From Advenella sp. FME57 (GTDB lineage Bacteria; Pseudomonadota; Gammaproteobacteria; Burkholderiales; Burkholderiaceae_B): 64,000 nucleotides of DNA. Each line of letters opens with the position of its first letter. Within the stretch, counting starts at the first letter, position 1. Under the pieces are notes generated by a model that saw only the letters and a list, made by a program, of their open reading frames with translations, was not told the DNA's origin and did not search any database. The translations under genes were made by a program, and so were the position numbers. Location of the stretch: positions 62,001 to 126,000 of the forward strand of contig NZ_JABUXU010000002.1 in the NCBI RefSeq assembly GCF_014897675.1, read 5' to 3'. Of this stretch, positions 1-64,000 are shown in pieces.

Positions 1-1
1 T

Positions 2-928
2 TCGCCAGACCAACTGGCTACGATGTGCGCCGATATCCGCAAGATTCCTCTCTCGTTTGCGGTGGCGTCCTCGGCCGCCGTGCCAATGGTGCTGTCGCCG
101 CTGACGCTGAAAAATTATGCCGGACAATGTGCGTATTCTGCCCGAAAACGCGAGCAGGTATCCAGACTGCAAGGCGATTACCGGATGCGCGCCTACCGAT
201 CGGATGTCCTGGGTTATCTGGACAGCAAAAATCGGCCCTATATCCATTTGGTGGACGGGGGGCTATCGGATAACCTGGGCGTGCGCGGGCTGATGGATCG
301 CGTCACGCTCGGTATCGGCCAGTTGCGCCGTGGCCAGATCAGCAAGGGCACCGTCAGGAAAGTGGCCTTTGTGGTGATCAACGCCGAGCGCGACCCCAGC
401 GTCAATATCGACAAAAGCGAAAATGTCCCCACGCTGTCGGATGTCTTTGACACGATCATGTTCAGTACGTCTGGCCGGGTCACTACGCAGACCATGCAGA
501 TGGTGCAGGACACCGGCAGGCACTGGGCTACGTTGAGAAAATCGCTCAATCCCCAATTGCAGGCGTTGCTGGCACCCGACGCGCAATTGCACGTTGTGCC
601 CGTCAGCCTGCGTGAAGCGCCAGCAGGACTGTCCGTGCCACGCCGGCATTTGCTGCGCATTCCCACGCTGTTCACCGTCAACCGCAAGGATGTGGACGCG
701 CTCATTGAGGCCGGCCGCCAGACGCTGCGGCAGAATCCTGAGTATCAGGCGCTACTGCAGGAGCTGGACGCCCGGATACCACAACAGGCTGTGGCAACGG
801 GCTCGCCAATCACGTCCGCCGGTTCGCTACGGTCCGCGCCATCGGCCCACTTGCCTCCGGGCGGACCCAGTTCGGCGCCGCATCCTGCCACAAGCCGCGA
901 GATTGACGCCCTGTATTCAGGAGGCTAG
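2..928 (+). CDS. Patatin-like phospholipase, C-terminal part (5' end outside window)
   Basis: The reading frame is open from the first bases, so the gene begins upstream of the window. What is visible is about 308 residues. The block HLVDGGLSDNLGVRG near visible residue 80 carries the DGG/DGA-type motif with the catalytic aspartate of the patatin Ser-Asp dyad. The nucleophile motif GxSxG is not visible and should lie upstream. The C-terminal 50 residues are Pro/Ser/Ala-rich and look disordered. Patatin family enzymes hydrolyse acyl esters of phospholipids or neutral lipids; the substrate here is unknown. The next gene, rraA, follows after about 140 bases. Confidence 0.75.
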   Translation, partial: SPDQLATMCADIRKIPLSFAVASSAAVPMVLSPLTLKNYAGQCAYSARKREQVSRLQGDYRMRAYRSDVLGYLDSKNRPYIHLVDGGLSDNLGVRGLMDRVTLGIGQLRRGQISKGTVRKVAFVVINAERDPSVNIDKSENVPTLSDVFDTIMFSTSGRVTTQTMQMVQDTGRHWATLRKSLNPQLQALLAPDAQLHVVPVSLREAPAGLSVPRRHLLRIPTLFTVNRKDVDALIEAGRQTLRQNPEYQALLQELDARIPQQAVATGSPITSAGSLRSAPSAHLPPGGPSSAPHPATSREIDALYSGG

Positions 929-1072
929 CGCCGGCGCAGCGGTTTGCCTTGTTGCCGGTCGGACCGCCCGCTAGATCCCGAAAGCCGCCGGTTCGACAAA
1001 AGGGGATGCGTTTTGTTGCGCCGATCTGGTATAACAATGGCTGTCCAAGTCTATTCATTACCGGAGTTTGCC

Positions 1073-1570
1073 ATGTCTGCCTCACCCCTTGCTGCGCTGA
1101 TCACCTGCGATATTATGGATCAGCACCCGTCGCTGCCGTCCTGCGATACCCAGTTCAGACTCTTCGGCCGTAAACGCGCCATCGCGGGGCAGGTTCGTAC
1201 GGTCAAAGTGTTCGAAGACAATACCTTCATTCGTCAGGTCCTGTCCGAACCAGGTCAGGGAGCCGTTTTGGTGGTGGATGCGGCCGCATCCCTGCATTGT
1301 GCCGTGGTAGGCGATATGATCGCCAAGCTGGGGCAGGACAATGGCTGGTCAGGGATCATCGTGTATGGCGCCATCCGGGACAGTGAACAGATTGACGCCA
1401 TGGATTTTTGCGTGAAGGCGCTGGGCACCAATCCGCGCAAAAGCGGTAAAAATAGCATGGGCCTGATCGATGTGCCGGTCACTTTCGGCAATGTCCGTTT
1501 TGTCCCTGGGCAGTATCTGTATAGCGATGCCGATGGCATCGTCGTCTCTGAACAGGCGCTGTCGCTGTAA
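1073..1570 (+). CDS. rraA: RraA, ribonuclease E activity regulator / RraA-fold aldolase-like protein
   Basis: A 165-residue protein, the usual size for RraA (about 160). The frame is open upstream, but ATG 1073 has a GGAG ribosome-binding site 6 bases before it and gives the normal start just before the DIMDQH segment. The central block GAVLVVDAAASLHCAVVGD and the later VYGAIRDSEQIDAM are typical of the RraA fold. In E. coli RraA binds RNase E and inhibits it; many relatives are instead divalent-metal aldolases (HMG/CHA type), and sequence alone does not decide between these. It stands alone, converging on the pirin gene. Confidence 0.8.
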   Translation: MSASPLAALITCDIMDQHPSLPSCDTQFRLFGRKRAIAGQVRTVKVFEDNTFIRQVLSEPGQGAVLVVDAAASLHCAVVGDMIAKLGQDNGWSGIIVYGAIRDSEQIDAMDFCVKALGTNPRKSGKNSMGLIDVPVTFGNVRFVPGQYLYSDADGIVVSEQALSL

Positions 1571-1678
1571 AAACCAGTGGCGCCGGTTGGTTGCCTGTCA
1601 GCGCCCCGGCGCGGCAGTGAACGGGCGCATTCCTGGCGCGCAGCGGGCCCCGCCATTGCCGGGCCCGCTGTTGGTCAG

Positions 1679-2569
1679 CTATTCGGTCGCGGAGCGGTCC
1701 TGGGCCTGCCCAAGACGTCCGAACTGCCCGGCGTTGAAATCGGCTAGCGCCTGACGGATTTGTTCTTCGGTATTCATTACAAACGGACCATACCCGGCTA
1801 TCGGTTCGGCGATAGGTTCGCCACTCATCAGCAGCAGGGCGGCCGCCTCTTTTGCCTGGATGGTGATGGTCGTGCCATCCTGGGCAAATGTGACCAGCTG
1901 GCTGGCCCCTGCGTCGACACTGCCGTTTACACTTACGGTGCCATGGCGCACCAGCAGTATGACCGTGTGGTTCGCCGGCAGCTCGAATGTGGTGCTGCTG
2001 CGCGCCTGCAGGCTGATATCCCATAAACTGACCGGTGTGAACGTGGTTGCCGGCCCCTGATAATCTTTGTACCTACCGGCAATGACCCGCAGTGTGCCCG
2101 CCTCATCGGGTAGGGTGACGGTCGGGATATCGTCGGCCGTGATGCTCTGGTAGCGTGCCGGCGTCATTTTGTCGCGCGCCGGCAGATTCAGCCACAGCTG
2201 CACCATTTCGAAATCTCCCCCTTTTTTTGAATACGCTTCGGAAAAGAATTCGTCGTGCATGATGCCTGCGCCGGCTGTCATCCACTGGACGTCGCCCGCC
2301 GCTATGATGCCGCCGCCACCCGAAGAATCCCGGTGCGCCACTTCGCCCTTGTAGGCGATAGTGATGGTTTCAAAGCCGCGATGCGGATGCTCGCCCACAC
2401 CCCGCCGCTCCTGGCTGGGAGAAAAATGCCGCGGTTGCGCATAATCGAGCAGCAGAAACGGATCGGGATTCACGTTCCGTTGTCCATAGGAGAACATGGA
2501 CCGTACGTGAAAGGCATTGCCGACCCAATGAGGGGCAGGGGCGTGGTGAATAAGCGGGGGTTTGTCCAT
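1679..2569 (-). CDS. Pirin family protein (cupin)
   Basis: A 296-residue two-cupin protein. Near residue 60 it shows HPHRGFETIT, and further on GDVQWMTAGAGIMHDEFF; these hold the histidines and acidic residue that bind the single metal in pirins. Bacterial pirins are often quercetin dioxygenase-like or regulate metabolic enzymes; the role here is not known. The gene is transcribed away from the heme uptake operon, and a perfect inverted repeat lies directly upstream of its start (2586-2605). Confidence 0.85.
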   Translation of the reverse strand: MDKPPLIHHAPAPHWVGNAFHVRSMFSYGQRNVNPDPFLLLDYAQPRHFSPSQERRGVGEHPHRGFETITIAYKGEVAHRDSSGGGGIIAAGDVQWMTAGAGIMHDEFFSEAYSKKGGDFEMVQLWLNLPARDKMTPARYQSITADDIPTVTLPDEAGTLRVIAGRYKDYQGPATTFTPVSLWDISLQARSSTTFELPANHTVILLVRHGTVSVNGSVDAGASQLVTFAQDGTTITIQAKEAAALLLMSGEPIAEPIAGYGPFVMNTEEQIRQALADFNAGQFGRLGQAQDRSATE

Positions 2570-2585
2570 GATCGGCTCCGGGTTA

Positions 2586-2605
2586 CCAATATATTCGTAT
2601 ATTGG
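2586..2605. promoter_or_regulatory. Perfect inverted repeat upstream of pirin (putative operator)
   Basis: CCAATATA (2586-2593), spacer TTCG, TATATTGG (2598-2605). The two 8-base arms match exactly. The element lies 17 to 36 bases before the pirin start codon, where a repressor would block RNA polymerase. The binding protein is unknown; no regulator gene is adjacent. Confidence 0.5.
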
Positions 2606-2736
2606 GCATTTTTGCGCAATGACAATATAAAAGCGCGGCTGTTGTTTTCTGTCGATCAGAGATGGCGACGACTGTGTAAGCGGGGTGCTGGAGGCAGCTT
2701 GATTGAGCGTAATCTTATTTATTTAATAATAATGGT

Positions 2737-2755
2737 ATTGATAACTATTATCATT
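2737..2755 (+). promoter_or_regulatory. Fur box upstream of the heme uptake operon
   Basis: The core TGATAACTATTATCA (2739-2753) matches the 7-1-7 Fur dyad TGATAAT-N-ATTATCA with one mismatch. It lies about 100 bases before the chosen start of the heme receptor, inside an AT-rich stretch. This implies iron-dependent repression of hmuR-hmuSTUV. No extracytoplasmic sigma/anti-sigma pair (HurIR type in Bordetella) is seen beside the operon. Confidence 0.75.
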
Positions 2756-2852
2756 CATAGTATTATTCGGTTTCAGTTATTTCAACATGTATCCCCGGCT
2801 TCTGGCTTTGCGCATTCGGTATGCCGGGATCTTCTTTACCTATCTTGCAACT

Positions 2853-5177
2853 ATGAAAACAGCCTCCTTTCCGTCCTTTCGCCTGACCCTACTTGCATCG
2901 TTGCTTTGCACTGGCGTTGCCCATGGACAGGCCATGACTGGGAGCGGTAACGCCGCTGCGTTTTCGAATCCGGCCATCCCGAAGCTGGGCGTGGTCCACG
3001 CGCAGGCAGAGGCTGCGGCCGCCAGTTGGGAGACCTCCACCAGCGCGGCCGAGATTGCCGACAGACAGGTTCAGAACTGGTCTGACCTGGGGCGGCTGAT
3101 TCCCGGGCTGAATTTCAATCGCAGCAATAAAAGCGTCAATATGCGAGGCCTGGACGGCAATCGGGTCCGCATCCTGGAAGACGGCATTCCGGTGCCGTGG
3201 TTGTTTGATGGCAGCCGCGATGTCAAGGGAGGCCTGGAGACCATCAACTTCAATACACTTTCCTCCGTTGATGTGGTGCGCGGCGCCGGTGCTGGCAATA
3301 CTTCTGCCCTGACGGGCACGGTGATGCTGCGCGGCCTGCGACCGGACGATCTGCTGGCCGACGGCAAGGATATCGGTTTGCTGGTCAAGGGCACGCATGA
3401 TGGCCTGGATAACAGCATTGGCGGCGATATCGCGTTCGCAGCCCGGCTGGGCGCGTCAACCAAAATGCTGATCCAGTACGGCATCCGTACCGGTAGCGAA
3501 GCCGAGAATGGTGGCGATATTGGTGGCTACGGCGCGGCGCGCACCAAAATGAATCCTGCCGACTATACCAGCAAGAACGTGGGGCTGCGGCTTGAGCACG
3601 AATTGGCGCCTGGCCACACGCTTGGCCTGGGAGCGAGCACGTTCAGGCTGGATCGCGATATCGACCAGATGCATGACCAGAATACCACCGCCTATGCAAT
3701 CGGTAATAATGAGCTGACCGAGAGGATGAAACGCGACCGTATCTGGGCAGACTATAACTACAAGGCAACGCAGGCTTACTCAGCCCTGGATCAGGCTGGA
3801 ATCCAGTTGTACTGGAGCAAGACCACCCTGGAGCAGAATCAACAAGCCATTCGCAATAAAGTGTTTGACCCGCGTGCCGTAGCAATTCCTGGGAATCCGT
3901 TCCGTTACGGATATCCTTACGGACCGTACGAGCGCAATAACAGCATCGAGCAAAAGGGCTGGGGCCTCAATCTGAGTGCGGGCGGCTATTGGGGCGATGC
4001 CGCGTTGCGCGGTCACTGGACCGTGGCCGGTACATTTGCTGACGACACCTATGAACAATACTCGGCCGGTGTAGATAATTGTCCTGTCGTTCCAGCTGGC
4101 CTGCCTGCGCCCATGGGGCCGCGCACCTGCGACTTCCTGCATTCCAACCAGGGTGATACGCCCAAAGTCAAAAGCCGCGACTGGTCGCTGTTTGCCAGCC
4201 ATGCATTCATATGGAACGACGGCCAGTTCGAACTGACTCCGGCCCTGCGTTACGATGGCTGGTCGCGCAAACCGCAGACCGGCGGCGGTTTTGCATCCAA
4301 CCAGAACGGCTATGAAAGTGAACTGCGAAATCGTAGCGGCAATCAGATTTCTCCTTCGCTCGAGTTCGCCTGGAACGCGTCGGACATCTATCGTGTGACA
4401 GCCCGCTATGGTTATGGCTACCGGGCGCCCACGGCACCGGAGCTCTTTTTGCAGTATGGGTCTGCCGCCAACTACATGCGCAAGGGCGATCCCAATCTGA
4501 AGGCCGAGCGCAGCCGTGGCTGGGAACTGGGTTTTCAGGCCAGGGGGCAGATCGTCGGCGGTTCCTTGAATATATTTGAGACACGATACAAGGATTTCAT
4601 CGATAAAGACGTTCCCGTCGGTCCCGATTCGCCGTTCTATGCATTGCGCCAACAGGGGCTGTATCCGCTGGGCGTGACCACTTATGCCAATCGCGATCGC
4701 GTCCGGATTTACGGCGCAGAAGCCATGGGCTACTGGAACGTCAACGACAACCTGTATACCAGGGCGACGGTTGCATGGACGGTTGGCAAAGACCTGGAAA
4801 CCGGCCAGCATCTGAATTCGGTCGCGCCTCTCAAAGGCACACTGGCACTGGGCTACAGAACGCCGCAGTGGGGGGCGGAGACGGTATGGACACTGGCAAA
4901 CAAACGCGATAAAGTGCAATATCCGCAGCCCACGGCAGAAGCCCGAAATGCGGATTTTCAGGCCCCCGGTTATGGTACGCTTGACGTACACGGCTGGTGG
5001 GCGCCTGCCAGCTTGAAGGGTGTCAAGTTCCAGCTCAGCGTGATCAATTTGTTTGACAAGAAATACTGGAATGCACTGAGCGTGCCCACCGCAGGCACAG
5101 CAGCCATCCCTCGTCCGGTAGATTATTATTCCGAAGCAGGCCGCTATGTGCGGGTGTCAGTCAGCTATCAATATTGA
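2853..5177 (+). CDS. hmuR: TonB-dependent outer-membrane heme/hemoglobin receptor
   Basis: The frame opens at 2787, but ATG 2853 gives MKTASFPS followed by a classic signal peptide ending at VAHGQA, so I use it (774 residues). A plug domain (about residues 60-180, with NMRGLDGNRVRILEDGIP) precedes a 22-strand-type barrel ending in the aromatic-terminated VSVSYQY. The segment YRAPTAPELF...GDPNL corresponds to the FRAP/NPNL box of hemoglobin/transferrin/lactoferrin receptors, although the histidine usually found between the two motifs is absent. It is the first gene of a hmuRSTUV-like operon behind a Fur box. It should bind heme or heme-proteins and import heme with TonB energy. Confidence 0.85.
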   Translation: MKTASFPSFRLTLLASLLCTGVAHGQAMTGSGNAAAFSNPAIPKLGVVHAQAEAAAASWETSTSAAEIADRQVQNWSDLGRLIPGLNFNRSNKSVNMRGLDGNRVRILEDGIPVPWLFDGSRDVKGGLETINFNTLSSVDVVRGAGAGNTSALTGTVMLRGLRPDDLLADGKDIGLLVKGTHDGLDNSIGGDIAFAARLGASTKMLIQYGIRTGSEAENGGDIGGYGAARTKMNPADYTSKNVGLRLEHELAPGHTLGLGASTFRLDRDIDQMHDQNTTAYAIGNNELTERMKRDRIWADYNYKATQAYSALDQAGIQLYWSKTTLEQNQQAIRNKVFDPRAVAIPGNPFRYGYPYGPYERNNSIEQKGWGLNLSAGGYWGDAALRGHWTVAGTFADDTYEQYSAGVDNCPVVPAGLPAPMGPRTCDFLHSNQGDTPKVKSRDWSLFASHAFIWNDGQFELTPALRYDGWSRKPQTGGGFASNQNGYESELRNRSGNQISPSLEFAWNASDIYRVTARYGYGYRAPTAPELFLQYGSAANYMRKGDPNLKAERSRGWELGFQARGQIVGGSLNIFETRYKDFIDKDVPVGPDSPFYALRQQGLYPLGVTTYANRDRVRIYGAEAMGYWNVNDNLYTRATVAWTVGKDLETGQHLNSVAPLKGTLALGYRTPQWGAETVWTLANKRDKVQYPQPTAEARNADFQAPGYGTLDVHGWWAPASLKGVKFQLSVINLFDKKYWNALSVPTAGTAAIPRPVDYYSEAGRYVRVSVSYQY

Positions 5178-5257
5178 CCGACGAAGATTTTCAGACTGGC
5201 CGGGCCATCGCAAGATTGTCCGGTCAAAACCGTTTAGCTACTACAAGAGAGATACCC

Positions 5258-6295
5258 ATGACACAACAGAGCACTGATTTGAAAGCCCGTTATGACGCAT
5301 TAGTGCAGGATGAGCCCAAAATGCGCGTACGCAATGCGGCAGAAAAACTGAACGTCAGTGAAATGGAACTGGTTGCCGCCCAATGTGGCGATATTGACGC
5401 CACTCTGCTGGACGGGTCGGCGCAGACCATTTTCAAGGAACTGCAAACGCTGGGCGAAGTCATGCTGCTCACTCGCAATGAATGGTGTGTTCACGAACGC
5501 CACGGGCGCTATGAATCGGTCAAGGTGGGCAATGGCCCGGTCGGTCTGGTATTGGGCGCCGATCTTGACTTGCGGGTATTTTTCTCCAGCTGGAAATATG
5601 CCTGGGCCGTGACCCAAAATGGCCGCAAGAGTATCCAGTTTTTTGACGGCGCAGGCATGGCCTTGCATAAGGTGTATTGCACCGAAAATTCGGACATGAC
5701 GGCATATGACGCGCTGGTGGAGAAATTCCGTGCCGCCAATCAGGAGCCCACACCGGTTGACCGGACCCCTGCGGCGCCAAAAGCCTATGCCAGCGAAGTG
5801 CCCGCGCATTTGCGCGAAGATTGGCTGGGCATGACCGATACCCACGATTTTGCGGGCCTGTTGAAAAAATGGAATCTGCCTCGCGTGCAGGTGCTGGAGA
5901 GCGCAGGCGAAGATCTGGCGCAGCGCGTAGACAATGACGCTGTCGAAGTCATGCTGCAAAAAGCGGCCGAATCGGATCTGCCCATTATGTGCTTTGTCGG
6001 CAATAAAGGTATGATCCAGATTCACTCGGGTCCGATCAAAAAACTCATGCGTACCGGCCCCTGGTTCAATATTTTGGATCCGAAATTCAATCTGCATCTG
6101 AACACCACGGCCATCCACAGCACCTGGATCGTGAACAAACCCACCGAAGACGGCTGGGTAACTTCGCTGGAAGGGTATTCCGAAGACGGTGAACAAATTG
6201 TGCAGTTCTTTGGCGCGCGCAAGCCTGGCGTGCCCGAGATCAGGCAATGGCGCGAGCTGCTTGAATCGCTTTGCAAGCAACCGCTGGCCGCTTGA
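5258..6295 (+). CDS. hmuS: HmuS, hemin-degrading / heme-handling factor
   Basis: 345 residues. ATG 5258 is preferred to the longer frame because MTQQSTDLKARYDALVQDEP matches the usual N-terminus of the family. Two HemS/ChuX repeats are visible, roughly residues 20-165 and 195-340; each has the NEWCVHERHGRYE / NPTEDGWVTSLEGYSEDGE type segment. HemS-type proteins take heme in the cytoplasm, and some degrade it to release iron. It lies 80 bases after the receptor gene and 34 bases before hmuT. Confidence 0.88.
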   Translation: MTQQSTDLKARYDALVQDEPKMRVRNAAEKLNVSEMELVAAQCGDIDATLLDGSAQTIFKELQTLGEVMLLTRNEWCVHERHGRYESVKVGNGPVGLVLGADLDLRVFFSSWKYAWAVTQNGRKSIQFFDGAGMALHKVYCTENSDMTAYDALVEKFRAANQEPTPVDRTPAAPKAYASEVPAHLREDWLGMTDTHDFAGLLKKWNLPRVQVLESAGEDLAQRVDNDAVEVMLQKAAESDLPIMCFVGNKGMIQIHSGPIKKLMRTGPWFNILDPKFNLHLNTTAIHSTWIVNKPTEDGWVTSLEGYSEDGEQIVQFFGARKPGVPEIRQWRELLESLCKQPLAA

Positions 6296-6329
6296 TGGCA
6301 TGGCCGAACCAACAAAACGGAATCACCCA

Positions 6330-7175
6330 ATGAAACAAAATGCCGTCACCCGTTGTCTTGCCGTGCTGGCCGCCGCCAGCTTTTTCTGTGGTGGCGCCAG
6401 CGCGCAGCAGGCACAGCGAATCGTGTCTCTGGGCGGCACGGTGACGGAAATCATTTACGATCTGAAAATGCAGCATACGCTGGTCGCCGATGATCAGTCC
6501 AGCCTGTATCCCGAGGCAGCCACCAAACTGCCGCGCGTGGGCTATTATCGCGCTGTGCCGGCCGAAGGTGTACTGTCGCTCAAGCCCGATCTGGTGATCG
6601 CTTCTGAAAATGCCGGCCCGCCCGCCTCGCTGGAGAAAGTCCGATCGGTCGGCGTCAAGGTGGTGACCGTTTCAGATAAACCGACAGTTGATTCTTTGTA
6701 CGAACGGATCGAGCAGATTGCCCAGGCCCTGGACGTACCGGAAAAAGGCAAGGCGCTTGCCGCCGAGATCCAGGCGAATGTGAAGCAGGCGCAGGCCAGG
6801 CCCAGCGACAGCCTGCGCACCGTGCTGATCCTGAATCGTACGGGGGCCAAGCTGATGGCCGGTGGCGATACAACGGCCAGTGCGATCATGGAAATGGCCG
6901 GTCTGGAAAACGTGCTCAAGCCTCAGCGCGGCTATAAACCGGTGTCTGCAGAGAGCTTGCTGGCGCTGAAACCGGAAATGATCATCGTCACCAGCGGCTC
7001 GCTGCAAGCGGCGGGCGGCATCGACAAATTCAAGTCGGACCCTGCCATCGCCTTTACGCCTGCGGTCAAAAATAATCGCATTGTGGTGATGGATGATTTG
7101 CTCGCGCTGGGTATGGGACCGCGGGTCGGTCTGGCGATTTCGCAATTGAAGGCTGCTGCCGGCTATGCAAATTAA
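6330..7175 (+). CDS. hmuT: HmuT, periplasmic heme-binding protein
   Basis: 281 residues from ATG 6330. The N-terminus is a signal peptide with cleavage expected near ASAQQAQ. The mature part is a class III (TroA-like) binding protein with RIVSLGGTVTEI at the start and GYYRAVPAEGVLSLKPDLVIAS, where a tyrosine supplies the heme ligand in HmuT/ShuT/PhuT proteins. It passes heme to the HmuUV importer. Its last 11 bases overlap hmuU, pointing to translational coupling. Confidence 0.9.
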   Translation: MKQNAVTRCLAVLAAASFFCGGASAQQAQRIVSLGGTVTEIIYDLKMQHTLVADDQSSLYPEAATKLPRVGYYRAVPAEGVLSLKPDLVIASENAGPPASLEKVRSVGVKVVTVSDKPTVDSLYERIEQIAQALDVPEKGKALAAEIQANVKQAQARPSDSLRTVLILNRTGAKLMAGGDTTASAIMEMAGLENVLKPQRGYKPVSAESLLALKPEMIIVTSGSLQAAGGIDKFKSDPAIAFTPAVKNNRIVVMDDLLALGMGPRVGLAISQLKAAAGYAN

Positions 7176-8175
7176 CGCTGCGCCGGATCAGGGCAGGGTC
7201 AGGAAATCCTTTACCATCTTGCTGCTCATATTGCTGGCCGCCATTATTCTGGGCAGCGTCAGCGGGGCGGTGGTCATTCCGGTCCATCAATGGTGGCCGG
7301 TGCTCACGGGCGGGCAGGGTGATGAAACCCAGTTGCTACGCCAGATCTTTCTGGATATCCGGTTGCCGCGGGTGGTCTTCGGTATTGTCACGGGTGCGGC
7401 GCTGGCGTTATCGGGCGTGGTCATGCAGGCGCTGTTTCGTAATCCACTGGCCGAGCCCGGATTGATCGGGGTCTCGGCCGGTGCGGCGTTGGGCGCGGTC
7501 TCGGCCATTGTGCTTACGGCCGCAGGTTTCTGGGTCGTTTCCTTTGCTGCGTTCGCGGGTAGCTTGCTCAGTACCTGGCTGGCCTATCTGGTTGGACGGC
7601 GTTATGCCGGTGTGGCCGGATTGCTGCTGGCCGGTATTGCCATCAATGCCATTTCCGGCAGTCTGATCGGTCTGCTTACCTATATTGCGACGGATACCCA
7701 ACTGCGTGATCTTACCTTCTGGGGCATGGGCAGCCTGGCGTCTGCGAACTGGCGTACGATCGGCTTGCTCGGCCCCTGGGCGCTCGTGATTTGTGTGTTG
7801 TTGTGCCGGGAATGGCGTGCGCTAAATGCATTGCTGCTTGGCGAGCGCGAAGTATCACATTTGGGATTTTCCATGAAGCACCTGCGCCGCAGTCTGATCG
7901 TGGGCATTGCGCTGCTGGTCGGCCCACTGGTGGCCATGACCGGCGGCATCGGCTTTGTCGGGCTGGTCGTGCCGCATTGCCTGCGCATGATCATGGGAGC
8001 GAATCATCGTCACCTGCTGCCGGCATCCATGGCGGGCGGTGCCCTGGCCCTGGTGATGGCAGACTGGCTGGCGCGCGTGGTCGTCATACCCGCAGAATTG
8101 CCTATCGGCCTGGTGACCAGCCTCATCGGCGGCCCGTTCTTTCTCTGGCTGCTGGTAAAAAGGAATATGCGATGA
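7165..8175 (+). CDS. hmuU: HmuU, heme ABC transporter permease (FecCD family)
   Basis: 336 residues with about nine or ten membrane segments. The FecCD hallmarks are present: IRLPRVVFGIVTGAALALSGVVMQALFRNPLAEPGLIGVSAGA in the N-terminal half (residues about 55-115) and GFVGLVVPHCLRMIMG near residue 265. It forms the membrane channel of the type II importer with HmuV. It overlaps hmuT by 11 bases, and its stop overlaps the hmuV start by 4 bases (ATGA). Confidence 0.92.
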   Translation: MQINAAPDQGRVRKSFTILLLILLAAIILGSVSGAVVIPVHQWWPVLTGGQGDETQLLRQIFLDIRLPRVVFGIVTGAALALSGVVMQALFRNPLAEPGLIGVSAGAALGAVSAIVLTAAGFWVVSFAAFAGSLLSTWLAYLVGRRYAGVAGLLLAGIAINAISGSLIGLLTYIATDTQLRDLTFWGMGSLASANWRTIGLLGPWALVICVLLCREWRALNALLLGEREVSHLGFSMKHLRRSLIVGIALLVGPLVAMTGGIGFVGLVVPHCLRMIMGANHRHLLPASMAGGALALVMADWLARVVVIPAELPIGLVTSLIGGPFFLWLLVKRNMR

Positions 8176-8987
8176 CTGTCATGGAGCAATGCATGCGCGG
8201 CAGCGACATCTGCGCAACACGCGGCCAGCGCCAGGTGCTGCGTGATATTTCAATTGAAATTAGACGGGGTGAAGTGCTGGCGTTGCTTGGCGCCAATGGC
8301 GCTGGAAAATCGACATTGTTGTCCATCCTGGCGCAGGAAAGCCAGGAGGTTCGCACCCGCGACACAGGTACTATTTACATCAACGGTCATGAGGCCGCTT
8401 CGCAGACGGCGCGAGAGCAGGCGCGCCAGCGGGCCGTGCTGCCCCAGGGCAGTGGCCTGACCTTTGATCTGGGCATCCAGGAAATTATTCAGATGGGTCT
8501 GTATCCGTTTCCGGAACTGGATCCAGGCGAGGCAAATGCATTGTTGCAGCGCGCGGCGCACACTGCCGGCGTTCAGGATCTGCTTGACCGGTCATGGGTG
8601 ACGCTTTCCGGCGGTGAAAAACAGCGGGTACAGTTTGCCCGGGTGCTGGTGCAATTGCTGACCCGGCGCCATGATGGACAGACGCGGTATTTGTTGATGG
8701 ATGAGCCTACCTCGGCTCTGGATCCGAAGCATCAGCATGCGTTTTTTCGCATTGTGTCGGACATGGCGCACAAGGATGAAGTGGGCGTCATGGTAATAGT
8801 CCATGATATCAATCTGGCGGCACAGTATTGTGATCGCATTGCGCTGCTGGCCGATGGCGAGCTGGTCATTTGTGATACCCCCGACCGGGTGCTGACGCGC
8901 GAGCACCTGTATGCCACTTATGGCATTTACAGCCAGACCATGCCGCATCCATTCAAGCAGGGCAAGTTGCTGGTTGTCTGGGAATAG
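8172..8987 (+). CDS. hmuV: HmuV, heme ABC transporter ATP-binding protein
   Basis: 271 residues. The start at ATG 8172 is fixed by the ATGA overlap with hmuU, although the frame is open further upstream. The ATPase motifs are complete: Walker A GANGAGKST, Q-loop LPQGSG, signature LSGGEKQRVQFARVL, Walker B YLLMDEPTSALD and the switch histidine in VIVHDIN. This is the energy-coupling subunit for heme import. Its stop codon lies inside the base of a long hairpin (8985-9045), which probably ends the operon transcript. Confidence 0.92.
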   Translation: MTVMEQCMRGSDICATRGQRQVLRDISIEIRRGEVLALLGANGAGKSTLLSILAQESQEVRTRDTGTIYINGHEAASQTAREQARQRAVLPQGSGLTFDLGIQEIIQMGLYPFPELDPGEANALLQRAAHTAGVQDLLDRSWVTLSGGEKQRVQFARVLVQLLTRRHDGQTRYLLMDEPTSALDPKHQHAFFRIVSDMAHKDEVGVMVIVHDINLAAQYCDRIALLADGELVICDTPDRVLTREHLYATYGIYSQTMPHPFKQGKLLVVWE

Positions 8988-12554
<3,567 letters not shown>

Positions 12555-12679
12555 TTTTTCTGTCATGCGTCGGCCGGCTATCTCCTCGCAGACGGGCCGG
12601 CTGGCCGGCCGTCGTTGCGCAACGCCAGAACCTGATCGCAACGGGTGATCCGGAAAAACTTTGAAAAAAGGAGAGGGCA

Positions 12680-13111
12680 TTGAATGACGGTATCAAGCTT
12701 AACGGCGCCTGTCATTGTGGTGCAGTCCGGTTTACCGTATTGATCGCAGACGGGCTGCGCAATGTCAGGCGCTGCAATTGTTCCTATTGCGCTATGCGAG
12801 GGGCCGTTGTGGTCACGGCCGGTCTTGGCGATATTGCCTACGAGTCCGGCGGGCAATGGCTCACGCGTTATCAGTTCAATACCATGACTGCAGAGCACTA
12901 TTTTTGCTCGCGCTGCGGCATCTATACCCACCATCGAAGGCGCTCAGATCCGTCGCAGATCAGCGTGAACGTTGCATGCCTGGAAGGCGTGAGTCCTTTC
13001 GATTATCCATCTGTGCCCGTTGAAGAAGGGATAAGCCATCCACTGGACCACCCGGCTGTTGCATCGCTGGCTGGGACACTCAGTTATGTAGCGGCCGAAA
13101 ATAAAAACTAA
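12680..13111 (+). CDS. GFA/CENP-V domain protein (glutathione-dependent formaldehyde-activating type)
   Basis: 143 residues, started at TTG 12680, which has GGAGAGG just upstream; no in-frame ATG fits as well. The zinc motifs of the family are present: GACHCGAVRF, CNCSYCAMRGAV and FCSRCGIYTHH. GFA-family proteins bind two zinc ions and some use glutathione adducts of formaldehyde, but most members have no proven reaction. It follows acnA by 125 bases and may be transcribed from its own promoter. Confidence 0.8.
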   Translation: MNDGIKLNGACHCGAVRFTVLIADGLRNVRRCNCSYCAMRGAVVVTAGLGDIAYESGGQWLTRYQFNTMTAEHYFCSRCGIYTHHRRRSDPSQISVNVACLEGVSPFDYPSVPVEEGISHPLDHPAVASLAGTLSYVAAENKN

Positions 13112-13130
13112 ACTGCTTGCCGTCGCTTTA

Positions 13131-13144
13131 CGCCACGCGTGGCG
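13131..13144. repeat. 14-base perfect palindrome in the gap before azlC
   Basis: CGCCACGCGTGGCG is its own reverse complement. It lies 20 bases after the GFA gene, in a 289-base gap that otherwise shows no gene. It could act as a weak transcript end or as a protein site. Confidence 0.35.
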
Positions 13145-13400
13145 CCGCCTGCCAACTCGCGCGGTACGGCGGCTGCCGGCACCGCTAGGCCTTCCGGATA
13201 CGTCCTGTGTGCCGGCCATGTCTACATGCTGTTGCATTTGAATCGTGCGCGCACGGTTCGGTTTTTGCTTGACAAGCTATTGCCCGCATTTGCCGCCGGC
13301 CGCATTGTTGTCGGCCATTTGCGGCAGCCTGAGGTCACCGCAGGATTTTAGCCCGATACCTGTGATGTAATAGCGATCTGATAGAGGAGAGGCGCTCAGA

Positions 13401-14150
13401 ATGTCAGTGTTAAACAATGGTTGGCGGGGGGTTCGGGCTGGTGTGCCGGTGCTGCTCGGTTATGTGCCGGTGGCCATGGCATACGGGATCGCGGCCAAGG
13501 GCGTGGGCCTGTCGTTCTGGGAAACAGTGCTTATCTCGGTATTTGTCTATGCGGGCGCTTCGCAGTTTTTCATCCTTGCCGCCATCAAACTGGGCACACC
13601 GCTGCCCGGCATCGTCGCCATGGTTTCATTACTCAACGCGCGCCATCTGCTCTACGGTCCGCTCATCGCCAAATGGTTGCCACATACCTTGCACAAGCGT
13701 TTGCAGGCCGCCTTTTTGCTGACCGATGAAGTGTTCGCTACCGCTTTTCATGCGATGGGACGTCAGCCGGCCAATGCGCAATTTGCCTGGTATGTCGGGC
13801 TGGGCCTGACCGCGTGGCTGGCCTGGATTGGCGGGACAATTATCGGGCTGGTCGCCGGGTCCGGTCTGACCGCCCAGTTTCCGCAGGTCGATCAGATATT
13901 GCGCTTTGCCCTTGTGGCCCTGTTTTTTTCGCTGGCACTGCTTAGCGTGAAACGTCCCATGCTGCGCGCACTATTGATTGCGTCTGTGATGACCTTGCTG
14001 TTTCTTATCTACTTCGGAGCAACGCCTGCCATCCTGGCCGGAACGGTCAGTGCCTGGTTGTGCTATGTACCCGGCGACCAGGCTGCTGCCGCAAGCGATG
14101 GTGGCGCACAGCATAAAGACAGGGATGGAGAACCTCATGGGACAGACTGA
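13401..14150 (+). CDS. azlC: AzlC family branched-chain amino acid exporter, large subunit
   Basis: 249 residues with about five to seven membrane segments. GVPVLLGYVPVAMAYGIAAK at the N-terminus and FVYAGASQFFILAAIKLG, then NARHLLYGP, are the recognisable AzlC/YgaZ signatures. AzlC works with the small AzlD subunit to export branched-chain amino acids or related compounds. The C-terminal 20 residues are hydrophilic. The 3' end overlaps azlD by 14 bases. Confidence 0.88.
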   Translation: MSVLNNGWRGVRAGVPVLLGYVPVAMAYGIAAKGVGLSFWETVLISVFVYAGASQFFILAAIKLGTPLPGIVAMVSLLNARHLLYGPLIAKWLPHTLHKRLQAAFLLTDEVFATAFHAMGRQPANAQFAWYVGLGLTAWLAWIGGTIIGLVAGSGLTAQFPQVDQILRFALVALFFSLALLSVKRPMLRALLIASVMTLLFLIYFGATPAILAGTVSAWLCYVPGDQAAAASDGGAQHKDRDGEPHGTD

Positions 14151-14472
14151 ATTCTGGCTGGCCATCGTCGTCATGGCCGTGGTGACCTGGCTGACGCGTG
14201 CCTTGCCATTTGTGCTGATGCGCAAGTCGACTATTTTTGGCCGCCTGGCCTCGGGCCGGTTTGTTATTCTGGGGCCGGCGCTGCTGGTATCCATGACTGT
14301 GGTCGTGGTGTACTCCGACTTGCAGCAGGCCACCGGCGCCACCAGCGTGCTGAGTTATTTTTGCGGTCTGGTCGCGGCAGGCGTGTGCGCCCGGCTTACC
14401 CGCAATGCGGGGTTTGCAGTACTGGCCGGGATGGCGGCCTATGGGGCGGCGCTGTTGGCGCTGCCGATATAA
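14137..14472 (+). CDS. azlD: AzlD family transporter, small subunit
   Basis: 111 residues from ATG 14137, which overlaps the end of azlC; the open frame upstream is the shadow of azlC. Three or four membrane segments are visible, with WLTRALPFVLMRKS near residue 18 typical of AzlD/YgaH. It should form the exporter with the AzlC encoded just before. A second, divergent-sequence azlCD pair is found at 37487-38568. Confidence 0.85.
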   Translation: MGQTEFWLAIVVMAVVTWLTRALPFVLMRKSTIFGRLASGRFVILGPALLVSMTVVVVYSDLQQATGATSVLSYFCGLVAAGVCARLTRNAGFAVLAGMAAYGAALLALPI

Positions 14473-14481
14473 TCGGCGCGG

Positions 14482-15282
14482 TTACAGTAGAAACGGCCGG
14501 CCGGTGACTTGTGTGGAAGGAACAGCCATGTCTTGCCTGGCCATGATGCCTGCCTCAAAGCCCATGCGTCCGGCCTGCACGGCCAGTTTGAATGCTTCTG
14601 CCATTTTCACCGGATCATGGGCCTGGGATACGGCCGAGTTAAGCAGGACGGCATCGTAGCCCATTTGCATGGCTTGCACCGCGTCCATGGGCGAGCCGAT
14701 ACCGGCGTCGACAATGAGCGGGACATCCGGCAGGCGTGCACGCAGGATGCGTAGCCCATGCGGGTTGGTCAGACCCTGCCCGGAGCCGATAGGTGCTCCC
14801 CAGGGCATCAACAGCCGGCAGCCGACATCCAGCAGGCGACGGCAGGTCACCAGATCGTCCGTGCAATAGGGAAACACTTCAAAACCGTCTTTGGCCAGTT
14901 CTTCGGCCGCGCCAATCAATTCGATCGGATCGGGCTGCAGCGTGTAGTCGTCGCCGATCACTTCCAGTTTGATCCAGTGCGTTCCAAAAATTTCCCGCGC
15001 CATCTGCGCCAGCGTAATCGCTTCACGCCCCGTTTTGCAGCCTGCGGTATTGGGCAGCAGATGCAGGCCGGAGTCTTTGAGCATCTGAAAAAAGGAATTG
15101 TCCAGCGCCGCACCGGCGCCGCCGCTTGCCGAGGGCGTCAGCTGCCGCTTGAGCCCGACGGTAATGACCGCGGCCCCCGAGGCAGTGATTGCGTCCTGCA
15201 ATACTTTGGGCGACGGGTAGCCCGCGGTGCCCAGAAAGAAGCGACTCTCCAGCAATGTGTCTGCGATAGCAAATGGTTTCAT
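14482..15282 (-). CDS. thiG: ThiG, thiazole synthase
   Basis: 266 residues, a TIM-barrel enzyme that joins deoxyxylulose phosphate, dehydroglycine and ThiS-borne sulfur into the thiazole ring of thiamine. FFLGTAGYPSPKVLQ at the N-terminus, the Schiff-base lysine in WIKLEVIGDD and the phosphate-binding GIGSPMDAVQAMQMGYDAVLL identify it. It follows thiS by 18 bases and is the last gene of thiO-thiS-thiG. No thiE is attached here. Confidence 0.95.
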   Translation of the reverse strand: MKPFAIADTLLESRFFLGTAGYPSPKVLQDAITASGAAVITVGLKRQLTPSASGGAGAALDNSFFQMLKDSGLHLLPNTAGCKTGREAITLAQMAREIFGTHWIKLEVIGDDYTLQPDPIELIGAAEELAKDGFEVFPYCTDDLVTCRRLLDVGCRLLMPWGAPIGSGQGLTNPHGLRILRARLPDVPLIVDAGIGSPMDAVQAMQMGYDAVLLNSAVSQAHDPVKMAEAFKLAVQAGRMGFEAGIMARQDMAVPSTQVTGRPFLL

Positions 15283-15300
15283 AATCGTGATGCAGCTGGG

Positions 15301-15528
15301 TTAGCCGCCGGTGATAGGGCTGAAAGTAAATACCTGATCGCCCTCGGACAATACGGTGTCGCCGCGCTTGGGTCGGGGAATAAAAACTTCATTGACCGCA
15401 GTGGCAACGGCGGCGGGGTCATCGGCCTGGCCGGCCGTGCTTTGCAAATGCGCAATCAGCTGGGCCAGCGTGGTGCCGCTGGCGATGTTGTGTTTGGTTC
15501 CGTTGACGGAAATGTGAAGAGTGCTCAT
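15301..15528 (-). CDS. thiS: ThiS, sulfur carrier protein
   Basis: 75 residues with a ubiquitin-like fold and the essential C-terminal Gly-Gly (SPITGG), which is adenylated and then thiocarboxylated to carry sulfur to ThiG. It is about ten residues longer than E. coli ThiS, through an insertion around residues 30-42. It overlaps the end of thiO by 4 bases (ATGA type), so the two are translationally coupled. Confidence 0.92.
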   Translation of the reverse strand: MSTLHISVNGTKHNIASGTTLAQLIAHLQSTAGQADDPAAVATAVNEVFIPRPKRGDTVLSEGDQVFTFSPITGG

Positions 15529-16598
15529 GCTGTTTGAATCAGATTGAAATCGGGTTCAAATATTGATTGTAGGGCCTTTTCCAAGACGGCGGGCGCAATC
15601 AGCCAACCATGACGGAACAATCCATTGATGCGTGTCAGGCCCTGTTCGTTCTCGATACGGGGTAGATTGTCTAGCAGGGCAGGCCGCAAATTGACCTCGG
15701 TGTGGATCAGGCGCGCCTCGGCCAGCTCGGGCAGCACACTGTGAGCGGCCGTCAGCAATTCCACGGTGCTGCGCAGCGATACCGGCGAGCGGTCTTCGCT
15801 CTCGATTTCGCTGGCGCCCACCACAACCGTATCGGGTGCGCGCGGCACGATGTACACACGGTAACGCGGATGCAGCAGGCGAACAGGCCGGCTAAGGGTC
15901 AGGCCACTGGCCTGCAGCCAGAAAATTTCACCCCGTACGCCACGCACATTGCGACAGTTCAGTTGATGGCTGTTGGCGTGAGGACGCTCCCGGGCGCCGG
16001 TGCCGCGCACATCGAATACCCAGTCGAATGCATGCACGCCTTGCGCTGTCTGCAACTTCCCGGGTTTCAAGCTGATCACCGGGGTACCCCAGTGCCAGGT
16101 GGTGTTGTCAGCAGATTCGGCCAGCGCCTGCATGGCCTGGACCGTATGGATCTGTCCTTCGCCTTGCAGCATCCAGGCGTGGCTGGGGCCCTGGATCGAA
16201 GGTTCCAGTGACTGCAACTGATCGCGTGTGAGCATTTGCGGGCGCGCATGTTGCGGCGCTTTGGCATCCAGCAGCGAGGTCAGGCGCGTTGCCGCCCCTT
16301 CATCGCCGCGATGCGCAACCAGCAGGCTGCCCCGCACATGAAATTGCACCGGCAGGCGCAGCGTGGGAACCAGTGCCGACCACAGCTCGATGGAGCGCAA
16401 GCCCATGTCGAATACGTCTGCATCGCCGCTTTCGAGTTCGGCAATGGGACTGAGCATGCCGGCGGCAGTCCAGCCGGCCGCTACCCGTGCCTGTGCGGAC
16501 GTGGCGGGGTCAAATACGGAAACCTGGTGTCCCTGGCGTGAGAGCACCAAGGCGAGGATGCGCCCCAACAGCCCGGCGCCGGCAATGCCAATATTCAT
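15525..16598 (-). CDS. thiO: ThiO, glycine oxidase (FAD-dependent)
   Basis: 357 residues from ATG 16598; the open frame extends 39 codons further but MNIGIAGAGLLGRILA begins exactly with the FAD-binding Rossmann motif. The DAO-type fold continues with VAAGWTAAGMLSP, and the C-terminal NGLFRHGWLIAPA is the second FAD-contact region. It oxidises glycine to the dehydroglycine used by ThiG, the aerobic alternative to ThiH. I looked for a TPP riboswitch between it and the next gene and saw none. Confidence 0.9.
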   Translation of the reverse strand: MNIGIAGAGLLGRILALVLSRQGHQVSVFDPATSAQARVAAGWTAAGMLSPIAELESGDADVFDMGLRSIELWSALVPTLRLPVQFHVRGSLLVAHRGDEGAATRLTSLLDAKAPQHARPQMLTRDQLQSLEPSIQGPSHAWMLQGEGQIHTVQAMQALAESADNTTWHWGTPVISLKPGKLQTAQGVHAFDWVFDVRGTGARERPHANSHQLNCRNVRGVRGEIFWLQASGLTLSRPVRLLHPRYRVYIVPRAPDTVVVGASEIESEDRSPVSLRSTVELLTAAHSVLPELAEARLIHTEVNLRPALLDNLPRIENEQGLTRINGLFRHGWLIAPAVLEKALQSIFEPDFNLIQTA

Positions 16599-16777
16599 GG
16601 TGTGATTCGCTTGCGGACCCGCAGGTCCTGTGATGTTCGATTCGATGCAACAGTATATCGCTGTCCTTGTCTGGCGCAAGGGCAACAGAGAACTGGTATA
16701 GCAATTGCGCGGCATCTGGACTCATGAGGCCGCGTCTGGGAGGGCCGTGAAGTCAGCCTGTCGGCTGACTGTCGCGC

Positions 16778-17215
16778 CTATCTGCCCAGCTTTTGCTGCA
16801 AGGGCGGGCCATATTGCAGGGCCACGGAGGTCAGGTCATTTACAATGGTGGTGGCGCAGCTGCCGCTGGATTCAGACAGGCAGATACGGATGTGCTGCTG
16901 GATGTTTAGCCAGGGATTGATGGGCGAGGCGGCATTGACGATGTCCACATTTTCTGCAATGGCGGTAAATCGGCCCTCGCGCGTGGGGTCTGCGCTTTGC
17001 AGATTTAAGCGGGCGACCGCCTGGTTCATATCGTTGACCAGGGTAAGCGTGGGCGAGCTGGCAATTTGGTTGCGGATCTGCGCCGTGATGTAGGTACCGA
17101 TCGGGTCATTGGGCGTATTGCCAAAGACATACACCGGGATTTTTGCCAGCGCAGATTGCGCAGCAACGGCAAGTAGGCAACCGATAGCCCCTGTTAGCAC
17201 ATGTGTGATTTTCAT
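16778..17215 (-). CDS. Small secreted protein of unknown function
   Basis: 145 residues with a clear signal peptide (MKITHVLTGAIGCLLAVAA, cleavage expected after ALA, near residue 24). GGAGAG lies 6 bases before the ATG. The mature part is about 120 residues, with two cysteines nine residues apart (CLSESSGSC) that could form a disulfide in the periplasm. It does not match any family I can name. It lies alone between thiO and the divergent recQ. Confidence 0.7.
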   Translation of the reverse strand: MKITHVLTGAIGCLLAVAAQSALAKIPVYVFGNTPNDPIGTYITAQIRNQIASSPTLTLVNDMNQAVARLNLQSADPTREGRFTAIAENVDIVNAASPINPWLNIQQHIRICLSESSGSCATTIVNDLTSVALQYGPPLQQKLGR

Positions 17216-17345
17216 ATCGAACTCTCCGTAGCGGTATAACGATTATAATAGCTTTATACCTGTGCCGGACAGCGGACCCATGGTCGCTGCGGCTTAAACC
17301 TTTGTCAGTTAATTACCGGCTTATATTTTTTGTGTCTCATTTCTA

Positions 17346-19175
17346 GTGTCTGATTCCACCACCCCGCTGTCTGTCCTGAAACGTGTTTTTGGTTACGATT
17401 CCTTTCGTGGCGAGCAGCAGGCCATTGTTGAACATCTGGTCGCAGGCCACGATGCGCTCGTGCTTATGCCAACCGGCGCCGGCAAATCGCTGTGCTATCA
17501 GGTGCCTGCGCTTATCCGCCCGGGAACCGCCATCGTGGTCTCTCCGCTTATTGCGCTGATGCAGGACCAGGTCGATGCCCTGCGCGAGCTGGGCGCACGC
17601 GCGGCCTTTCTGAACTCCAGCCAGGAATGGGAGACCATTCGCGAGGTGGAAAACGCGTTTGCGCGTGGCGAACTGGATTTTCTCTATGTCGCCCCCGAAC
17701 GCCTCTTGACCGACCGCTGCATGCGCCTGCTGGAACGGGGGCGCATTGCCCTGTTTGCGATTGATGAAGCCCATTGCGTCTCGCAATGGGGGCATGATTT
17801 CCGTCCTGAATACCTGGGCCTGTCCCGCCTGCAGGAACAATGGCCAGATGTGCCCCGCATTGCGCTGACCGCCACAGCGACGCCACAGACTCGCGATGAA
17901 ATTGCACAACGGCTGGGCCTGACGCAGGCACGGCATTTCGTGGCAGGATTTGACCGTCCCAATATCAGATATGTCATTGTCGAAAAAAATGACGTGCGCC
18001 GCCAGCTGCTGGGCTTTATTCGCGAAGAGCATGCGGGCGATTCGGGTATCGTGTATTGCTTATCGCGCAATAAAACCGAAGACACGGCAGAGTTTCTCTG
18101 TCGGGAGGGCATTGACGCGATGGCCTATCATGCGGGCCTGCCGGCAGAGTTGCGGGCGCAGCGACAGGCACGCTTTTTGCGGGACGACGGCGTGGTCATG
18201 GTTGCTACGATTGCATTTGGCATGGGTATCAACAAGCCCGATGTGCGTTTCGTAGCACATATCGATCTGCCCAAATCGGTCGAAGGCTATTATCAGGAAA
18301 CCGGCAGGGCAGGTCGGGATGGCTTGCCGGCCACCGCCTGGATGGCCTATGGGCTGCAGGATGTGGTGCAGCAACGTAAAATGATTGACGACTCCACGGG
18401 CGATGAATTTTTCAAGCGTCGCTCGGGGGCGCAACTGGATGGCATGCTGGCCCTGTGCGAAACCGTGCAGTGTCGGCGCACCCGTTTGCTGGCCTATTTC
18501 GGGCAGCAATCAGAGCCCTGCGGCAATTGCGATGTCTGTCTGACGCCGCCGCAAACCTGGGATGGCACCGTGGCAGCCCAGAAGATTCTGTCTGCTATTT
18601 ATCGCCTGCATCGCGAACGCGATCAGCGTTACGGGGCAGGGCATCTGATTGATATTCTGCGCGGCAAGCGTACCGATAAGGTGGCGCAGCATTCGCATGA
18701 CACCCTGTCTGTCTTCGGTATTGGCGAGGATATTTCCGAGCAGGGCTGGCGCAGTGTGTTGCGACAGCTGATGGCGGCCAATGTTGTCACGGTCGATGGT
18801 GATGGTTACGGGACGCTGGCGTTGACCGAAAAAAGCCGCAGCGTACTCAAGGGCGAGCAGGTGCTGATGATGCGCAAGGAGTCTGCCCGCGCTGCGGCAC
18901 GATCGCGCAATATCATGCCCCGTGGTAAGCGCGAAGTTCGCGTGCTGTCGGCGGCAGCGCAATCGCGATTTGAAAGCTTGCGGCAATGGCGGCGTGATAT
19001 TGCCAAGGAACACGGCGTGCCGGCCTACGTGATTTTCAAGGACGATACGCTGGCGCAAATTGCCGAACTGGAACCGAGCACACTCAGCGACTTGGCGGCC
19101 GTCAATGGCGTCGGGCAGCACAAGCTGGATACCTATGGCGAGGCGATACTGACGTTCCTGGACGAGCTCGAATAA
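17346..19175 (+). CDS. recQ: RecQ, ATP-dependent 3'-5' DNA helicase
   Basis: 609 residues, with GTG 17346 as start (SDSTTPLSVLKRVFGYDSFR follows). Superfamily 2 motifs are complete: LMPTGAGKSLCYQ, IDEAHCVSQWGHDFRPEY, and HIDLPKSVEGYYQETGRAGRDG. The zinc-binding part shows CRRTRLLAYFGQQSEPCGNC and a following DVC. The C-terminal 80 residues form one HRDC domain. It unwinds DNA in recombination repair and stalled-fork processing. No strong ribosome-binding site is seen before the GTG. Confidence 0.95.
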   Translation: MSDSTTPLSVLKRVFGYDSFRGEQQAIVEHLVAGHDALVLMPTGAGKSLCYQVPALIRPGTAIVVSPLIALMQDQVDALRELGARAAFLNSSQEWETIREVENAFARGELDFLYVAPERLLTDRCMRLLERGRIALFAIDEAHCVSQWGHDFRPEYLGLSRLQEQWPDVPRIALTATATPQTRDEIAQRLGLTQARHFVAGFDRPNIRYVIVEKNDVRRQLLGFIREEHAGDSGIVYCLSRNKTEDTAEFLCREGIDAMAYHAGLPAELRAQRQARFLRDDGVVMVATIAFGMGINKPDVRFVAHIDLPKSVEGYYQETGRAGRDGLPATAWMAYGLQDVVQQRKMIDDSTGDEFFKRRSGAQLDGMLALCETVQCRRTRLLAYFGQQSEPCGNCDVCLTPPQTWDGTVAAQKILSAIYRLHRERDQRYGAGHLIDILRGKRTDKVAQHSHDTLSVFGIGEDISEQGWRSVLRQLMAANVVTVDGDGYGTLALTEKSRSVLKGEQVLMMRKESARAAARSRNIMPRGKREVRVLSAAAQSRFESLRQWRRDIAKEHGVPAYVIFKDDTLAQIAELEPSTLSDLAAVNGVGQHKLDTYGEAILTFLDELE

Positions 19176-19211
19176 AGGAATGCGGGCAAAGGCACGCGGA
19201 TAGAAGTGTAC

Positions 19212-19269
19212 CGGTAAAGGACGTTGTTAATGGGACATTGGTAAAGGGACATTGGTAAAGGGGACATCG
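19212..19269. repeat. Short tandem repeat between recQ and the FhuF-like gene
   Basis: Two exact 14-base units GGGACATTGGTAAA (19232-19245, 19246-19259), flanked by degraded copies on both sides (GGTAAAGGACGTTGTTAAT before, GGGGACATCG after). It is in a 196-base gap between two converging genes. Confidence 0.6.
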
Positions 19270-19352
19270 CAATGAGTGGCCGCTTGCCGGATCCGTGCCT
19301 GGCACTGCATGACAGTAATCGTAAAGAAACAACGAGAAATAACCAAAAGTAA

Positions 19353-19369
19353 TGCCGCAGTCTGCGGCA
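19353..19369 (-). terminator. Probable terminator of the siderophore receptor / reductase operon
   Basis: TGCCGCAG and CTGCGGCA separated by one base form a GC-rich stem directly after the reductase stop. On the reverse strand it is followed by a T-containing stretch (TTACTTTTGGTTATTT). The T-run is broken, so its efficiency is uncertain. Confidence 0.5.
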
Positions 19370-19371
19370 AT

Positions 19372-20160
19372 TTAGGTTTCTGACGCTGCCTGTGCGTGCG
19401 CGCGATCGTGTTCTGCCCATTCGCTGGCCAATAGCGGCAGGCGCTCTTCCATGGGGATCTTGGGGCAATTGCTGCACAGTTTGGCATTCGGACAGCGAAA
19501 GTATTGGCAGCAGACGCGACGGTTCAGCGACAGCCGGTCCGGCAGGCTGTAGCGGCTCATATCAATATCCAGATAACCACTTTCTGCCGGCAGGCCGATA
19601 GCCTGCAGCCAGACATGGCCACGGGCACGAATATGGGCAGTGCTGTATTGCGGCAGATCATGGTAGTACAGCAGCAATGCAGCCAGCACGCTGTCTGCGG
19701 TATGGCGCCCCGCCAGCTTGGCGGCCACTGGCGTGATATTGCACAAGGCCAGGCGAACCTGTTCCAGACTGTCGGCCAGCGTAGCGGCCGGCTCTGTTTC
19801 ATCCGCAATATTCAGCGTAATTGCGTCTTCGGGTAAATAGGCCTGTTGGGCCAGGCCTTCGGAAAAGTGCAGCTGCAGCCGGCGAGAATCGACCAGGCAG
19901 CGATGATGTTCGTAGGCAAGAATGGTTGTATACACAGGCACCCACATGCAGGTGCGCCAGGTATGGGCGTTCCAATAGTGGCGACCGGCCTCGGGATGAA
20001 GCCGCGCTACGTCGTCAAATAGCAATTGCAATACATCCTGCCGCACCTGGCCAAAGGTCAGGTCGGCGGGGCCGCACAGCGGCGTTGTTGAAACGGGCAA
20101 CAGGCGCCCAAGTGCCTGTTGCAATTGCTCATAGAAGGAGATGTCTTCCTGGATTACCAT
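19372..20160 (-). CDS. FhuF-like siderophore-iron reductase
   Basis: 262 residues from ATG 20160, which overlaps the receptor stop (ATGGTAA). The C-terminal CCQYFRCPNAKLCSNCP has the Cys-Cys-x10-Cys-x2-Cys pattern that binds the unusual [2Fe-2S] cluster of FhuF. FhuF-type enzymes reduce ferric siderophores in the cytoplasm to free the iron. Overlap with the upstream receptor gene means they are co-expressed, and both lie behind the Fur box at 22353-22371. Confidence 0.82.
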   Translation of the reverse strand: MVIQEDISFYEQLQQALGRLLPVSTTPLCGPADLTFGQVRQDVLQLLFDDVARLHPEAGRHYWNAHTWRTCMWVPVYTTILAYEHHRCLVDSRRLQLHFSEGLAQQAYLPEDAITLNIADETEPAATLADSLEQVRLALCNITPVAAKLAGRHTADSVLAALLLYYHDLPQYSTAHIRARGHVWLQAIGLPAESGYLDIDMSRYSLPDRLSLNRRVCCQYFRCPNAKLCSNCPKIPMEERLPLLASEWAEHDRAHAQAASET

Positions 20161-22316
20161 TTGTAGCTGAAGGTCGCCTTGATATTGCGTTTTTCCCCAT
20201 AGTAGCAGAAGTTGGTGGTGGCGCATGATGCCACATAGGTCTTATCGGTGACGTTGTTCACATTCAGGCGCACGGTGGCCCCTTTCAGATTCGAATTCAT
20301 GCGGCCAAGGTCATATTCTGCACCCAGGTCAAGCAGGGTATATGCGGGAACCCGCACTGTGTTTTCATTGTCCGCCCAGCTCTTGCCAACATAACGAACG
20401 CCTGCCGATAGGGCCAGCCCGTTGTTCATGCTGTAGCGGCCCCATAGGCTGGCCATTTGCTTGGGTGCCTGAAATGGCCGGTTGCCGGCATTGTCGCCTT
20501 TTTTCAGCTTCATGTTGTTCATGGTATAGCTGGCCATGACGGTGAAGTTGTCGGTGATATTGGCGTTGGCTTCCAGCTCGATGCCACGCGAATGCACCAC
20601 GCCCAGCGGCACGTAGTAACTGGTAGCCGAAGAATGCCGTGCTGCGACGTTTTCCTGTTTCAGGTCATAGTAGGCGGCAGACAGCATGACATGTTCGGTC
20701 GGCTGATATTTTACGCCCGCTTCATATTGCCTGGCTTCGGTTGGCGGCAGCACCTGATTGTTGATGTCGGTGTAGCCGTTGGGGTTGAAAGACTCGCTGT
20801 AACTGGCGTATGGCGAAATGCCGTTGTCAAAGGCGTAGCTTAAGCCGGCGCGAAACGTGGTGTTGCTGCCCTTGTAGCCGGATTTGGTATTGAGCAGGGA
20901 ATTGCGGTTGTCCAGATCCACAATATCATGACGAATGCTGAACAGGCCGGTCAGCGCGCCATAGCGGACTGTGTCCTGCAAATACATGCCGAATTGTTCC
21001 AGCGTACGGTCAAACGGTTCGCTGTAGTTGATATTCAAACCCGGGTTTCCATAGACCGGATCAAACGCATCAAGCGGGTTGGCCGTGCCTGAATCCCACT
21101 GACCACTGGCATTGCGATGCTGATAGTCAAAGCCGGCGATCACTTCATGTGCGGCCGCGCCAGTATGAAACACCGCCGTCAGGCTGGTGTCGAACTGGTG
21201 GGCTTCGAGTTCTTCATAGCCGCCGGAATAGTACCGGTTCAGCGAGTTTTCATCGTACCAGCCATAACCATAGAACTGGGCCATTTTGGACTTCAGGCTG
21301 GTCATCCGGAACGAGTTCTTGAATGTCAGATTCGGCGTGAAGTCATGTTCGAACTGGTAGCCCAGCATGGACAGCGTGCGGCTGAATTTTCCGCCTTCAT
21401 CATCATCCGAGAATTCCGGGGAAATGCGGCGGCCATTATGATCGGTATTGATTGTTGCATCTGCCGGAAAGCCGCTATGAAAACCAGTGCTGGGGTCTTT
21501 CTGGAAGTAGCCCTGCAACAGCAGGCGGCTGTTTTCACCCAGTTTGAATTTCAGGGACGGCGCCAACGTATAACGTTCGACCCGGTTGTTGTCGAACTGG
21601 GTCTTGCTGTTGCGTGTGATGCCCACTATGCGATAGGCAGCGTTGCCTTCCTTGTCTATCGGGCCGGTCATGTCAAAGCCAAGATGGGTTTGCCCCATAT
21701 TGCCGATGCCGGCTGTGATTTCGTGGTACGGCTCATCCAGCGGCCGTTTTGAACTGTAGGAGACCAGGCCGCCCGGTGAGTTGCGACCGTACAGTACGCT
21801 TGTGGGGCCGCGATAAACGTCGATACGCTCCAGGGTGTATGGATCAATCTGTACCGAGCTATAGGTGCCCGAGTCGCTCAGTACCTTTTGCCCATCCAGA
21901 TTCAGGTTGTCGGTGCTGTTTTCGTTGAAGCCGCGCAGGCTGATGTAATCGTAGCGGGTAGCGCCGCCCACCAGCCCGGTAAAGGCCCCGGGCGTATAGC
22001 GCAGCGCATCGGTTCCAGTGGAAGCGCCAATGGCATCAATACGATCCCGTGTCAGAGATGAAACCGAGTGCGGTGTTTCGATCCAGTCCATGTCGGCCCG
22101 GCTGGCCGCACGGCTGACCGTAGATTGAAAACCAATGGTGGGTTCGGTTGAAGTCGCGTCGCTGGTCGCACGAATAATACCCAATTGGGCGACTGGCGTC
22201 GTTTTGACCTGCTCCTGCTGCGTCTGGGCATGGGCGCCGGAAACAGAGAGTACAGCGAGTACTGCGGCATACAGAGTGCGAGGTACCGCTGAAAAGCGAA
22301 CCATGGACGGGGTCAT
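20154..22316 (-). CDS. TonB-dependent siderophore receptor
   Basis: 720 residues with a signal peptide ending near SGAHAQ. The plug domain (about residues 75-210) shows IETPHSVSSLTRDRIDAIG, YISLRGFNENSTDNLNLDGQK and VDVYRGPTSVLYGRNSPGG-type features of FhuA/FcuA/FoxA (ferrichrome or hydroxamate) receptors. The barrel ends with FSYKW, a normal outer-membrane C-terminus. The exact siderophore cannot be told from sequence. It is the first gene of an operon with the FhuF-like reductase, divergent from an AraC regulator. Confidence 0.88.
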   Translation of the reverse strand: MTPSMVRFSAVPRTLYAAVLAVLSVSGAHAQTQQEQVKTTPVAQLGIIRATSDATSTEPTIGFQSTVSRAASRADMDWIETPHSVSSLTRDRIDAIGASTGTDALRYTPGAFTGLVGGATRYDYISLRGFNENSTDNLNLDGQKVLSDSGTYSSVQIDPYTLERIDVYRGPTSVLYGRNSPGGLVSYSSKRPLDEPYHEITAGIGNMGQTHLGFDMTGPIDKEGNAAYRIVGITRNSKTQFDNNRVERYTLAPSLKFKLGENSRLLLQGYFQKDPSTGFHSGFPADATINTDHNGRRISPEFSDDDEGGKFSRTLSMLGYQFEHDFTPNLTFKNSFRMTSLKSKMAQFYGYGWYDENSLNRYYSGGYEELEAHQFDTSLTAVFHTGAAAHEVIAGFDYQHRNASGQWDSGTANPLDAFDPVYGNPGLNINYSEPFDRTLEQFGMYLQDTVRYGALTGLFSIRHDIVDLDNRNSLLNTKSGYKGSNTTFRAGLSYAFDNGISPYASYSESFNPNGYTDINNQVLPPTEARQYEAGVKYQPTEHVMLSAAYYDLKQENVAARHSSATSYYVPLGVVHSRGIELEANANITDNFTVMASYTMNNMKLKKGDNAGNRPFQAPKQMASLWGRYSMNNGLALSAGVRYVGKSWADNENTVRVPAYTLLDLGAEYDLGRMNSNLKGATVRLNVNNVTDKTYVASCATTNFCYYGEKRNIKATFSYKW

Positions 22317-22352
22317 GATAGAAAAATATCCTTAAAGACAATAAGCAACACA

Positions 22353-22371
22353 AATAAGAATGATTGTTATT
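22353..22371 (-). promoter_or_regulatory. Fur box in the siderophore receptor promoter
   Basis: AATAAGAAT-G-ATTGTTATT is a 9-1-9 dyad with one mismatch between arms and close to the Fur consensus. It lies 37 bases before the receptor start, in AT-rich DNA between the receptor and the divergent AraC-type regulator gene, so it could control both. Confidence 0.7.
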
Positions 22372-22474
22372 TATAATTCGTTAATTATAGAAATAATGTC
22401 ATAATTCATATTAAATATGTTAGAAAGCACAGTTTTTTTGTTGCAAAATTGTCTACACACGAGTACCCAAATCA

Positions 22475-23419
22475 ATGACCAGAACCTTTACGTATGCCGA
22501 TTTTGTGCAATATGGCGAGCAGCACGGGGTAACGCATTACCTGCCCGAGGCCATTGTGCAGGATCCGAGCCGCCACCAGGAGACCCTGGCTTACGGGCAG
22601 GTGCGCGAATACGCGCTGTGCCAGGGCGTGACGCTGCTGCATACCGATATGCATTTTCTGGTGCCCTATCACGCCCAGTCCCGCGTGCAGGAGGCGTATT
22701 CTTTTGCCATGCTGCTCAACGGCCAGTTGCGCATCGGGCGCGAACGTTCGCCCTTGCAAACCGTGGGACCGGCTTGCGGTATCAACACCAGCTATCGCAA
22801 TGAGCGCATGCAGACCCATTACCTGCCTGGGATGCGGCTGGCGGCGCTGGATGTGCTGGTGGACCAGACGCAGATTGAGCAGAACGCCTATACCGAAAGA
22901 CTGCTACCCATACTGGATGCGGCACCGCCCACGTTTGCGGTAGCCGAACAGGATGATGCGTTTCTGGACAACGTGCGCTTGCAATTGCAGATGGCGCAGG
23001 ACGACAGTGTCAGTTCGTTGATTTACGAGGCGTTGGGCCTGCAATTGCTGGCCAGGGTCAGGGCGGCGCCCAGCGCGCCGGCAGAATGGCAGAACAATGA
23101 CAGACTGAGCCGACAGGACCATGAGCGACTGGGCGCGCTGCGCGAATACATTCACAGGGAGCCTTGGCAATTGCACACCATACGCTCAATGTCGCAATTT
23201 ACCGGCATGGGCGAGAGTGCGCTCAGAAAGAAATTTCAACTGAAATTCAATACGTCTATCATGGCATGCGTCAAGGAATATCGGTTGCAGATGGCGCAGC
23301 GCTATCTGGAGCAGGGCGAATCGGTGGAAAAAGTGGCCATGCTTGCCGGTTACCGGCACAGCAGCAATTTTTCCACGGCATTCAAAAGGCGTTTTGGCGT
23401 TAATCCACGCCGCTGGTAG
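22475..23419 (+). CDS. AraC family regulator (PchR/AlcR-like)
   Basis: 314 residues. The C-terminal 100 residues hold two helix-turn-helix units; the AraC signature is VEKVAMLAGYRHSSNFSTAFKRRFG near the end, followed by NPRRW. The N-terminal 200 residues are a sensor domain of the type found in siderophore-responsive PchR and AlcR. It is divergent from a siderophore receptor, with the Fur box in between, so it probably activates that operon when the ferric siderophore is present. Confidence 0.85.
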   Translation: MTRTFTYADFVQYGEQHGVTHYLPEAIVQDPSRHQETLAYGQVREYALCQGVTLLHTDMHFLVPYHAQSRVQEAYSFAMLLNGQLRIGRERSPLQTVGPACGINTSYRNERMQTHYLPGMRLAALDVLVDQTQIEQNAYTERLLPILDAAPPTFAVAEQDDAFLDNVRLQLQMAQDDSVSSLIYEALGLQLLARVRAAPSAPAEWQNNDRLSRQDHERLGALREYIHREPWQLHTIRSMSQFTGMGESALRKKFQLKFNTSIMACVKEYRLQMAQRYLEQGESVEKVAMLAGYRHSSNFSTAFKRRFGVNPRRW

Positions 23420-23499
23420 ATTAACATGGCTTAGCAGATCACCAAGAGTAGTGGAGGCTGAAACGAAGGCATAACCTGAGAGGTAGGCTGCGCGGCAGG

Positions 23500-23522
23500 A
23501 CCGGGGCTGTTGCAGCCCCGGT
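23500..23522. terminator. Strong hairpin between the converging araC-type gene and ruvB
   Basis: ACCGGGGCTG (23500-23509), loop TTG, CAGCCCCGGT (23513-23522). The 10-base stem is perfect. No T-run follows on either strand, so termination may be Rho-dependent. Confidence 0.5.
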
Positions 23523-23539
23523 GGTCTCGGTCCCGGTGT

Positions 23540-24592
23540 TCAGAACAGCGGCTTGGTCGGGCCTTCCGGCGGCGTGCAACCCAGATGCTGCCAGGTAGTC
23601 AGGGTCGCCACGCGCCCCTTGGATGTGCGCTGAATGTATCCCTGCTGGATCAGGTAGGGCTCGATCACATCTTCAATCGTATCGCGCTCTTCGCCCACGG
23701 CCGCCGACAGATTGTCAATGCCGACCGGTCCGCCATCAAATTTATGCACAATGGTTTCCAGAATCTTGCGATCCATCAGGTCCAGCCCCATCGGATCGAC
23801 GTCGAGCATGGCCAGGGCTGCCGTTGCCGCGGCATTGTCAATGACACCGTTGGAGCGCACGTCGGCATAGTCGCGCACGCGGCGCAGCAACCGGTTGACA
23901 ATGCGCGGGGTGCCGCGCGAACGGCGCGCGATCTCGTGGGCGCCCTCAGGCGTGATGCCGGCATTGAGCAGATGGGCGCTGCGTGAAACAATGCGGGCCA
24001 ATTCTTCGGTGTTATAGAATTCCAGGCGCGAGACGATGCCGAAGCGATCGCGTAGCGGATTGGTCAGCATGCCTGCACGGGTCGTGGCGCCCACCAGTGT
24101 GAACGGCTGCAAGTCGATTTTGACACTGCGCGCGGCCGGGCCTTCGCCAATCATGATGTCAATTTGGAAGTCTTCCAGTGCGGGGTACAGAATTTCTTCC
24201 ACAACAGGTGAAAGCCGGTGAATTTCGTCAATGAACAGGACGTCGTTTTTTTCCAGATTGGTCAGCATGGCTGCCAGATCGCCGGGTCGCTCCAGCACGG
24301 GGCCGGATGTCTGCCGCAGCTGTGAACCCATTTCCCGCGCAATGATGTGGGCCAGCGTGGTTTTTCCCAGACCGGGCGGGCCGAACAGCAGCACGTGGTC
24401 CAGCGCTTCCTTGCGCATGCGCGCAGCCGAAATGAAAATTTCCAGTTGTTCCCGCACCCGGACCTGGCCGACATATTCGTCCAATGCCTTGGGGCGCAGG
24501 GCGCGCTCAATGGACTCTTCGTTCGGGGTCATGGGCTCCGGAGAGACAATGCGAGGGGCAGCGCTGGTGAGCGCGTCGTTTTGAATGGCCAT
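23540..24592 (-). CDS. ruvB: RuvB, Holliday junction branch migration ATPase
   Basis: 350 residues. AAA+ motifs: [16 protein letters not shown] (Walker A, about residue 68), [11 protein letters not shown] (Walker B), [18 protein letters not shown] (sensor 1 and arginine finger region), and a C-terminal winged helix with [13 protein letters not shown]. With RuvA it drives branch migration. Normally ruvB follows ruvA directly. Here a three-gene TRAP operon of about 3 kb lies between them, so ruvB must have its own promoter or rely on read-through. Confidence 0.96.
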
Positions 24593-24691
24593 GGGGCAGC
24601 GGTATCTTCTTGAAGACTGAGGGTCTGGGCCTATTTTACCTGATTCGCCGGGCTGCGCTGCCCGGGATGATCGATCCTTGGCGGTATCTCG

Positions 24692-25966
24692 TTAACGGTA
24701 TGCCAGATCACGCAGAACCAGGGAGATCCACGGCACGTAGGTAATCAGGATCAGACACAGAAAAATGACGCCGACAAACGGAATCAATGACTTGAACAGT
24801 CGTTCTATGGGCAGCTTTGCCACGGCGCATGCGGCAAACAGGTTGACGCCGAATGGTGGCGTAATCATGCCCAGGGCAAGATTGACCACCATGATAATGC
24901 CAAAATGCGTCGGATCTATCCCAAATTGCTGGGCCACTGGCAGCAGTAACGGCGCCAGCACCACAATGGATGCGGAGGTTTCAATGAACATGCCGATTAT
25001 GAACAGGGCGGCGTTGACGCCCAGCAGAAAAGCGACTTTGTCGGTAAATATGTGGCCAAGCCATTCGCCCAGCATATTCGGTACACCGGCGCGATTGAGC
25101 AGGAATCCGAACAGGCCGGCGTTGGCAATGACAAACATAATAATCGCCGTGGAAATAACGGTCCGGTGCAGTGTTTCGGTCAATATGCCAAATGAAATAC
25201 GGCGATAGACCAGGGTGCCAACGATCAGCGCATATACTACGGCAACCACTGATGCTTCGGTCGGCGTGAATATGCCTCCATAGATACCGCCCAGAATAAT
25301 GACCGGCATCAGCAGCGCCAGGAACGACTGCTGGAAAGCTTTGAATATGGGTAAGCGCCCATCGGCATCCTGCTTGCCATAGCCATGACGTTTGGCATAA
25401 ATCCAGACATACAGCATCAGCCCTGCGCCAATCAGTACGCCCGGGAGGATGCCGCCGATGAACAGCTCGCCCACCGAGGTGTCGGTGGAGACCGCAAACA
25501 GAATCATGGGAATGGAAGGCGGGATGATCACGCCCAGTTCGGCGGCTGTTGCCTGCAGCGAAGCCGAGAACGGCTTGGGGTAGCCGTGGCGTACCATGGC
25601 TGGTATAAGGATCGCGCCTACCGCAAATGTGGTGGCCACGCTGGAGCCGGCCACTGCGGCAAAAATCATGCATGTAATAATACATGCCATGGCCAGCCCG
25701 CCCTGTACCGAACCGACCAGGCTCTTGGCAAAATTGACCAGTCGGTCCGAAATGCCGCCGGCCTCCATCAGGTTGCCGGCAAGAATAAAGAAAGGAATGG
25801 CCACCAGAGGGTATTTATCCAGCGAGGCAAAGATCTGCTGGGCAATCACCAGCCAATTGATACCGGCTACATATACGCCGAGCAGACTGGCCAGCCCGAT
25901 GGAAACGGCGACCGGGATGGTCAGTGCAAAACAGACCAGCATGGATAAAATCATCAATTGCGACAT
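24692..25966 (-). CDS. dctM: TRAP transporter large membrane subunit (DctM)
   Basis: 424 residues, about 12 membrane segments, in the DctM/TAXI family (FFILAGNLMEAGGISDRLV near residue 60; later PPFGVNLFAACAV). It forms the sodium-coupled channel of a tripartite ATP-independent periplasmic transporter. It follows the small subunit gene after an unusually wide 188-base gap and its ribosome-binding site is weak. The gap holds a 12-base GC palindrome (26072-26083). Confidence 0.92.
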   Translation of the reverse strand: MSQLMILSMLVCFALTIPVAVSIGLASLLGVYVAGINWLVIAQQIFASLDKYPLVAIPFFILAGNLMEAGGISDRLVNFAKSLVGSVQGGLAMACIITCMIFAAVAGSSVATTFAVGAILIPAMVRHGYPKPFSASLQATAAELGVIIPPSIPMILFAVSTDTSVGELFIGGILPGVLIGAGLMLYVWIYAKRHGYGKQDADGRLPIFKAFQQSFLALLMPVIILGGIYGGIFTPTEASVVAVVYALIVGTLVYRRISFGILTETLHRTVISTAIIMFVIANAGLFGFLLNRAGVPNMLGEWLGHIFTDKVAFLLGVNAALFIIGMFIETSASIVVLAPLLLPVAQQFGIDPTHFGIIMVVNLALGMITPPFGVNLFAACAVAKLPIERLFKSLIPFVGVIFLCLILITYVPWISLVLRDLAYR

Positions 25967-26071
25967 AATCTGTCTCGAAGGCGGTGGAAATGTGGGCGGA
26001 GCAAAAAACCGGTCATGGCCTGCAACACCAGCCGAGGTACAACAACATCATGTTGCGATTCAGTATCGGGA

Positions 26072-26083
26072 CCCGGGCCCGGG
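26072..26083. repeat. 12-base GC palindrome between dctQ and dctM
   Basis: CCCGGGCCCGGG, self-complementary, sits in the middle of the 188-base intercistronic gap of the TRAP operon. A hairpin here could lower dctM expression relative to the solute-binding gene. Confidence 0.35.
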
Positions 26084-26154
26084 AAGGCGCCCGTTTATAC
26101 GTACCTGCGGACAGGCCGCTACGGGATGCAGGCCCCGAATCACGGCCAGGATCG

Positions 26155-26655
26155 TTACAGCAGCGTCAGATCTTCTTCCTGGGACTCTTTTCTGGCATTG
26201 GCCCAATGGACAATGACAGCCAGCAAGGCCAGCGCCATCCCGACAGGAATGGCGGCATAAATCCAGGAAATGGAGATGCCCAGGCTTGGAATGGTCTGAA
26301 AGCGCACCCGATAGGTCATGAGCACGCCGATCCAGGTCATCAATCCGAAAAAGACTGCCATAATGAGCATGACCAGATGCTCCAGACGGCGTTGCCAGGG
26401 ATCTTTGAGCAAGGAATGAAGCATTTCCACTTTGAGCATGGCGCCCTGCCGACAGGCCAGCACCACGCCCAGCAGAACCAGCCAGATCATGGCAGTGCGG
26501 GTCCAGCCCTCACTCCAGTCCGATGGTTCCTGCAGGATAAAGCGCGCGATCACCTGGTAAAAAGAGGCGCAAACTGCTGACACCAGAAATAGCTGGGCAA
26601 TGATGGAAATTAGACGAAACAGGGTACTGTCCAGCAAGCGTGTCAATGCGTTCAT
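26155..26655 (-). CDS. dctQ: TRAP transporter small membrane subunit (DctQ)
   Basis: 166 residues with four membrane segments, typical of DctQ. GGAGG lies 7 bases before ATG. WSEGWTRTAMIWLVLLGVV is the conserved central segment of the family. It partners DctM in the membrane. It follows the solute-binding protein gene by 26 bases. Confidence 0.88.
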   Translation of the reverse strand: MNALTRLLDSTLFRLISIIAQLFLVSAVCASFYQVIARFILQEPSDWSEGWTRTAMIWLVLLGVVLACRQGAMLKVEMLHSLLKDPWQRRLEHLVMLIMAVFFGLMTWIGVLMTYRVRFQTIPSLGISISWIYAAIPVGMALALLAVIVHWANARKESQEEDLTLL

Positions 26656-26681
26656 TCAGGCCTCCGTGATCAAGCAAAGAA

Positions 26682-27662
26682 TCACTTGGTATTGCGGATG
26701 GATTCGACCAGTTCCTTGCCGAATTTTTTGTAGAACTCGGGATAGACCGGCTCCACCGCCTTGACAAAGGCATCGTGATCAACCTTGTCTTGCACCTGCA
26801 TGCCTTCTTTTTTCAGTGTTTCAACGCCACTGGTTTCCACGTCGTCGACAAATGCACGCATGGCTTTGGCTGCGGCCAGGCCGGCCTCTTTGAATTTGGC
26901 CTTGTCTTCATCGGACAGACCTTCATAAACCGAGGGAGAGACCAGGATCAGGGCAGGACCGTAGACGTGTGCTGTCAGCGACAGGTGTTTTTGCATCTGC
27001 GACAGTTTGGCCGATACGATCACGGAAATCGGGTTTTCCTGGCCATCAATGGTGCCTTGCTGCAAGGCGGTGGCAACTTCCGGCCAGGCCATGGGGGTAG
27101 GCAGCATGCCGATCTTTCGGAAGGCCGTTATGTGGATCGGATTTTCCGTTGTGCGAATTTTCAAACCCTTCAGATCAGCCGGCGTTTTGACTGCACGCAC
27201 GTTGTTGGTCAGGTGGCGGAAGCCCTGCTCACCCCACGCAAGCGCGATCAGGCCTTTGGCCGGGAAATCGGCCAGCAGCTTCTGGCCGATCGGGCCGTCC
27301 AGCACTTTGCGGGCGTGATCCAGGTCGCGAAACAGAAAAGGGATATCAATGACCCCCGTTTCAGGAACGAAATTGAGTGTCGCTCCGGTTGACACAACGG
27401 CGGCGTCAATGGTGCCCAGCTGCAGTCCTTCGATTACTTCCCGTTCGCCGCCCAGGGCGCTATTGGGAAACTGCTGAACTTTGAACTGACCACTGGTGCT
27501 TTTGCCAAGGGATTGTTCAAAGGCATCTGCTGCGACACCATAGTGTGAAGTCTTGGACAGGGCATAGGCCATTTTCAGTGTTTGTTCTGCCATGGCTGGC
27601 GCCATGACAACGGCTGACAGCAGGCTGGTTGCCAGGGTTTTCTTGATCCAGTGAGCGCGCAT
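26682..27662 (-). CDS. dctP: TRAP transporter solute-binding protein (DctP)
   Basis: 326 residues from ATG 27662, preferred over the TTG five codons earlier because GGGGGA lies 8 bases before the ATG. The signal peptide ends near PAMAEQ. The DctP fold shows LKGLKIRTTENPIH with the conserved arginine that clamps a substrate carboxylate (about residue 170). The ligand is therefore likely an organic acid, but which one cannot be read from sequence. First gene of the dctPQM operon. Confidence 0.9.
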   Translation of the reverse strand: MRAHWIKKTLATSLLSAVVMAPAMAEQTLKMAYALSKTSHYGVAADAFEQSLGKSTSGQFKVQQFPNSALGGEREVIEGLQLGTIDAAVVSTGATLNFVPETGVIDIPFLFRDLDHARKVLDGPIGQKLLADFPAKGLIALAWGEQGFRHLTNNVRAVKTPADLKGLKIRTTENPIHITAFRKIGMLPTPMAWPEVATALQQGTIDGQENPISVIVSAKLSQMQKHLSLTAHVYGPALILVSPSVYEGLSDEDKAKFKEAGLAAAKAMRAFVDDVETSGVETLKKEGMQVQDKVDHDAFVKAVEPVYPEFYKKFGKELVESIRNTK

Positions 27663-28085
27663 AATATTGTCCCCCAAAGTGGGTGTTATAGGTCGAAATA
27701 AAATTATCGGGTAACTTTACGGCAATATTTGCGGCGCACAGTGCAATTCGATTGCGACTAGTGCAAACCCTAGGGAATCTGGCCGCTGGGTGGCTGTCAA
27801 TGGTCGCGGTTGGTGTCAGCGTGCTGGGACACGGCACAGGGGAAAACAACGGCGCACGCCCATGCGTTCAGCACCAGCGTAATCGCATACAGTATAGGAC
27901 AGCGTAATCATGTGCAGGGTTATCTTTGCGGGTCGATATCGTGCCGGTACGGCATCGACCTGGGGCAGTGGTCTCTCATGCCGGCGTCTATGAGTGATGT
28001 CTATGGGCTGCGCTTATGGGCAGTTGTATGTACGGTTTTGAGGACGCCATCATGGCGGCTTTATGGCACGCCATGTTGGCAATAC
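27663..28085. other. 423-base gap holding the TRAP operon promoter region
   Basis: No convincing gene is seen between dctP and the end of ruvA. Near dctP there are two exact copies of AGTGCAA (27740-27746, 27760-27766) exactly 20 bases apart, overlapping the small dyad GCAAT-TCG-ATTGC (27743-27755). This is a plausible regulator site for the TRAP operon. Confidence 0.45.
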
Positions 28086-28652
28086 TTAGCTGGACAGTAC
28101 TTTGAGCGCGGCGCGGATGCCTTCGGAAACGCCCAGATCAGCCGGCAACGATTTGACCGTCGCTCGCGCTTCTCGATCGGAATAACCAAGCGCCAGCAAC
28201 GCGTTAAGCACATCGTTCTGACTGGTGGCCGCAGGCGTGGCTGGTGCAACGGCATCGAGCTTGCCGCGTAGCTCCAGCAGCAGGCGTTCCGCCGTTTTTT
28301 TGCCAATGCCCGGTATCCGGGTGAGCAGGGCGGTGTCCTGCTGGGCGATCGCTGCCGACAGATCGGCGCTGCTCATGCCCGAGAGCACCGCCAGGGCAGT
28401 GCGTGCGCCAATGCCGGTGACCTTGATCAGGGCCCGGAAGGTGGCGCGTTCGTCCTGTCGCAGAAAACCATAAAGGACATGCGCGTCGTCGCGGATGGCC
28501 AGATGGGTGTATAGCGTGACCTTGGCGCCCGCTTCGGGCAAGTCATAGAAAGTGCTCATGGGCACATCGATATCGTAGCCCACGCCATTGACATCCAGGC
28601 ACAGGCCCGGTGGTTGTTTTTCAATCAGCAGGCCGGTCAGTCGTCCGATCAT
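28086..28652 (-). CDS. ruvA: RuvA, Holliday junction DNA-binding protein
   Basis: 188 residues from ATG 28652 ([16 protein letters not shown]). The order is an OB fold, then two helix-hairpin-helix motifs ([16 protein letters not shown] and [16 protein letters not shown], residues about 70-130) and a C-terminal domain that contacts RuvB. It holds the junction as a tetramer and guides RuvB. Its usual partner gene ruvB lies beyond the TRAP operon, 3.5 kb downstream. Confidence 0.95.
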
Positions 28653-29060
28653 CAGGAACTCCACAGACCCTGTTTTATGCAGGGATCATCAGAAAAAGTC
28701 AAAGAGCTATGGTACACAACCTTGTCGCCTCCCGCTTGAAAAACAGAGTGATTACTCAAGTACGCTTGGCAAACGTTGCGGGCAGTTATCAGCACTACCA
28801 TCGCAGGCGAGGGCGATCGATCGCCCCGCTGGTTCGAGCGACATCAGAATGCTGTCATGCTTCTGATACACCAGTCGTTGTGCAGTGGGTTCGCGCTACG
28901 AGTGCTGTGATTTTTTCATAAGTGTCATAGTGCAACGTTTTGCAGATATCAACATATAAGGACCAGGACAGAGGCGGTGAGCGATAAACGGGAGTGCGCC
29001 CCTGAAACGGTCCTGTCACGGCAAGGTGCTGGCAAAACGCCCTTTGCGTTGCTGTCGTTG
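28653..29060. other. 408-base gap between ruvC and ruvA with palindromes
   Basis: No gene is recognised here, although ruvC and ruvA are usually almost adjacent. Two exact dyads are visible: GGGCGATCGATCGCCC (28811-28826, fully self-complementary) and ATCAGAA / TTCTGAT with 11 bases between (28843-28867). A small RNA or protein sites are possible. Confidence 0.45.
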
Positions 29061-29615
29061 TTAATCTATCAGCCGGCCAGCGCGCAGGCGGCTTCGACCA
29101 CGCCGGGCACCCAGCAGTGCATCCTGATCGGCCAAGCGCGACGCCAGCGGCACGGCGTGCGCGTGGCAGATGGCGCAGGCCAGTGCGTCAGCCGGATCCG
29201 GGGCGGGCAGGTTGTTGAGCGTCAGCAGGCGTTGCACCATATGCTGGACTTGCTCTTTTTGCGCATGGCCGTTACCGACCACTGCCTTTTTTATTTGCAG
29301 AGCGGTGTATTCAGTCACATCCAGGTGCCGATCCGCCAGCGCGCACATGGCTGCGCCACGGGCCTGGCCCAGCAGCAGGGTCGAGGCCGGGTTGGTGTTG
29401 ACAAAGACTTTTTCAAGCGCGGATTCGGTGGGAGAATAGGTATCGACCACCTCGCGTATGCTATCGAGGATGACTTTAAGGCGTTCGTGTAGGGGGATAT
29501 CCGAGGGGACCACAATGGTGCCGCTGCCCACGTAGGAGATGCGCATGCCGGCAGCGTCTATCACACCAAAACCGGTGCGACGCAGGCCCGGGTCAATGCC
29601 AAGAATCCGCAACAT
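29061..29615 (-). CDS. ruvC: RuvC, Holliday junction resolvase
   Basis: 184 residues from ATG 29615, with AGGGAG 7 bases upstream (a TTG one codon earlier is less likely). The RNase H fold begins [16 protein letters not shown] with the first catalytic aspartate; [22 protein letters not shown] supplies the catalytic Glu, and [15 protein letters not shown] the two last aspartates. It cuts Holliday junctions bound by RuvAB. It follows purH by 55 bases. Confidence 0.95.
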
Positions 29616-29670
29616 CAATGACTCCCTGGAGTTGCCCCCGGCACGGGCCGGGGCTTTATGACAACTGCAA

Positions 29671-31260
29671 TTAGTGACGGAAGTGCCGGGTGCCTGTCAG
29701 TACCATGGCAATGCCGTGCTCGTCGGCTGCGGCGATCACTTCATCATCACGCATGCTGCCGCCGGGTTGAATGACGCAATCGGCGCCCGCCTTGACGATG
29801 ACATCAAGCCCGTCGCGAAACGGGAAGAAAGCATCGGATGCGGCTGCCGTATTCTGCAGCGACAGACCGGCGTTTTCGGCCTTGATCGAGGCGATGCGGG
29901 CAGAGTCGATACGGCTCATCTGGCCGGCGCCTACGCCGTAAGTCATGCCTTCACGGCAGAAGACAATGGCGTTGGATTTGACGAACTGAGCCACATTCCA
30001 GGCAAACAGCAGATCATTCATCTGCTGCGCTGTAGGCTGCTTGCGTGTGACAACTTTGCAGTCGGCCGCTGCCAGCGGTTTGTGATCGGGATTCTGTACC
30101 AGCCAGCCGCCGCCAACACGTTTGACGTCAAAGGCGTTCTGACCATCGCCCAGGGCAACGGTCAGGACGCGGACATTTTTCTTGCTGGCCAGCAAGACCA
30201 GCGCATCGGGCGTGTATTCGGGTGCAAGCAGAACCTCGACGAACTGTTCGCTGACGGCCTGTGCGGTCGCTGCATCTACGATGCGGTTGAAGGCGATGAT
30301 GCCGCCAAACGCAGACGTCGGATCGGTCTTAAATGCCTTGCGATAGGCGCCGGCCGCGTCTTCGGCGACGGAAACGCCGCAGGGGTTGGCGTGCTTGACG
30401 ATCACGCAGGCGGGCGCTGCGAAGGTGCGCACGCACTCCCAGGCTGCGTCGGCATCGGCAATATTGTTATAGGACAGTTCTTTGCCCTGCAATTGGACAT
30501 AGTTGCCCAGTACACCGGCCGGCACGCTTGCGTCCAGATAGAACGCGGCGGACTGATGCGGATTCTCGCCATAACGCAGCGCCTGATGTTGACGCAATTG
30601 AATGGTCAGGTTCTCAGGCCAGCTTTGGCGGGCAGGTTCGTTTTCCTGTTCAGGCTCGGCCTCGGTAATCGCGCTCAGATAGTTGGCAATGGCGCCATCA
30701 TAGGCAGCGGTATGTGCATACACTTTTTTCGCCAGGGACAGACGCAATCCGTATGACGTGCCGCCCTGTTCGTCAAGCTCGCGCAACACGGCTTCGTAAT
30801 CGGACGGGTCAATCACAACGGTTACGCCACCTTCGCGCGTGCCGTGATTCTTGGCAGCTGCGCGCAACATGGCCGGTCCGCCGATATCGATATTTTCAAC
30901 GGCATCGGCAAAGGTGCAGCCGGCCTTGGCGATGGTTTCGCGAAAGGGGTACAGGTTGACCACCAACAGATCGATCGGATCGATATTGTGCGTTTTCAGT
31001 GTGTCCAGGTGCGTCTGGCTGTCGCGTCGCGCCAGCAGCCCGCCATGGATGCGCGGGTGCAGGGTCTTGACCCGGCCATCCAGAATTTCGGGAGACTGGG
31101 TATGTTCTGCAACCTCGGTTACGTCCAGCCCTTCTTTTTTCAGTAGCGCCGCGGTGCCACCTGTTGACAGAAGTTTTACACCCCGGCCGTGAAGCGCACG
31201 GGCGAAGTCCACGATACCGGTTTTATCCGATACGGAAAGCAAAGCGGTCTTGATAGTCAT
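29671..31260 (-). CDS. purH: PurH, AICAR transformylase / IMP cyclohydrolase
   Basis: 529 residues, the normal bifunctional length. The N-terminal MGS-like cyclohydrolase domain (about 1-200) shows [18 protein letters not shown] and [16 protein letters not shown]. The C-terminal transformylase domain has [16 protein letters not shown], with the catalytic Lys-His pair. It makes the last two steps of IMP synthesis. It follows fis by 10 bases in the dusB-fis-purH order. Confidence 0.97.
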
Positions 31261-31270
31261 GAGAGAATAA

Positions 31271-31507
31271 TTACAGTAAATGATGAGAAATCAGTTTCTT
31301 GCGCAGCGTGTTGCGGGTAATGCCCAGCATGTCTGCAGCGCGCGACTGGTTATGTCCGGCCTTGAGCATGACCACTTCAAGCAGCGGCTTCTCTACGCAA
31401 CTTGTGACCATGTTCCAAAGGTTGCCGGCTTCGCCGTCGCCCAGTTCTTTAAAATAAAGTTCAAGGTTTGTGCGTACACATTCCTGAAGGTCTTGTGTGT
31501 TGTTCAT
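31271..31507 (-). CDS. fis: Fis family DNA-binding protein
   Basis: 78 residues, somewhat shorter than E. coli Fis. The C-terminal [20 protein letters not shown] is the Fis helix-turn-helix. Fis bends DNA and organises the nucleoid; the betaproteobacterial form lacks much of the N-terminal arm. As in many proteobacteria it follows dusB directly (35 bases apart). Confidence 0.92.
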
Positions 31508-31542
31508 AGTGGCGGTATTGGGGAAGTTCTTGTTGTTCTGAC

Positions 31543-32556
31543 TTAATGGACTGCAGCTTGTGGAACCCGCGGTGCCGATTCATTGACCAGCTTGGTGAAC
31601 CACTGATTGACTGCATTGTACTGCTCCTGACAACTTTCGAGGCGATTCATTTGTTGCCGAAACAATTCTGCATCCGGAAGACTGCTTATATACCAGCCGA
31701 TATGTTTGCGGGCGGTGCGCACGCCGGTGTATTCACCATAGAACCCATAGTGATGGTCAAGATGGGCAAGCAGCACATCGCGCATATGTTCCCACGATGG
31801 CGGCGGCAGAAAGGTTCCGGTTTGCAGATAGTGATTGATTTCGCGAAATATCCACGGATTGCCCTGAGCGGCGCGGCCCACCATAATGGCATCGGCGCCG
31901 GTGTAATCCAGCACATACCGTGCCTTGACCGGATCGGTGATATCGCCGTTGGCGATCACCGGAATGCCAATGGCAGCCTTGACTGCGGCGATCGTATCGT
32001 ATTCGGCCTGACCGGTATACAGATCACAGCGGGTTCGGCCGTGCAGGGTCAGCGCAGCAATGCCCGCGTTTTCCGCCAGCCGGGCAATGCGCAAGGCATT
32101 GCGATTTTGCCGGTCCCAACCGGTGCGTGTCTTGAGCGTGACCGGCACGTCAAAGGGCCGGCAGGCAGCCACGACCGCCTCCAGAATGCGCGCCACCAGA
32201 TCTTCGTCGCGCAGCAGCGCCGAACCCGAGGCGACATGGCATACTTTCTTTACGGGGCATCCCATATTGATGTCGATGATGCGTGCCCCCTTGCCAATAT
32301 TAAATAGGGCAGCCTCGGCAAGCATGGCCGGATCGGCACCGGCGATTTGTACCGCGATCGGGTCGATCTCGCCATCATGATTCAGCCTTCTGGATGTCTT
32401 GACGCTTTCCCACAATGCCGGATTGCTTGCAGCCATTTCCGATACGGCATAGCCGGCCCCCAACTGCTTGCACAGCTGACGAAAAGGCCTGTCGGTCACG
32501 CCCGCCATGGGAGCAACAAAAACAGGATTGGGAAGGGACCAGTTACCAATTTGCAT
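31543..32556 (-). CDS. dusB: DusB, tRNA-dihydrouridine synthase
   Basis: 337 residues from ATG 32556 (a GTG two codons earlier is possible; neither has a clear ribosome-binding site). The FMN-dependent TIM barrel shows FVAPMAGVTDRPFRQLC, INMGCPVKKV with the catalytic cysteine's neighbourhood (GCPVKKVCH), and LTLHGRTRCDLYTG. It reduces uridines in the tRNA D-loop. It heads the dusB-fis-purH group and follows the UbiH-type gene by about 50 bases. Confidence 0.93.
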   Translation of the reverse strand: MQIGNWSLPNPVFVAPMAGVTDRPFRQLCKQLGAGYAVSEMAASNPALWESVKTSRRLNHDGEIDPIAVQIAGADPAMLAEAALFNIGKGARIIDINMGCPVKKVCHVASGSALLRDEDLVARILEAVVAACRPFDVPVTLKTRTGWDRQNRNALRIARLAENAGIAALTLHGRTRCDLYTGQAEYDTIAAVKAAIGIPVIANGDITDPVKARYVLDYTGADAIMVGRAAQGNPWIFREINHYLQTGTFLPPPSWEHMRDVLLAHLDHHYGFYGEYTGVRTARKHIGWYISSLPDAELFRQQMNRLESCQEQYNAVNQWFTKLVNESAPRVPQAAVH

Positions 32557-32605
32557 GGACACATTTTAACCAAGGTTGGCCCGCGGGGCCGGCAAAGCCG
32601 CTGGC

Positions 32606-33763
32606 CTAGTTACGATAACCCTGCAACAGGTGGCGGGCCAGCGGTCGCCGCAACGGTTTGGCCAGGTCCAGCGCCAGCAAAGATAACCCGCAGGCATGTT
32701 CGATTAGCGGGTTGCCGGTGGTGAAAATACGTGGCATGAAATCGGTCAGTTGACGGGTGATGCCGCGATCAGCACGACGCGCCCCAGCAAAGACGGCCAA
32801 TGCCGGCTGGGGATCCTGGGCAGGGTCGATGAGCCACGGTTGCAGTGCTCGCAACAGCCCCGCAACGTCGCGCAGCCCGAGATTAAGCCCCTGGCCCGCC
32901 ACCGGATGCAGCGCCTGGGCCGCATTGCCTATGGTCACAATGCGGCCGTTTACGGTGTTCTTGCTAACGCTGAGGGCCAGAGGGAAAATATGACGCGACT
33001 CCAGCACGGAAAAGGGCCCCAGGCGGTCACCGAAGTGGTCGGTGAGTGCCCGGGAAAAGCTGGCGTCGTCTGCTGTCAGCAGTTCGCGGGCGCGCGCCGG
33101 GCTGGTGCACCAGACGATCGACTGGGCATCGGCAAAGACCGGGTGCGGCAGGACCGCCAGCGGGCCTTCGCAGGTAAACCGCTCCCAGGCCCAGCCTGGT
33201 CTGGGCAGGGCGGCGCGGGCGGACGTAATGATGGCATGCTGGTTGTAGTCGCGCAGTTGCGTGTCCGGCTTTGCGCCATCGCATTGCACGACAATGCGCG
33301 CCCGATAGGTTTTACCGTTCTGGCTGACGCTGGCTGTGGCGCTGTCTGGTTCATTGGCGACAGTGGCCGGCGCGCCGGCCAGGCGCAAGGTGTGACCGAC
33401 GTTCACCTCCTGCTGCAGGCTGGCGTGAATCGCGCGATAGGGAACCACATAGCCTAGCGCAGCAACGTCAAAATCGGTGTGGGTAATGAGCGTTCGCCCC
33501 AGGCGGCCCTTTTGCGAGACATGCACGGTTTCAATGGCAGCGTATTGGCCGGGCCAACCCTGCAATTGCTCCAGAAAGACCCGGCTGCCGTGATTGAGAG
33601 CAAGCACGCGCGTGTCGCGGGCCGGGTTATGCATGACCGGATGGTCGGCCTGGAACAGGGCGACCGTTGGCCTGATGCCGGGCAGTTTGTCCAGGGCACA
33701 AGCCAGCGCCAGCCCTACGGGGCCGGCGCCGATGATTGCAATATCGAAGTCAACATTTTCCAT
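32606..33763 (-). CDS. UbiH/Coq6 family FAD-dependent monooxygenase
   Basis: 385 residues. The N-terminal FAD-binding motif is IAIIGAGPVGLALACAL, DTRVLALNHGS follows near residue 50, and the second FAD motif is IGNAAQALHPVAGQGLNLGLRD near residue 285. Members hydroxylate the ubiquinone ring at different positions; which one this enzyme acts on cannot be told. It precedes dusB on the same strand. Confidence 0.88.
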   Translation of the reverse strand: MENVDFDIAIIGAGPVGLALACALDKLPGIRPTVALFQADHPVMHNPARDTRVLALNHGSRVFLEQLQGWPGQYAAIETVHVSQKGRLGRTLITHTDFDVAALGYVVPYRAIHASLQQEVNVGHTLRLAGAPATVANEPDSATASVSQNGKTYRARIVVQCDGAKPDTQLRDYNQHAIITSARAALPRPGWAWERFTCEGPLAVLPHPVFADAQSIVWCTSPARARELLTADDASFSRALTDHFGDRLGPFSVLESRHIFPLALSVSKNTVNGRIVTIGNAAQALHPVAGQGLNLGLRDVAGLLRALQPWLIDPAQDPQPALAVFAGARRADRGITRQLTDFMPRIFTTGNPLIEHACGLSLLALDLAKPLRRPLARHLLQGYRN

Positions 33764-33868
33764 GCCGCTATTTTACCCTTTTGCCTGAAAAAATCCGGCA
33801 CACGCACCTGTGAGCCCGCCTGTCGTACAATATAGCCTTCAAAGTTGGCAGCGTGCCTGACATAGTGC

Positions 33869-33896
33869 AAATGTTGAATCAGAAATGTTGAATCAG
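33869..33896 (+). repeat. 14-base tandem duplication across a start codon
   Basis: AAATGTTGAATCAG occurs twice in a row (33869-33882, 33883-33896). Each copy contains ATG. The second ATG (33885) starts the membrane protein gene. The first starts a six-codon frame, MLNQKC, that stops at 33891, just past the real start. Confidence 0.8.
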
Positions 33897-34319
33897 TTGT
33901 GGCGGGCCAGGCCTGCAAACCATTTTCGTTCCAAAACTGTTGCCGGGTTTCTGGCCTGTTTTTTTGGCGTGCTGAGTCTGCAGGGCTGGTATCTGAAGCG
34001 CCCCATTGCACCTGTCATTACGCTGTTCAGTCTGGCAATGCTGGCATGGTCGTTCACCCAGCCCGTGTGGTGGGACTCCATTCCGTTTTTCTTCCTGTTC
34101 ATCCCGCTTTGGGCAGGTTTCATTGAGTCGGCTGTTTACTGTCTGCGCGCCGATGAAAAATTCGACGCGCTCTATAATGTCAATCAGGTGCGGCGCAAAC
34201 CGTCGGGTGTGCCGCCAGGGCTGATGGCGCTGCTCAATTTGCTGATTGCAGGCATGGTTTCCATGTTCACCCTGTCCATGGTTGTGGCGCACGTCACCTG
34301 CCTGCACATGACCTGCTAG
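33885..34319 (+). CDS. Small membrane protein, TM2-like
   Basis: 144 residues with three or four membrane segments. SKTVAGFLACFFGVLSLQGWYL near the N-terminus and the later AGFIESAVYCLRADEKFDALYN resemble TM2-domain proteins of betaproteobacteria, but the glycine/arginine/tyrosine core of TM2 is degraded. The function is unknown. The gene is 54 bases before the cytochrome oxidase assembly gene and may share its transcript. No clear ribosome-binding site is seen. Confidence 0.6.
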   Translation: MLNQLWRARPANHFRSKTVAGFLACFFGVLSLQGWYLKRPIAPVITLFSLAMLAWSFTQPVWWDSIPFFFLFIPLWAGFIESAVYCLRADEKFDALYNVNQVRRKPSGVPPGLMALLNLLIAGMVSMFTLSMVVAHVTCLHMTC

Positions 34320-34373
34320 TGACCGGGATGCCGTTTATGATACGGCGCCGACATCTTCAAGAGGTTTTATTCG

Positions 34374-35309
34374 ATGGATCTGGACTTGATGCATTGGCTT
34401 GCCCCCTGGGAGTTTTCTCCTACGCTGATTGCCCTGTTTCTCCTTGCCGGCTGGCTGTTTGTGCGCGGCACACGCGTGCATCGCGTCACGCTTGCGCGAC
34501 AGCTTCTGTTCTGGTCAGGTTTTGTGGTGCTTTATCTGTCGCTGCATACGCATGTTGACTATTATGCCGAGCGCATGTTTTTCATTCACCGCATTCAGCA
34601 TCTTGTATTGCATCACCTGGGCCCCTTGCTCATTATGGGCGCCTATCCCGGGCAGGTGATGCGTGCCGGTCTTCCCCTGCGCGCGCGCGTCTGGCTGCGC
34701 GATTATCGTCGCAGTTTTTCCGGCAGATTCATCACCGGTGTGCTGACCAATAAAATCCTGGTCCCGTTCCTGTTCGTCTTTCTGGTGTTGTTCTGGCTGT
34801 TGCCGACCATCCAGTTTTACTCCATGCTCGACTGGCGCCTGTACCGGCTCATGAACTGGTCGGTTGTGGTCAGTGGGTTCATGTACTGGAACCTGATCCT
34901 GGATCGTCGCCCTTATGTCGCGCCTATGCTCACGGCCAAGACATGGGTCGGCCGTTTCTTTCAATGGACGATTGCTTCGGGCTCCCCGGCTGTGCTCTCG
35001 CCGGGCGCGCGCATTCTGTCGCCCATCATCACCATGTTGCCGCAAATGATCGTGGGGGCAGTCATCACATTTACTACTACCGATATCTATCCGCTCTTCG
35101 ATCTTTGTGGACGGGCGCTGCCCATGTCTGCGATAACCGATCAGAGTATTGGGGGCCTGACCATGTGGATTCCGGCGGCGATGGTCGAAACCTTCGGCCT
35201 GCTGTTTGCCCTGAGCACCATGATGCGCCTATCTGCCAAGGGGCGTCAGAAAACCGGCAGGCAGATGCGTGAGATGCGCCTGGCGCAGCAGCAGCTCAGG
35301 ACCGTGTGA
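34374..35309 (+). CDS. Cytochrome c oxidase assembly factor, CtaG (caa3) type membrane protein
   Basis: 311 residues with seven membrane segments. AAGAGG precedes ATG 34374. The conserved HRIQHLVLHHLGPLL near residue 78 and MYWNLILDRRP near residue 170 are hallmarks of the CtaG_caa3 family, in which histidines are thought to bind copper for oxidase assembly. It is not the Cox11-type CtaG. No oxidase genes are next to it. Confidence 0.82.
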   Translation: MDLDLMHWLAPWEFSPTLIALFLLAGWLFVRGTRVHRVTLARQLLFWSGFVVLYLSLHTHVDYYAERMFFIHRIQHLVLHHLGPLLIMGAYPGQVMRAGLPLRARVWLRDYRRSFSGRFITGVLTNKILVPFLFVFLVLFWLLPTIQFYSMLDWRLYRLMNWSVVVSGFMYWNLILDRRPYVAPMLTAKTWVGRFFQWTIASGSPAVLSPGARILSPIITMLPQMIVGAVITFTTTDIYPLFDLCGRALPMSAITDQSIGGLTMWIPAAMVETFGLLFALSTMMRLSAKGRQKTGRQMREMRLAQQQLRTV

Positions 35310-35432
35310 CGCGGGCTGTGGCGCGTTGTCTGATGAGACGGTGCTGATCGTGGCAATACACGACGCGCACTCAATGCCAGTCCTTACCGGGTTGGTGCGT
35401 TGCGTAGCGGCAAGACGGCTCGCACGAGGACC

Positions 35433-36428
35433 TTATTGGTTCTGCGTAAAAAACTGTTCGATTCGGCGCGGCAGCCAGGTCAGCTCGCCGCGTCCCGAAC
35501 CGCTGGCAAAGCCGGCGTGGCCGCCACTGCATGGGTAGTGCAGCAGCACGTGATCGCTGCCCTGGGCAGGGCCGGGCAGGCTGGCTTCGGGAATAAAGGG
35601 ATCATTGCGCGCAATCAATAGCAGCGTCGGTACGCGAATATCCTGCAGATAATATTGGCTTGAACAGCGCGACCAGTAATCCAGTGCGCTGCGATAACCG
35701 TGCACAGGCCCAGTATAGGCGTCATCGAACTCTAGCAGCGTGCGTGCCTGCAGCGCTTTGTTCCAGTTGACGGCGTCCGGGAAGGCGCTGGCTTTTTGCT
35801 GTATTTTGCCGCGCATGGAGGCCAGAAAATGAGGGGTGTACACATAGCGACCCATCAGGCTGGTTTGCAACCGCATGCCGGTGGCCACCAGATCTACCGG
35901 TACGGAAATGCCTGCTACAGCATTGAGCCAGCTCAGATGTTGGCCTTGTTCCCCTGTATATTTGAGCAGGGCGTTGCCTCCCAGGGAAATGCCCGCTGCA
36001 TGCCATTGCGCCTGGGGTAACTGGCGGCGTATCTGGCTCAGGATGAAGTCAATATCCTGGGAGTCGCCGGAAAAATAAGAACGGGCCCGCAGGTTTGGCT
36101 CGCCCGAGCAGCCGCGAAAATGCGCCACGGCAACCATCCATCCGCGTTCAACAAAATACGCGCCAATAGCCTGGGCGTAATGGCTTTGGCTGCTGCCTTC
36201 CAGTCCGTGAAAAATGACCAGTGCCCGACCATTGAATTCGCAATGGGTATGCGCTTGTGGTCCGGCCCAGTCGATATCCAGAAAATCACCATCGGGTGTA
36301 TCCAGTCGCTGGCGTACGAACCGCTGTTGGGGTCGGCGTCCCCACTGCATGGCGGCAATCGTCTGGATATGGCCTTCACATTGCCAGTTCGGGGAAGGGC
36401 AGGCGTCAAGTTTGAGTCGGGCAGTCAC
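35433..36428 (-). CDS. YheT-type alpha/beta hydrolase
   Basis: 331 residues, GTG 36428 as start. ALVIFHGLEGSSQSHYAQAIG (oxyanion region, near residue 70), HFRGCSGEPN, the nucleophile elbow AAGISLGGNALLKYTGEQG (near residue 145) and a late SGGHAGFASG with the catalytic histidine match the YheT/Embryogenesis-associated EMB8 family. Substrates are esters or amides of unknown identity. It stands alone between opposite-strand neighbours. Confidence 0.88.
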   Translation of the reverse strand: MTARLKLDACPSPNWQCEGHIQTIAAMQWGRRPQQRFVRQRLDTPDGDFLDIDWAGPQAHTHCEFNGRALVIFHGLEGSSQSHYAQAIGAYFVERGWMVAVAHFRGCSGEPNLRARSYFSGDSQDIDFILSQIRRQLPQAQWHAAGISLGGNALLKYTGEQGQHLSWLNAVAGISVPVDLVATGMRLQTSLMGRYVYTPHFLASMRGKIQQKASAFPDAVNWNKALQARTLLEFDDAYTGPVHGYRSALDYWSRCSSQYYLQDIRVPTLLLIARNDPFIPEASLPGPAQGSDHVLLHYPCSGGHAGFASGSGRGELTWLPRRIEQFFTQNQ

Positions 36429-36563
36429 AGCAGGTCCAGTGATTCCGTTGAGTCAGGCACATGAAATTTCAGGCAGGCAAGCATGGCCGGGCCAGGGGTG
36501 AGAGGCGTTATTCTTGTCCTTTGCGATCGCGGGTGCGCCCGACAGGACGGTGTTGCAGGTGGA

Positions 36564-37022
36564 TTAATGCAGCACGTTGGGAATGTCGTGCATTTCCGAT
36601 AGCAGAACGTCAGAGGGGGCGGGGGCTGAATGATGATGAACCATATGCCAGCCGGTGCGACCTTTATGGTACACATTGGTTGCATAAAACAGCAGTTCCC
36701 GATTGCCCCGCGGGGTATTGGCCTGAACTTCCTCGATCATAATATGTATGACGGTCATGCCGTAGGTAATAACCACGGGATGATGGGCATGAATATGGAG
36801 CGGGCCGCTATTGAGCAGCTCCTGCCAGGAAGCCTGGATGGCGCTGGTGCCCGTCAGGCGCTCGCCGCCCGGATGAATGCAAACGGTTTCTTCATCATCG
36901 GCCCAGGTATGCATGACACGCATGACATCTCCCAGGCGCAGCGCTTCATAGAAGGCCTGTTCGACCTCCTCGGGGCTGGCGAAGACCGCGCGCTTGGGCG
37001 CAGCAGTGCTTTTAGTGCCCAT
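36564..37022 (-). CDS. SnoaL/NTF2-like fold protein
   Basis: 152 residues from ATG 37022, with AAGGTGAG 7 bases before it. SPEEVEQAFYEALRLGDVMRVMHTWADDE, then CIHPGGERLTG and a histidine-rich end (GWHMVHHHSAP) fit the DUF4440/SnoaL-like cone-shaped fold. Such proteins can be enzymes or binding proteins; nothing specific can be said. The 5' end overlaps the zinc-finger gene by 11 bases, so the pair is an operon. Confidence 0.78.
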   Translation of the reverse strand: MGTKSTAAPKRAVFASPEEVEQAFYEALRLGDVMRVMHTWADDEETVCIHPGGERLTGTSAIQASWQELLNSGPLHIHAHHPVVITYGMTVIHIMIEEVQANTPRGNRELLFYATNVYHKGRTGWHMVHHHSAPAPSDVLLSEMHDIPNVLH

Positions 37023-37209
37023 GCACTTTCTCACCTTCTTTGAGGCGGTATACGGTGCCGCAATAAGGGCAGGCTGCCGAGCCGGTTTTGCTTACCTCCA
37101 GAAAAACGCGTGGATGCAGGCTCCAGGTCGGGGCATTCGGGCCAGGGCAATAAACAGGCAGATCGCTTGCAGACACCTCGATGGGTGCCGTTTGTACTTG
37201 TGCAGACAT
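37012..37209 (-). CDS. Zinc-finger domain protein (CHCC type)
   Basis: 65 residues. VYCPGPNAPTWSLHPRVFLE with a later ACPYCGTVYRL gives the Cys-His-Cys-Cys pattern of the zf-CHCC family, related to the NDUFS6 accessory subunit of complex I. Small proteins of this type are widespread in betaproteobacteria. It is followed directly by the SnoaL-like gene. Confidence 0.85.
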   Translation of the reverse strand: MSAQVQTAPIEVSASDLPVYCPGPNAPTWSLHPRVFLEVSKTGSAACPYCGTVYRLKEGEKVHGH

Positions 37210-37486
37210 CAGTTACTTCCTAAAAATGCGGAAAGACATGTTATGCGCGCTGTACAAACGGCGCGCACGTGTATTTGATGGTAAACAGCCCGAGTGTTGC
37301 CGCGCAGCGTCACTTTGCTCTGGCCGATTGGTGCTGACGTATTATATTTCTGCCCTGGGGTGGGTGCAATGAGGATGAGCGCGTTGCTTTTGCTAGAATT
37401 CCCAACATATCTTCATTGTCTACGCCGCTACCGGGCATCCGTTCATACGCCGTCGCACAGCGTATTGTACAGCACAAGGAACTATT

Positions 37487-38251
37487 TTGTTTTCCCCGTT
37501 TACTCTTTTAGCGCGGGTTTTGCCTGCCGCCAGCGACGCGCACCGGCTGGCGCGCCGACAGGCCGTCCAGCTGGGGATGCGGGCTGTCGCTCCTCATCTG
37601 CTGGCGTTGTCCGCATGGGGGTTCGTGTCCGGGGTGGCCATGGTCAATTACGGCTTGTCCTTCTGGCAGGCCATGATCATGTCGCTGTGGGTGTATGCCG
37701 GTTCGGCTCAGCTCACGGCGTTGCCGCTGATGGCCGCTGGCGCCCCGGTATGGATGGTATTTCTGGCCGGCTTCATCGTCAATATCCGGTTTGTCATATT
37801 CGGCGCGACGCTTTATCCGTTTTTCGAACGATATTCCCATTTCAAGCGGCTGGTGCTCGGGTATCTGCTGACCGATATCAATTATGTGGTGTTTGTCAGC
37901 CTGTTCCGTCATGTCCGCCAGAAACGGCGCACGGTATATGTATGGACCTATCTGTCCATGGGGACCGCGATTGCGGCAGCGTGGCAGTTAAGTACCCTGG
38001 CCGGTGTGCTGATCGGCGATCGCGTGCCGCGTGAATGGTCACTGGAGTTTGCGGGAGTACTGACGCTGATGGCCGTTGTCATCCCGCTCATCAAGGGCCG
38101 GCCCATGCTGGTGACTGTGCTGGTCGCCGGTGCGGTGGCCTGGCTGGGCCAGGCGCTGCCGCTGCGCATGGGGCTGTTCATCGCCATTGTGGCCGGGATC
38201 GCTGCCGGCATCCTGTCCGAGAAAGCCATGAGCAAAGGAATACGCACATGA
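37487..38251 (+). CDS. azlC: AzlC family exporter, large subunit (second copy)
   Basis: 254 residues, started at TTG 37487 behind AAGGA. It has an N-terminal hydrophilic arm of about 30 residues and then the AzlC membrane core: SAWGFVSGVAMVNYGLSFWQA, WVYAGSAQLTALPLM and NIRFVIFGATLYPFF. It differs clearly from the AzlC at 13401, so the two pairs are not a recent duplication. It overlaps azlD by 4 bases (ATGA). Confidence 0.85.
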   Translation: MFSPFTLLARVLPAASDAHRLARRQAVQLGMRAVAPHLLALSAWGFVSGVAMVNYGLSFWQAMIMSLWVYAGSAQLTALPLMAAGAPVWMVFLAGFIVNIRFVIFGATLYPFFERYSHFKRLVLGYLLTDINYVVFVSLFRHVRQKRRTVYVWTYLSMGTAIAAAWQLSTLAGVLIGDRVPREWSLEFAGVLTLMAVVIPLIKGRPMLVTVLVAGAVAWLGQALPLRMGLFIAIVAGIAAGILSEKAMSKGIRT

Positions 38252-38568
38252 GTGACACCTATATAGCGCTTATCATTGTGCTGCTGGGCATTGGTAGCCT
38301 GCTGACCCGGGCTGGCTACCTCATGCTGGGCCAGTATTTCCCCTTGAGCAAGACCGTGAGCCGTGGCCTGCGCTACGCCCCGGTTGCCGCCTTGACGGCT
38401 ATTATCGTGCCTAGCCTGTTGCCCTGGACTGTGGGGCAGTGGCCGCAGGTCGGGGCCGAGTTTTTTGCGGCGCTCGTCGCTGCGCTGGCTTTTTTGCGAG
38501 TGCGTAATATTCTTTTCATGATTGCTGTCGGTATGGTCGTCTTGTGGCTTTTACGCTGGATTTTCTAA
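38248..38568 (+). CDS. azlD: AzlD family small subunit (second copy)
   Basis: 106 residues from ATG 38248, overlapping azlC. Membrane segments at about residues 5-25, 40-60 and 68-100; LLTRAGYLMLGQYFPLS aligns with the conserved start of AzlD. It should pair with the AzlC just before it. Confidence 0.82.
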   Translation: MSDTYIALIIVLLGIGSLLTRAGYLMLGQYFPLSKTVSRGLRYAPVAALTAIIVPSLLPWTVGQWPQVGAEFFAALVAALAFLRVRNILFMIAVGMVVLWLLRWIF

Positions 38569-38674
38569 GGCTTTCTCCCTATTTCCGGGCCGATGGGCAT
38601 AGATGGGTACATGAGTAGAGTAAAATGACGTTTTCGCGGCTTGCCGCAATTTTCAGTTCCTTCACATACACTTA

Positions 38675-40093
38675 ATGACCGACGCCAATAAGACTACCTC
38701 CGGCAAAACCACTACCTTTGAATCCTTTACCGAGGTCGGCCTGCACCCCGATCTGCTAAAGGCGGTGATGGCCAGTGGCTATACCAAGCCAACGCCCATC
38801 CAGGAACAGGCCATGCCGCTGATTATGGACGGGCGCGATATCATGGGCGCGGCCCAGACCGGCACCGGCAAAACAGCGGCATTTACGTTGCCGTTGCTGC
38901 ACCGGCTGATGCCCATGGCCAACAGCAGCATGTCGCCAGCCCGCCATCCGGTACGCGCCCTGATCCTGGCGCCCACGCGCGAACTGGCCGATCAGGTCGC
39001 AGAAAGCGTTAAACGCTACAGCCACAGCTCACCCTTGCGCGTGGCTGTTGTTTTTGGTGGGGTAGATATGAATGCCCAACGCGACCAATTGCGCAAGGGC
39101 TGTGAGCTGCTGATCGCCACGCCGGGACGGCTGCTGGACCATATCGAACAGAAAAACGTCAGTCTGAGCCAGGTCAGCGTGCTGGTGCTGGATGAAGCCG
39201 ACCGCATGCTGGATATGGGTTTTCTGCCAGATCTGGAGCGGATCGTCAGATTGCTGCCCAAACCACGCCAAAGCCTGTTGTTTTCGGCGACGTTCAGTAA
39301 CGATATTCGCAAGCTGGCGCGCAATTTCCTGAACAATCCTGTGGAAATCAATGTGGCGCCGCGCAATGCCACGGCCGAAACCGTCACGCAGATCGCCTAC
39401 CCGGTTGCACCAAACGAAAAGAAAGCAGCGGTGCTGTATACGCTTAAATCGCGCAACCTGAGCCAGGTCATTGTTTTTGTCAATACCAAAATCGGCGCCA
39501 GCCGTGTCGCCCGGGAACTGGTCAGTGAAGGCATCAATGCCGAGTCCATTCACGGCGACCGCTCCCAGGCCGAGCGCATCAAGGCGCTTGAGGGCTTCAA
39601 GTCTGGCGAGATTGCCGTCCTGGTGGCAACCGATGTGGCGGCCAGGGGGCTGGACGTGGTCGGATTGCCTTGCGTAATCAATATGGACCTGCCGTATAAC
39701 GCCGAAGACTATGTCCACCGCATCGGCCGCACCGGCAGGGCAGGCGCAAAGGGCGAGGCCATCGCCTTTTACACACAAACCGAAGAACGCCTGCTGGAAG
39801 ATATCGAAAAGCTGATCAAAACGCCGGTGCCAAGGGGCGTACTGTCCATCCCCAGCGTTTTTCTGGCACGCGGACATCACCCGGCGCGGACCACAACCGG
39901 CAAGCCCGAACGTTACAAGAAAACATTTCCTGCCGCCCGGGCTACGCCCATTGACGACTTTTTCTTTCGCCCTTACGAGCCGACCAAGCAAAATATCGAA
40001 TCCGATACTTCGGTAAATCGGCGTGCTGAAGGCCATGGTCCCAAACCCATGCTGGCCGTTTTGCTGGGCGGCCGTCCCAATACCGAAAACTAA
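38675..40093 (+). CDS. rhlE: RhlE-type DEAD-box RNA helicase
   Basis: 472 residues. The Q motif (GYTKPTPIQEQAMP), AQTGTGKTAAFTLPLL, PTRELADQV, VLDEADRMLDMGF, SATFS and HRIGRTGRAG are all present. Family members remodel rRNA or mRNA structure. The C-terminal tail of about 75 residues is short and lacks the long basic tail of some RhlE proteins. An unusual N-terminal GKTTTF stretch is shared with the OmpA-like protein at 50211. Confidence 0.92.
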   Translation: MTDANKTTSGKTTTFESFTEVGLHPDLLKAVMASGYTKPTPIQEQAMPLIMDGRDIMGAAQTGTGKTAAFTLPLLHRLMPMANSSMSPARHPVRALILAPTRELADQVAESVKRYSHSSPLRVAVVFGGVDMNAQRDQLRKGCELLIATPGRLLDHIEQKNVSLSQVSVLVLDEADRMLDMGFLPDLERIVRLLPKPRQSLLFSATFSNDIRKLARNFLNNPVEINVAPRNATAETVTQIAYPVAPNEKKAAVLYTLKSRNLSQVIVFVNTKIGASRVARELVSEGINAESIHGDRSQAERIKALEGFKSGEIAVLVATDVAARGLDVVGLPCVINMDLPYNAEDYVHRIGRTGRAGAKGEAIAFYTQTEERLLEDIEKLIKTPVPRGVLSIPSVFLARGHHPARTTTGKPERYKKTFPAARATPIDDFFFRPYEPTKQNIESDTSVNRRAEGHGPKPMLAVLLGGRPNTEN

Positions 40094-40252
40094 TCGGCAA
40101 ACTCATGTTTCAGCCGCGTTCAAATACTTGAAACCGCGGCTCACGACTCCCACATTCCTGTTTAAATCAAGGTTGCGGCAAGCGGGCATCGATGGTGCTG
40201 CGCGGCTGTCGCTGTGTTGCCTGGCCTTGCGCCTGGCTCGGCTGACCTTGTC

Positions 40253-40639
40253 TCAGGCCGAGGCGGTCAACAGCGTGCGCATATCGGCCGGCCCGTCGGC
40301 GCGTGTGTCGGGATCGTCGCCCACGGCCTGCAGCATGCGTTCCAGGTGACTGATGTAGGGCAGCATGGTACCGAAAAACCGGGTTTGCCCGTCGGTCTGA
40401 ATCAGCAGGGTAGGGAAGTTCTCAACGTCCAGATCATCCAGCAGTTCGGGATTGTCTTCAACGTCGATCCACAGGAACAGATGCTGGGGGTAGCGTTCAC
40501 TCATGGCCTGGAAGGCTTCGTGGTAGTCGCCGCAAGTATCGCACCAGGCTGCGCAATAACAGGCAATAAGCCATGTGTCGGGATTGTCCAGCGCCTGGAG
40601 CAACTGGGGAACATGCTGGCCGGGGGTTTGAATGAACAT
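40253..40639 (-). CDS. Thioredoxin-like protein
   Basis: 128 residues from ATG 40639; the open frame extends through the upstream repeat but MFIQTPGQHVPQLLQAL begins a normal thioredoxin fold. The redox motif is CYCAAWCDTCGDY (active-site Cys-Asp-Thr-Cys) and the cis-proline region is VENFPTLLI. No signal peptide is seen, so it should be cytoplasmic. Partner unknown. Confidence 0.82.
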   Translation of the reverse strand: MFIQTPGQHVPQLLQALDNPDTWLIACYCAAWCDTCGDYHEAFQAMSERYPQHLFLWIDVEDNPELLDDLDVENFPTLLIQTDGQTRFFGTMLPYISHLERMLQAVGDDPDTRADGPADMRTLLTASA

Positions 40640-40653
40640 ATGGGTCTGCAAAT

Positions 40654-40695
40654 GAGTAACGGGTGACGGGTAACGAGTAATAAGTAACAGGTAAC
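40654..40695. repeat. Six 7-base tandem repeats between thioredoxin-like and EI24 genes
   Basis: GAGTAAC, GGGTGAC, GGGTAAC, GAGTAAT, AAGTAAC, AGGTAAC, in a row with no gaps. The consensus is RRGTAAC. It fills the short space between two divergent genes, so it lies in both promoters. Confidence 0.75.
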
Positions 40696-40740
40696 GGTTG
40701 GATCTGAAACCATTTACGCCATCGCGCAAAAGGGAAAGTT

Positions 40741-41553
40741 ATGCAAAATAGTACACCATTCGGACAGCAATCAGAAAGCGTGCCATCGCCATACGAAGGC
40801 GTCGGCCGCGCTTTCGGACGTGCAATGGTCTCACAGCTGCAGCCACGCATGTTGCTGGCGCTGCTGCTGCCGTTTGCCGCCGCGCTGATCGTCATGCTGT
40901 TTTTTGCGCGGTTCCTGTGGGAGCCGGTGGCCGATTGGTTGAATCTGTTTGTCACGCAGTCGGAAATGATGACTGGCATCGAAAGCGGGATGGCTGGCGT
41001 CGGGCTGCTTTCCATGACTATCTATCTGGTTCATATTCTGGTGTTTGTGATCATGGTCACTATAGGCAGCAGTATTGGTCTGCTGATTGCCGCTGTGCTG
41101 GTCATGCCCATGGTGGTAGGCCATGTGGCGCGCACCGATTATCCGGAACTGGATCGCCGCGGCGGTCAGGTCTTTGTTTCAAGCCTGATGAATTCGACCA
41201 AAGTGATGCTGGTTTTTATCGTTGGCTGGGTCATTACGCTGCCGCTGTGGCTTATCCCACCGGTCGCCGTGCTGCTGCATGTATTCTGGTGGGCTTATGC
41301 ATTTACCCATATGTTGCGGTTTGATGCGCTGGTCGAACATGCCACGCGGCAGGAGCGAGCGCAGATTATCGCCGGCCGGCGCGGTGGCGGATGGCTGATC
41401 GGCACAATCTGTGCAACGGTCAACCTGATTCCCCTGACCTGGATTGTATTGCCCGTTTTTACGTCCCTGGTCTATGCGCACCATGGGCTGGCTGCACTGG
41501 CCGAACAACGTCGAAACAGCCCGGCGCTATTGTCGTCACAGTCCAATCTTTAG
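40741..41553 (+). CDS. EI24/CysZ-like membrane protein
   Basis: 270 residues with four or five membrane segments (about 35-60, 88-130, 155-200, 225-255). PEAxD-type loops such as VGHVARTDYPELDRRGG and the general layout resemble the EI24 domain family that includes sulfate permease CysZ. The function is not established. It is 40 bases before the molybdopterin-binding gene. Confidence 0.7.
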   Translation: MQNSTPFGQQSESVPSPYEGVGRAFGRAMVSQLQPRMLLALLLPFAAALIVMLFFARFLWEPVADWLNLFVTQSEMMTGIESGMAGVGLLSMTIYLVHILVFVIMVTIGSSIGLLIAAVLVMPMVVGHVARTDYPELDRRGGQVFVSSLMNSTKVMLVFIVGWVITLPLWLIPPVAVLLHVFWWAYAFTHMLRFDALVEHATRQERAQIIAGRRGGGWLIGTICATVNLIPLTWIVLPVFTSLVYAHHGLAALAEQRRNSPALLSSQSNL

Positions 41554-41592
41554 CGTTAGAATAGCGTCATCCCGAGACGGGCCAACAACAGG

Positions 41593-42411
41593 ATGAGCAT
41601 TATGAACGATAAGGCAGCACGTAAAATCAGTTTGATCATTGTGGGAGACGAAATCCTCTCCGGCCGGCGTCAGGACAAGCATCTGTCCAAAATCATCGAG
41701 TTGCTTGCCGCGCGAGGCATGCAACTGTCGCGCGCCGAATTCCTGCCGGACGATCTTGAAACCCTGATTGCTGCATACAAACGCAGTTTCGCGTCGAATG
41801 ATATTGTTTTTTCCAGTGGCGGCATTGGCGCTACGCCCGATGACAAAACCCGCACGGCGGTCGCGCAGGCGCTGGGTGTGTCGCTGGCCCTGCATCCGGA
41901 AGCCGAAAGGCTGATCACCGAACGCTTTGAGCAACTTGCGTTGGAAGGGCGCGGTACGCATGATCCTGGCTCGCCAGAGAACCAGCGCCGGCTGGCCATG
42001 GGGGTGTTCCCGGTTGGCGCCCAGATTGTGCCCAATCCCTATAATCGCATTCCGGGCTTTTTCATCCAGGACCATACTTTTGTCCCGGGATTCCCGGAAA
42101 TGGCCTGGCCCATGGTCGAGTGGACCCTGGATAACCGTTATGCGGATTATCAGCACCTGAGCCAACTGGTCTCGCACAACATCCTGGCCTACGGTGTTCC
42201 CGAATCGCGGATCACGCCGGCGTTAGAGCATATCGAAACGAATTGGGCCGGCATCAGCACTTTCAGCCTGCCGACCATGGGCAAGGGCGCGGGCGCTTAT
42301 ATCGATCTGGGTGTCAAAGGCGAAGAGCCGGCCGCCACTGCAGCGTTCGATTATTTGAAAGGTGAGATCTTGCGCGTGGGCGGCCGTTTTCATGCGGACA
42401 AACCCGTATAA
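41593..42411 (+). CDS. Molybdopterin-binding domain protein (CinA N-terminal type)
   Basis: 272 residues. The MoaB/Mog fold is clear in IIVGDEILSGRRQDKH (about residue 15) and FSSGGIGATPDDKTRTAVAQALG (about residue 75). The C-terminal amidase part of full CinA is missing, so this is the stand-alone form found in many betaproteobacteria. Its role is not established. A clear terminator follows. Confidence 0.85.
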   Translation: MSIMNDKAARKISLIIVGDEILSGRRQDKHLSKIIELLAARGMQLSRAEFLPDDLETLIAAYKRSFASNDIVFSSGGIGATPDDKTRTAVAQALGVSLALHPEAERLITERFEQLALEGRGTHDPGSPENQRRLAMGVFPVGAQIVPNPYNRIPGFFIQDHTFVPGFPEMAWPMVEWTLDNRYADYQHLSQLVSHNILAYGVPESRITPALEHIETNWAGISTFSLPTMGKGAGAYIDLGVKGEEPAATAAFDYLKGEILRVGGRFHADKPV

Positions 42412-42435
42412 AGGGCCTTATTGTCGTATTCGAAA

Positions 42436-42460
42436 GAAAATCCGACATTGTCGGGTTTTC
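42436..42460 (+). terminator. Rho-independent terminator
   Basis: AAAATCCGAC, loop ATT, GTCGGGTTTT (one G-T pair), followed by CATTTTTC. It ends the transcript of the molybdopterin-binding gene before the IclR gene. Confidence 0.75.
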
Positions 42461-42481
42461 ATTTTTCACAATATGATATAA

Positions 42482-42504
42482 AATATATTGCACCGCAATA
42501 TTTT
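42482..42504. promoter_or_regulatory. Dyad before the IclR gene
   Basis: ATTGC-ACC-GCAAT (42487-42499), extended outward by A/T pairs with one mismatch. It lies about 19 bases before ATG 42518, a likely site for autoregulation by IclR. Confidence 0.45.
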
Positions 42505-42517
42505 GAATCCCTCCATC

Positions 42518-43324
42518 ATGGCTAACCGGCTCTTAACTACGCAGGCTGCGTCCGATTCCGACAAGACGAATGCTGTCTCCGGCATCAGTATCCAGGTCCT
42601 GGAACGCACAATGAAAGTGCTGGATGTGCTGGCAGACCAGCCGCATCCAGTTTCCCTGAAGGACATCGCGGCACTTACGGCGCTGCACGCCTCAACTGCC
42701 CATCGCATACTGAACGATCTGGCGGTCGGTCGCTACGTCGAGCGTGTCAACAACGGCATGTATCAATTGGGTATCCGGCTTCTGGAGCTGGGTGCGCTGG
42801 TCAAGGATCGGCTGAATGTGCGCGATGTGGCGCACGATCATCTGCAAACCCTGCACCATCTGACAGGGCAGACCGTGAACCTGTCCATCCAGCAGGGCGA
42901 TGACATTGTCTATATTGATCGCGCCTGGAGCGAACGCTCGGGCATGCAGGTTGTGCGGGCCATTGGCGGGCGGGCGCCACTGCACCTGACCTCTGTCGGT
43001 AAACTCTTTCTGGCTTCGTCCGACGCCCGTTATGTGCGTGCTTACGCTACGCGCACGGGCTTATCGGGCAACACCCGCAACAGCCTGACTGATCTGGATC
43101 GCCTTGAGCGCGACTTGAGCTTTGTACGTCGCCATGGCTACGCCCGTGATAACGAAGAACTCGAGCTGGGCGTACGTTGCATCTCTGCCGGGATCTACGA
43201 CGATTCGGGCAAACTGGTGGCCGGGCTTTCCATTTCCGCGCCGGCAGAGCGTCTGCAGGAAGAATGGGTGGAAATGTTGGTAGGCACTGCAGCAAAAATA
43301 TCTGCCGCCCTGGGTTACGAATAG
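42518..43324 (+). CDS. IclR family transcriptional regulator
   Basis: 268 residues. ATG 42518 is used; a longer TTG start would put the upstream dyad inside the gene. The winged helix (about residues 25-85, VSLKDIAALTALHASTAHRILNDL) is followed by the IclR effector domain, with GLSGNTRNSLTD and the later ELELGVRCISAGIYDDSGKLVAG. The effector and targets are unknown, since neighbours are unrelated. Confidence 0.9.
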   Translation: MANRLLTTQAASDSDKTNAVSGISIQVLERTMKVLDVLADQPHPVSLKDIAALTALHASTAHRILNDLAVGRYVERVNNGMYQLGIRLLELGALVKDRLNVRDVAHDHLQTLHHLTGQTVNLSIQQGDDIVYIDRAWSERSGMQVVRAIGGRAPLHLTSVGKLFLASSDARYVRAYATRTGLSGNTRNSLTDLDRLERDLSFVRRHGYARDNEELELGVRCISAGIYDDSGKLVAGLSISAPAERLQEEWVEMLVGTAAKISAALGYE

Positions 43325-43666
43325 CCTGTAGCATGACGATGACGCCTACTTGAACATCCCGTCAGGCATCTCTTGCGTGTCATGGTGCAGTCATAACATT
43401 CATATAATATTCAATCAAGTATCGCAGTTTGACAGATGGACAAAGCGGATTTTGTTGCATTGCACAAAAAATGCTTGACCTGCTGAAAATGACGTGTATA
43501 ATTTTAATTGTGCAATGCAACAATAAAAAGGGTGGGTGGTCGTAGCCCGGGAAGTGAAAAGAACATTGCCGCCGATGCAGCAAACTGTTTTAGCAGATAC
43601 CTATCGTGCACGAGCACCAGGCCCTGTGTAACTTAACACTGTACTATCTACCGAGGATATATCATC
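43325..43666 (+). promoter_or_regulatory. Phasin promoter region with two mirror-image operators
   Basis: No gene lies here. A strong promoter is visible: TTGACC (43475-43480), a 16-base spacer and TATAAT (43497-43502), giving a leader of about 160 bases. TTGTTGCATTGCACAA (43452-43467) lies upstream and its exact reverse complement TTGTGCAATGCAACAA (43508-43523) lies downstream, 56 bases apart. TGCA-rich sites like these are what PhaR-type repressors bind at phasin genes, so I infer PhaR control. Confidence 0.7.
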
Positions 43667-44248
43667 ATGAGCGCCATTCCACAACAAATTCTTGATCGTC
43701 AAAAATCTACAATGAACGCGGCTGTTGCCGTTCAGAGTTCCCTGTTCAGCGGCTTTGAAAAGCTGGTTGACCTGAACCTGAAAGTAATCAAAGCGACATT
43801 GGGTGAAGTTGCAGAACAAACTCAGCAAGTTGCTGGACTGAAAGACCCACAAGAAGCTGCTGCTTACGTGTCTTCACTGGCCCAGCCCAACTCAGAAAAA
43901 GCCGTCGCATACACCAAACACGTGTATGACATCGTTTCTGGCGTCAACAATGAACTGATCAAACTGACAGAAGCGCAAGTTGCCGAAGGTCAGCAACAGG
44001 TTTCCGAAGCCATTGACCAACTGGCCAAAAACGCGCCTACAGGTTCTGAAAGTGCTGTTGCGTTGATGAAATCATCACTGGCAACGGTATCTACTGCCTA
44101 TGATTCAATGAACAAAGCTGCCAAGCAGGCTGCTGAAGTTGCTGAGTCCAATATCTCTGCGGCAACCAATGCAACCATCAAGGCAACAGAGACAGCCACC
44201 AAAGCTGCAGCAACGGCAAGCCGTTCAACTGCTCGCCGCCAGGCTTAA
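43667..44248 (+). CDS. phaP: Phasin, polyhydroxyalkanoate granule-associated protein
   Basis: 193 residues. The first 110 residues form the phasin_2 helical core (NAAVAVQSSLFSGFEKLVDLNLKVIKATLGE), and the tail is Ala/Thr/Lys-rich (ATNATIKATETATKAAATAS) and probably coiled. GAGGATAT precedes ATG. Phasins coat PHA granules and set their size. The gene is less GC-rich and uses AAA/GAA more than its neighbours, as expected of a very highly expressed gene. No PHA synthase is nearby. Confidence 0.92.
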   Translation: MSAIPQQILDRQKSTMNAAVAVQSSLFSGFEKLVDLNLKVIKATLGEVAEQTQQVAGLKDPQEAAAYVSSLAQPNSEKAVAYTKHVYDIVSGVNNELIKLTEAQVAEGQQQVSEAIDQLAKNAPTGSESAVALMKSSLATVSTAYDSMNKAAKQAAEVAESNISAATNATIKATETATKAAATASRSTARRQA

Positions 44249-44291
44249 TCTGCGCCAATAACGGGCGAGCGCTTCGGCGGCGCCCGGGATG

Positions 44292-44327
44292 AAAAAATAG
44301 CCCTTTCACTGTGAGGGGCTATTTTTT
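44292..44327. terminator. Bidirectional Rho-independent terminator
   Basis: AAAAAATAGCCC (44292-44303) and GGGCTATTTTTT (44316-44327) pair perfectly with a 12-base loop. A T-run follows on both strands, so it can end both the phasin transcript and the opposing pyrD transcript. Confidence 0.9.
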
Positions 44328-44358
44328 TGCGTATTCGAAAAGGATGTTCGAAAAGCAG

Positions 44359-45420
44359 TCAGGCTGCGCCGGGCTGGCTTATCTGTGCAATTGCCCTGAC
44401 GCATTCGTCCACCAGCACGGGACCCCGATAGATCAGTCCCGTGTAGAGCTGAATGGCATTGGCCCCCGCCTGCACTTTTTCTGCTGCCTGAGCGCCTTCC
44501 ATAATGCCGCCCACGCCGATAATGGGATAGTCGGCAGCCAGTTCCCGCCGCAGACCCCGAATGACTTTGAGTGATGCTTCATGCACAGGCATGCCGGATA
44601 AGCCGCCTTTTTCCTTGGCATGGGACAGCCCGTTGACGCCTTTGCGTGACAAGGTTGTATTGGTGGCAATGACGCCATCAATCTCGTATTGCGACAATAG
44701 CCCGGCAATGGTGGCGATCTGGTTGGCGTCCAGATCGGGCGCGATTTTTACCACAACGGGCACGGCCCGCCCGTGTTTATCGGCCAGTTCCTTGCGTTTT
44801 TCGCGTAACGCGGTCAGCAAACCGGTCAGTTCGTCTACCTGTTGCAGGGCGCGCAGGTTCTGGGTATTGGGCGACGATATGTTAACGGTCACATAATCGG
44901 CGTGCGCGTATACGCCGGCTAGCCCCAGCAGATAGTCATCGGCTGCCTGTTCTATAGGGGTGGCCACATTTTTCCCGATATTCAGGCCCAGAATGCCGCC
45001 GCGTTTTTTCCATTCGCTGCGGGCCACATTGGCCAGGAAGGCTTCCAGCCCCTGGTTATTGAAACCCAGGCGATTGATCAGGGCGTTGGCTTGCGGTAGG
45101 CGAAACATGCGCGGTTTTGGATTGCCCGGTTGCGCCTTGGGCGTTACTGTACCTACCTCTATGAAGCCGAAACCCATATGGCTTAGCGCGTCAATATAGG
45201 CGCCGTTTTTGTCCAGGCCGGCGGCCAGCCCGACCGGGTTGGGCACATTCAGGCCCAGCATGCGCAAGGGGGCACTGGGCCTGGCATCGAGTACCTTTTT
45301 CAGCAGGCCCCATTGATGTAATTTGTTCAAGCCTTCCAGGGTACGTTCGTGCGCCCGTTCAGGGTCCATGGAAAACAGGACCGGGCGGATCAGCGGATAA
45401 AGGCGATAGGCAAGTGACAT
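44359..45420 (-). CDS. pyrD: PyrD, quinone-dependent dihydroorotate dehydrogenase (class 2)
   Basis: 353 residues. [57 protein letters not shown] and a late [29 protein letters not shown], which binds FMN. The N-terminal helices attach to the membrane. It oxidises dihydroorotate to orotate for pyrimidine synthesis. It follows bpt by 6 bases. Confidence 0.96.
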
Positions 45421-45426
45421 GGCGAA

Positions 45427-46179
45427 TCAAAAAGAGGATAGTTCAGACAGGTCAATGTTTGCACTGTCGATCCATCGGTGGTTAATATAAAGCTCGATAG
45501 GCCGGAAATTGATTTTGTACGCCATTTTGCGGCTTTGAGCGATCCAATAGCCCAGATACAACCACGGCAGGCCCCGGTCTTTGCAATGACCGATTTGCCA
45601 CAAAATGCCATACGTACCCAGGCTGCCAGCATAATCGGGATCGTAAAACGTGTATACGGAGGATAACCCGTCATCGGTCACATCGATGATGGACACCATT
45701 CTGAGCACCTGGTCCTCGTCATGGAACTGCACCAGTTGCGAGTCGATGCGGCTGGTCAGCAGAAACTCTTCATATTGTTCGGCGCTGTCGTCGTCCATGC
45801 CGCCACCGGCGTGGCGCGAAGCCTGGTATTTCTTATACAGGTCAAAATGACTTTCGTCCCATTCCAGGGGGCGGATGCTGGCCCGCAAATTGTCGTGGCG
45901 TTTCAGAATGCGGCGCTGGGTGCGGTTGGGCGCGAACTGCGCGCAGTTTATTCTGACTGAAATACAGGCGCGGCATTGGTCGCAGCGGGGGCGGTAGGTA
46001 AACAGGCCACTGCGGCGAAAGCCATTGCGCAGCAGCTGGGCATAAACCGGCGGGCGAATCAGGTGCCCGGGCACGACGACCTGTGAGCGCGCCATTTTTC
46101 CGTCCAGATAGCTGCAGGAATAGGGCGCGGTCAGATAAAACTGCAGGACGTTGAAGGATGGATCGTGGATATCGCTCAT
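45427..46179 (-). CDS. bpt: Bpt, leucyl/aspartyl-type aminoacyl-tRNA--protein transferase (ATE family)
   Basis: 250 residues. [20 protein letters not shown], the C-x2-C of [13 protein letters not shown] and a late [22 protein letters not shown] define the bacterial ATE-like family. Bpt adds leucine to N-terminal Asp or Glu, which marks proteins for the ClpS-ClpAP N-degron pathway. It sits next to aat, whose product adds Leu/Phe to Lys/Arg N-termini. Confidence 0.92.
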
Positions 46180-46235
46180 GGCTGGTTACCGGCTGTGGGG
46201 CGTTTTTGCCAACTATACCTTAAAAATGTATTTGC

Positions 46236-46982
46236 TCACATCGGGGGAACGATAGTTCCGTCACCAAGCATCTGGCCAGCGGGCCAGAGCACGGCTGGCT
46301 GGCTGACTGCCTCTGACACATGGCGTAGAAACGCCGCCCGCGGCTGGGGGCGCGCGCCCATACTGGCCAGATGGGGCGTATCCTGCTGGCAGTCGATCCA
46401 GGTTACCTGATTGGCTTTGAGAAAACGCACCAGCCAGGCCAGGGCGATTTTGGAGGTGTTGCTGCTGGTGGAGAACATGGATTCTCCATAAAACATGCGG
46501 CCGATGCCAATGCCGTACAGACCGCCGGCCAGCCGCCCGTCCTGCCAGGTTTCAATTGAATGGGCATAGCCCTGGCGATGCAATTGCGTATACGCAGCGA
46601 TCATTTCATCTGTAATCCAGGTGCCGGCTTGCACGCCGCGCGGTGCCGCACAGGCGCGCATCACCGCTTCGAAGCACGTGTCGGTCGTTACCTTGATGGC
46701 GGCGTCTTGCTGGCGCTCGTGACGGGCAACGCGCTTGAGCAGCTTGCCCAGGCTTGGCGAAATCCTGAAGGCATCGCACTGCAGCACCATGCGCGCAGAA
46801 GGAGACCACCACAGTACCGGCTGGTCGGCCGAATACCAGGGGAAAATACCCAGTCTGTAGGCTTGCAACAGGCGGGACGTGGACAGATCACCGCCAAACG
46901 CCAGCAGGCCATCGGGCTCTTTCAATGCCTGGCAGGCCGGAGGGAATGGCTCGCCGTTGTCAAGGCAGGGCAGTGTAATCAT
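46236..46982 (-). CDS. aat: Aat, leucyl/phenylalanyl-tRNA--protein transferase
   Basis: 248 residues. GLLAFGGDLSTSRLLQAYRLG, IFPWYS and WWSPSARMVL at the start, then GGLYGIGIGRMFYGESMFS and WIDCQQDTPHLASMGA. It transfers Leu or Phe from tRNA to N-terminal Lys/Arg, making type 2 N-degrons. It lies in a row with the Nudix gene upstream (27 bases) and bpt downstream (56 bases). Confidence 0.95.
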   Translation of the reverse strand: MITLPCLDNGEPFPPACQALKEPDGLLAFGGDLSTSRLLQAYRLGIFPWYSADQPVLWWSPSARMVLQCDAFRISPSLGKLLKRVARHERQQDAAIKVTTDTCFEAVMRACAAPRGVQAGTWITDEMIAAYTQLHRQGYAHSIETWQDGRLAGGLYGIGIGRMFYGESMFSTSSNTSKIALAWLVRFLKANQVTWIDCQQDTPHLASMGARPQPRAAFLRHVSEAVSQPAVLWPAGQMLGDGTIVPPM

Positions 46983-47009
46983 AATGGCGAAGAACCCGGG
47001 TGCAACTGC

Positions 47010-47582
47010 TTATTCTATGCTGTGATAATGCGTCGTAAATACGCCGCTGGCCCGGTCCTGCAGGTAGACCTTCAAGGTGTGGGTAACGGTGCGAAACGAC
47101 AGTTCATCCCAGGGTATTTCATCCAGGTTGAAAAACCTGGCTTCCAGCGATTCGGGCCCCGGGTTCAGGCGATCGCTTGTGACCGTTGCAAGAAAATACA
47201 TATGCACCTGATTGACGCGCGGCACATCCAGGACGGTAAACAGGCTGCCCAGCCTGATATCTGCACCGGCTTCCTCGTCGGTCTCGCGCAAGGCACCCTG
47301 GCTGGTCGTCTCCGATAGTTCCATAAAGCCTGCCGGCAGGGTCCAGGTGTCGTAACGAGGCTCAATGGCCCGGCGGCACAGCAGGATCTGATCGTTCCAG
47401 ATCGGAACGGTACCAACTACGATCAACGGGTTGCGATAATGGACGGCGCCGCAATGATTGCAGACGTCGCGTTGGCGATTATCATCAGGCGGAACCAGAC
47501 GCGTCAGCGGATTGCCACACTGGCTGCAGAAAGCCTGGGTCGTGGGGGCAGGAAAATAGTGCAAAGCGCTGGGTAACGTCAT
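47010..47582 (-). CDS. Nudix hydrolase with zinc ribbon
   Basis: 190 residues. An N-terminal zinc ribbon (FCSQCGNPL, DVCNHCGAVHY) precedes a Nudix box GFMELSETTSQGALRETDEE, which fits GX5EX7REUXEEXG apart from Thr at the U position. The layout is that of NudC-like NADH pyrophosphatases without the extra N-terminal domain. Substrate unknown. First of four genes on the same strand (Nudix-aat-bpt-pyrD). Confidence 0.88.
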   Translation of the reverse strand: MTLPSALHYFPAPTTQAFCSQCGNPLTRLVPPDDNRQRDVCNHCGAVHYRNPLIVVGTVPIWNDQILLCRRAIEPRYDTWTLPAGFMELSETTSQGALRETDEEAGADIRLGSLFTVLDVPRVNQVHMYFLATVTSDRLNPGPESLEARFFNLDEIPWDELSFRTVTHTLKVYLQDRASGVFTTHYHSIE

Positions 47583-47651
47583 GGTGTTTTTTCTGGTGCG
47601 ATGGATTCAGGCATAGTGTAAACAATAATGCCCGATTATTGGCAAAAAGCA

Positions 47652-48272
47652 TCAGCCGGCTGCCGGCTCACGAGCAAAGCCCAGTCTTGCCGGAATATGT
47701 GCGCTTTCCAGCCATTGCATGGGCGCCGTCCAATCGGCCGTGCCGTCCAGGGACACCCGCAAGGTGCTGCCGTCTTGCAGCGCTTGCAAATGATTCTGAT
47801 CCAGCGGTATTGGTGCCGCCAGCGTGCCGGCCTCGGGCATGACCTGCAGGCGGGTGCTCAACAGGCCCATGTCGCGGCCAACCAGCATTGCTGCACCGTG
47901 TTCGGTCTGCATATACAGTCGGCCCTGCCCATCGAGCAGCCATTGGCTGATCCGGGTGACGGGCAGTTCGTTATGGGTGAGCAGCGTTTGCATATCGTCG
48001 GCCAGGCGGACAATATAGGGAGCGCAGGCAAGATCGACAAATACCCGTTGCGGGCCGTTCTGGAAGAACCATTCGCCAGCCTCGTTTGTCGCGTAGTTGC
48101 GGTTCATGAAAAGGCGGATCTGTTCATTGGCAATTTTTTCGCCGCTTTGTCCCTCGCGCGCACCGCCGTTGGTATGCAGCAGCCAGTCGCCCTGGGCATT
48201 GAGCGACAGCCAGCCATATACCGCCGGCACATTGGGCCACTTTTGCATGGCCCCCAGAACCTGTTCATCCAT
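47652..48272 (-). CDS. Uncharacterised conserved protein
   Basis: 206 residues, no signal peptide or membrane segment. [21 protein letters not shown] at residues 12-32 and a later [16 protein letters not shown] suggest a family of unknown function that I recall as common in Burkholderiales; I cannot give its Pfam number with confidence. It ends 70 bases from the Nudix gene and is divergent from phhB. Confidence 0.7.
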
Positions 48273-48518
48273 GATCGGTGTTCCTTTGCATTATTACTTT
48301 CATACGATGATAACGTCAGTCGCGTGACCAGAGGCAACATGAGGCGTAATACCGGCAAGAAAGTGCGGTTGCAAATGGGGGAGAGCGGGGTCGCAAGTCG
48401 GGGGGAGCAAGTGGGTCTGGCCGGCTTCTTGTTGCGACCGGCGCTTTGCATTACTATAAGAAAAAACAGTTTATCAACGATCAAGCCATCAGGATGCAGA
48501 TGGCAACAGGAGCTTGTC

Positions 48519-48800
48519 ATGACACCATTGAATGACGCAGATATTGGCATTGCGCTGGCCTCGCTCGATGGGTGGGGGCTGGATGAAGATGGCAAAGCGT
48601 TGCGTCGACAATTTACTTTTGACTCGTTTGTCCAGGCCTTCGGCTTCATGACAAAAGTCGCTTTGCTGGCCGAACAGGCGAACCACCATCCGGAATGGAG
48701 CAATGTTTACAACAAGGTGGATATTCGCCTGACGACGCACGATGCCGATGGCTTGACAGAAAGAGATGTCAAACTGGCCCAGGCAATTGATGCGCTCTGA
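48519..48800 (+). CDS. phhB: PhhB, pterin-4a-carbinolamine dehydratase
   Basis: 93 residues from ATG 48519, with CAGGAG 6 bases before it; the long open frame upstream of this start is antisense to the neighbouring gene. [20 protein letters not shown] and [12 protein letters not shown] carry the active-site histidines. It recycles 4a-hydroxytetrahydrobiopterin made by phenylalanine hydroxylase, whose gene is next. Confidence 0.92.
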
Positions 48801-48948
48801 CATTTGTCCGGCGGCGTTCGATATACGCAGTAGAGGATGGCACCAACAGGCTGCCCCGTGGGCTGTGGCGGCATGCTTTGCCACCTTGTCCGTGTACTGC
48901 GGACAGGTCTTACGCGTTGGCCTTGGCATTTTCTGTACTGGGCGGCCT

Positions 48949-49018
48949 TATTTCGAAATAGAAAATAAAATAAATTCTATAAAAATAGAAATAAAAAATG
49001 AAAAATTGCGTTATTTTC
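48949..49018. other. Very AT-rich tract upstream of phhA
   Basis: About 70 bases with few G or C (AAATAGAAAATAAAATAAA-like runs, repeated once with slight change), unlike the rest of the window. It ends about 80 bases before phhA and may serve as an UP element or a nucleoid-protein site. Confidence 0.5.
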
Positions 49019-49096
49019 CAAAGTTCAGCATGAATTCACCCTGATTTGATGTGCGTGATATTGTTTCCAAATAATAGTGACATCTGGAGACACCTT

Positions 49097-49996
49097 ATGA
49101 AAACGCTAAATTTGAGTCCCGTAGAAAAACACGGTTGCGCCGATCCGCAGGCGAGTGCGCCGTCGGCTGACTGGACCATCGATCAAAACTGGCAAGCCTA
49201 TACGCAAGAGGAGCATGGCGTCTGGAAAACGCTTTATGAACGGCAAAGCAAATTGCTGCCCGGGCGTGTGTGCGACCAGTATCTGGATTGCATGAAGCAA
49301 ATGCCCATTACCGCAGATGAAATTCCTGATTTTCGTCGCGTGAACGATCTGCTGATGAAGCACACCGGATGGCAGATCGTGGCTGTCCCCGGCCTGGTGC
49401 CCGATGACGTGTTTTTCACTCATATTGCCAACCGTCGCTTTCCGGCAGGCCAGTTCATCCGCTCAAAAGACAAGCTGGATTACTTGCAGGAGCCAGACGT
49501 ATTCCATGATATTTTCGGGCATGCGCCCATGTTGATGAACCCGGCCATTGCAGACTTTATGCAGGCCTATGGCCAGGGCGGGTTAAAAGCACTCGAGCAC
49601 GGCATTCTGCCATTCATCTCTCGCCTGTACTGGTACACCATTGAGTTCGGCCTGGTCCAGCAAAAGGATGGCATACGCATCTATGGCGCAGGCATCAGCT
49701 CTTCATTTACCGAAAGCCAGTACTGTCTGGAAGATGATTCGCCCAACCGCATCGGCTTTGACCTGGAACGGGTCATGCGTACGGATTATCGTATCGACGA
49801 TCTGCAGAAAAGCTATTTTGTCATCAACGAACTGGATGATCTTTTCGAACTGGCGCAGATAGATTTCGATCCGATATATGCACGCATCATTAATCAATCC
49901 ACCTATACGCCGGATCAGATTTTGCCCGACGATCGCGTGCTCCATGCCGGAACGCTGCGTTATCATCGCCAGAAGGCTGCGCGAGCTGAAGGCTAA
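49097..49996 (+). CDS. phhA: PhhA, phenylalanine-4-hydroxylase
   Basis: 299 residues from ATG 49097, with GGAG 7 bases upstream. The catalytic core has the iron ligands in EPDVFHDIFGHAPML (two His) and YWYTIEFGL (Glu). It is a monomeric bacterial type without the regulatory ACT domain of animals. It converts phenylalanine to tyrosine with tetrahydropterin. It follows phhB by about 300 bases and probably has its own promoter in the AT-rich stretch. Confidence 0.95.
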   Translation: MKTLNLSPVEKHGCADPQASAPSADWTIDQNWQAYTQEEHGVWKTLYERQSKLLPGRVCDQYLDCMKQMPITADEIPDFRRVNDLLMKHTGWQIVAVPGLVPDDVFFTHIANRRFPAGQFIRSKDKLDYLQEPDVFHDIFGHAPMLMNPAIADFMQAYGQGGLKALEHGILPFISRLYWYTIEFGLVQQKDGIRIYGAGISSSFTESQYCLEDDSPNRIGFDLERVMRTDYRIDDLQKSYFVINELDDLFELAQIDFDPIYARIINQSTYTPDQILPDDRVLHAGTLRYHRQKAARAEG

Positions 49997-50210
49997 GGCC
50001 AACAATGCATTTTCGATGATTCGGCGCGGGGCTTGGACGCATTTTTTGCGGCTGTGCAAGCAGGCAGACAAATGCCTTTGCCGGATATCGCTCGGCCTGT
50101 CCTGCCGGGTCAAGTCAACATACTTAATTGACGCTGAATAAAGTGATACTATGGAACCGCAAGCGCCCGGCTAGCGGCCCGTTCAGTTCCAGTAAAGGTA
50201 TGAGGATTCC

Positions 50211-52643
50211 ATGAGTGTCGATTTCAGTCAGTTCTTTAATGGCCCGATTCGTGACAGCCTGATTGCGCAGGTTTCCGGTTATCTGGATATTTCCCGCCAG
50301 CAGGCGACCACCGCTTACGACAAGGCTGTCGCAATGGTGATCGGTGCGATGGCGCGGCAGGCGGGCAAGCCCGAGGGTGCGCAAGCCTTGGCAGCTCACA
50401 TTCAAAACAGCCAGACCCAGACAAACCTGACCTCCAGCGCCCTGTCGCCGACGGTGCTGACCAACGATCAGTTCGCACAGATTGTGACGCTAGGCGAAAG
50501 CGAGCAGGCAACCATACTGGGACCGCAACAGGTAGCGGTGACTACCCATCTGGAAGTGACAACCGGCCTGGATACCAAGGCTGTTGGATCGCTATTGTCT
50601 ATTGTCGTGCCGTTTGTACTATCCTTTCTGAAGAACAATATTACGACTGAAAGCGCGCCGGCACAAAGCCTGCCGGTGTTGCTGGCCGCCCAGGCGCCGC
50701 ACGTGAGCGCCCAGCTGGATGCGCCGGCGCTTGCTGCGCTCGGTGAAGACAGCCTGGAAGGCCTGTTCGGACCGGATGCGCTGGCCGCCGTGGACGCCAA
50801 TGCCGCTGCCTCGTCGCAAAACGGCAAGCACGGGTCGGCACAGGACACAATGGCAAATGAAAAACCAGCAAATGGCTGGTTCAAATGGGTGCTGACGCTG
50901 GCCGTGGTGCTGGCTGGTGCCGCCTGGGTCAAGAGCTGCACGCAATCGGATACGACAGAGACCGAAAACGCCAAACCGGCAGACCAGCAACAGTCTGCAA
51001 CCGACGCGCCTGCACCTGATGCGGTAACGGCTCCCGCTGCAACGCCAGCCAACCCGCAAGCTGACACTCCTGCTGCCACGACCGGCGATGATGGCAAGGC
51101 TACAGAACCGGGAGCCGCTACAACGCCTTCAGCCAATTTCCCTGCCCCGGATTCGACGCAATCGGAAGCACCAGCTGCCGCCGAGGGCGCGCAGACAGAT
51201 AGCATGCAGGCAGACAGCACAAAACCGGAAAGCACGCAGGCCGAGAACGCGGACAAATCCGCAGCGCCGGCTGCCACAGAGAGCACAGAGAGCACAGAGA
51301 GCACAGAGAGCACAGAGAGCACAGAGAGCACAGAGAGCACAGAGAGCACAGAGAGCACAGAGAGCACAGAGACTGTCCCGCCGGCTAGCGAGCAGCCAGC
51401 AAGCGAGCAGTCCCAATCTGCTAGCGGGCAGGCGGTCGTACCGGCAACAGGCAGCGTCCAGCCGGATGCGGCAGCAACGCCTGCGTCCGAGTCTGCCGCC
51501 GATACGGCGAGTAACGATTCGACTAATGGCCCGACCTATGGCCAGGCCAGCGACACCATGGAGCCCGAAGCGCAGTCCGAAGCATCTACCGGTGCCGCAA
51601 GTGCAGATGCCGCCAGTTCTGCTGTTCAGACGACCGAGCAAAAAGCCACGTCGTCTGCGCCAGAGGTCAATACAGACAATGCCAAGACAGAGGCGACAGG
51701 CGCAGACAAGACCAAGTCTGATCAGGAGCCAGCGTCAGCAGCAGAGGACGAGGCGACGACCACCACTGCGCCGGAGGCATCCAGCGCAACGGTCGAACAA
51801 GCCGGATCAAGCAGTGCCGCAACTGATACTGCTGCAACAAGCGACGCCACAACTGACAGCACCACAACTGATGATGCCGCACCGGGCAAGACAACAACTT
51901 TCGCCGAGCCCGCGCCCATTGCAGACAAGCCGGACACACCGCCTGCTGCTACAACACCTGAACCGGCGGGCGCCACTGGCAAAACCACAACCTTTGCCGG
52001 GCCCGATTCGTCAGGCGACCAGTCCAAGCCAGCGCAGCCGCAAGAAGCAAATGCTGATGAACCTGCCGATACCCAGTCCGGCATCGCGCCAGCCAGCGAC
52101 GGGGCAGCACCGTCTGCAACGACCACGGAGTCTTCTGGTAAAACCACGACATTTGGCGCAGCGGAACAGGACAGTTCTGAAAGCGCCAGCGCAGCGCAGA
52201 CCGACATCACTACAACAACAGCCGACAGTGCTGACCAAACTCCCGTTGCCGTCGAGCCCGTTACGGACGGCGTCCAGGCCGGAGCCGTGGCGCCCGATGC
52301 CGCGGCCGCGCCAGCAACGCTGCCTCAGGTGCAATTTGCTTCTGGTAGCGCACAGGTCGACAGCCGTTTCCACGATGGTCTTGACCAGTATGCGCAGCAA
52401 TTGGAAGAGAGTGGAAAATCGGTGCGGCTGGTTGGTTTTGCGGATGAGTCCGGTAGCGAGTCCGGTAATGAAGCGTTGTCGAAACGTCGGGCGGAATCGG
52501 TCAAAGCCTATCTGATCCTGCGCGGTGTGCCGGCGCAGCAGATCCAAACCGAAGGTCAGGGCACGCAGGCGCCAGTGGCCGACAATACCACTGAAGCGGG
52601 GCGTGCGCAAAACCGCCGCGTAGAGATCCACGAACAGCAGTAG
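50211..52643 (+). CDS. DUF937 - transmembrane - OmpA domain protein with long repeat-rich linker
   Basis: 810 residues. N-terminal DUF937 domain (about 1-200), one membrane segment (WVLTLAVVLAGAAWV, about 222-240, no signal peptide), then a low-complexity Thr/Ala/Glu/Ser linker of about 460 residues, then a C-terminal OmpA domain (about 700-808) with GFADESG and LSKRRAESV, which bind peptidoglycan. Thus DUF937 is cytoplasmic and OmpA periplasmic. The linker contains ten EST repeats and three GKTTTF repeats. Such a layout suggests an inner-membrane protein that spans to the cell wall. Confidence 0.85.
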   Translation: MSVDFSQFFNGPIRDSLIAQVSGYLDISRQQATTAYDKAVAMVIGAMARQAGKPEGAQALAAHIQNSQTQTNLTSSALSPTVLTNDQFAQIVTLGESEQATILGPQQVAVTTHLEVTTGLDTKAVGSLLSIVVPFVLSFLKNNITTESAPAQSLPVLLAAQAPHVSAQLDAPALAALGEDSLEGLFGPDALAAVDANAAASSQNGKHGSAQDTMANEKPANGWFKWVLTLAVVLAGAAWVKSCTQSDTTETENAKPADQQQSATDAPAPDAVTAPAATPANPQADTPAATTGDDGKATEPGAATTPSANFPAPDSTQSEAPAAAEGAQTDSMQADSTKPESTQAENADKSAAPAATESTESTESTESTESTESTESTESTESTESTETVPPASEQPASEQSQSASGQAVVPATGSVQPDAAATPASESAADTASNDSTNGPTYGQASDTMEPEAQSEASTGAASADAASSAVQTTEQKATSSAPEVNTDNAKTEATGADKTKSDQEPASAAEDEATTTTAPEASSATVEQAGSSSAATDTAATSDATTDSTTTDDAAPGKTTTFAEPAPIADKPDTPPAATTPEPAGATGKTTTFAGPDSSGDQSKPAQPQEANADEPADTQSGIAPASDGAAPSATTTESSGKTTTFGAAEQDSSESASAAQTDITTTTADSADQTPVAVEPVTDGVQAGAVAPDAAAAPATLPQVQFASGSAQVDSRFHDGLDQYAQQLEESGKSVRLVGFADESGSESGNEALSKRRAESVKAYLILRGVPAQQIQTEGQGTQAPVADNTTEAGRAQNRRVEIHEQQ
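51279..51368 (+). repeat. Ten perfect 9-base repeats in the OmpA-like linker
   Basis: GAGAGCACA is repeated ten times without error, encoding EST x10. Because the unit is 9 bases, copy-number change keeps the frame and alters only linker length. Confidence 0.95.
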
Positions 52644-52658
52644 TCACGCGGTGAGCGC

Positions 52659-52692
52659 CAGGTTTATTACAGATGTGGTTGTGATAAACCTG
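52659..52692 (+). terminator. Hairpin after the OmpA-like gene
   Basis: CAGGTTTATTAC (52659-52670), a 10-base loop and GTGATAAACCTG (52681-52692), pairing over 12 bases with one G-T pair. It starts 16 bases after the stop codon; no T-run follows. Confidence 0.5.
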
Positions 52693-52874
52693 CGCACCGC
52701 CAGGCGGCGCCTGTTCAGGTCGGACACGATGCGTGGTAGCAGGCAGCAAAGCGAAGCCATCAATCATCAATAGAACGAGACCGGATTCATTGCTCGGCTT
52801 CCGCATTTTCAGCAACAACACGGCTGATGGCATGGATGCGGATCAAACGCCAAGCCCTGCGGCATTGCAGCGTG

Positions 52875-53375
52875 TCAATGTTCTGTGCCGGATGTGCCGG
52901 CGACCGCGCAACCGGTATATTTCCTCTTCTTATAAAATAGTATGGCGCTCAGGTCGTAGGCGCCCTGGGCATTTACACAGGGTTTTCTGTTGATCGTCAG
53001 ATTGACCTTGTTTTTGCGACGTCTGTTTTGCTGTTTGACTGTGTAATCCGTCGCAATGACATTGATGCCACGTTTGTCGTTAAACCGTTCGGCCGTGAGC
53101 GTGACCAGTTCGACCGCAGACAGCTCTATCTGCAACAAAGGTCCGTCAATGACGGCGCGCCAGGCAGCAGGCCTGCTGCCAAATGTCGTGAATGCGGGAG
53201 CAGGTGGGCTGGTGCTGCCGGCCGATGAGTCACTTGCAGTAAATGGGTCAGGTTTTGGTTGGCGTGTTCCCGAAAGGCCGGTCTGAGAATTGATGCCTGC
53301 ACCAGAGAACGGGGTGCATGCGGTGACCGGGAGTATCAGGCAACACAAGACAAGCAATGAAGAAATAGCGTTCAT
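52875..53375 (-). CDS. Lipoprotein of COG3650-like type
   Basis: 166 residues. A signal peptide with lipobox LPVTAC (Cys at residue 20) marks it as a lipoprotein. The mature part has a disordered Ser/Pro stretch and then a domain with WRAVIDGPLLQIELSA, VNLTINRKPC and YTGCAVAG at the end, resembling uncharacterised COG3650-type lipoproteins. Function unknown. It converges on the OmpA-like gene. Confidence 0.7.
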   Translation of the reverse strand: MNAISSLLVLCCLILPVTACTPFSGAGINSQTGLSGTRQPKPDPFTASDSSAGSTSPPAPAFTTFGSRPAAWRAVIDGPLLQIELSAVELVTLTAERFNDKRGINVIATDYTVKQQNRRRKNKVNLTINRKPCVNAQGAYDLSAILFYKKRKYTGCAVAGTSGTEH

Positions 53376-53580
53376 TTTGTATGCCTTGAAAAGTCGGTTT
53401 GTTCATCCCGAGCCAGCAGCCAGTTTTGAATTTTGCTGGTTGCAGCTACCGGCACAGTGGATAGACTCTTTTTATTACGCGAAACCGGCGCCAAAAAATC
53501 CCGCCTCAGAGATCCTCTCAAATATCCTGTCTCAAAGATCTCCGCCCCAGAGATTCCGCGTGCCCTGTCTTAAAATAAAA

Positions 53581-53612
53581 AAGACGTGGCAATGTTAACA
53601 TCGCCACGTCTT
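53581..53612 (-). terminator. Rho-independent terminator of the YeeE gene
   Basis: AAGACGTGGC (53581-53590) and GCCACGTCTT (53603-53612) form a perfect 10-base stem. The inner ATGT/ACAT can extend it. On the reverse strand the hairpin is followed by TTTTATTTTA. It follows the yeeE stop by 60 bases. Confidence 0.88.
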
Positions 53613-53672
53613 CGTAATCGTTGACTTCTATTAAGTTTTTACGCGGATCAAATGTAAATCACAAGATTTCCC

Positions 53673-54899
53673 TCAACAGGCAGTTTGCGATGTTTTCTCT
53701 ACCGCGAGACCGAAAAAGGGGCGTATTCTGGTCCCAATCACGTTGCCGGCAAAGGCCGCCACCAGCCACAGCCAGCCATGCAGGCTACCCGACAGAATGC
53801 CGCTGAAATAGGCGCCGATATTGCAACCGAAAGCCAGGCGCGCGCCATAGCCCAATAGCAGGCCACCAATGATCGCTGCCAGCACAGATCGAGTGGGCAA
53901 CTTCCAGACTGGGGCGAATTTTCCAGCCAGACTGGCCGCCAGCAACGCTCCCAGAATGATTCCGATATCCATGACACTTGTGATGTCATTGCGCACGGGG
54001 GCAGCCAGGGAGGCAGCGGCTGGTCCTTGCCAAAAGCCCCAAGTACTGACGTCGTAGCCAACGGCCATCAATATTTTCGAGCCCCACAAGGCAAAGGCAG
54101 AGGTAATTCCCCAAGGGCGTCCGGCCAAGGCCAGCGTGGCAAAGTTGAGCAAGACCAGCGCAATAGAACCGATAACCAGTGGCCACGGGCCCGAAAGCAG
54201 TCTGCCCCAGCCGCGTGCCTTACCGGCGCTAACGGCAGAAGAAATCAATGTTCCATGCCGGCGTTTTTCAGCCCAGATGGTGAACAGGGCAATGCCCAGA
54301 AATAATACGAAGCTGCTAAGCAATGCAGTAGGGGCGCCCCATTCCTGCACGATGGAATACGGCGCGAATGACGGCCGGCTGGCCCACCAGGGCAGATGGG
54401 CTGCGCCGATCACCGAGCCGATAATGAAGCCGATCAGCGTAATAATCATGCGCGTGCTGCCACCGCCAACGGTATAGAGCGTACCGGAGGCGCAACCGCC
54501 ACCCATTTGCATGCCGATTCCGAACATAAAGGCGCCGACCAATACCGATGTGCCGATGGGGCTGACAAAACCGCTGACGTTCTGTCCCCACAGCGTGCCG
54601 TTGCCCAGCACCGGAAAAAACAGCAGGCAGCCAAACGCCAGCATCAGCATCTGCGCGCGCAGCCCGGCGCCGCGCCGGTCTGAAATAAATACGCGCCAGG
54701 CCGATGTGAAACCAAAGGCGCTGTGATACAGCGTTGCGCCCAGCAGGATGCCCACGATCCACAACGCGGCCTGCCGGCCACTGACGGTGCCATTCAGATA
54801 AATAAGACCCAGCACGATCAGCGCAGCTGATACTGCGGCGGGAACCAGGTTGATCTGCGATCGCGCAGGAGATGGAAGCGTAGAAGGGTTCGAGGCCAT
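53673..54899 (-). CDS. YeeE/YedE family sulfur-compound transporter
   Basis: 408 residues from ATG 54899; the open frame runs further but the shorter start begins MASNPSTLPSPARSQINLVP just before the first membrane segment. About ten to twelve membrane segments. The two conserved cysteine motifs are GGGCASGTLYTVGGG (first half) and FGCNIGAYFSGI (second half), as in TsuA thiosulfate uptake proteins, where these cysteines touch the substrate. It likely imports thiosulfate or a related sulfur ion. No TusA-like gene is adjacent. Confidence 0.88.
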   Translation of the reverse strand: MASNPSTLPSPARSQINLVPAAVSAALIVLGLIYLNGTVSGRQAALWIVGILLGATLYHSAFGFTSAWRVFISDRRGAGLRAQMLMLAFGCLLFFPVLGNGTLWGQNVSGFVSPIGTSVLVGAFMFGIGMQMGGGCASGTLYTVGGGSTRMIITLIGFIIGSVIGAAHLPWWASRPSFAPYSIVQEWGAPTALLSSFVLFLGIALFTIWAEKRRHGTLISSAVSAGKARGWGRLLSGPWPLVIGSIALVLLNFATLALAGRPWGITSAFALWGSKILMAVGYDVSTWGFWQGPAAASLAAPVRNDITSVMDIGIILGALLAASLAGKFAPVWKLPTRSVLAAIIGGLLLGYGARLAFGCNIGAYFSGILSGSLHGWLWLVAAFAGNVIGTRIRPFFGLAVEKTSQTAC

Positions 54900-55488
54900 G
54901 ATGAAAAAGTCGCCCGGGTGACGACACTGAGTGCGAAAAGGGTATCTTACGCCGCAGATCAATAAAATCCAAACGGCACGACCCACTATTTTAAGGATGT
55001 CTGCGGCGGCGGCGTCGCGGTAACCTTGCTGCCGGCAGGGTCGTCACTATTGAAGCAGGAACTGCGAGGCGCAAGATAGTTATATGCTTATTTCTTGCGG
55101 GAATGAGCGCTACCGTTACCACCGAAGATTAGCGTACCGATATGTTCGGGAATTTGCGGTATCTTCTGATTAAGACACTATATGGGAATATGCCGCTGAT
55201 CATTAAGTATTTTATTAATATCAGCAAATCCATTGACAGGAAATCGCCCCGTTTGTATCAACGGGGTTGGGTTTGCGCCAGGGCCTGATGAGTCAGGGTA
55301 CAGAGCCAGGAACTGGCTTGGCGACCCGTTGTGTAATAGCGATATGTGAGCTCGCTGGCAAGGCGCCAGCTATTTCTGACTCGCTCTAATAAGTGAGATT
55401 TTTTTGGGGAAAAGATCCATTTTGCGGAAAAACCCGTTTTTGCGGAGCAGATTTATTTTTTTAATTGCTCTGAAACCCGCAAGAATAC
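54900..55488. other. 589-base region with no gene, between yeeE and tRNA-Cys
   Basis: No open frame here looks real. It is AT-richer than average toward the tRNA. A stem CCCCGTT-TGTATC-AACGGGG (55247-55266) is followed by TTGGGTTT, which could be a weak terminator on the forward strand. Nothing marks it as mobile DNA. Confidence 0.5.
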
Positions 55489-55562
55489 TGGAGGCGCAGA
55501 GCGGAGTCGAACCGCTCTGGACGGATTTGCAATCCGCTGCATAACCGCTTTGCTACTGCGCC
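55489..55562 (-). tRNA. tRNA-Cys (GCA)
   Basis: On the reverse strand the sequence folds as a cloverleaf. The acceptor arm GGCGCAG (5') pairs with CTGCGCC, the discriminator is U and CCA is encoded. The anticodon stem GCGGA/TCCGT-type with loop TTGCAAA gives anticodon GCA. The T-arm GAGCGGTTCGACTCCGCTC has the usual TTCGA loop. Confidence 0.93.
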
Positions 55563-55719
55563 TAAGTAATAACAAACAAAGAGTCAAGCATTATGGTCGA
55601 TTTTCCGTGCGCAGTCAAGGCAGGGGGCAGGATCGGCAATCAAAATGTGATTTGGCGCCACTTGAATGCGCGTCAAGGCTTTCGCTTTTACTGGCTTGAT
55701 GTGGGCACCGCCAGACTGC

Positions 55720-56439
55720 TCAATACTCTGCAGGCGGCCTTGTTGTGACTTCGTTGTCCATCCGAATCCACTGCGGGTGCGCATGCAGGATCTGTTCTAC
55801 GTATTCAAGCGTCACTGATAAATGTTCGCGCAAGCGCTGCTGCGCCTGCTCGGGCGCATGGCCGGAAATGGCCTGCACAATCAGTCGATGATCGCCGACG
55901 ATGCGTTCCAGCTTGCCGGATACCGGCAGATGCAGGCGACGCAGTCGGTCCAGGTGTCCGCTATTGCTGTGCACCAGATGCCACAATGCGTCTTTTCCTG
56001 CCGCTCGAAAAAGCACACGGTGAAATTGCGTATCGGCCTGGCTGAAAGCGCTCAAATCTCTGGCGGCGCGCAAGGCGTCCTGTTGCTGTACCAGCGCCTG
56101 CAATGATCCGATTAAGCTCGGTTCATGCGATTGGGCCAACTCCCGCACCAGTTCCAGCTCAAGGGACTGGCGCAGAAAATGGGCTTGTCTGGCCAATGTG
56201 AGGTCAATCAGGCTGACCCGCGTCGATGCCTGTGGATAGATATCCACCAGCATTTCTGCAGCCAGTTTCAGCAATGCTTCGCGTACCGGTGTCTGGCTGA
56301 CCCCGTAGCAGTCGGCCAGTTCGGCGCGTGAAAGCAGGGCGCCTGGAGCCCATTCCAGAGCAATGATTTTCTGGCGCAGTAACTGGTACAGTTGCGGCGC
56401 TGCCTGGCGGCTGCGATCAAGTGGCGTGGTCGGTATCAT
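55720..56439 (-). CDS. GntR family regulator (FCD type)
   Basis: 239 residues. The N-terminal winged helix includes LSRAELADCYGVSQTPVREALLKLA (residues about 37-62), and the all-helical FCD domain follows with AQSHEPSL, DTQFHRVLFRAAG and the metal/effector histidines of SGHAPEQAQQRLREHL. It is next to, and on the same strand as, the RraA-fold and dehydratase genes, so it probably represses them. A palindrome (59136-59155) upstream of the dehydratase could be its operator. Confidence 0.88.
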   Translation of the reverse strand: MIPTTPLDRSRQAAPQLYQLLRQKIIALEWAPGALLSRAELADCYGVSQTPVREALLKLAAEMLVDIYPQASTRVSLIDLTLARQAHFLRQSLELELVRELAQSHEPSLIGSLQALVQQQDALRAARDLSAFSQADTQFHRVLFRAAGKDALWHLVHSNSGHLDRLRRLHLPVSGKLERIVGDHRLIVQAISGHAPEQAQQRLREHLSVTLEYVEQILHAHPQWIRMDNEVTTRPPAEY

Positions 56440-56621
56440 GTTTTATGCCGATGGGCGGTAATGTGACCGCTGCAATCGCGATGTAATAGGTCATATGGCA
56501 TGCTCAATACTAATACGCTCAGGGCCGCAGATGATCAATAAACCCGTTGATCAACGGTAAGCGGTACCTGTTGCGCACAGACCGCTTTGGCAGCGCTGCT
56601 GATTTTTTTGCGTTCAAAATG

Positions 56622-57338
56622 CTATCTGCCGTTGCGCTGCCGCCAGGCGGAAAAATCGGTTTTTGCCTGTTCGTCGGTAGCCGGATACAGCCCAATAATG
56701 GATCGGCCCTTGAGTACCTCTTCGGTGACAAAATCTTCGTACACGGTCATTTCTATTGCCTCGGCTGCAATGTCCTGCGCCAGATGCGCAGGGATGACAA
56801 CGACCCCCTCGGCATCGCCGACGATGACATCGCCGGGAAAAACAGCGACGTCGCCGCAGCCGATAGGCACGTTGATGTCCAGCGCCTGATGCAGGGTAAG
56901 ATTGGTGGGCGCAGACGGGCGATTGTGATAGACGGCAATATGCAACTTGGCAATTTCCGGTGAATCACGAAAGCCGCCATCGGTGACTACACCGGCCACA
57001 CCGCGCTTCATCAGCCGGGAAACCAGAATGGAGCCGGCCGAGGCGGCCCGCGCATCCTTGCGACTGTCTATCATCAGCACCGCGCCTTGCGGACACTGAT
57101 CAACCGCAACCCGTTGCGGATGGCTGCGATCCTGAAAGACGGTAATGGGGTTGAGGTCTTCGCGTGCCGGAATGTAGCGCAGCGTGTAAGCCTCGCCTAC
57201 CATGTTCGGCAAATCGGGGTTGAGCGGATGGACGTCCTGAATGAACTGATTACGCAGGCCGCGCTTATACAAGGCAGTACACAGTGTGGCGGTGCTGACG
57301 ATCGCCAGCTGTTTGCGAACTTGTGGGTCAAGGGCCAT
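56622..57338 (-). CDS. RraA-fold protein, probable aldolase-like
   Basis: 238 residues from ATG 57338. AVLMIDSRKDARAASAGSIL and VAGVVTDGGFRDSPEI carry the conserved Asp/Gly/Arg positions of the RraA fold, and it is about 70 residues longer than the RraA at 1073. Long RraA-fold proteins next to sugar-acid dehydratases are usually metabolic (pyruvate-aldolase-like or keto-acid lyase), not RNase regulators. It follows the dehydratase gene by 13 bases, so the two act in one pathway. Confidence 0.8.
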   Translation of the reverse strand: MALDPQVRKQLAIVSTATLCTALYKRGLRNQFIQDVHPLNPDLPNMVGEAYTLRYIPAREDLNPITVFQDRSHPQRVAVDQCPQGAVLMIDSRKDARAASAGSILVSRLMKRGVAGVVTDGGFRDSPEIAKLHIAVYHNRPSAPTNLTLHQALDINVPIGCGDVAVFPGDVIVGDAEGVVVIPAHLAQDIAAEAIEMTVYEDFVTEEVLKGRSIIGLYPATDEQAKTDFSAWRQRNGR

Positions 57339-57351
57339 GATGATTTCCTGA

Positions 57352-59085
57352 TCAGTAAATGCTGGGTTCGTTGTTGGGGGCGCCGAAGCTGGTTTCCAGA
57401 AAGTCAAAATCACAACCGGCATCAGCTTGCAGAATATGCTGCGAGAACATCCAGCCGTAGCCGCGTTCGAAGCGGCGTTCGGGCGCGATCCAGTCTGCTC
57501 GTCTTGCCGCCAGTTCCCCATCGCTGATTTCAAGGTGGATACGACGGGCGGGAACATCAACGGTAATCATGTCGCCGGTGCGCACCAGCGCCAGATTGCC
57601 GCCGACATAGGACTCGGGCGCCACATGCAAAATACAGGCGCCGTAGCTGGTGCCGCTCATGCGCGCATCGGACAGGCGCAGCATATCGCGCACGCCCTGT
57701 TTGATCAGCTTGACCGGGATCGGTAGCATGCCCCATTCGGGCATCCCCGGGCCACCCAGCGGGCCGGCATTGCGCAACACCATAATGTGCCCGGGCGTGA
57801 CATCCAGATTTTCGTCATCCACTGCTGCTTTCATGCTTGGATAATCGTCAAAGACAAGCGCGGGGCCGGTGTGTTGCAGGAACTGCGGTGCGCACGCGCT
57901 GGGTTTGATCACGCAGCCGGACGGCGCCAGATTGCCGCGCAGCACGGCCAGTGCGCCTTCGGGATACAACGGGTTGTCCATGGGACGAATCACGTCGTCG
58001 TTATACACTTGCGCGTCTTTGATGTTTTCTGCCAGTGTCTGGCCGGTAACGGTCATTGTCCCACCCTGCACATGGTCGCCAAGACGACGCATCAGACCTG
58101 GCAGGCCACCCGCGTAATAAAAATCTTCCATCAGATAGGTACTGCCGCTGGGGCGTACATTGGCAATGACCGGCACCTTGCGGCTGGCCGCATCAAAGTC
58201 ATCCAGCGTGACTTCACAGTCGGCGCGACGCGACATGGCAATCAGATGAATGACTGCGTTGGTGGAGCACCCCATGGCCATTGATACGGCGATGGCATTC
58301 AGAAAACTGGTTCGGGACAGAATGCGCGCCGGCGTTAGGTCCTCCCATACCATGTCGACGATACGGCGACCGCAAGCGGCCGCCATGCGAATGTGGTTGG
58401 CGTCGACTGCGGGAATCGATGATGCGCCGGGTAGCGTCATGCCGATGGATTCGGCGATGGCGGTCATCGTGCTGGCGGTGCCCATCGTCATACATGTGCC
58501 TGCGCTGCGGGCAATGCCGCCTTCTACGCCAATCCATTCGGTTTTGCTTATTTTGCCGGCGCGTCGCTCATCCCAGTATTTCCACGCATCCGAGCCCGAT
58601 CCCAGAATTTTTCCCTGCCAGTTACCGCGCAGCATGGGGCCGGCAGGCAGATAAATACAGGGCAGTCCCGCACTGATGGCGCCCATCAACAGCCCGGGCG
58701 TGGTTTTGTCGCAGCCGCCCATCAATACCGCGCCGTCTACCGGATGGCTGCGCAGCAGTTCCTCGGCTTCCATGGCAAGCATATTGCGATACAGCATGGT
58801 GGTGGGCTTGACGAAGTTTTCCGACAGGGAGATGGCCGGCAATTCTATGGGAAAGCCTCCGGCCTGAAAAATACCACGTTTGACATCTTCCACTCGTTGC
58901 TTGAAATGCGAATGGCAGGGATTGATATCCGACCAGGTGTTCAGGATGGCAATGACGGGGCGGCCCTCCCAATCTTCTGGCGCATAGCCCATTTGCATGA
59001 TGCGGGATCGGTGTCCGAAAGAGCGCAAATCATCCGGGGCAAACCAGCGGGCGCTGCGCAGCGAATCATAGGTACGTTTTGACAT
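57352..59085 (-). CDS. IlvD/Edd family dehydratase, arabonate-type
   Basis: 577 residues. DINPCHSHFKQRVEDVKRGIF, VLMGGCDKTTPGLLMGA and the segment ARSAGTCMTMGTASTMTA supply the cluster cysteines of the family; later SGTSYGACILHVAPES. The type with C-terminal FGAPNNEP is close to L-arabinonate/D-fuconate dehydratases. It removes water from a sugar acid to give a 2-keto-3-deoxy acid; which acid is not certain. It is the first gene of dehydratase-RraA with the GntR gene downstream. Confidence 0.88.
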   Translation of the reverse strand: MSKRTYDSLRSARWFAPDDLRSFGHRSRIMQMGYAPEDWEGRPVIAILNTWSDINPCHSHFKQRVEDVKRGIFQAGGFPIELPAISLSENFVKPTTMLYRNMLAMEAEELLRSHPVDGAVLMGGCDKTTPGLLMGAISAGLPCIYLPAGPMLRGNWQGKILGSGSDAWKYWDERRAGKISKTEWIGVEGGIARSAGTCMTMGTASTMTAIAESIGMTLPGASSIPAVDANHIRMAAACGRRIVDMVWEDLTPARILSRTSFLNAIAVSMAMGCSTNAVIHLIAMSRRADCEVTLDDFDAASRKVPVIANVRPSGSTYLMEDFYYAGGLPGLMRRLGDHVQGGTMTVTGQTLAENIKDAQVYNDDVIRPMDNPLYPEGALAVLRGNLAPSGCVIKPSACAPQFLQHTGPALVFDDYPSMKAAVDDENLDVTPGHIMVLRNAGPLGGPGMPEWGMLPIPVKLIKQGVRDMLRLSDARMSGTSYGACILHVAPESYVGGNLALVRTGDMITVDVPARRIHLEISDGELAARRADWIAPERRFERGYGWMFSQHILQADAGCDFDFLETSFGAPNNEPSIY

Positions 59086-59135
59086 GGTGAGTTACCTTGG
59101 GGGCAAAATAATGAGGTTGGTGCCATTGAAACATT

Positions 59136-59155
59136 AATATATCAGTTGGTATATT
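59136..59155. promoter_or_regulatory. Near-perfect 20-base palindrome upstream of the dehydratase
   Basis: AATATATCA-GT-TGGTATATT: the arms match at 8 of 9 positions. It lies 51-70 bases upstream of the dehydratase start, between this gene and ada. It is a good candidate operator for the GntR protein encoded downstream of this operon. Confidence 0.5.
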
Positions 59156-59356
59156 CGGGATATCGATGAGAGCAGGGCACCCCGGCGGGCCGCGATTACA
59201 TTTGTCGATATGCGTTCATATAGCGAGCAGGCGGACGCCCGAGAGTTCGCTGCCGACCGTGCCGTTTTCTGATAATTCAATCGCAAGAAAACGATTGCTT
59301 GCGATTGAATTGACCTCTATTCTGATCATGACGGCCATACTTCCAGGAGATCGATC

Positions 59357-60436
59357 ATGACATCAACCCAAGCACACGCCCAATTTACTTCCGATGAAGC
59401 TCGCTGGCAGGCCGTGCAAAGTCGCAATCGAGATGCGGACGGACAATTTGTCTATGGTGTAAAGACCACGGGGGTGTATTGTCGGCCCAGTTCTTCGGCC
59501 CGCCTGCCACAGCGAAAAAATGTCGTTTTTTTTGATACGGCGCAAGAGGCCGAGGCAGCAGGCTATCGCGCCAGCCGCCGCGCGCGGGCGGACCGGACTG
59601 CCGCCGCAGACGAACGTGCTGACCTGGTGGCCAGGGCCTGTCGACAAATTGAATCGGCGCAAACGCCGCCCAGCCTGGATGAGCTGGCGGCACAAGCCAA
59701 TATGAGTCCATTTCATTTTCATCGCGTTTTCAAGGCTGAAACCGGTGTCACACCGAAAGCCTATGCATCGGCCTGGCGTGCCAGGAAATTGCGCGATGAG
59801 CTGGGATCGTCAGTCACGTCGATTACAGACGCAATCTATACGGCAGGCTTCAATTCCAACAGCCGCTTTTACGAAGCGTCCGAGCAGTTGCTGGGTATGC
59901 GCGCCCGGGAATATCGGGCTGGTGGGCAAGGCGCTGTCATCCGGTTTGCCATCGCGCAATGTTCGCTGGGCGCCATTCTGGTGGCGCAAAGCCACCGTGG
60001 CATCTGCGCCATTATGCTGGGTGATGATCCCGATATGTTGTTGCGCGACTTGCAGGATCAGTTTGCCAGGGCCCAGCTTGTTGGGGGCGATGCCGCCTTT
60101 GAGCGTCTGGTGGCGCAAGTGATCGGTTTTGTAGAGACGCCGTCTGTGGGCCTGAACCTGCCGCTCGATGTCCGTGGTACGGCTTTTCAGGAGCGAGTGT
60201 GGCAGGCATTAAGGGATGTACCAGTTGGTACGACCGTCAGTTACGGTCAGATTGCCGAGCGGATCGGGGCGCCCACCGCTGTGCGCGCCGTTGCCCAGGC
60301 TTGTGGCGCCAACCGCATTGCCGTTGCCATTCCCTGTCATCGCGTGGTCAGGCGCGATGGCGATATTTCAGGCTATCGCTGGGGCGTAGAACGCAAGCGC
60401 CAGTTGCTGGAGCGGGAAGCGATCACGCAACCGTGA
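59357..60436 (+). CDS. ada: Ada, bifunctional DNA methyltransferase/regulator with a degraded zinc site
   Basis: 359 residues in full Ada layout: an Ada-type N-terminal domain (1-80), an AraC-type helix-turn-helix (about 95-185, FHFHRVFKAETGVTPKAYASAWRARKLRD) and an O6-methylguanine-DNA methyltransferase domain (about 195-355) with IPCHRVV (active Cys about 327). The N-terminal domain keeps one cysteine, Cys42 (E. coli Cys38). The other three zinc ligands are Ser46, Ser73 and Ala76. The O6-alkyl repair site is intact. It is preceded by AGGAG and stands alone. Confidence 0.92.
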   Translation: MTSTQAHAQFTSDEARWQAVQSRNRDADGQFVYGVKTTGVYCRPSSSARLPQRKNVVFFDTAQEAEAAGYRASRRARADRTAAADERADLVARACRQIESAQTPPSLDELAAQANMSPFHFHRVFKAETGVTPKAYASAWRARKLRDELGSSVTSITDAIYTAGFNSNSRFYEASEQLLGMRAREYRAGGQGAVIRFAIAQCSLGAILVAQSHRGICAIMLGDDPDMLLRDLQDQFARAQLVGGDAAFERLVAQVIGFVETPSVGLNLPLDVRGTAFQERVWQALRDVPVGTTVSYGQIAERIGAPTAVRAVAQACGANRIAVAIPCHRVVRRDGDISGYRWGVERKRQLLEREAITQP

Positions 60437-60717
60437 TCGGCGGCATGAAGGCGTTGTTACCTTGTGGCTGCTTATTGATCGCTATCGCAGGGTCGGAAGA
60501 TGAAGTCTGTTATTTGATCTGTGTCGGGAATAGCTCTGGCGGCGGCATATATGACCCGCCGGTGGCTGATCGTCGTGGAATCGGCAATTGAATAATTGAA
60601 CAATTGTGGGACAATAATCGCGTAGCGGGTGCTGCATTGGGCGGATCTGGCAATTGGCTCGCCGGGGCAAGCATCGAACGTGAGGGTGGACAGAATAAAT
60701 CCAAAAGAGAGAGACTT

Positions 60718-62376
60718 ATGACAGATGAAATACAGATGGGCCTGATGCAACCGCATCCATTGCTGATATCGTCGCTAATTGTTCATGCCGAGCGCCATCA
60801 TGGCGATGGTCAGATTGTCTCGCGCCGCGTTGAGGGTGATTTGCATCGCTATCACTGGCGCGATGTGGCACGCCGTTCCCGGCAGGTAGCGCGTGCGCTT
60901 GACGCCATGGCCTTGCCGCTTTCTGCGCGGGTGGCCACGCTTGCCTGGAATGGCTACCGGCATCTGGAACTTTATTTCGGTGTCAGTGGATCGGGCAGGG
61001 TGTTGCACACCATTAATCCGCGCCTGCATCCCGATCAAATCGCCTGGATTGCCAATCATGCCGGTGACCAGGTCTTATGCTTCGATCTGAGCTTTCTGCC
61101 TCTGGTGCAGGCGGTGCATGGAAAATGCCAGACGATCAGGCATTATGTTGCGCTATGCGACCGTGACGCGTTGCCCTCGGACAGCGCAATACCCGGCCTG
61201 ATCAGTTATGAGCAATGGGTCGAAGAACAATCGGACGACTATCACTGGCCGCAGTTTGACGAGAATGCCGCTTCCAGCATGTGCTACACCAGTGGAACCA
61301 CAGGCAATCCGAAAGCGGTCATGTACAGCCATCGTTCAACGCTTTTGCATGCCTATGGGGCTGCGCTGCCCGACTCCATGGCAATATCGGCTCGGGATGT
61401 AATTCTGCCCGTGGTCCCTATGTTCCATGTCAATGCCTGGGGCATTCCCTATGCGGCGGCACTGGCCGGCAGTACGCTGGTCTTCCCCGGCCCGCTGTTG
61501 GATGGAAAGTCGGTCTACCAACTGATGGAACAGGAGGGGGTGACATTTGCCGCCGGTGTGCCGACCGTATGGCAGATGCTGCTTGATCATGTTAAAGGCG
61601 AAGGCCTGCAATTTTCCACCCTCAAGCGTACCGTGATTGGCGGGTCGGCGTGCCCGCCGGCCATGATACAAGCGTTTCAGGAGCAGTATGGGGTCGAGGT
61701 GATACATGCCTGGGGAATGACCGAGACCAGCCCGCTGGGAACGCTGTGTACGCTGAAAAATAAATCCCTGATGTTGCCTGAGGAAGAACAAATGAAACTG
61801 CGGCGCAAGCAGGGGCGGGTGCTGTACGGGATTGACTTCAAAATTGTTGGTGACGATGGTGGGGAATTGCCGTGGGACGGCAAAACATTTGGCGATTTGC
61901 ATGTCAAGGGGCCCTGGGTGGTGCGCGACTATTTCCCCGGCACAGACAATGCGGCATTGGTGGACGGCTGGTTTCCCACAGGGGATGTGGCGACCATCGA
62001 CGCCGATGGCTATCTGCAGATCACAGACCGCAGCAAGGATGTGATCAAATCCGGTGGCGAATGGATCAGCTCGATTGATATCGAAAACATTGCCATGGCG
62101 CATCCTGCCGTGCAACTGGCTGCCTGCATCGGTGTCAGTCATCGCAAATGGGACGAGCGCCCGGTTATCGTGGTTGTCAGGCGCGAGCAAATGGCGCTCG
62201 ACAGGGACGAACTGCTACAGTTTTATGAAGGCAAGATTGCCAAATGGCAAATACCGGATGAGGTCATATTCGTGGAGGCCATCCCTCTGGGCGCTACAGG
62301 AAAAATGCTCAAATCCAAAGTCAGGCAGATGCCCGAGGTTGCAGCCTATTGCGCACTTGCGGCCAGTCGACAGTAA
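60718..62376 (+). CDS. AMP-forming acyl-CoA synthetase (medium/long chain type)
   Basis: 552 residues from ATG 60718 behind AGAGAGAG. The adenylate-forming motifs are present: [18 protein letters not shown] (about residue 190), [11 protein letters not shown] (about 335), [20 protein letters not shown] and the late [14 protein letters not shown] with the catalytic lysine. The family activates a carboxylic acid to its CoA thioester through an acyl-AMP. The substrate chain length is not fixed by sequence. Neighbours do not reveal the pathway. Confidence 0.88.
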
Positions 62377-62381
62377 CTACG

Positions 62382-63287
62382 TCAGCGCGTGGTTTTTTCC
62401 CAGATCATCTCTGCTGCGACAGACAGGGGTTCCTTGGAGCGATACAGGCGCACTTCGAAAGGCACTTCATTTTGCCTGCCGCCCAAGACGCGCAGTGTTC
62501 CTGATGTGCAATCTTGCGCAACCACGGACCAGGGCAGCCAACCGATGCCACGACCTTTTTTGATCAACGCCCAGGCCACTTCCACTGAATCGCAATAGGC
62601 CACCGGCGCCAGCGCATAACTGCTCGCACGCAGATGGTCGCTCAGGATATGGTGCAGTGACAATGTATTGAGATAGGTTACGTGAGGGATGGGCGTGAAT
62701 TCGTCAAGCAGATCATAGGCCGTCTCACTGTATTTGGCGGCGCTGCACACGGGCACGAATCGGTCTGCACCCAATTGCAGGTACTGGAAACTGGCGGTCG
62801 CGACCGGGATAGATAAATTGGGGTGCTCGTAGCAGCACAGAAAATCCACTTCCTCTCGTTGCAGCAGGGTGACCATATCCGGCGTTGACCCGGTTCTGAT
62901 CTGGACAGACACGGCAACAGACAGTTCCCTGCCAATGACATCTGACATTTCGCAGGCCCAGTCCGCCACCAGCGTGCTGGCCAGATAGCGGCCGGTCGCA
63001 ATACGCAACGCATGGCTCGTATCCTGCCCGGGTGATTTTAATTTCTTGCTCACTGTGTTGAGTCTGGCAACGATGTATTCGGCCGTCACCAGCAGTTCGC
63101 GCCCTTCCTGCGTGAGTCTGACGGGAATTTTGCTGCGATCAACCAGTGTTGCTCCGGCCCAGTGTTCCAGATCCCTGATGCGCCGGCTGAAAGCAGGGTG
63201 GGTCACGTTGCGCAACTCTGCCGCCTTGGTAAAACTGCATGTTTTGGATAAAGCGATCAGGTCTTTCAGAAGTTTGGTTTCTGCCAT
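62382..63287 (-). CDS. LysR family transcriptional regulator
   Basis: 301 residues. The N-terminal helix-turn-helix is ALSKTCSFTKAAELRNVTHPAFSRRIRDLEHW (residues 13-44), followed by the effector-binding domain. It ends 6 bases from the acyl-CoA synthetase stop, on the opposite strand, and is divergent from a Bug receptor gene, which is probably its target. Confidence 0.88.
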   Translation of the reverse strand: MAETKLLKDLIALSKTCSFTKAAELRNVTHPAFSRRIRDLEHWAGATLVDRSKIPVRLTQEGRELLVTAEYIVARLNTVSKKLKSPGQDTSHALRIATGRYLASTLVADWACEMSDVIGRELSVAVSVQIRTGSTPDMVTLLQREEVDFLCCYEHPNLSIPVATASFQYLQLGADRFVPVCSAAKYSETAYDLLDEFTPIPHVTYLNTLSLHHILSDHLRASSYALAPVAYCDSVEVAWALIKKGRGIGWLPWSVVAQDCTSGTLRVLGGRQNEVPFEVRLYRSKEPLSVAAEMIWEKTTR

Positions 63288-63373
63288 GGGAAAGCCACCG
63301 TATCAATAGGGGTTCGAAGCGTGCCTGACTGGTTGAAACAGAGCGTTGCGCAACAGGCCCTTGCTGTTTTATT

Positions 63374-63405
63374 TTGCACGTCATTGTGCAATAAAAGCAC
63401 AATGA
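63374..63405. promoter_or_regulatory. Overlapping dyads in the lysR-bug intergenic region
   Basis: TTGCAC-GTCATT-GTGCAA (63374-63391) and TCATTGTGC-AATAAAA-GCACAATGA (63381-63405) share the middle GTGC arm. The second has a T-N11-A spacing as expected of a LysR box. The two hairpins cannot form at once. Confidence 0.55.
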
Positions 63406-63461
63406 TGGTGTTTTTCAGCCTTTAGTATAGAGGCAATAAGAATTTCAACGGAGACATTGTC

Positions 63462-64000
63462 ATGAAAAAGTTAAGTAATAAAGCTAAGCGAACGGCATCC
63501 TGTGCCCTGTGTGCGTTTGTTTTGCTGCCAATAAGCGGCCAGGCTGCAGCGGCGTTGACGTACCCGGATCGCCCCATCACGATTGTGGTGGGATATCCGG
63601 CCGGCGGCAGCGTCGATCTTAATGGCAGGGTGGTGGCCGAAACGCTGGCCAAAAAAATAGGCGCCAATGTGGTGGTTGAAAACCTGGGTGGCGCAGGCGG
63701 CACAATCGGCGCTCAAAAAGTGATTCGCGCCAAACCGGATGGCTATACGCTGTTGGTGGGCTCGCTCAATGAAATTGTGATTGCCAGTCTGGTGAATCCG
63801 GCGGTTAAATATAACGGTATTACTGATTTGCAGGCCATTGGCCTGATCGGTGATCAGCCGTTGGTGCTGGCCGCCTCCAAAAAGACCGATATCAAGAACA
63901 CCGCTGATCTGGTCAAAGTGGCTACGTCGGCAAAATCGGACAGCTACAGCTATGGCTCATCCGGGGTAGGCACCTCGTTGCATATGGCAGGTGAAATGGT
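63462..64000 (+). CDS. Bug family (TctC) periplasmic receptor, 5' part
   Basis: The frame is open to the window edge, so the 3' end is missing. About 179 residues are visible, with a signal peptide (MKKLSNKAKRTASC through SGQAAAAL). YPDRPITIVVGYPAGGSVD and AKPDGYTLLVGS are hallmarks of Bordetella uptake gene receptors, which bind small carboxylates in the periplasm. It is divergent from a LysR gene. ATG 63462 has CGGAGA upstream. Confidence 0.9.
   Translation, partial: MKKLSNKAKRTASCALCAFVLLPISGQAAAALTYPDRPITIVVGYPAGGSVDLNGRVVAETLAKKIGANVVVENLGGAGGTIGAQKVIRAKPDGYTLLVGSLNEIVIASLVNPAVKYNGITDLQAIGLIGDQPLVLAASKKTDIKNTADLVKVATSAKSDSYSYGSSGVGTSLHMAGEM

Follow-up and report, generated by a model that had tools for sequence, protein, structure and literature searches.

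The window, a 64,000-nucleotide stretch of the Advenella sp. FME57 genome, contains an ada-like gene on the + strand (59357..60436). According to its ORF and to Pfam and NCBIfam matches, the 359 aa product combines a zinc-less N-terminal domain, an AraC helix-turn-helix (HTH) part and an O6-methylguanine methyltransferase (MGMT). NCBIfam names the protein Ada (PRK15435, 465.9 bits at a cut-off of 345), and Pfam matches PF02805 with 102.7 bits (cut-off 23) as well as the AraC and MGMT domains. The N-terminal or A-box domain, which has no zinc ligands, spans residues 11–80 (59387..59596, +; PF02805 at residues 15–77). It is followed by the AraC-type DNA-binding part at residues 84–190 (59606..59926, +; PF12833 at 110–188, PF00165 at 99–136), in which residues 169–173 read SRFYE. 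The PCHR motif of the methyltransferase lies at residues 326–329. Its cysteine, Cys327 (codon at 60335..60337, +), is the methyltransferase acceptor and the switch proposed below, and it is present in all 47 members of a thinned set of zinc-less proteins.

Four cysteines of E. coli Ada hold the zinc that activates Cys38 for phosphotriester repair and switching. The first-pass annotation had claimed that only one of them is left in the window protein, and our alignment with E. coli Ada (L113) bears this out. At a constant offset of four residues, Cys42 (codon at 59480..59482) keeps the former methyl-acceptor position of E. coli Cys38, while the other three are replaced by Ser46 (59492..59494, E. 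coli Cys42), Ser73 (59573..59575, E. coli Cys69) and Ala76 (59582..59584, E. coli Cys72), all four codons being read directly from the + strand. The AraC part and the MGMT active site, described there as surviving beside the lost zinc site, are indeed intact, as judged by the Pfam domains and the PCHR motif. The window protein is 52% identical to E. coli Ada (PRK15435; structures 1adn, 1wpk, 1zgw, 1u8b and 1sfe) and has the same order of PF02805, AraC HTH and MGMT domains and the same PCHR active site, but it reads C-S-S-A where the E. coli protein has four zinc cysteines.

The annotation had allowed for the missing cysteines lying elsewhere in the domain, or for an assembly error. Since residues 11–80 hold one cysteine (Cys42) and no histidine, the ligands have not been relocated within the domain. 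An assembly error or a pseudogene is ruled out by the open reading frame, by the C-S-S-A pattern common to all six full-length Adas found among 10 genomes of the genus, and by the dN/dS values for these six members (N-domain 0.091, AraC part 0.057, methyltransferase 0.070); the AraC half, for which a check on purifying selection had been suggested, is thus constrained as well. Retention of a metal through other ligands could draw on acidic residues, several of which are common in the clade (Glu57 in 35, Asp60 in 37, Glu66 in 43 and Asp79 in 41 of 47 proteins), but with a lone cysteine and no histidine in the domain we regard such a site as extremely improbable. The window Ada therefore likely lacks methyl phosphotriester sensing, as far as its residues tell.

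For a comparison of the four positions across homologues, as the annotation had recommended, we assembled a set of 218 Ada-family proteins, drawn from samples at genus, order, class and phylum level, a scan of named genomes (the best 80 of 575 loci) and plasmid records (14 of 116 with a match). They comprise 109 proteins of the zinc type (CCCC), one with three cysteines, 88 zinc-less proteins that keep only the acceptor, 7 without acceptor and 13 without N-domain. With the zinc-less window protein itself serving as query in the named-genome, order and phylum searches, relatives are over-represented and 88 in 218 overstates the frequency of this type; the figure nevertheless argues against drift of a single gene. 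Zinc-less proteins with acceptor make up 5 of the 61 classified proteins of the order sample (67 matches) and 9 of 43 in the phylum sample (47 matches). In the class sample, where E. coli Ada served as query, there was one among 21 classified (22 matches), and this one came from the window's own genome. Pseudomonas contributes 44 of the 88 loci, and others belong to Cupriavidus, Ralstonia, Bordetella (B. petrii), Dyella, Dokdonella, Cellvibrio, Marinobacter, Collimonas and Caballeronia; a Polyangiaceae MAG (L065) is one further carrier. Within the window's genus, all six full-length Adas (the window protein and L004–L008) are zinc-less, and no full Ada was found in the other four genomes, which are smaller (2.6–3.3 Mb). 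Two of the 7 acceptor-less rows (L222, L144) probably represent truncated proteins or ones without the domain; they were omitted from the clade counts together with L157, which falls outside the zinc-less group on the tree. L157, from a Pantoea dispersa plasmid, has lost all four N-domain cysteines (F, R, S and D instead), and its gene is preceded by an A box and a B box. One four-cysteine protein (L142) was dropped by the length filter. There were three duplicates (L140 of L224, L256 of L203, and the L160 match of L038), of which only L140 was removed before the A-box count described below.

A second, zinc-type Ada domain that takes over sensing is not a general solution, as just six zinc-less genomes, out of 17 searched, have a strong second PF02805 domain (G289, G695, G858, G872, G834 and G887; all four-cysteine). 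The six Ada-bearing genomes of the window's genus have, besides Ada, at most one weak PF02805 match each. By eye, L331, L336 and L345 appear to be four-cysteine Ada domains fused to an AlkA-like part in genomes that also encode a zinc-less Ada, and L350, L337 and L338 resemble a further Ada with a PCHR domain.

Upstream of the window gene, a repeat search revealed a palindromic operator (59274..59311, +) with 17 nt arms (59274–59290 and 59295–59311) that are 94% complementary. One half-site, AATT-N5-GCAA at 59274–59286, consists of an A box (AATT, 59274–59277) and a B box (GCAA, 59283–59286), and it is mirrored at 59299–59311 by a B box (TTGC, 59299–59302) and an A box (AATT, 59308–59311). E. 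coli ada also has AATT-N5-GCAA 5' of its own gene, but there the mirror TTGC is not accompanied by a mirror A box. The palindrome is present 5' of ada in all six Ada-bearing members of the genus. A pattern search of the window's genome with CGCAAGANNNNNNTNCTTGCG, allowing 3 mismatches, proved too loose (574 matches versus 406 for a reversed control), and a 39-base profile and an A+B+X pattern were used in its place. In this genome the profile finds the window site with an E-value of 5.2e-8, the site itself being among the 25 that built the model. The sole sigma-70-like match of a promoter scan lies elsewhere, and none was found at the operator.

Outside the genus, the typical arrangement is different: most zinc-less ada genes are preceded by a site like GAATTYRACCGCAAGANNCGGAGTG, that is, an A box, five bases, a B box and then CGG. 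This CGG may correspond to the X box of Kamat et al. It is absent from the ada operators of the window's genus (6 of 6), which have the full mirrored A+B half-site instead. A mirror TTGC is found at 26 zinc-less sites. The nine that lack CGG all have a complete mirror A box as well, compared to 5 of the 17 with CGG, although six of the nine come from the window's genus and two of the 17 (L038 and L160) are one sequence.

In the reading that we favor below, the N-domain would serve as a metal-free reader of the A box. To avoid circularity, sites were located by the B+X core alone and the A box was read afterwards, within 35–135 nt 5' of the start for domain-bearing loci and within a wider range for domain-less ones, whose starts are unsure. 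A site was located in 85 of 88 zinc-less, 85 of 109 zinc-type and 10 of 12 domain-less loci examined, and ATT stands at its A-box position in 72, 74 and none of them, respectively; the domain-less L224 has AAT there, on a weak core. Fisher tests give 1.1e-7 for zinc-less versus domain-less and 0.83 for zinc-type versus zinc-less loci, p-values that are weakened by the relatedness of the sequences. The starred branches of the tree provide three independent pairs of domain-bearing and domain-less proteins, none of them contrary, but three cannot reach significance. It is possible that the A box is conserved partly through shared ancestry, which we count against the A-box reader. A second point counts against it as well: in P. 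putida, according to Mielecki et al. 2013 (PMC3788762), deletion of the A-box ATT from the alkA promoter did not abolish induction.

A tree of residues 82–359 was built from 117 rows thinned by identity, with nine long-branched rows excluded by name. In the free tree the zinc-less proteins form nearly one group, but not strictly a clade, as some zinc-type rows lie inside. When the 54 zinc-less rows and the domain-less L220 were forced into one clade, the log-likelihood was 44.6 better than that of the free tree (p-AU 0.833). A single origin of the zinc-less type is therefore not rejected and is compatible with these data, while the clade is not proven. Five four-cysteine Adas from Pseudomonas (L049, L063, L066, L078 from a P. 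putida strain, and L094) resemble the window protein in SRFYE and in 65–69% identity, but differ in having all four zinc cysteines. L220, from the window's family, has lost its N-domain and adjoins two zinc-less Bordetella petrii proteins (support 91). Together with L217, L218 and L219 it belongs to a set of Adas from this family that lack the N-domain and have B+X-like sites without ATT at the A-box position.

Such losses raise the question of whether the N-domain of the zinc-less proteins is itself a decaying leftover, which would effectively reduce the window protein to a methyltransferase. Several Ada lineages have shed the domain entirely, the starred branches force at least three changes, and with L220 one loss falls among the zinc-less proteins of the window's own family. 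Decay is nonetheless very improbable in view of the low dN/dS of the domain, the A box in most located operators and the 18 invariant positions among the 67 examined (13–79) in the 47 thinned zinc-less proteins. E. coli Ada contacts DNA through Thr34, Arg45, Arg67 and Arg71 (four residues further on in the window protein). Invariant positions in the thinned set include Arg16, Trp17, Thr37, Thr38, Gly39, Arg49, Pro51, Phe59 and Arg71, and Arg75 is kept in 46 of 47; on the tree, Arg49 and Arg71 are unchanged in all 54 zinc-less rows. By these sequence comparisons, the N-domain is under strong constraint.

In an AlphaFold2 model, the Ada N-domain fold appears to be kept. Block pLDDT values are 89–96 over residues 11–70, and Foldseek matches the predicted structure to 1u8b, 1zgw, 1wpk and 1adn, with an rmsd of 2.1 over 64 columns between the N-domain and 1adn. 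The prediction says nothing on metal, and for the whole protein (mean pLDDT 78.1, pTM 0.37, 39 sequences) it does not fix the placement of the domains. Residues 71–80, which include two of the three lost ligands, reach a pLDDT of only 66, and we count this against the A-box reader.

The conservation of the former acceptor demands a separate explanation. Of 92 zinc-less proteins counted, 88 retain Cys42 (codon TGC in 80, TGT in 8), as do 43 of the 47 thinned members; Ser73 is present in 42 of these 47. Cys42 changes four times on the tree, versus 8 changes at position 46, 6 at position 73 and 14 at position 76, and is thus kept more than a useless residue should be. Cys42 could therefore still be a sensor, a free thiol that is methylated by phosphotriesters without metal or modified directly by small alkylating or oxidising agents, tuning binding to the A box. 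The invariance of the nearby Thr37-Thr38-Gly39 fits this idea. So do the four members that lack Cys42 (L045, L059, L075 and L098): three of them have an operator core, but only L075 has ATT at the A box, suggesting that the acceptor and the A box may tend to be retained or lost jointly. However, L045, L075 and L098 retain Arg49, Arg71 and Arg75 (L059 has lost Arg75), so the acceptor seems dispensable there, a conclusion to which the two A-box-less loci are opposed. L045 and L075 also have alkB neighbors, and L075 has an A+B+X site. The near-equal conservation of Ser73 indicates that packing of small residues may explain part of the retention. A cysteine outside a zinc thiolate is, moreover, a weak nucleophile for a phosphotriester. 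All in all we hold a sensor role for Cys42 to be possible, if on the unlikely side; its retention is the main fact that our preferred placement of the switch at Cys327 leaves unexplained.

The operator also occurs at other genes of the genus. With the 39-base profile (25 sites, including this genus), ada ranks first in all six Ada-bearing genomes, and at lower ranks a site 5' of a stand-alone ogt-type methyltransferase appears in three of them (E-values 0.02–0.07). Inspection of the ogt promoters (L022 on G000:C22 and its orthologues L018–L021 and L023) revealed an A+B+X site in five of the six genomes, while the remaining one has a degenerate copy. Each of those five contains a single exact A+B+X match, always 5' of ogt; the genome with the degenerate copy and the four Ada-less ones have none. 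One-mismatch and exact matches taken together occur in the searches of 9 of the 10 genus genomes, and the one-mismatch matches include those at the oxygenase operon described next. E. coli ogt, in contrast, is constitutive according to PMC3788762. Four genomes (G003, G004, G005 and G007; families named for G005) have a third site, weaker than the other two, 5' of an operon that encodes two PF09859 oxygenases and a small Ada-like protein. This third site scores 14–16, versus 12–14 for the best match on each of 30 background strands; in G007 the score is 14, so that this site rests on its conserved place. The A-box position reads TTT in three of the four genomes, again a point against the A-box reader. 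The window's genome has this operon close to the end of a contig, and no site was evident there (L362). We thus propose ada, the stand-alone ogt and the oxygenase operon with its small Ada-like protein as candidate targets in the genus. Unlike in E. coli, the ORFs next to the window gene are not alkB (by eye); the AlkB of this genome (L122) is encoded on another contig, and no operator was seen there by eye. Elsewhere, 67 zinc-less loci come with about 2.5 kb of flank, and in 52 of these an alkB, oxygenase, alkA or MGMT gene is a neighbor on the same strand.

The small Ada-like protein, referred to as HC3 in this text, is a 90-residue PF02805-like polypeptide in which His28, Cys39, Cys72, Cys75 and a glycine at the acceptor position, Gly35, are invariant in 16 aligned copies. 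Judged by these residues, it is the mirror image of the zinc-less domain. This small type, with Gly at the methyl-acceptor position and represented by L002 (G000:C46:10950-11198, minus strand), L359, L360, L361 and L370, sits behind PF09859 oxygenase genes and an Ada-type operator, and HC3 genes also adjoin zinc-less ada in other genera. A stretch of 1.1 kb or more 3' of ada could be inspected in 86 zinc-less and 82 zinc-type loci (26 further zinc-type loci were too short). An HC3 gene, 0–769 nt from ada, is present there in 15 of the former, two of them partial matches of short length, and in none of the latter, with one unlike 35% match (L154) set aside. By genome, HC3 has 6 carriers among 17 of the zinc-less type, 1 among 40 of the zinc type and none among 8 domain-less ones; the 15 genomes without a strong Ada match lack it as well. 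As far as these counts go, HC3 is associated with the zinc-less type. One could therefore imagine that the lost ligands act in trans, HC3 supplying them to, or sensing for, the zinc-less domain. This is quite improbable, however, since 11 of the 17 zinc-less genomes lack HC3, including G008 of the window's genus, and five of the six zinc-less carriers belong to this single genus. The invariant histidine, moreover, suggests that HC3 has a complete site of its own. Not being obligatory, HC3 is not a general answer to the loss of the ligands.

On balance, we lean towards the reading that the window protein functions as an Ada, both in regulation and in O6-alkylguanine repair, that its zinc-dependent phosphotriester sensor has turned into a metal-free A-box reader, and that its switch is most likely Cys327. 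By the charge argument made for the zinc center of Ada, an N-domain without [Zn(Cys)4] would need no methylation to approach DNA. It could then be a fixed reader of the A box, with the AraC part reading the B box and, at other promoters, also the X-box-like CGG. The on-signal would arise when Cys327, in the C-terminal domain, takes a methyl group from O6-alkylguanine, as in Caulobacter Cada2, and alkylation would induce the proposed targets by this route. In E. coli Ada, by contrast, Cys38 takes the phosphotriester methyl group and the affinity for DNA rises (PMC3788762 and PMC10957082), a switch that cannot work as described once the zinc ligands are gone. We place the switch at Cys327 because the surface that reads DNA, the A-box site and the cysteine of PCHR are still under constraint, and because Cada2 offers a precedent: methylation of its PCHR cysteine is the switch, and a Cys-to-Gly exchange there renders it constitutive (Kamat et al. 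2024, PMC10957082).

The comparison with Cada2 is one by analogy. Both proteins combine an AraC part with an MGMT carrying PCHR, the GCAA B box followed by CGG recurs in this genus at ogt, and a switch on the MGMT cysteine is what we propose for the window protein. On the other hand, as described in PMC10957082, Cada2 has neither an A-box domain nor an A box, both of which are found for the window protein, and the spacer between GCAA and CGG is three bases there and four here. Cada2-like proteins carry an RLHD motif (same paper), whose letters are absent from the window protein; its SRFYE at residues 169–173 may be the counterpart of the RLHD stretch. We also considered that the zinc-less proteins are a third kind of adaptive-response regulator, intermediate between E. 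coli Ada and Cada2, in which a lone thiol senses alkylating or oxidising agents or in which sensing is shared with the HC3 protein of one regulon, and regard this as rather doubtful.

Our search of titles and abstracts in the open-access literature, with subscription papers outside its reach, returned no description of a zinc-less Ada. The zinc-thiolate switch of Ada is the textbook case of DNA-damage sensing by irreversible self-methylation. That a wide group of relatives keeps the A-box domain and the A-box operator without the zinc ligands makes this group a case for asking whether metal, methyl acceptor and DNA reading are separable in the Ada N-domain. With zinc-type, zinc-less and, among the latter, domain-less proteins (L220) on one tree, it also allows one to ask how the switch could move from one end of the protein to the other.
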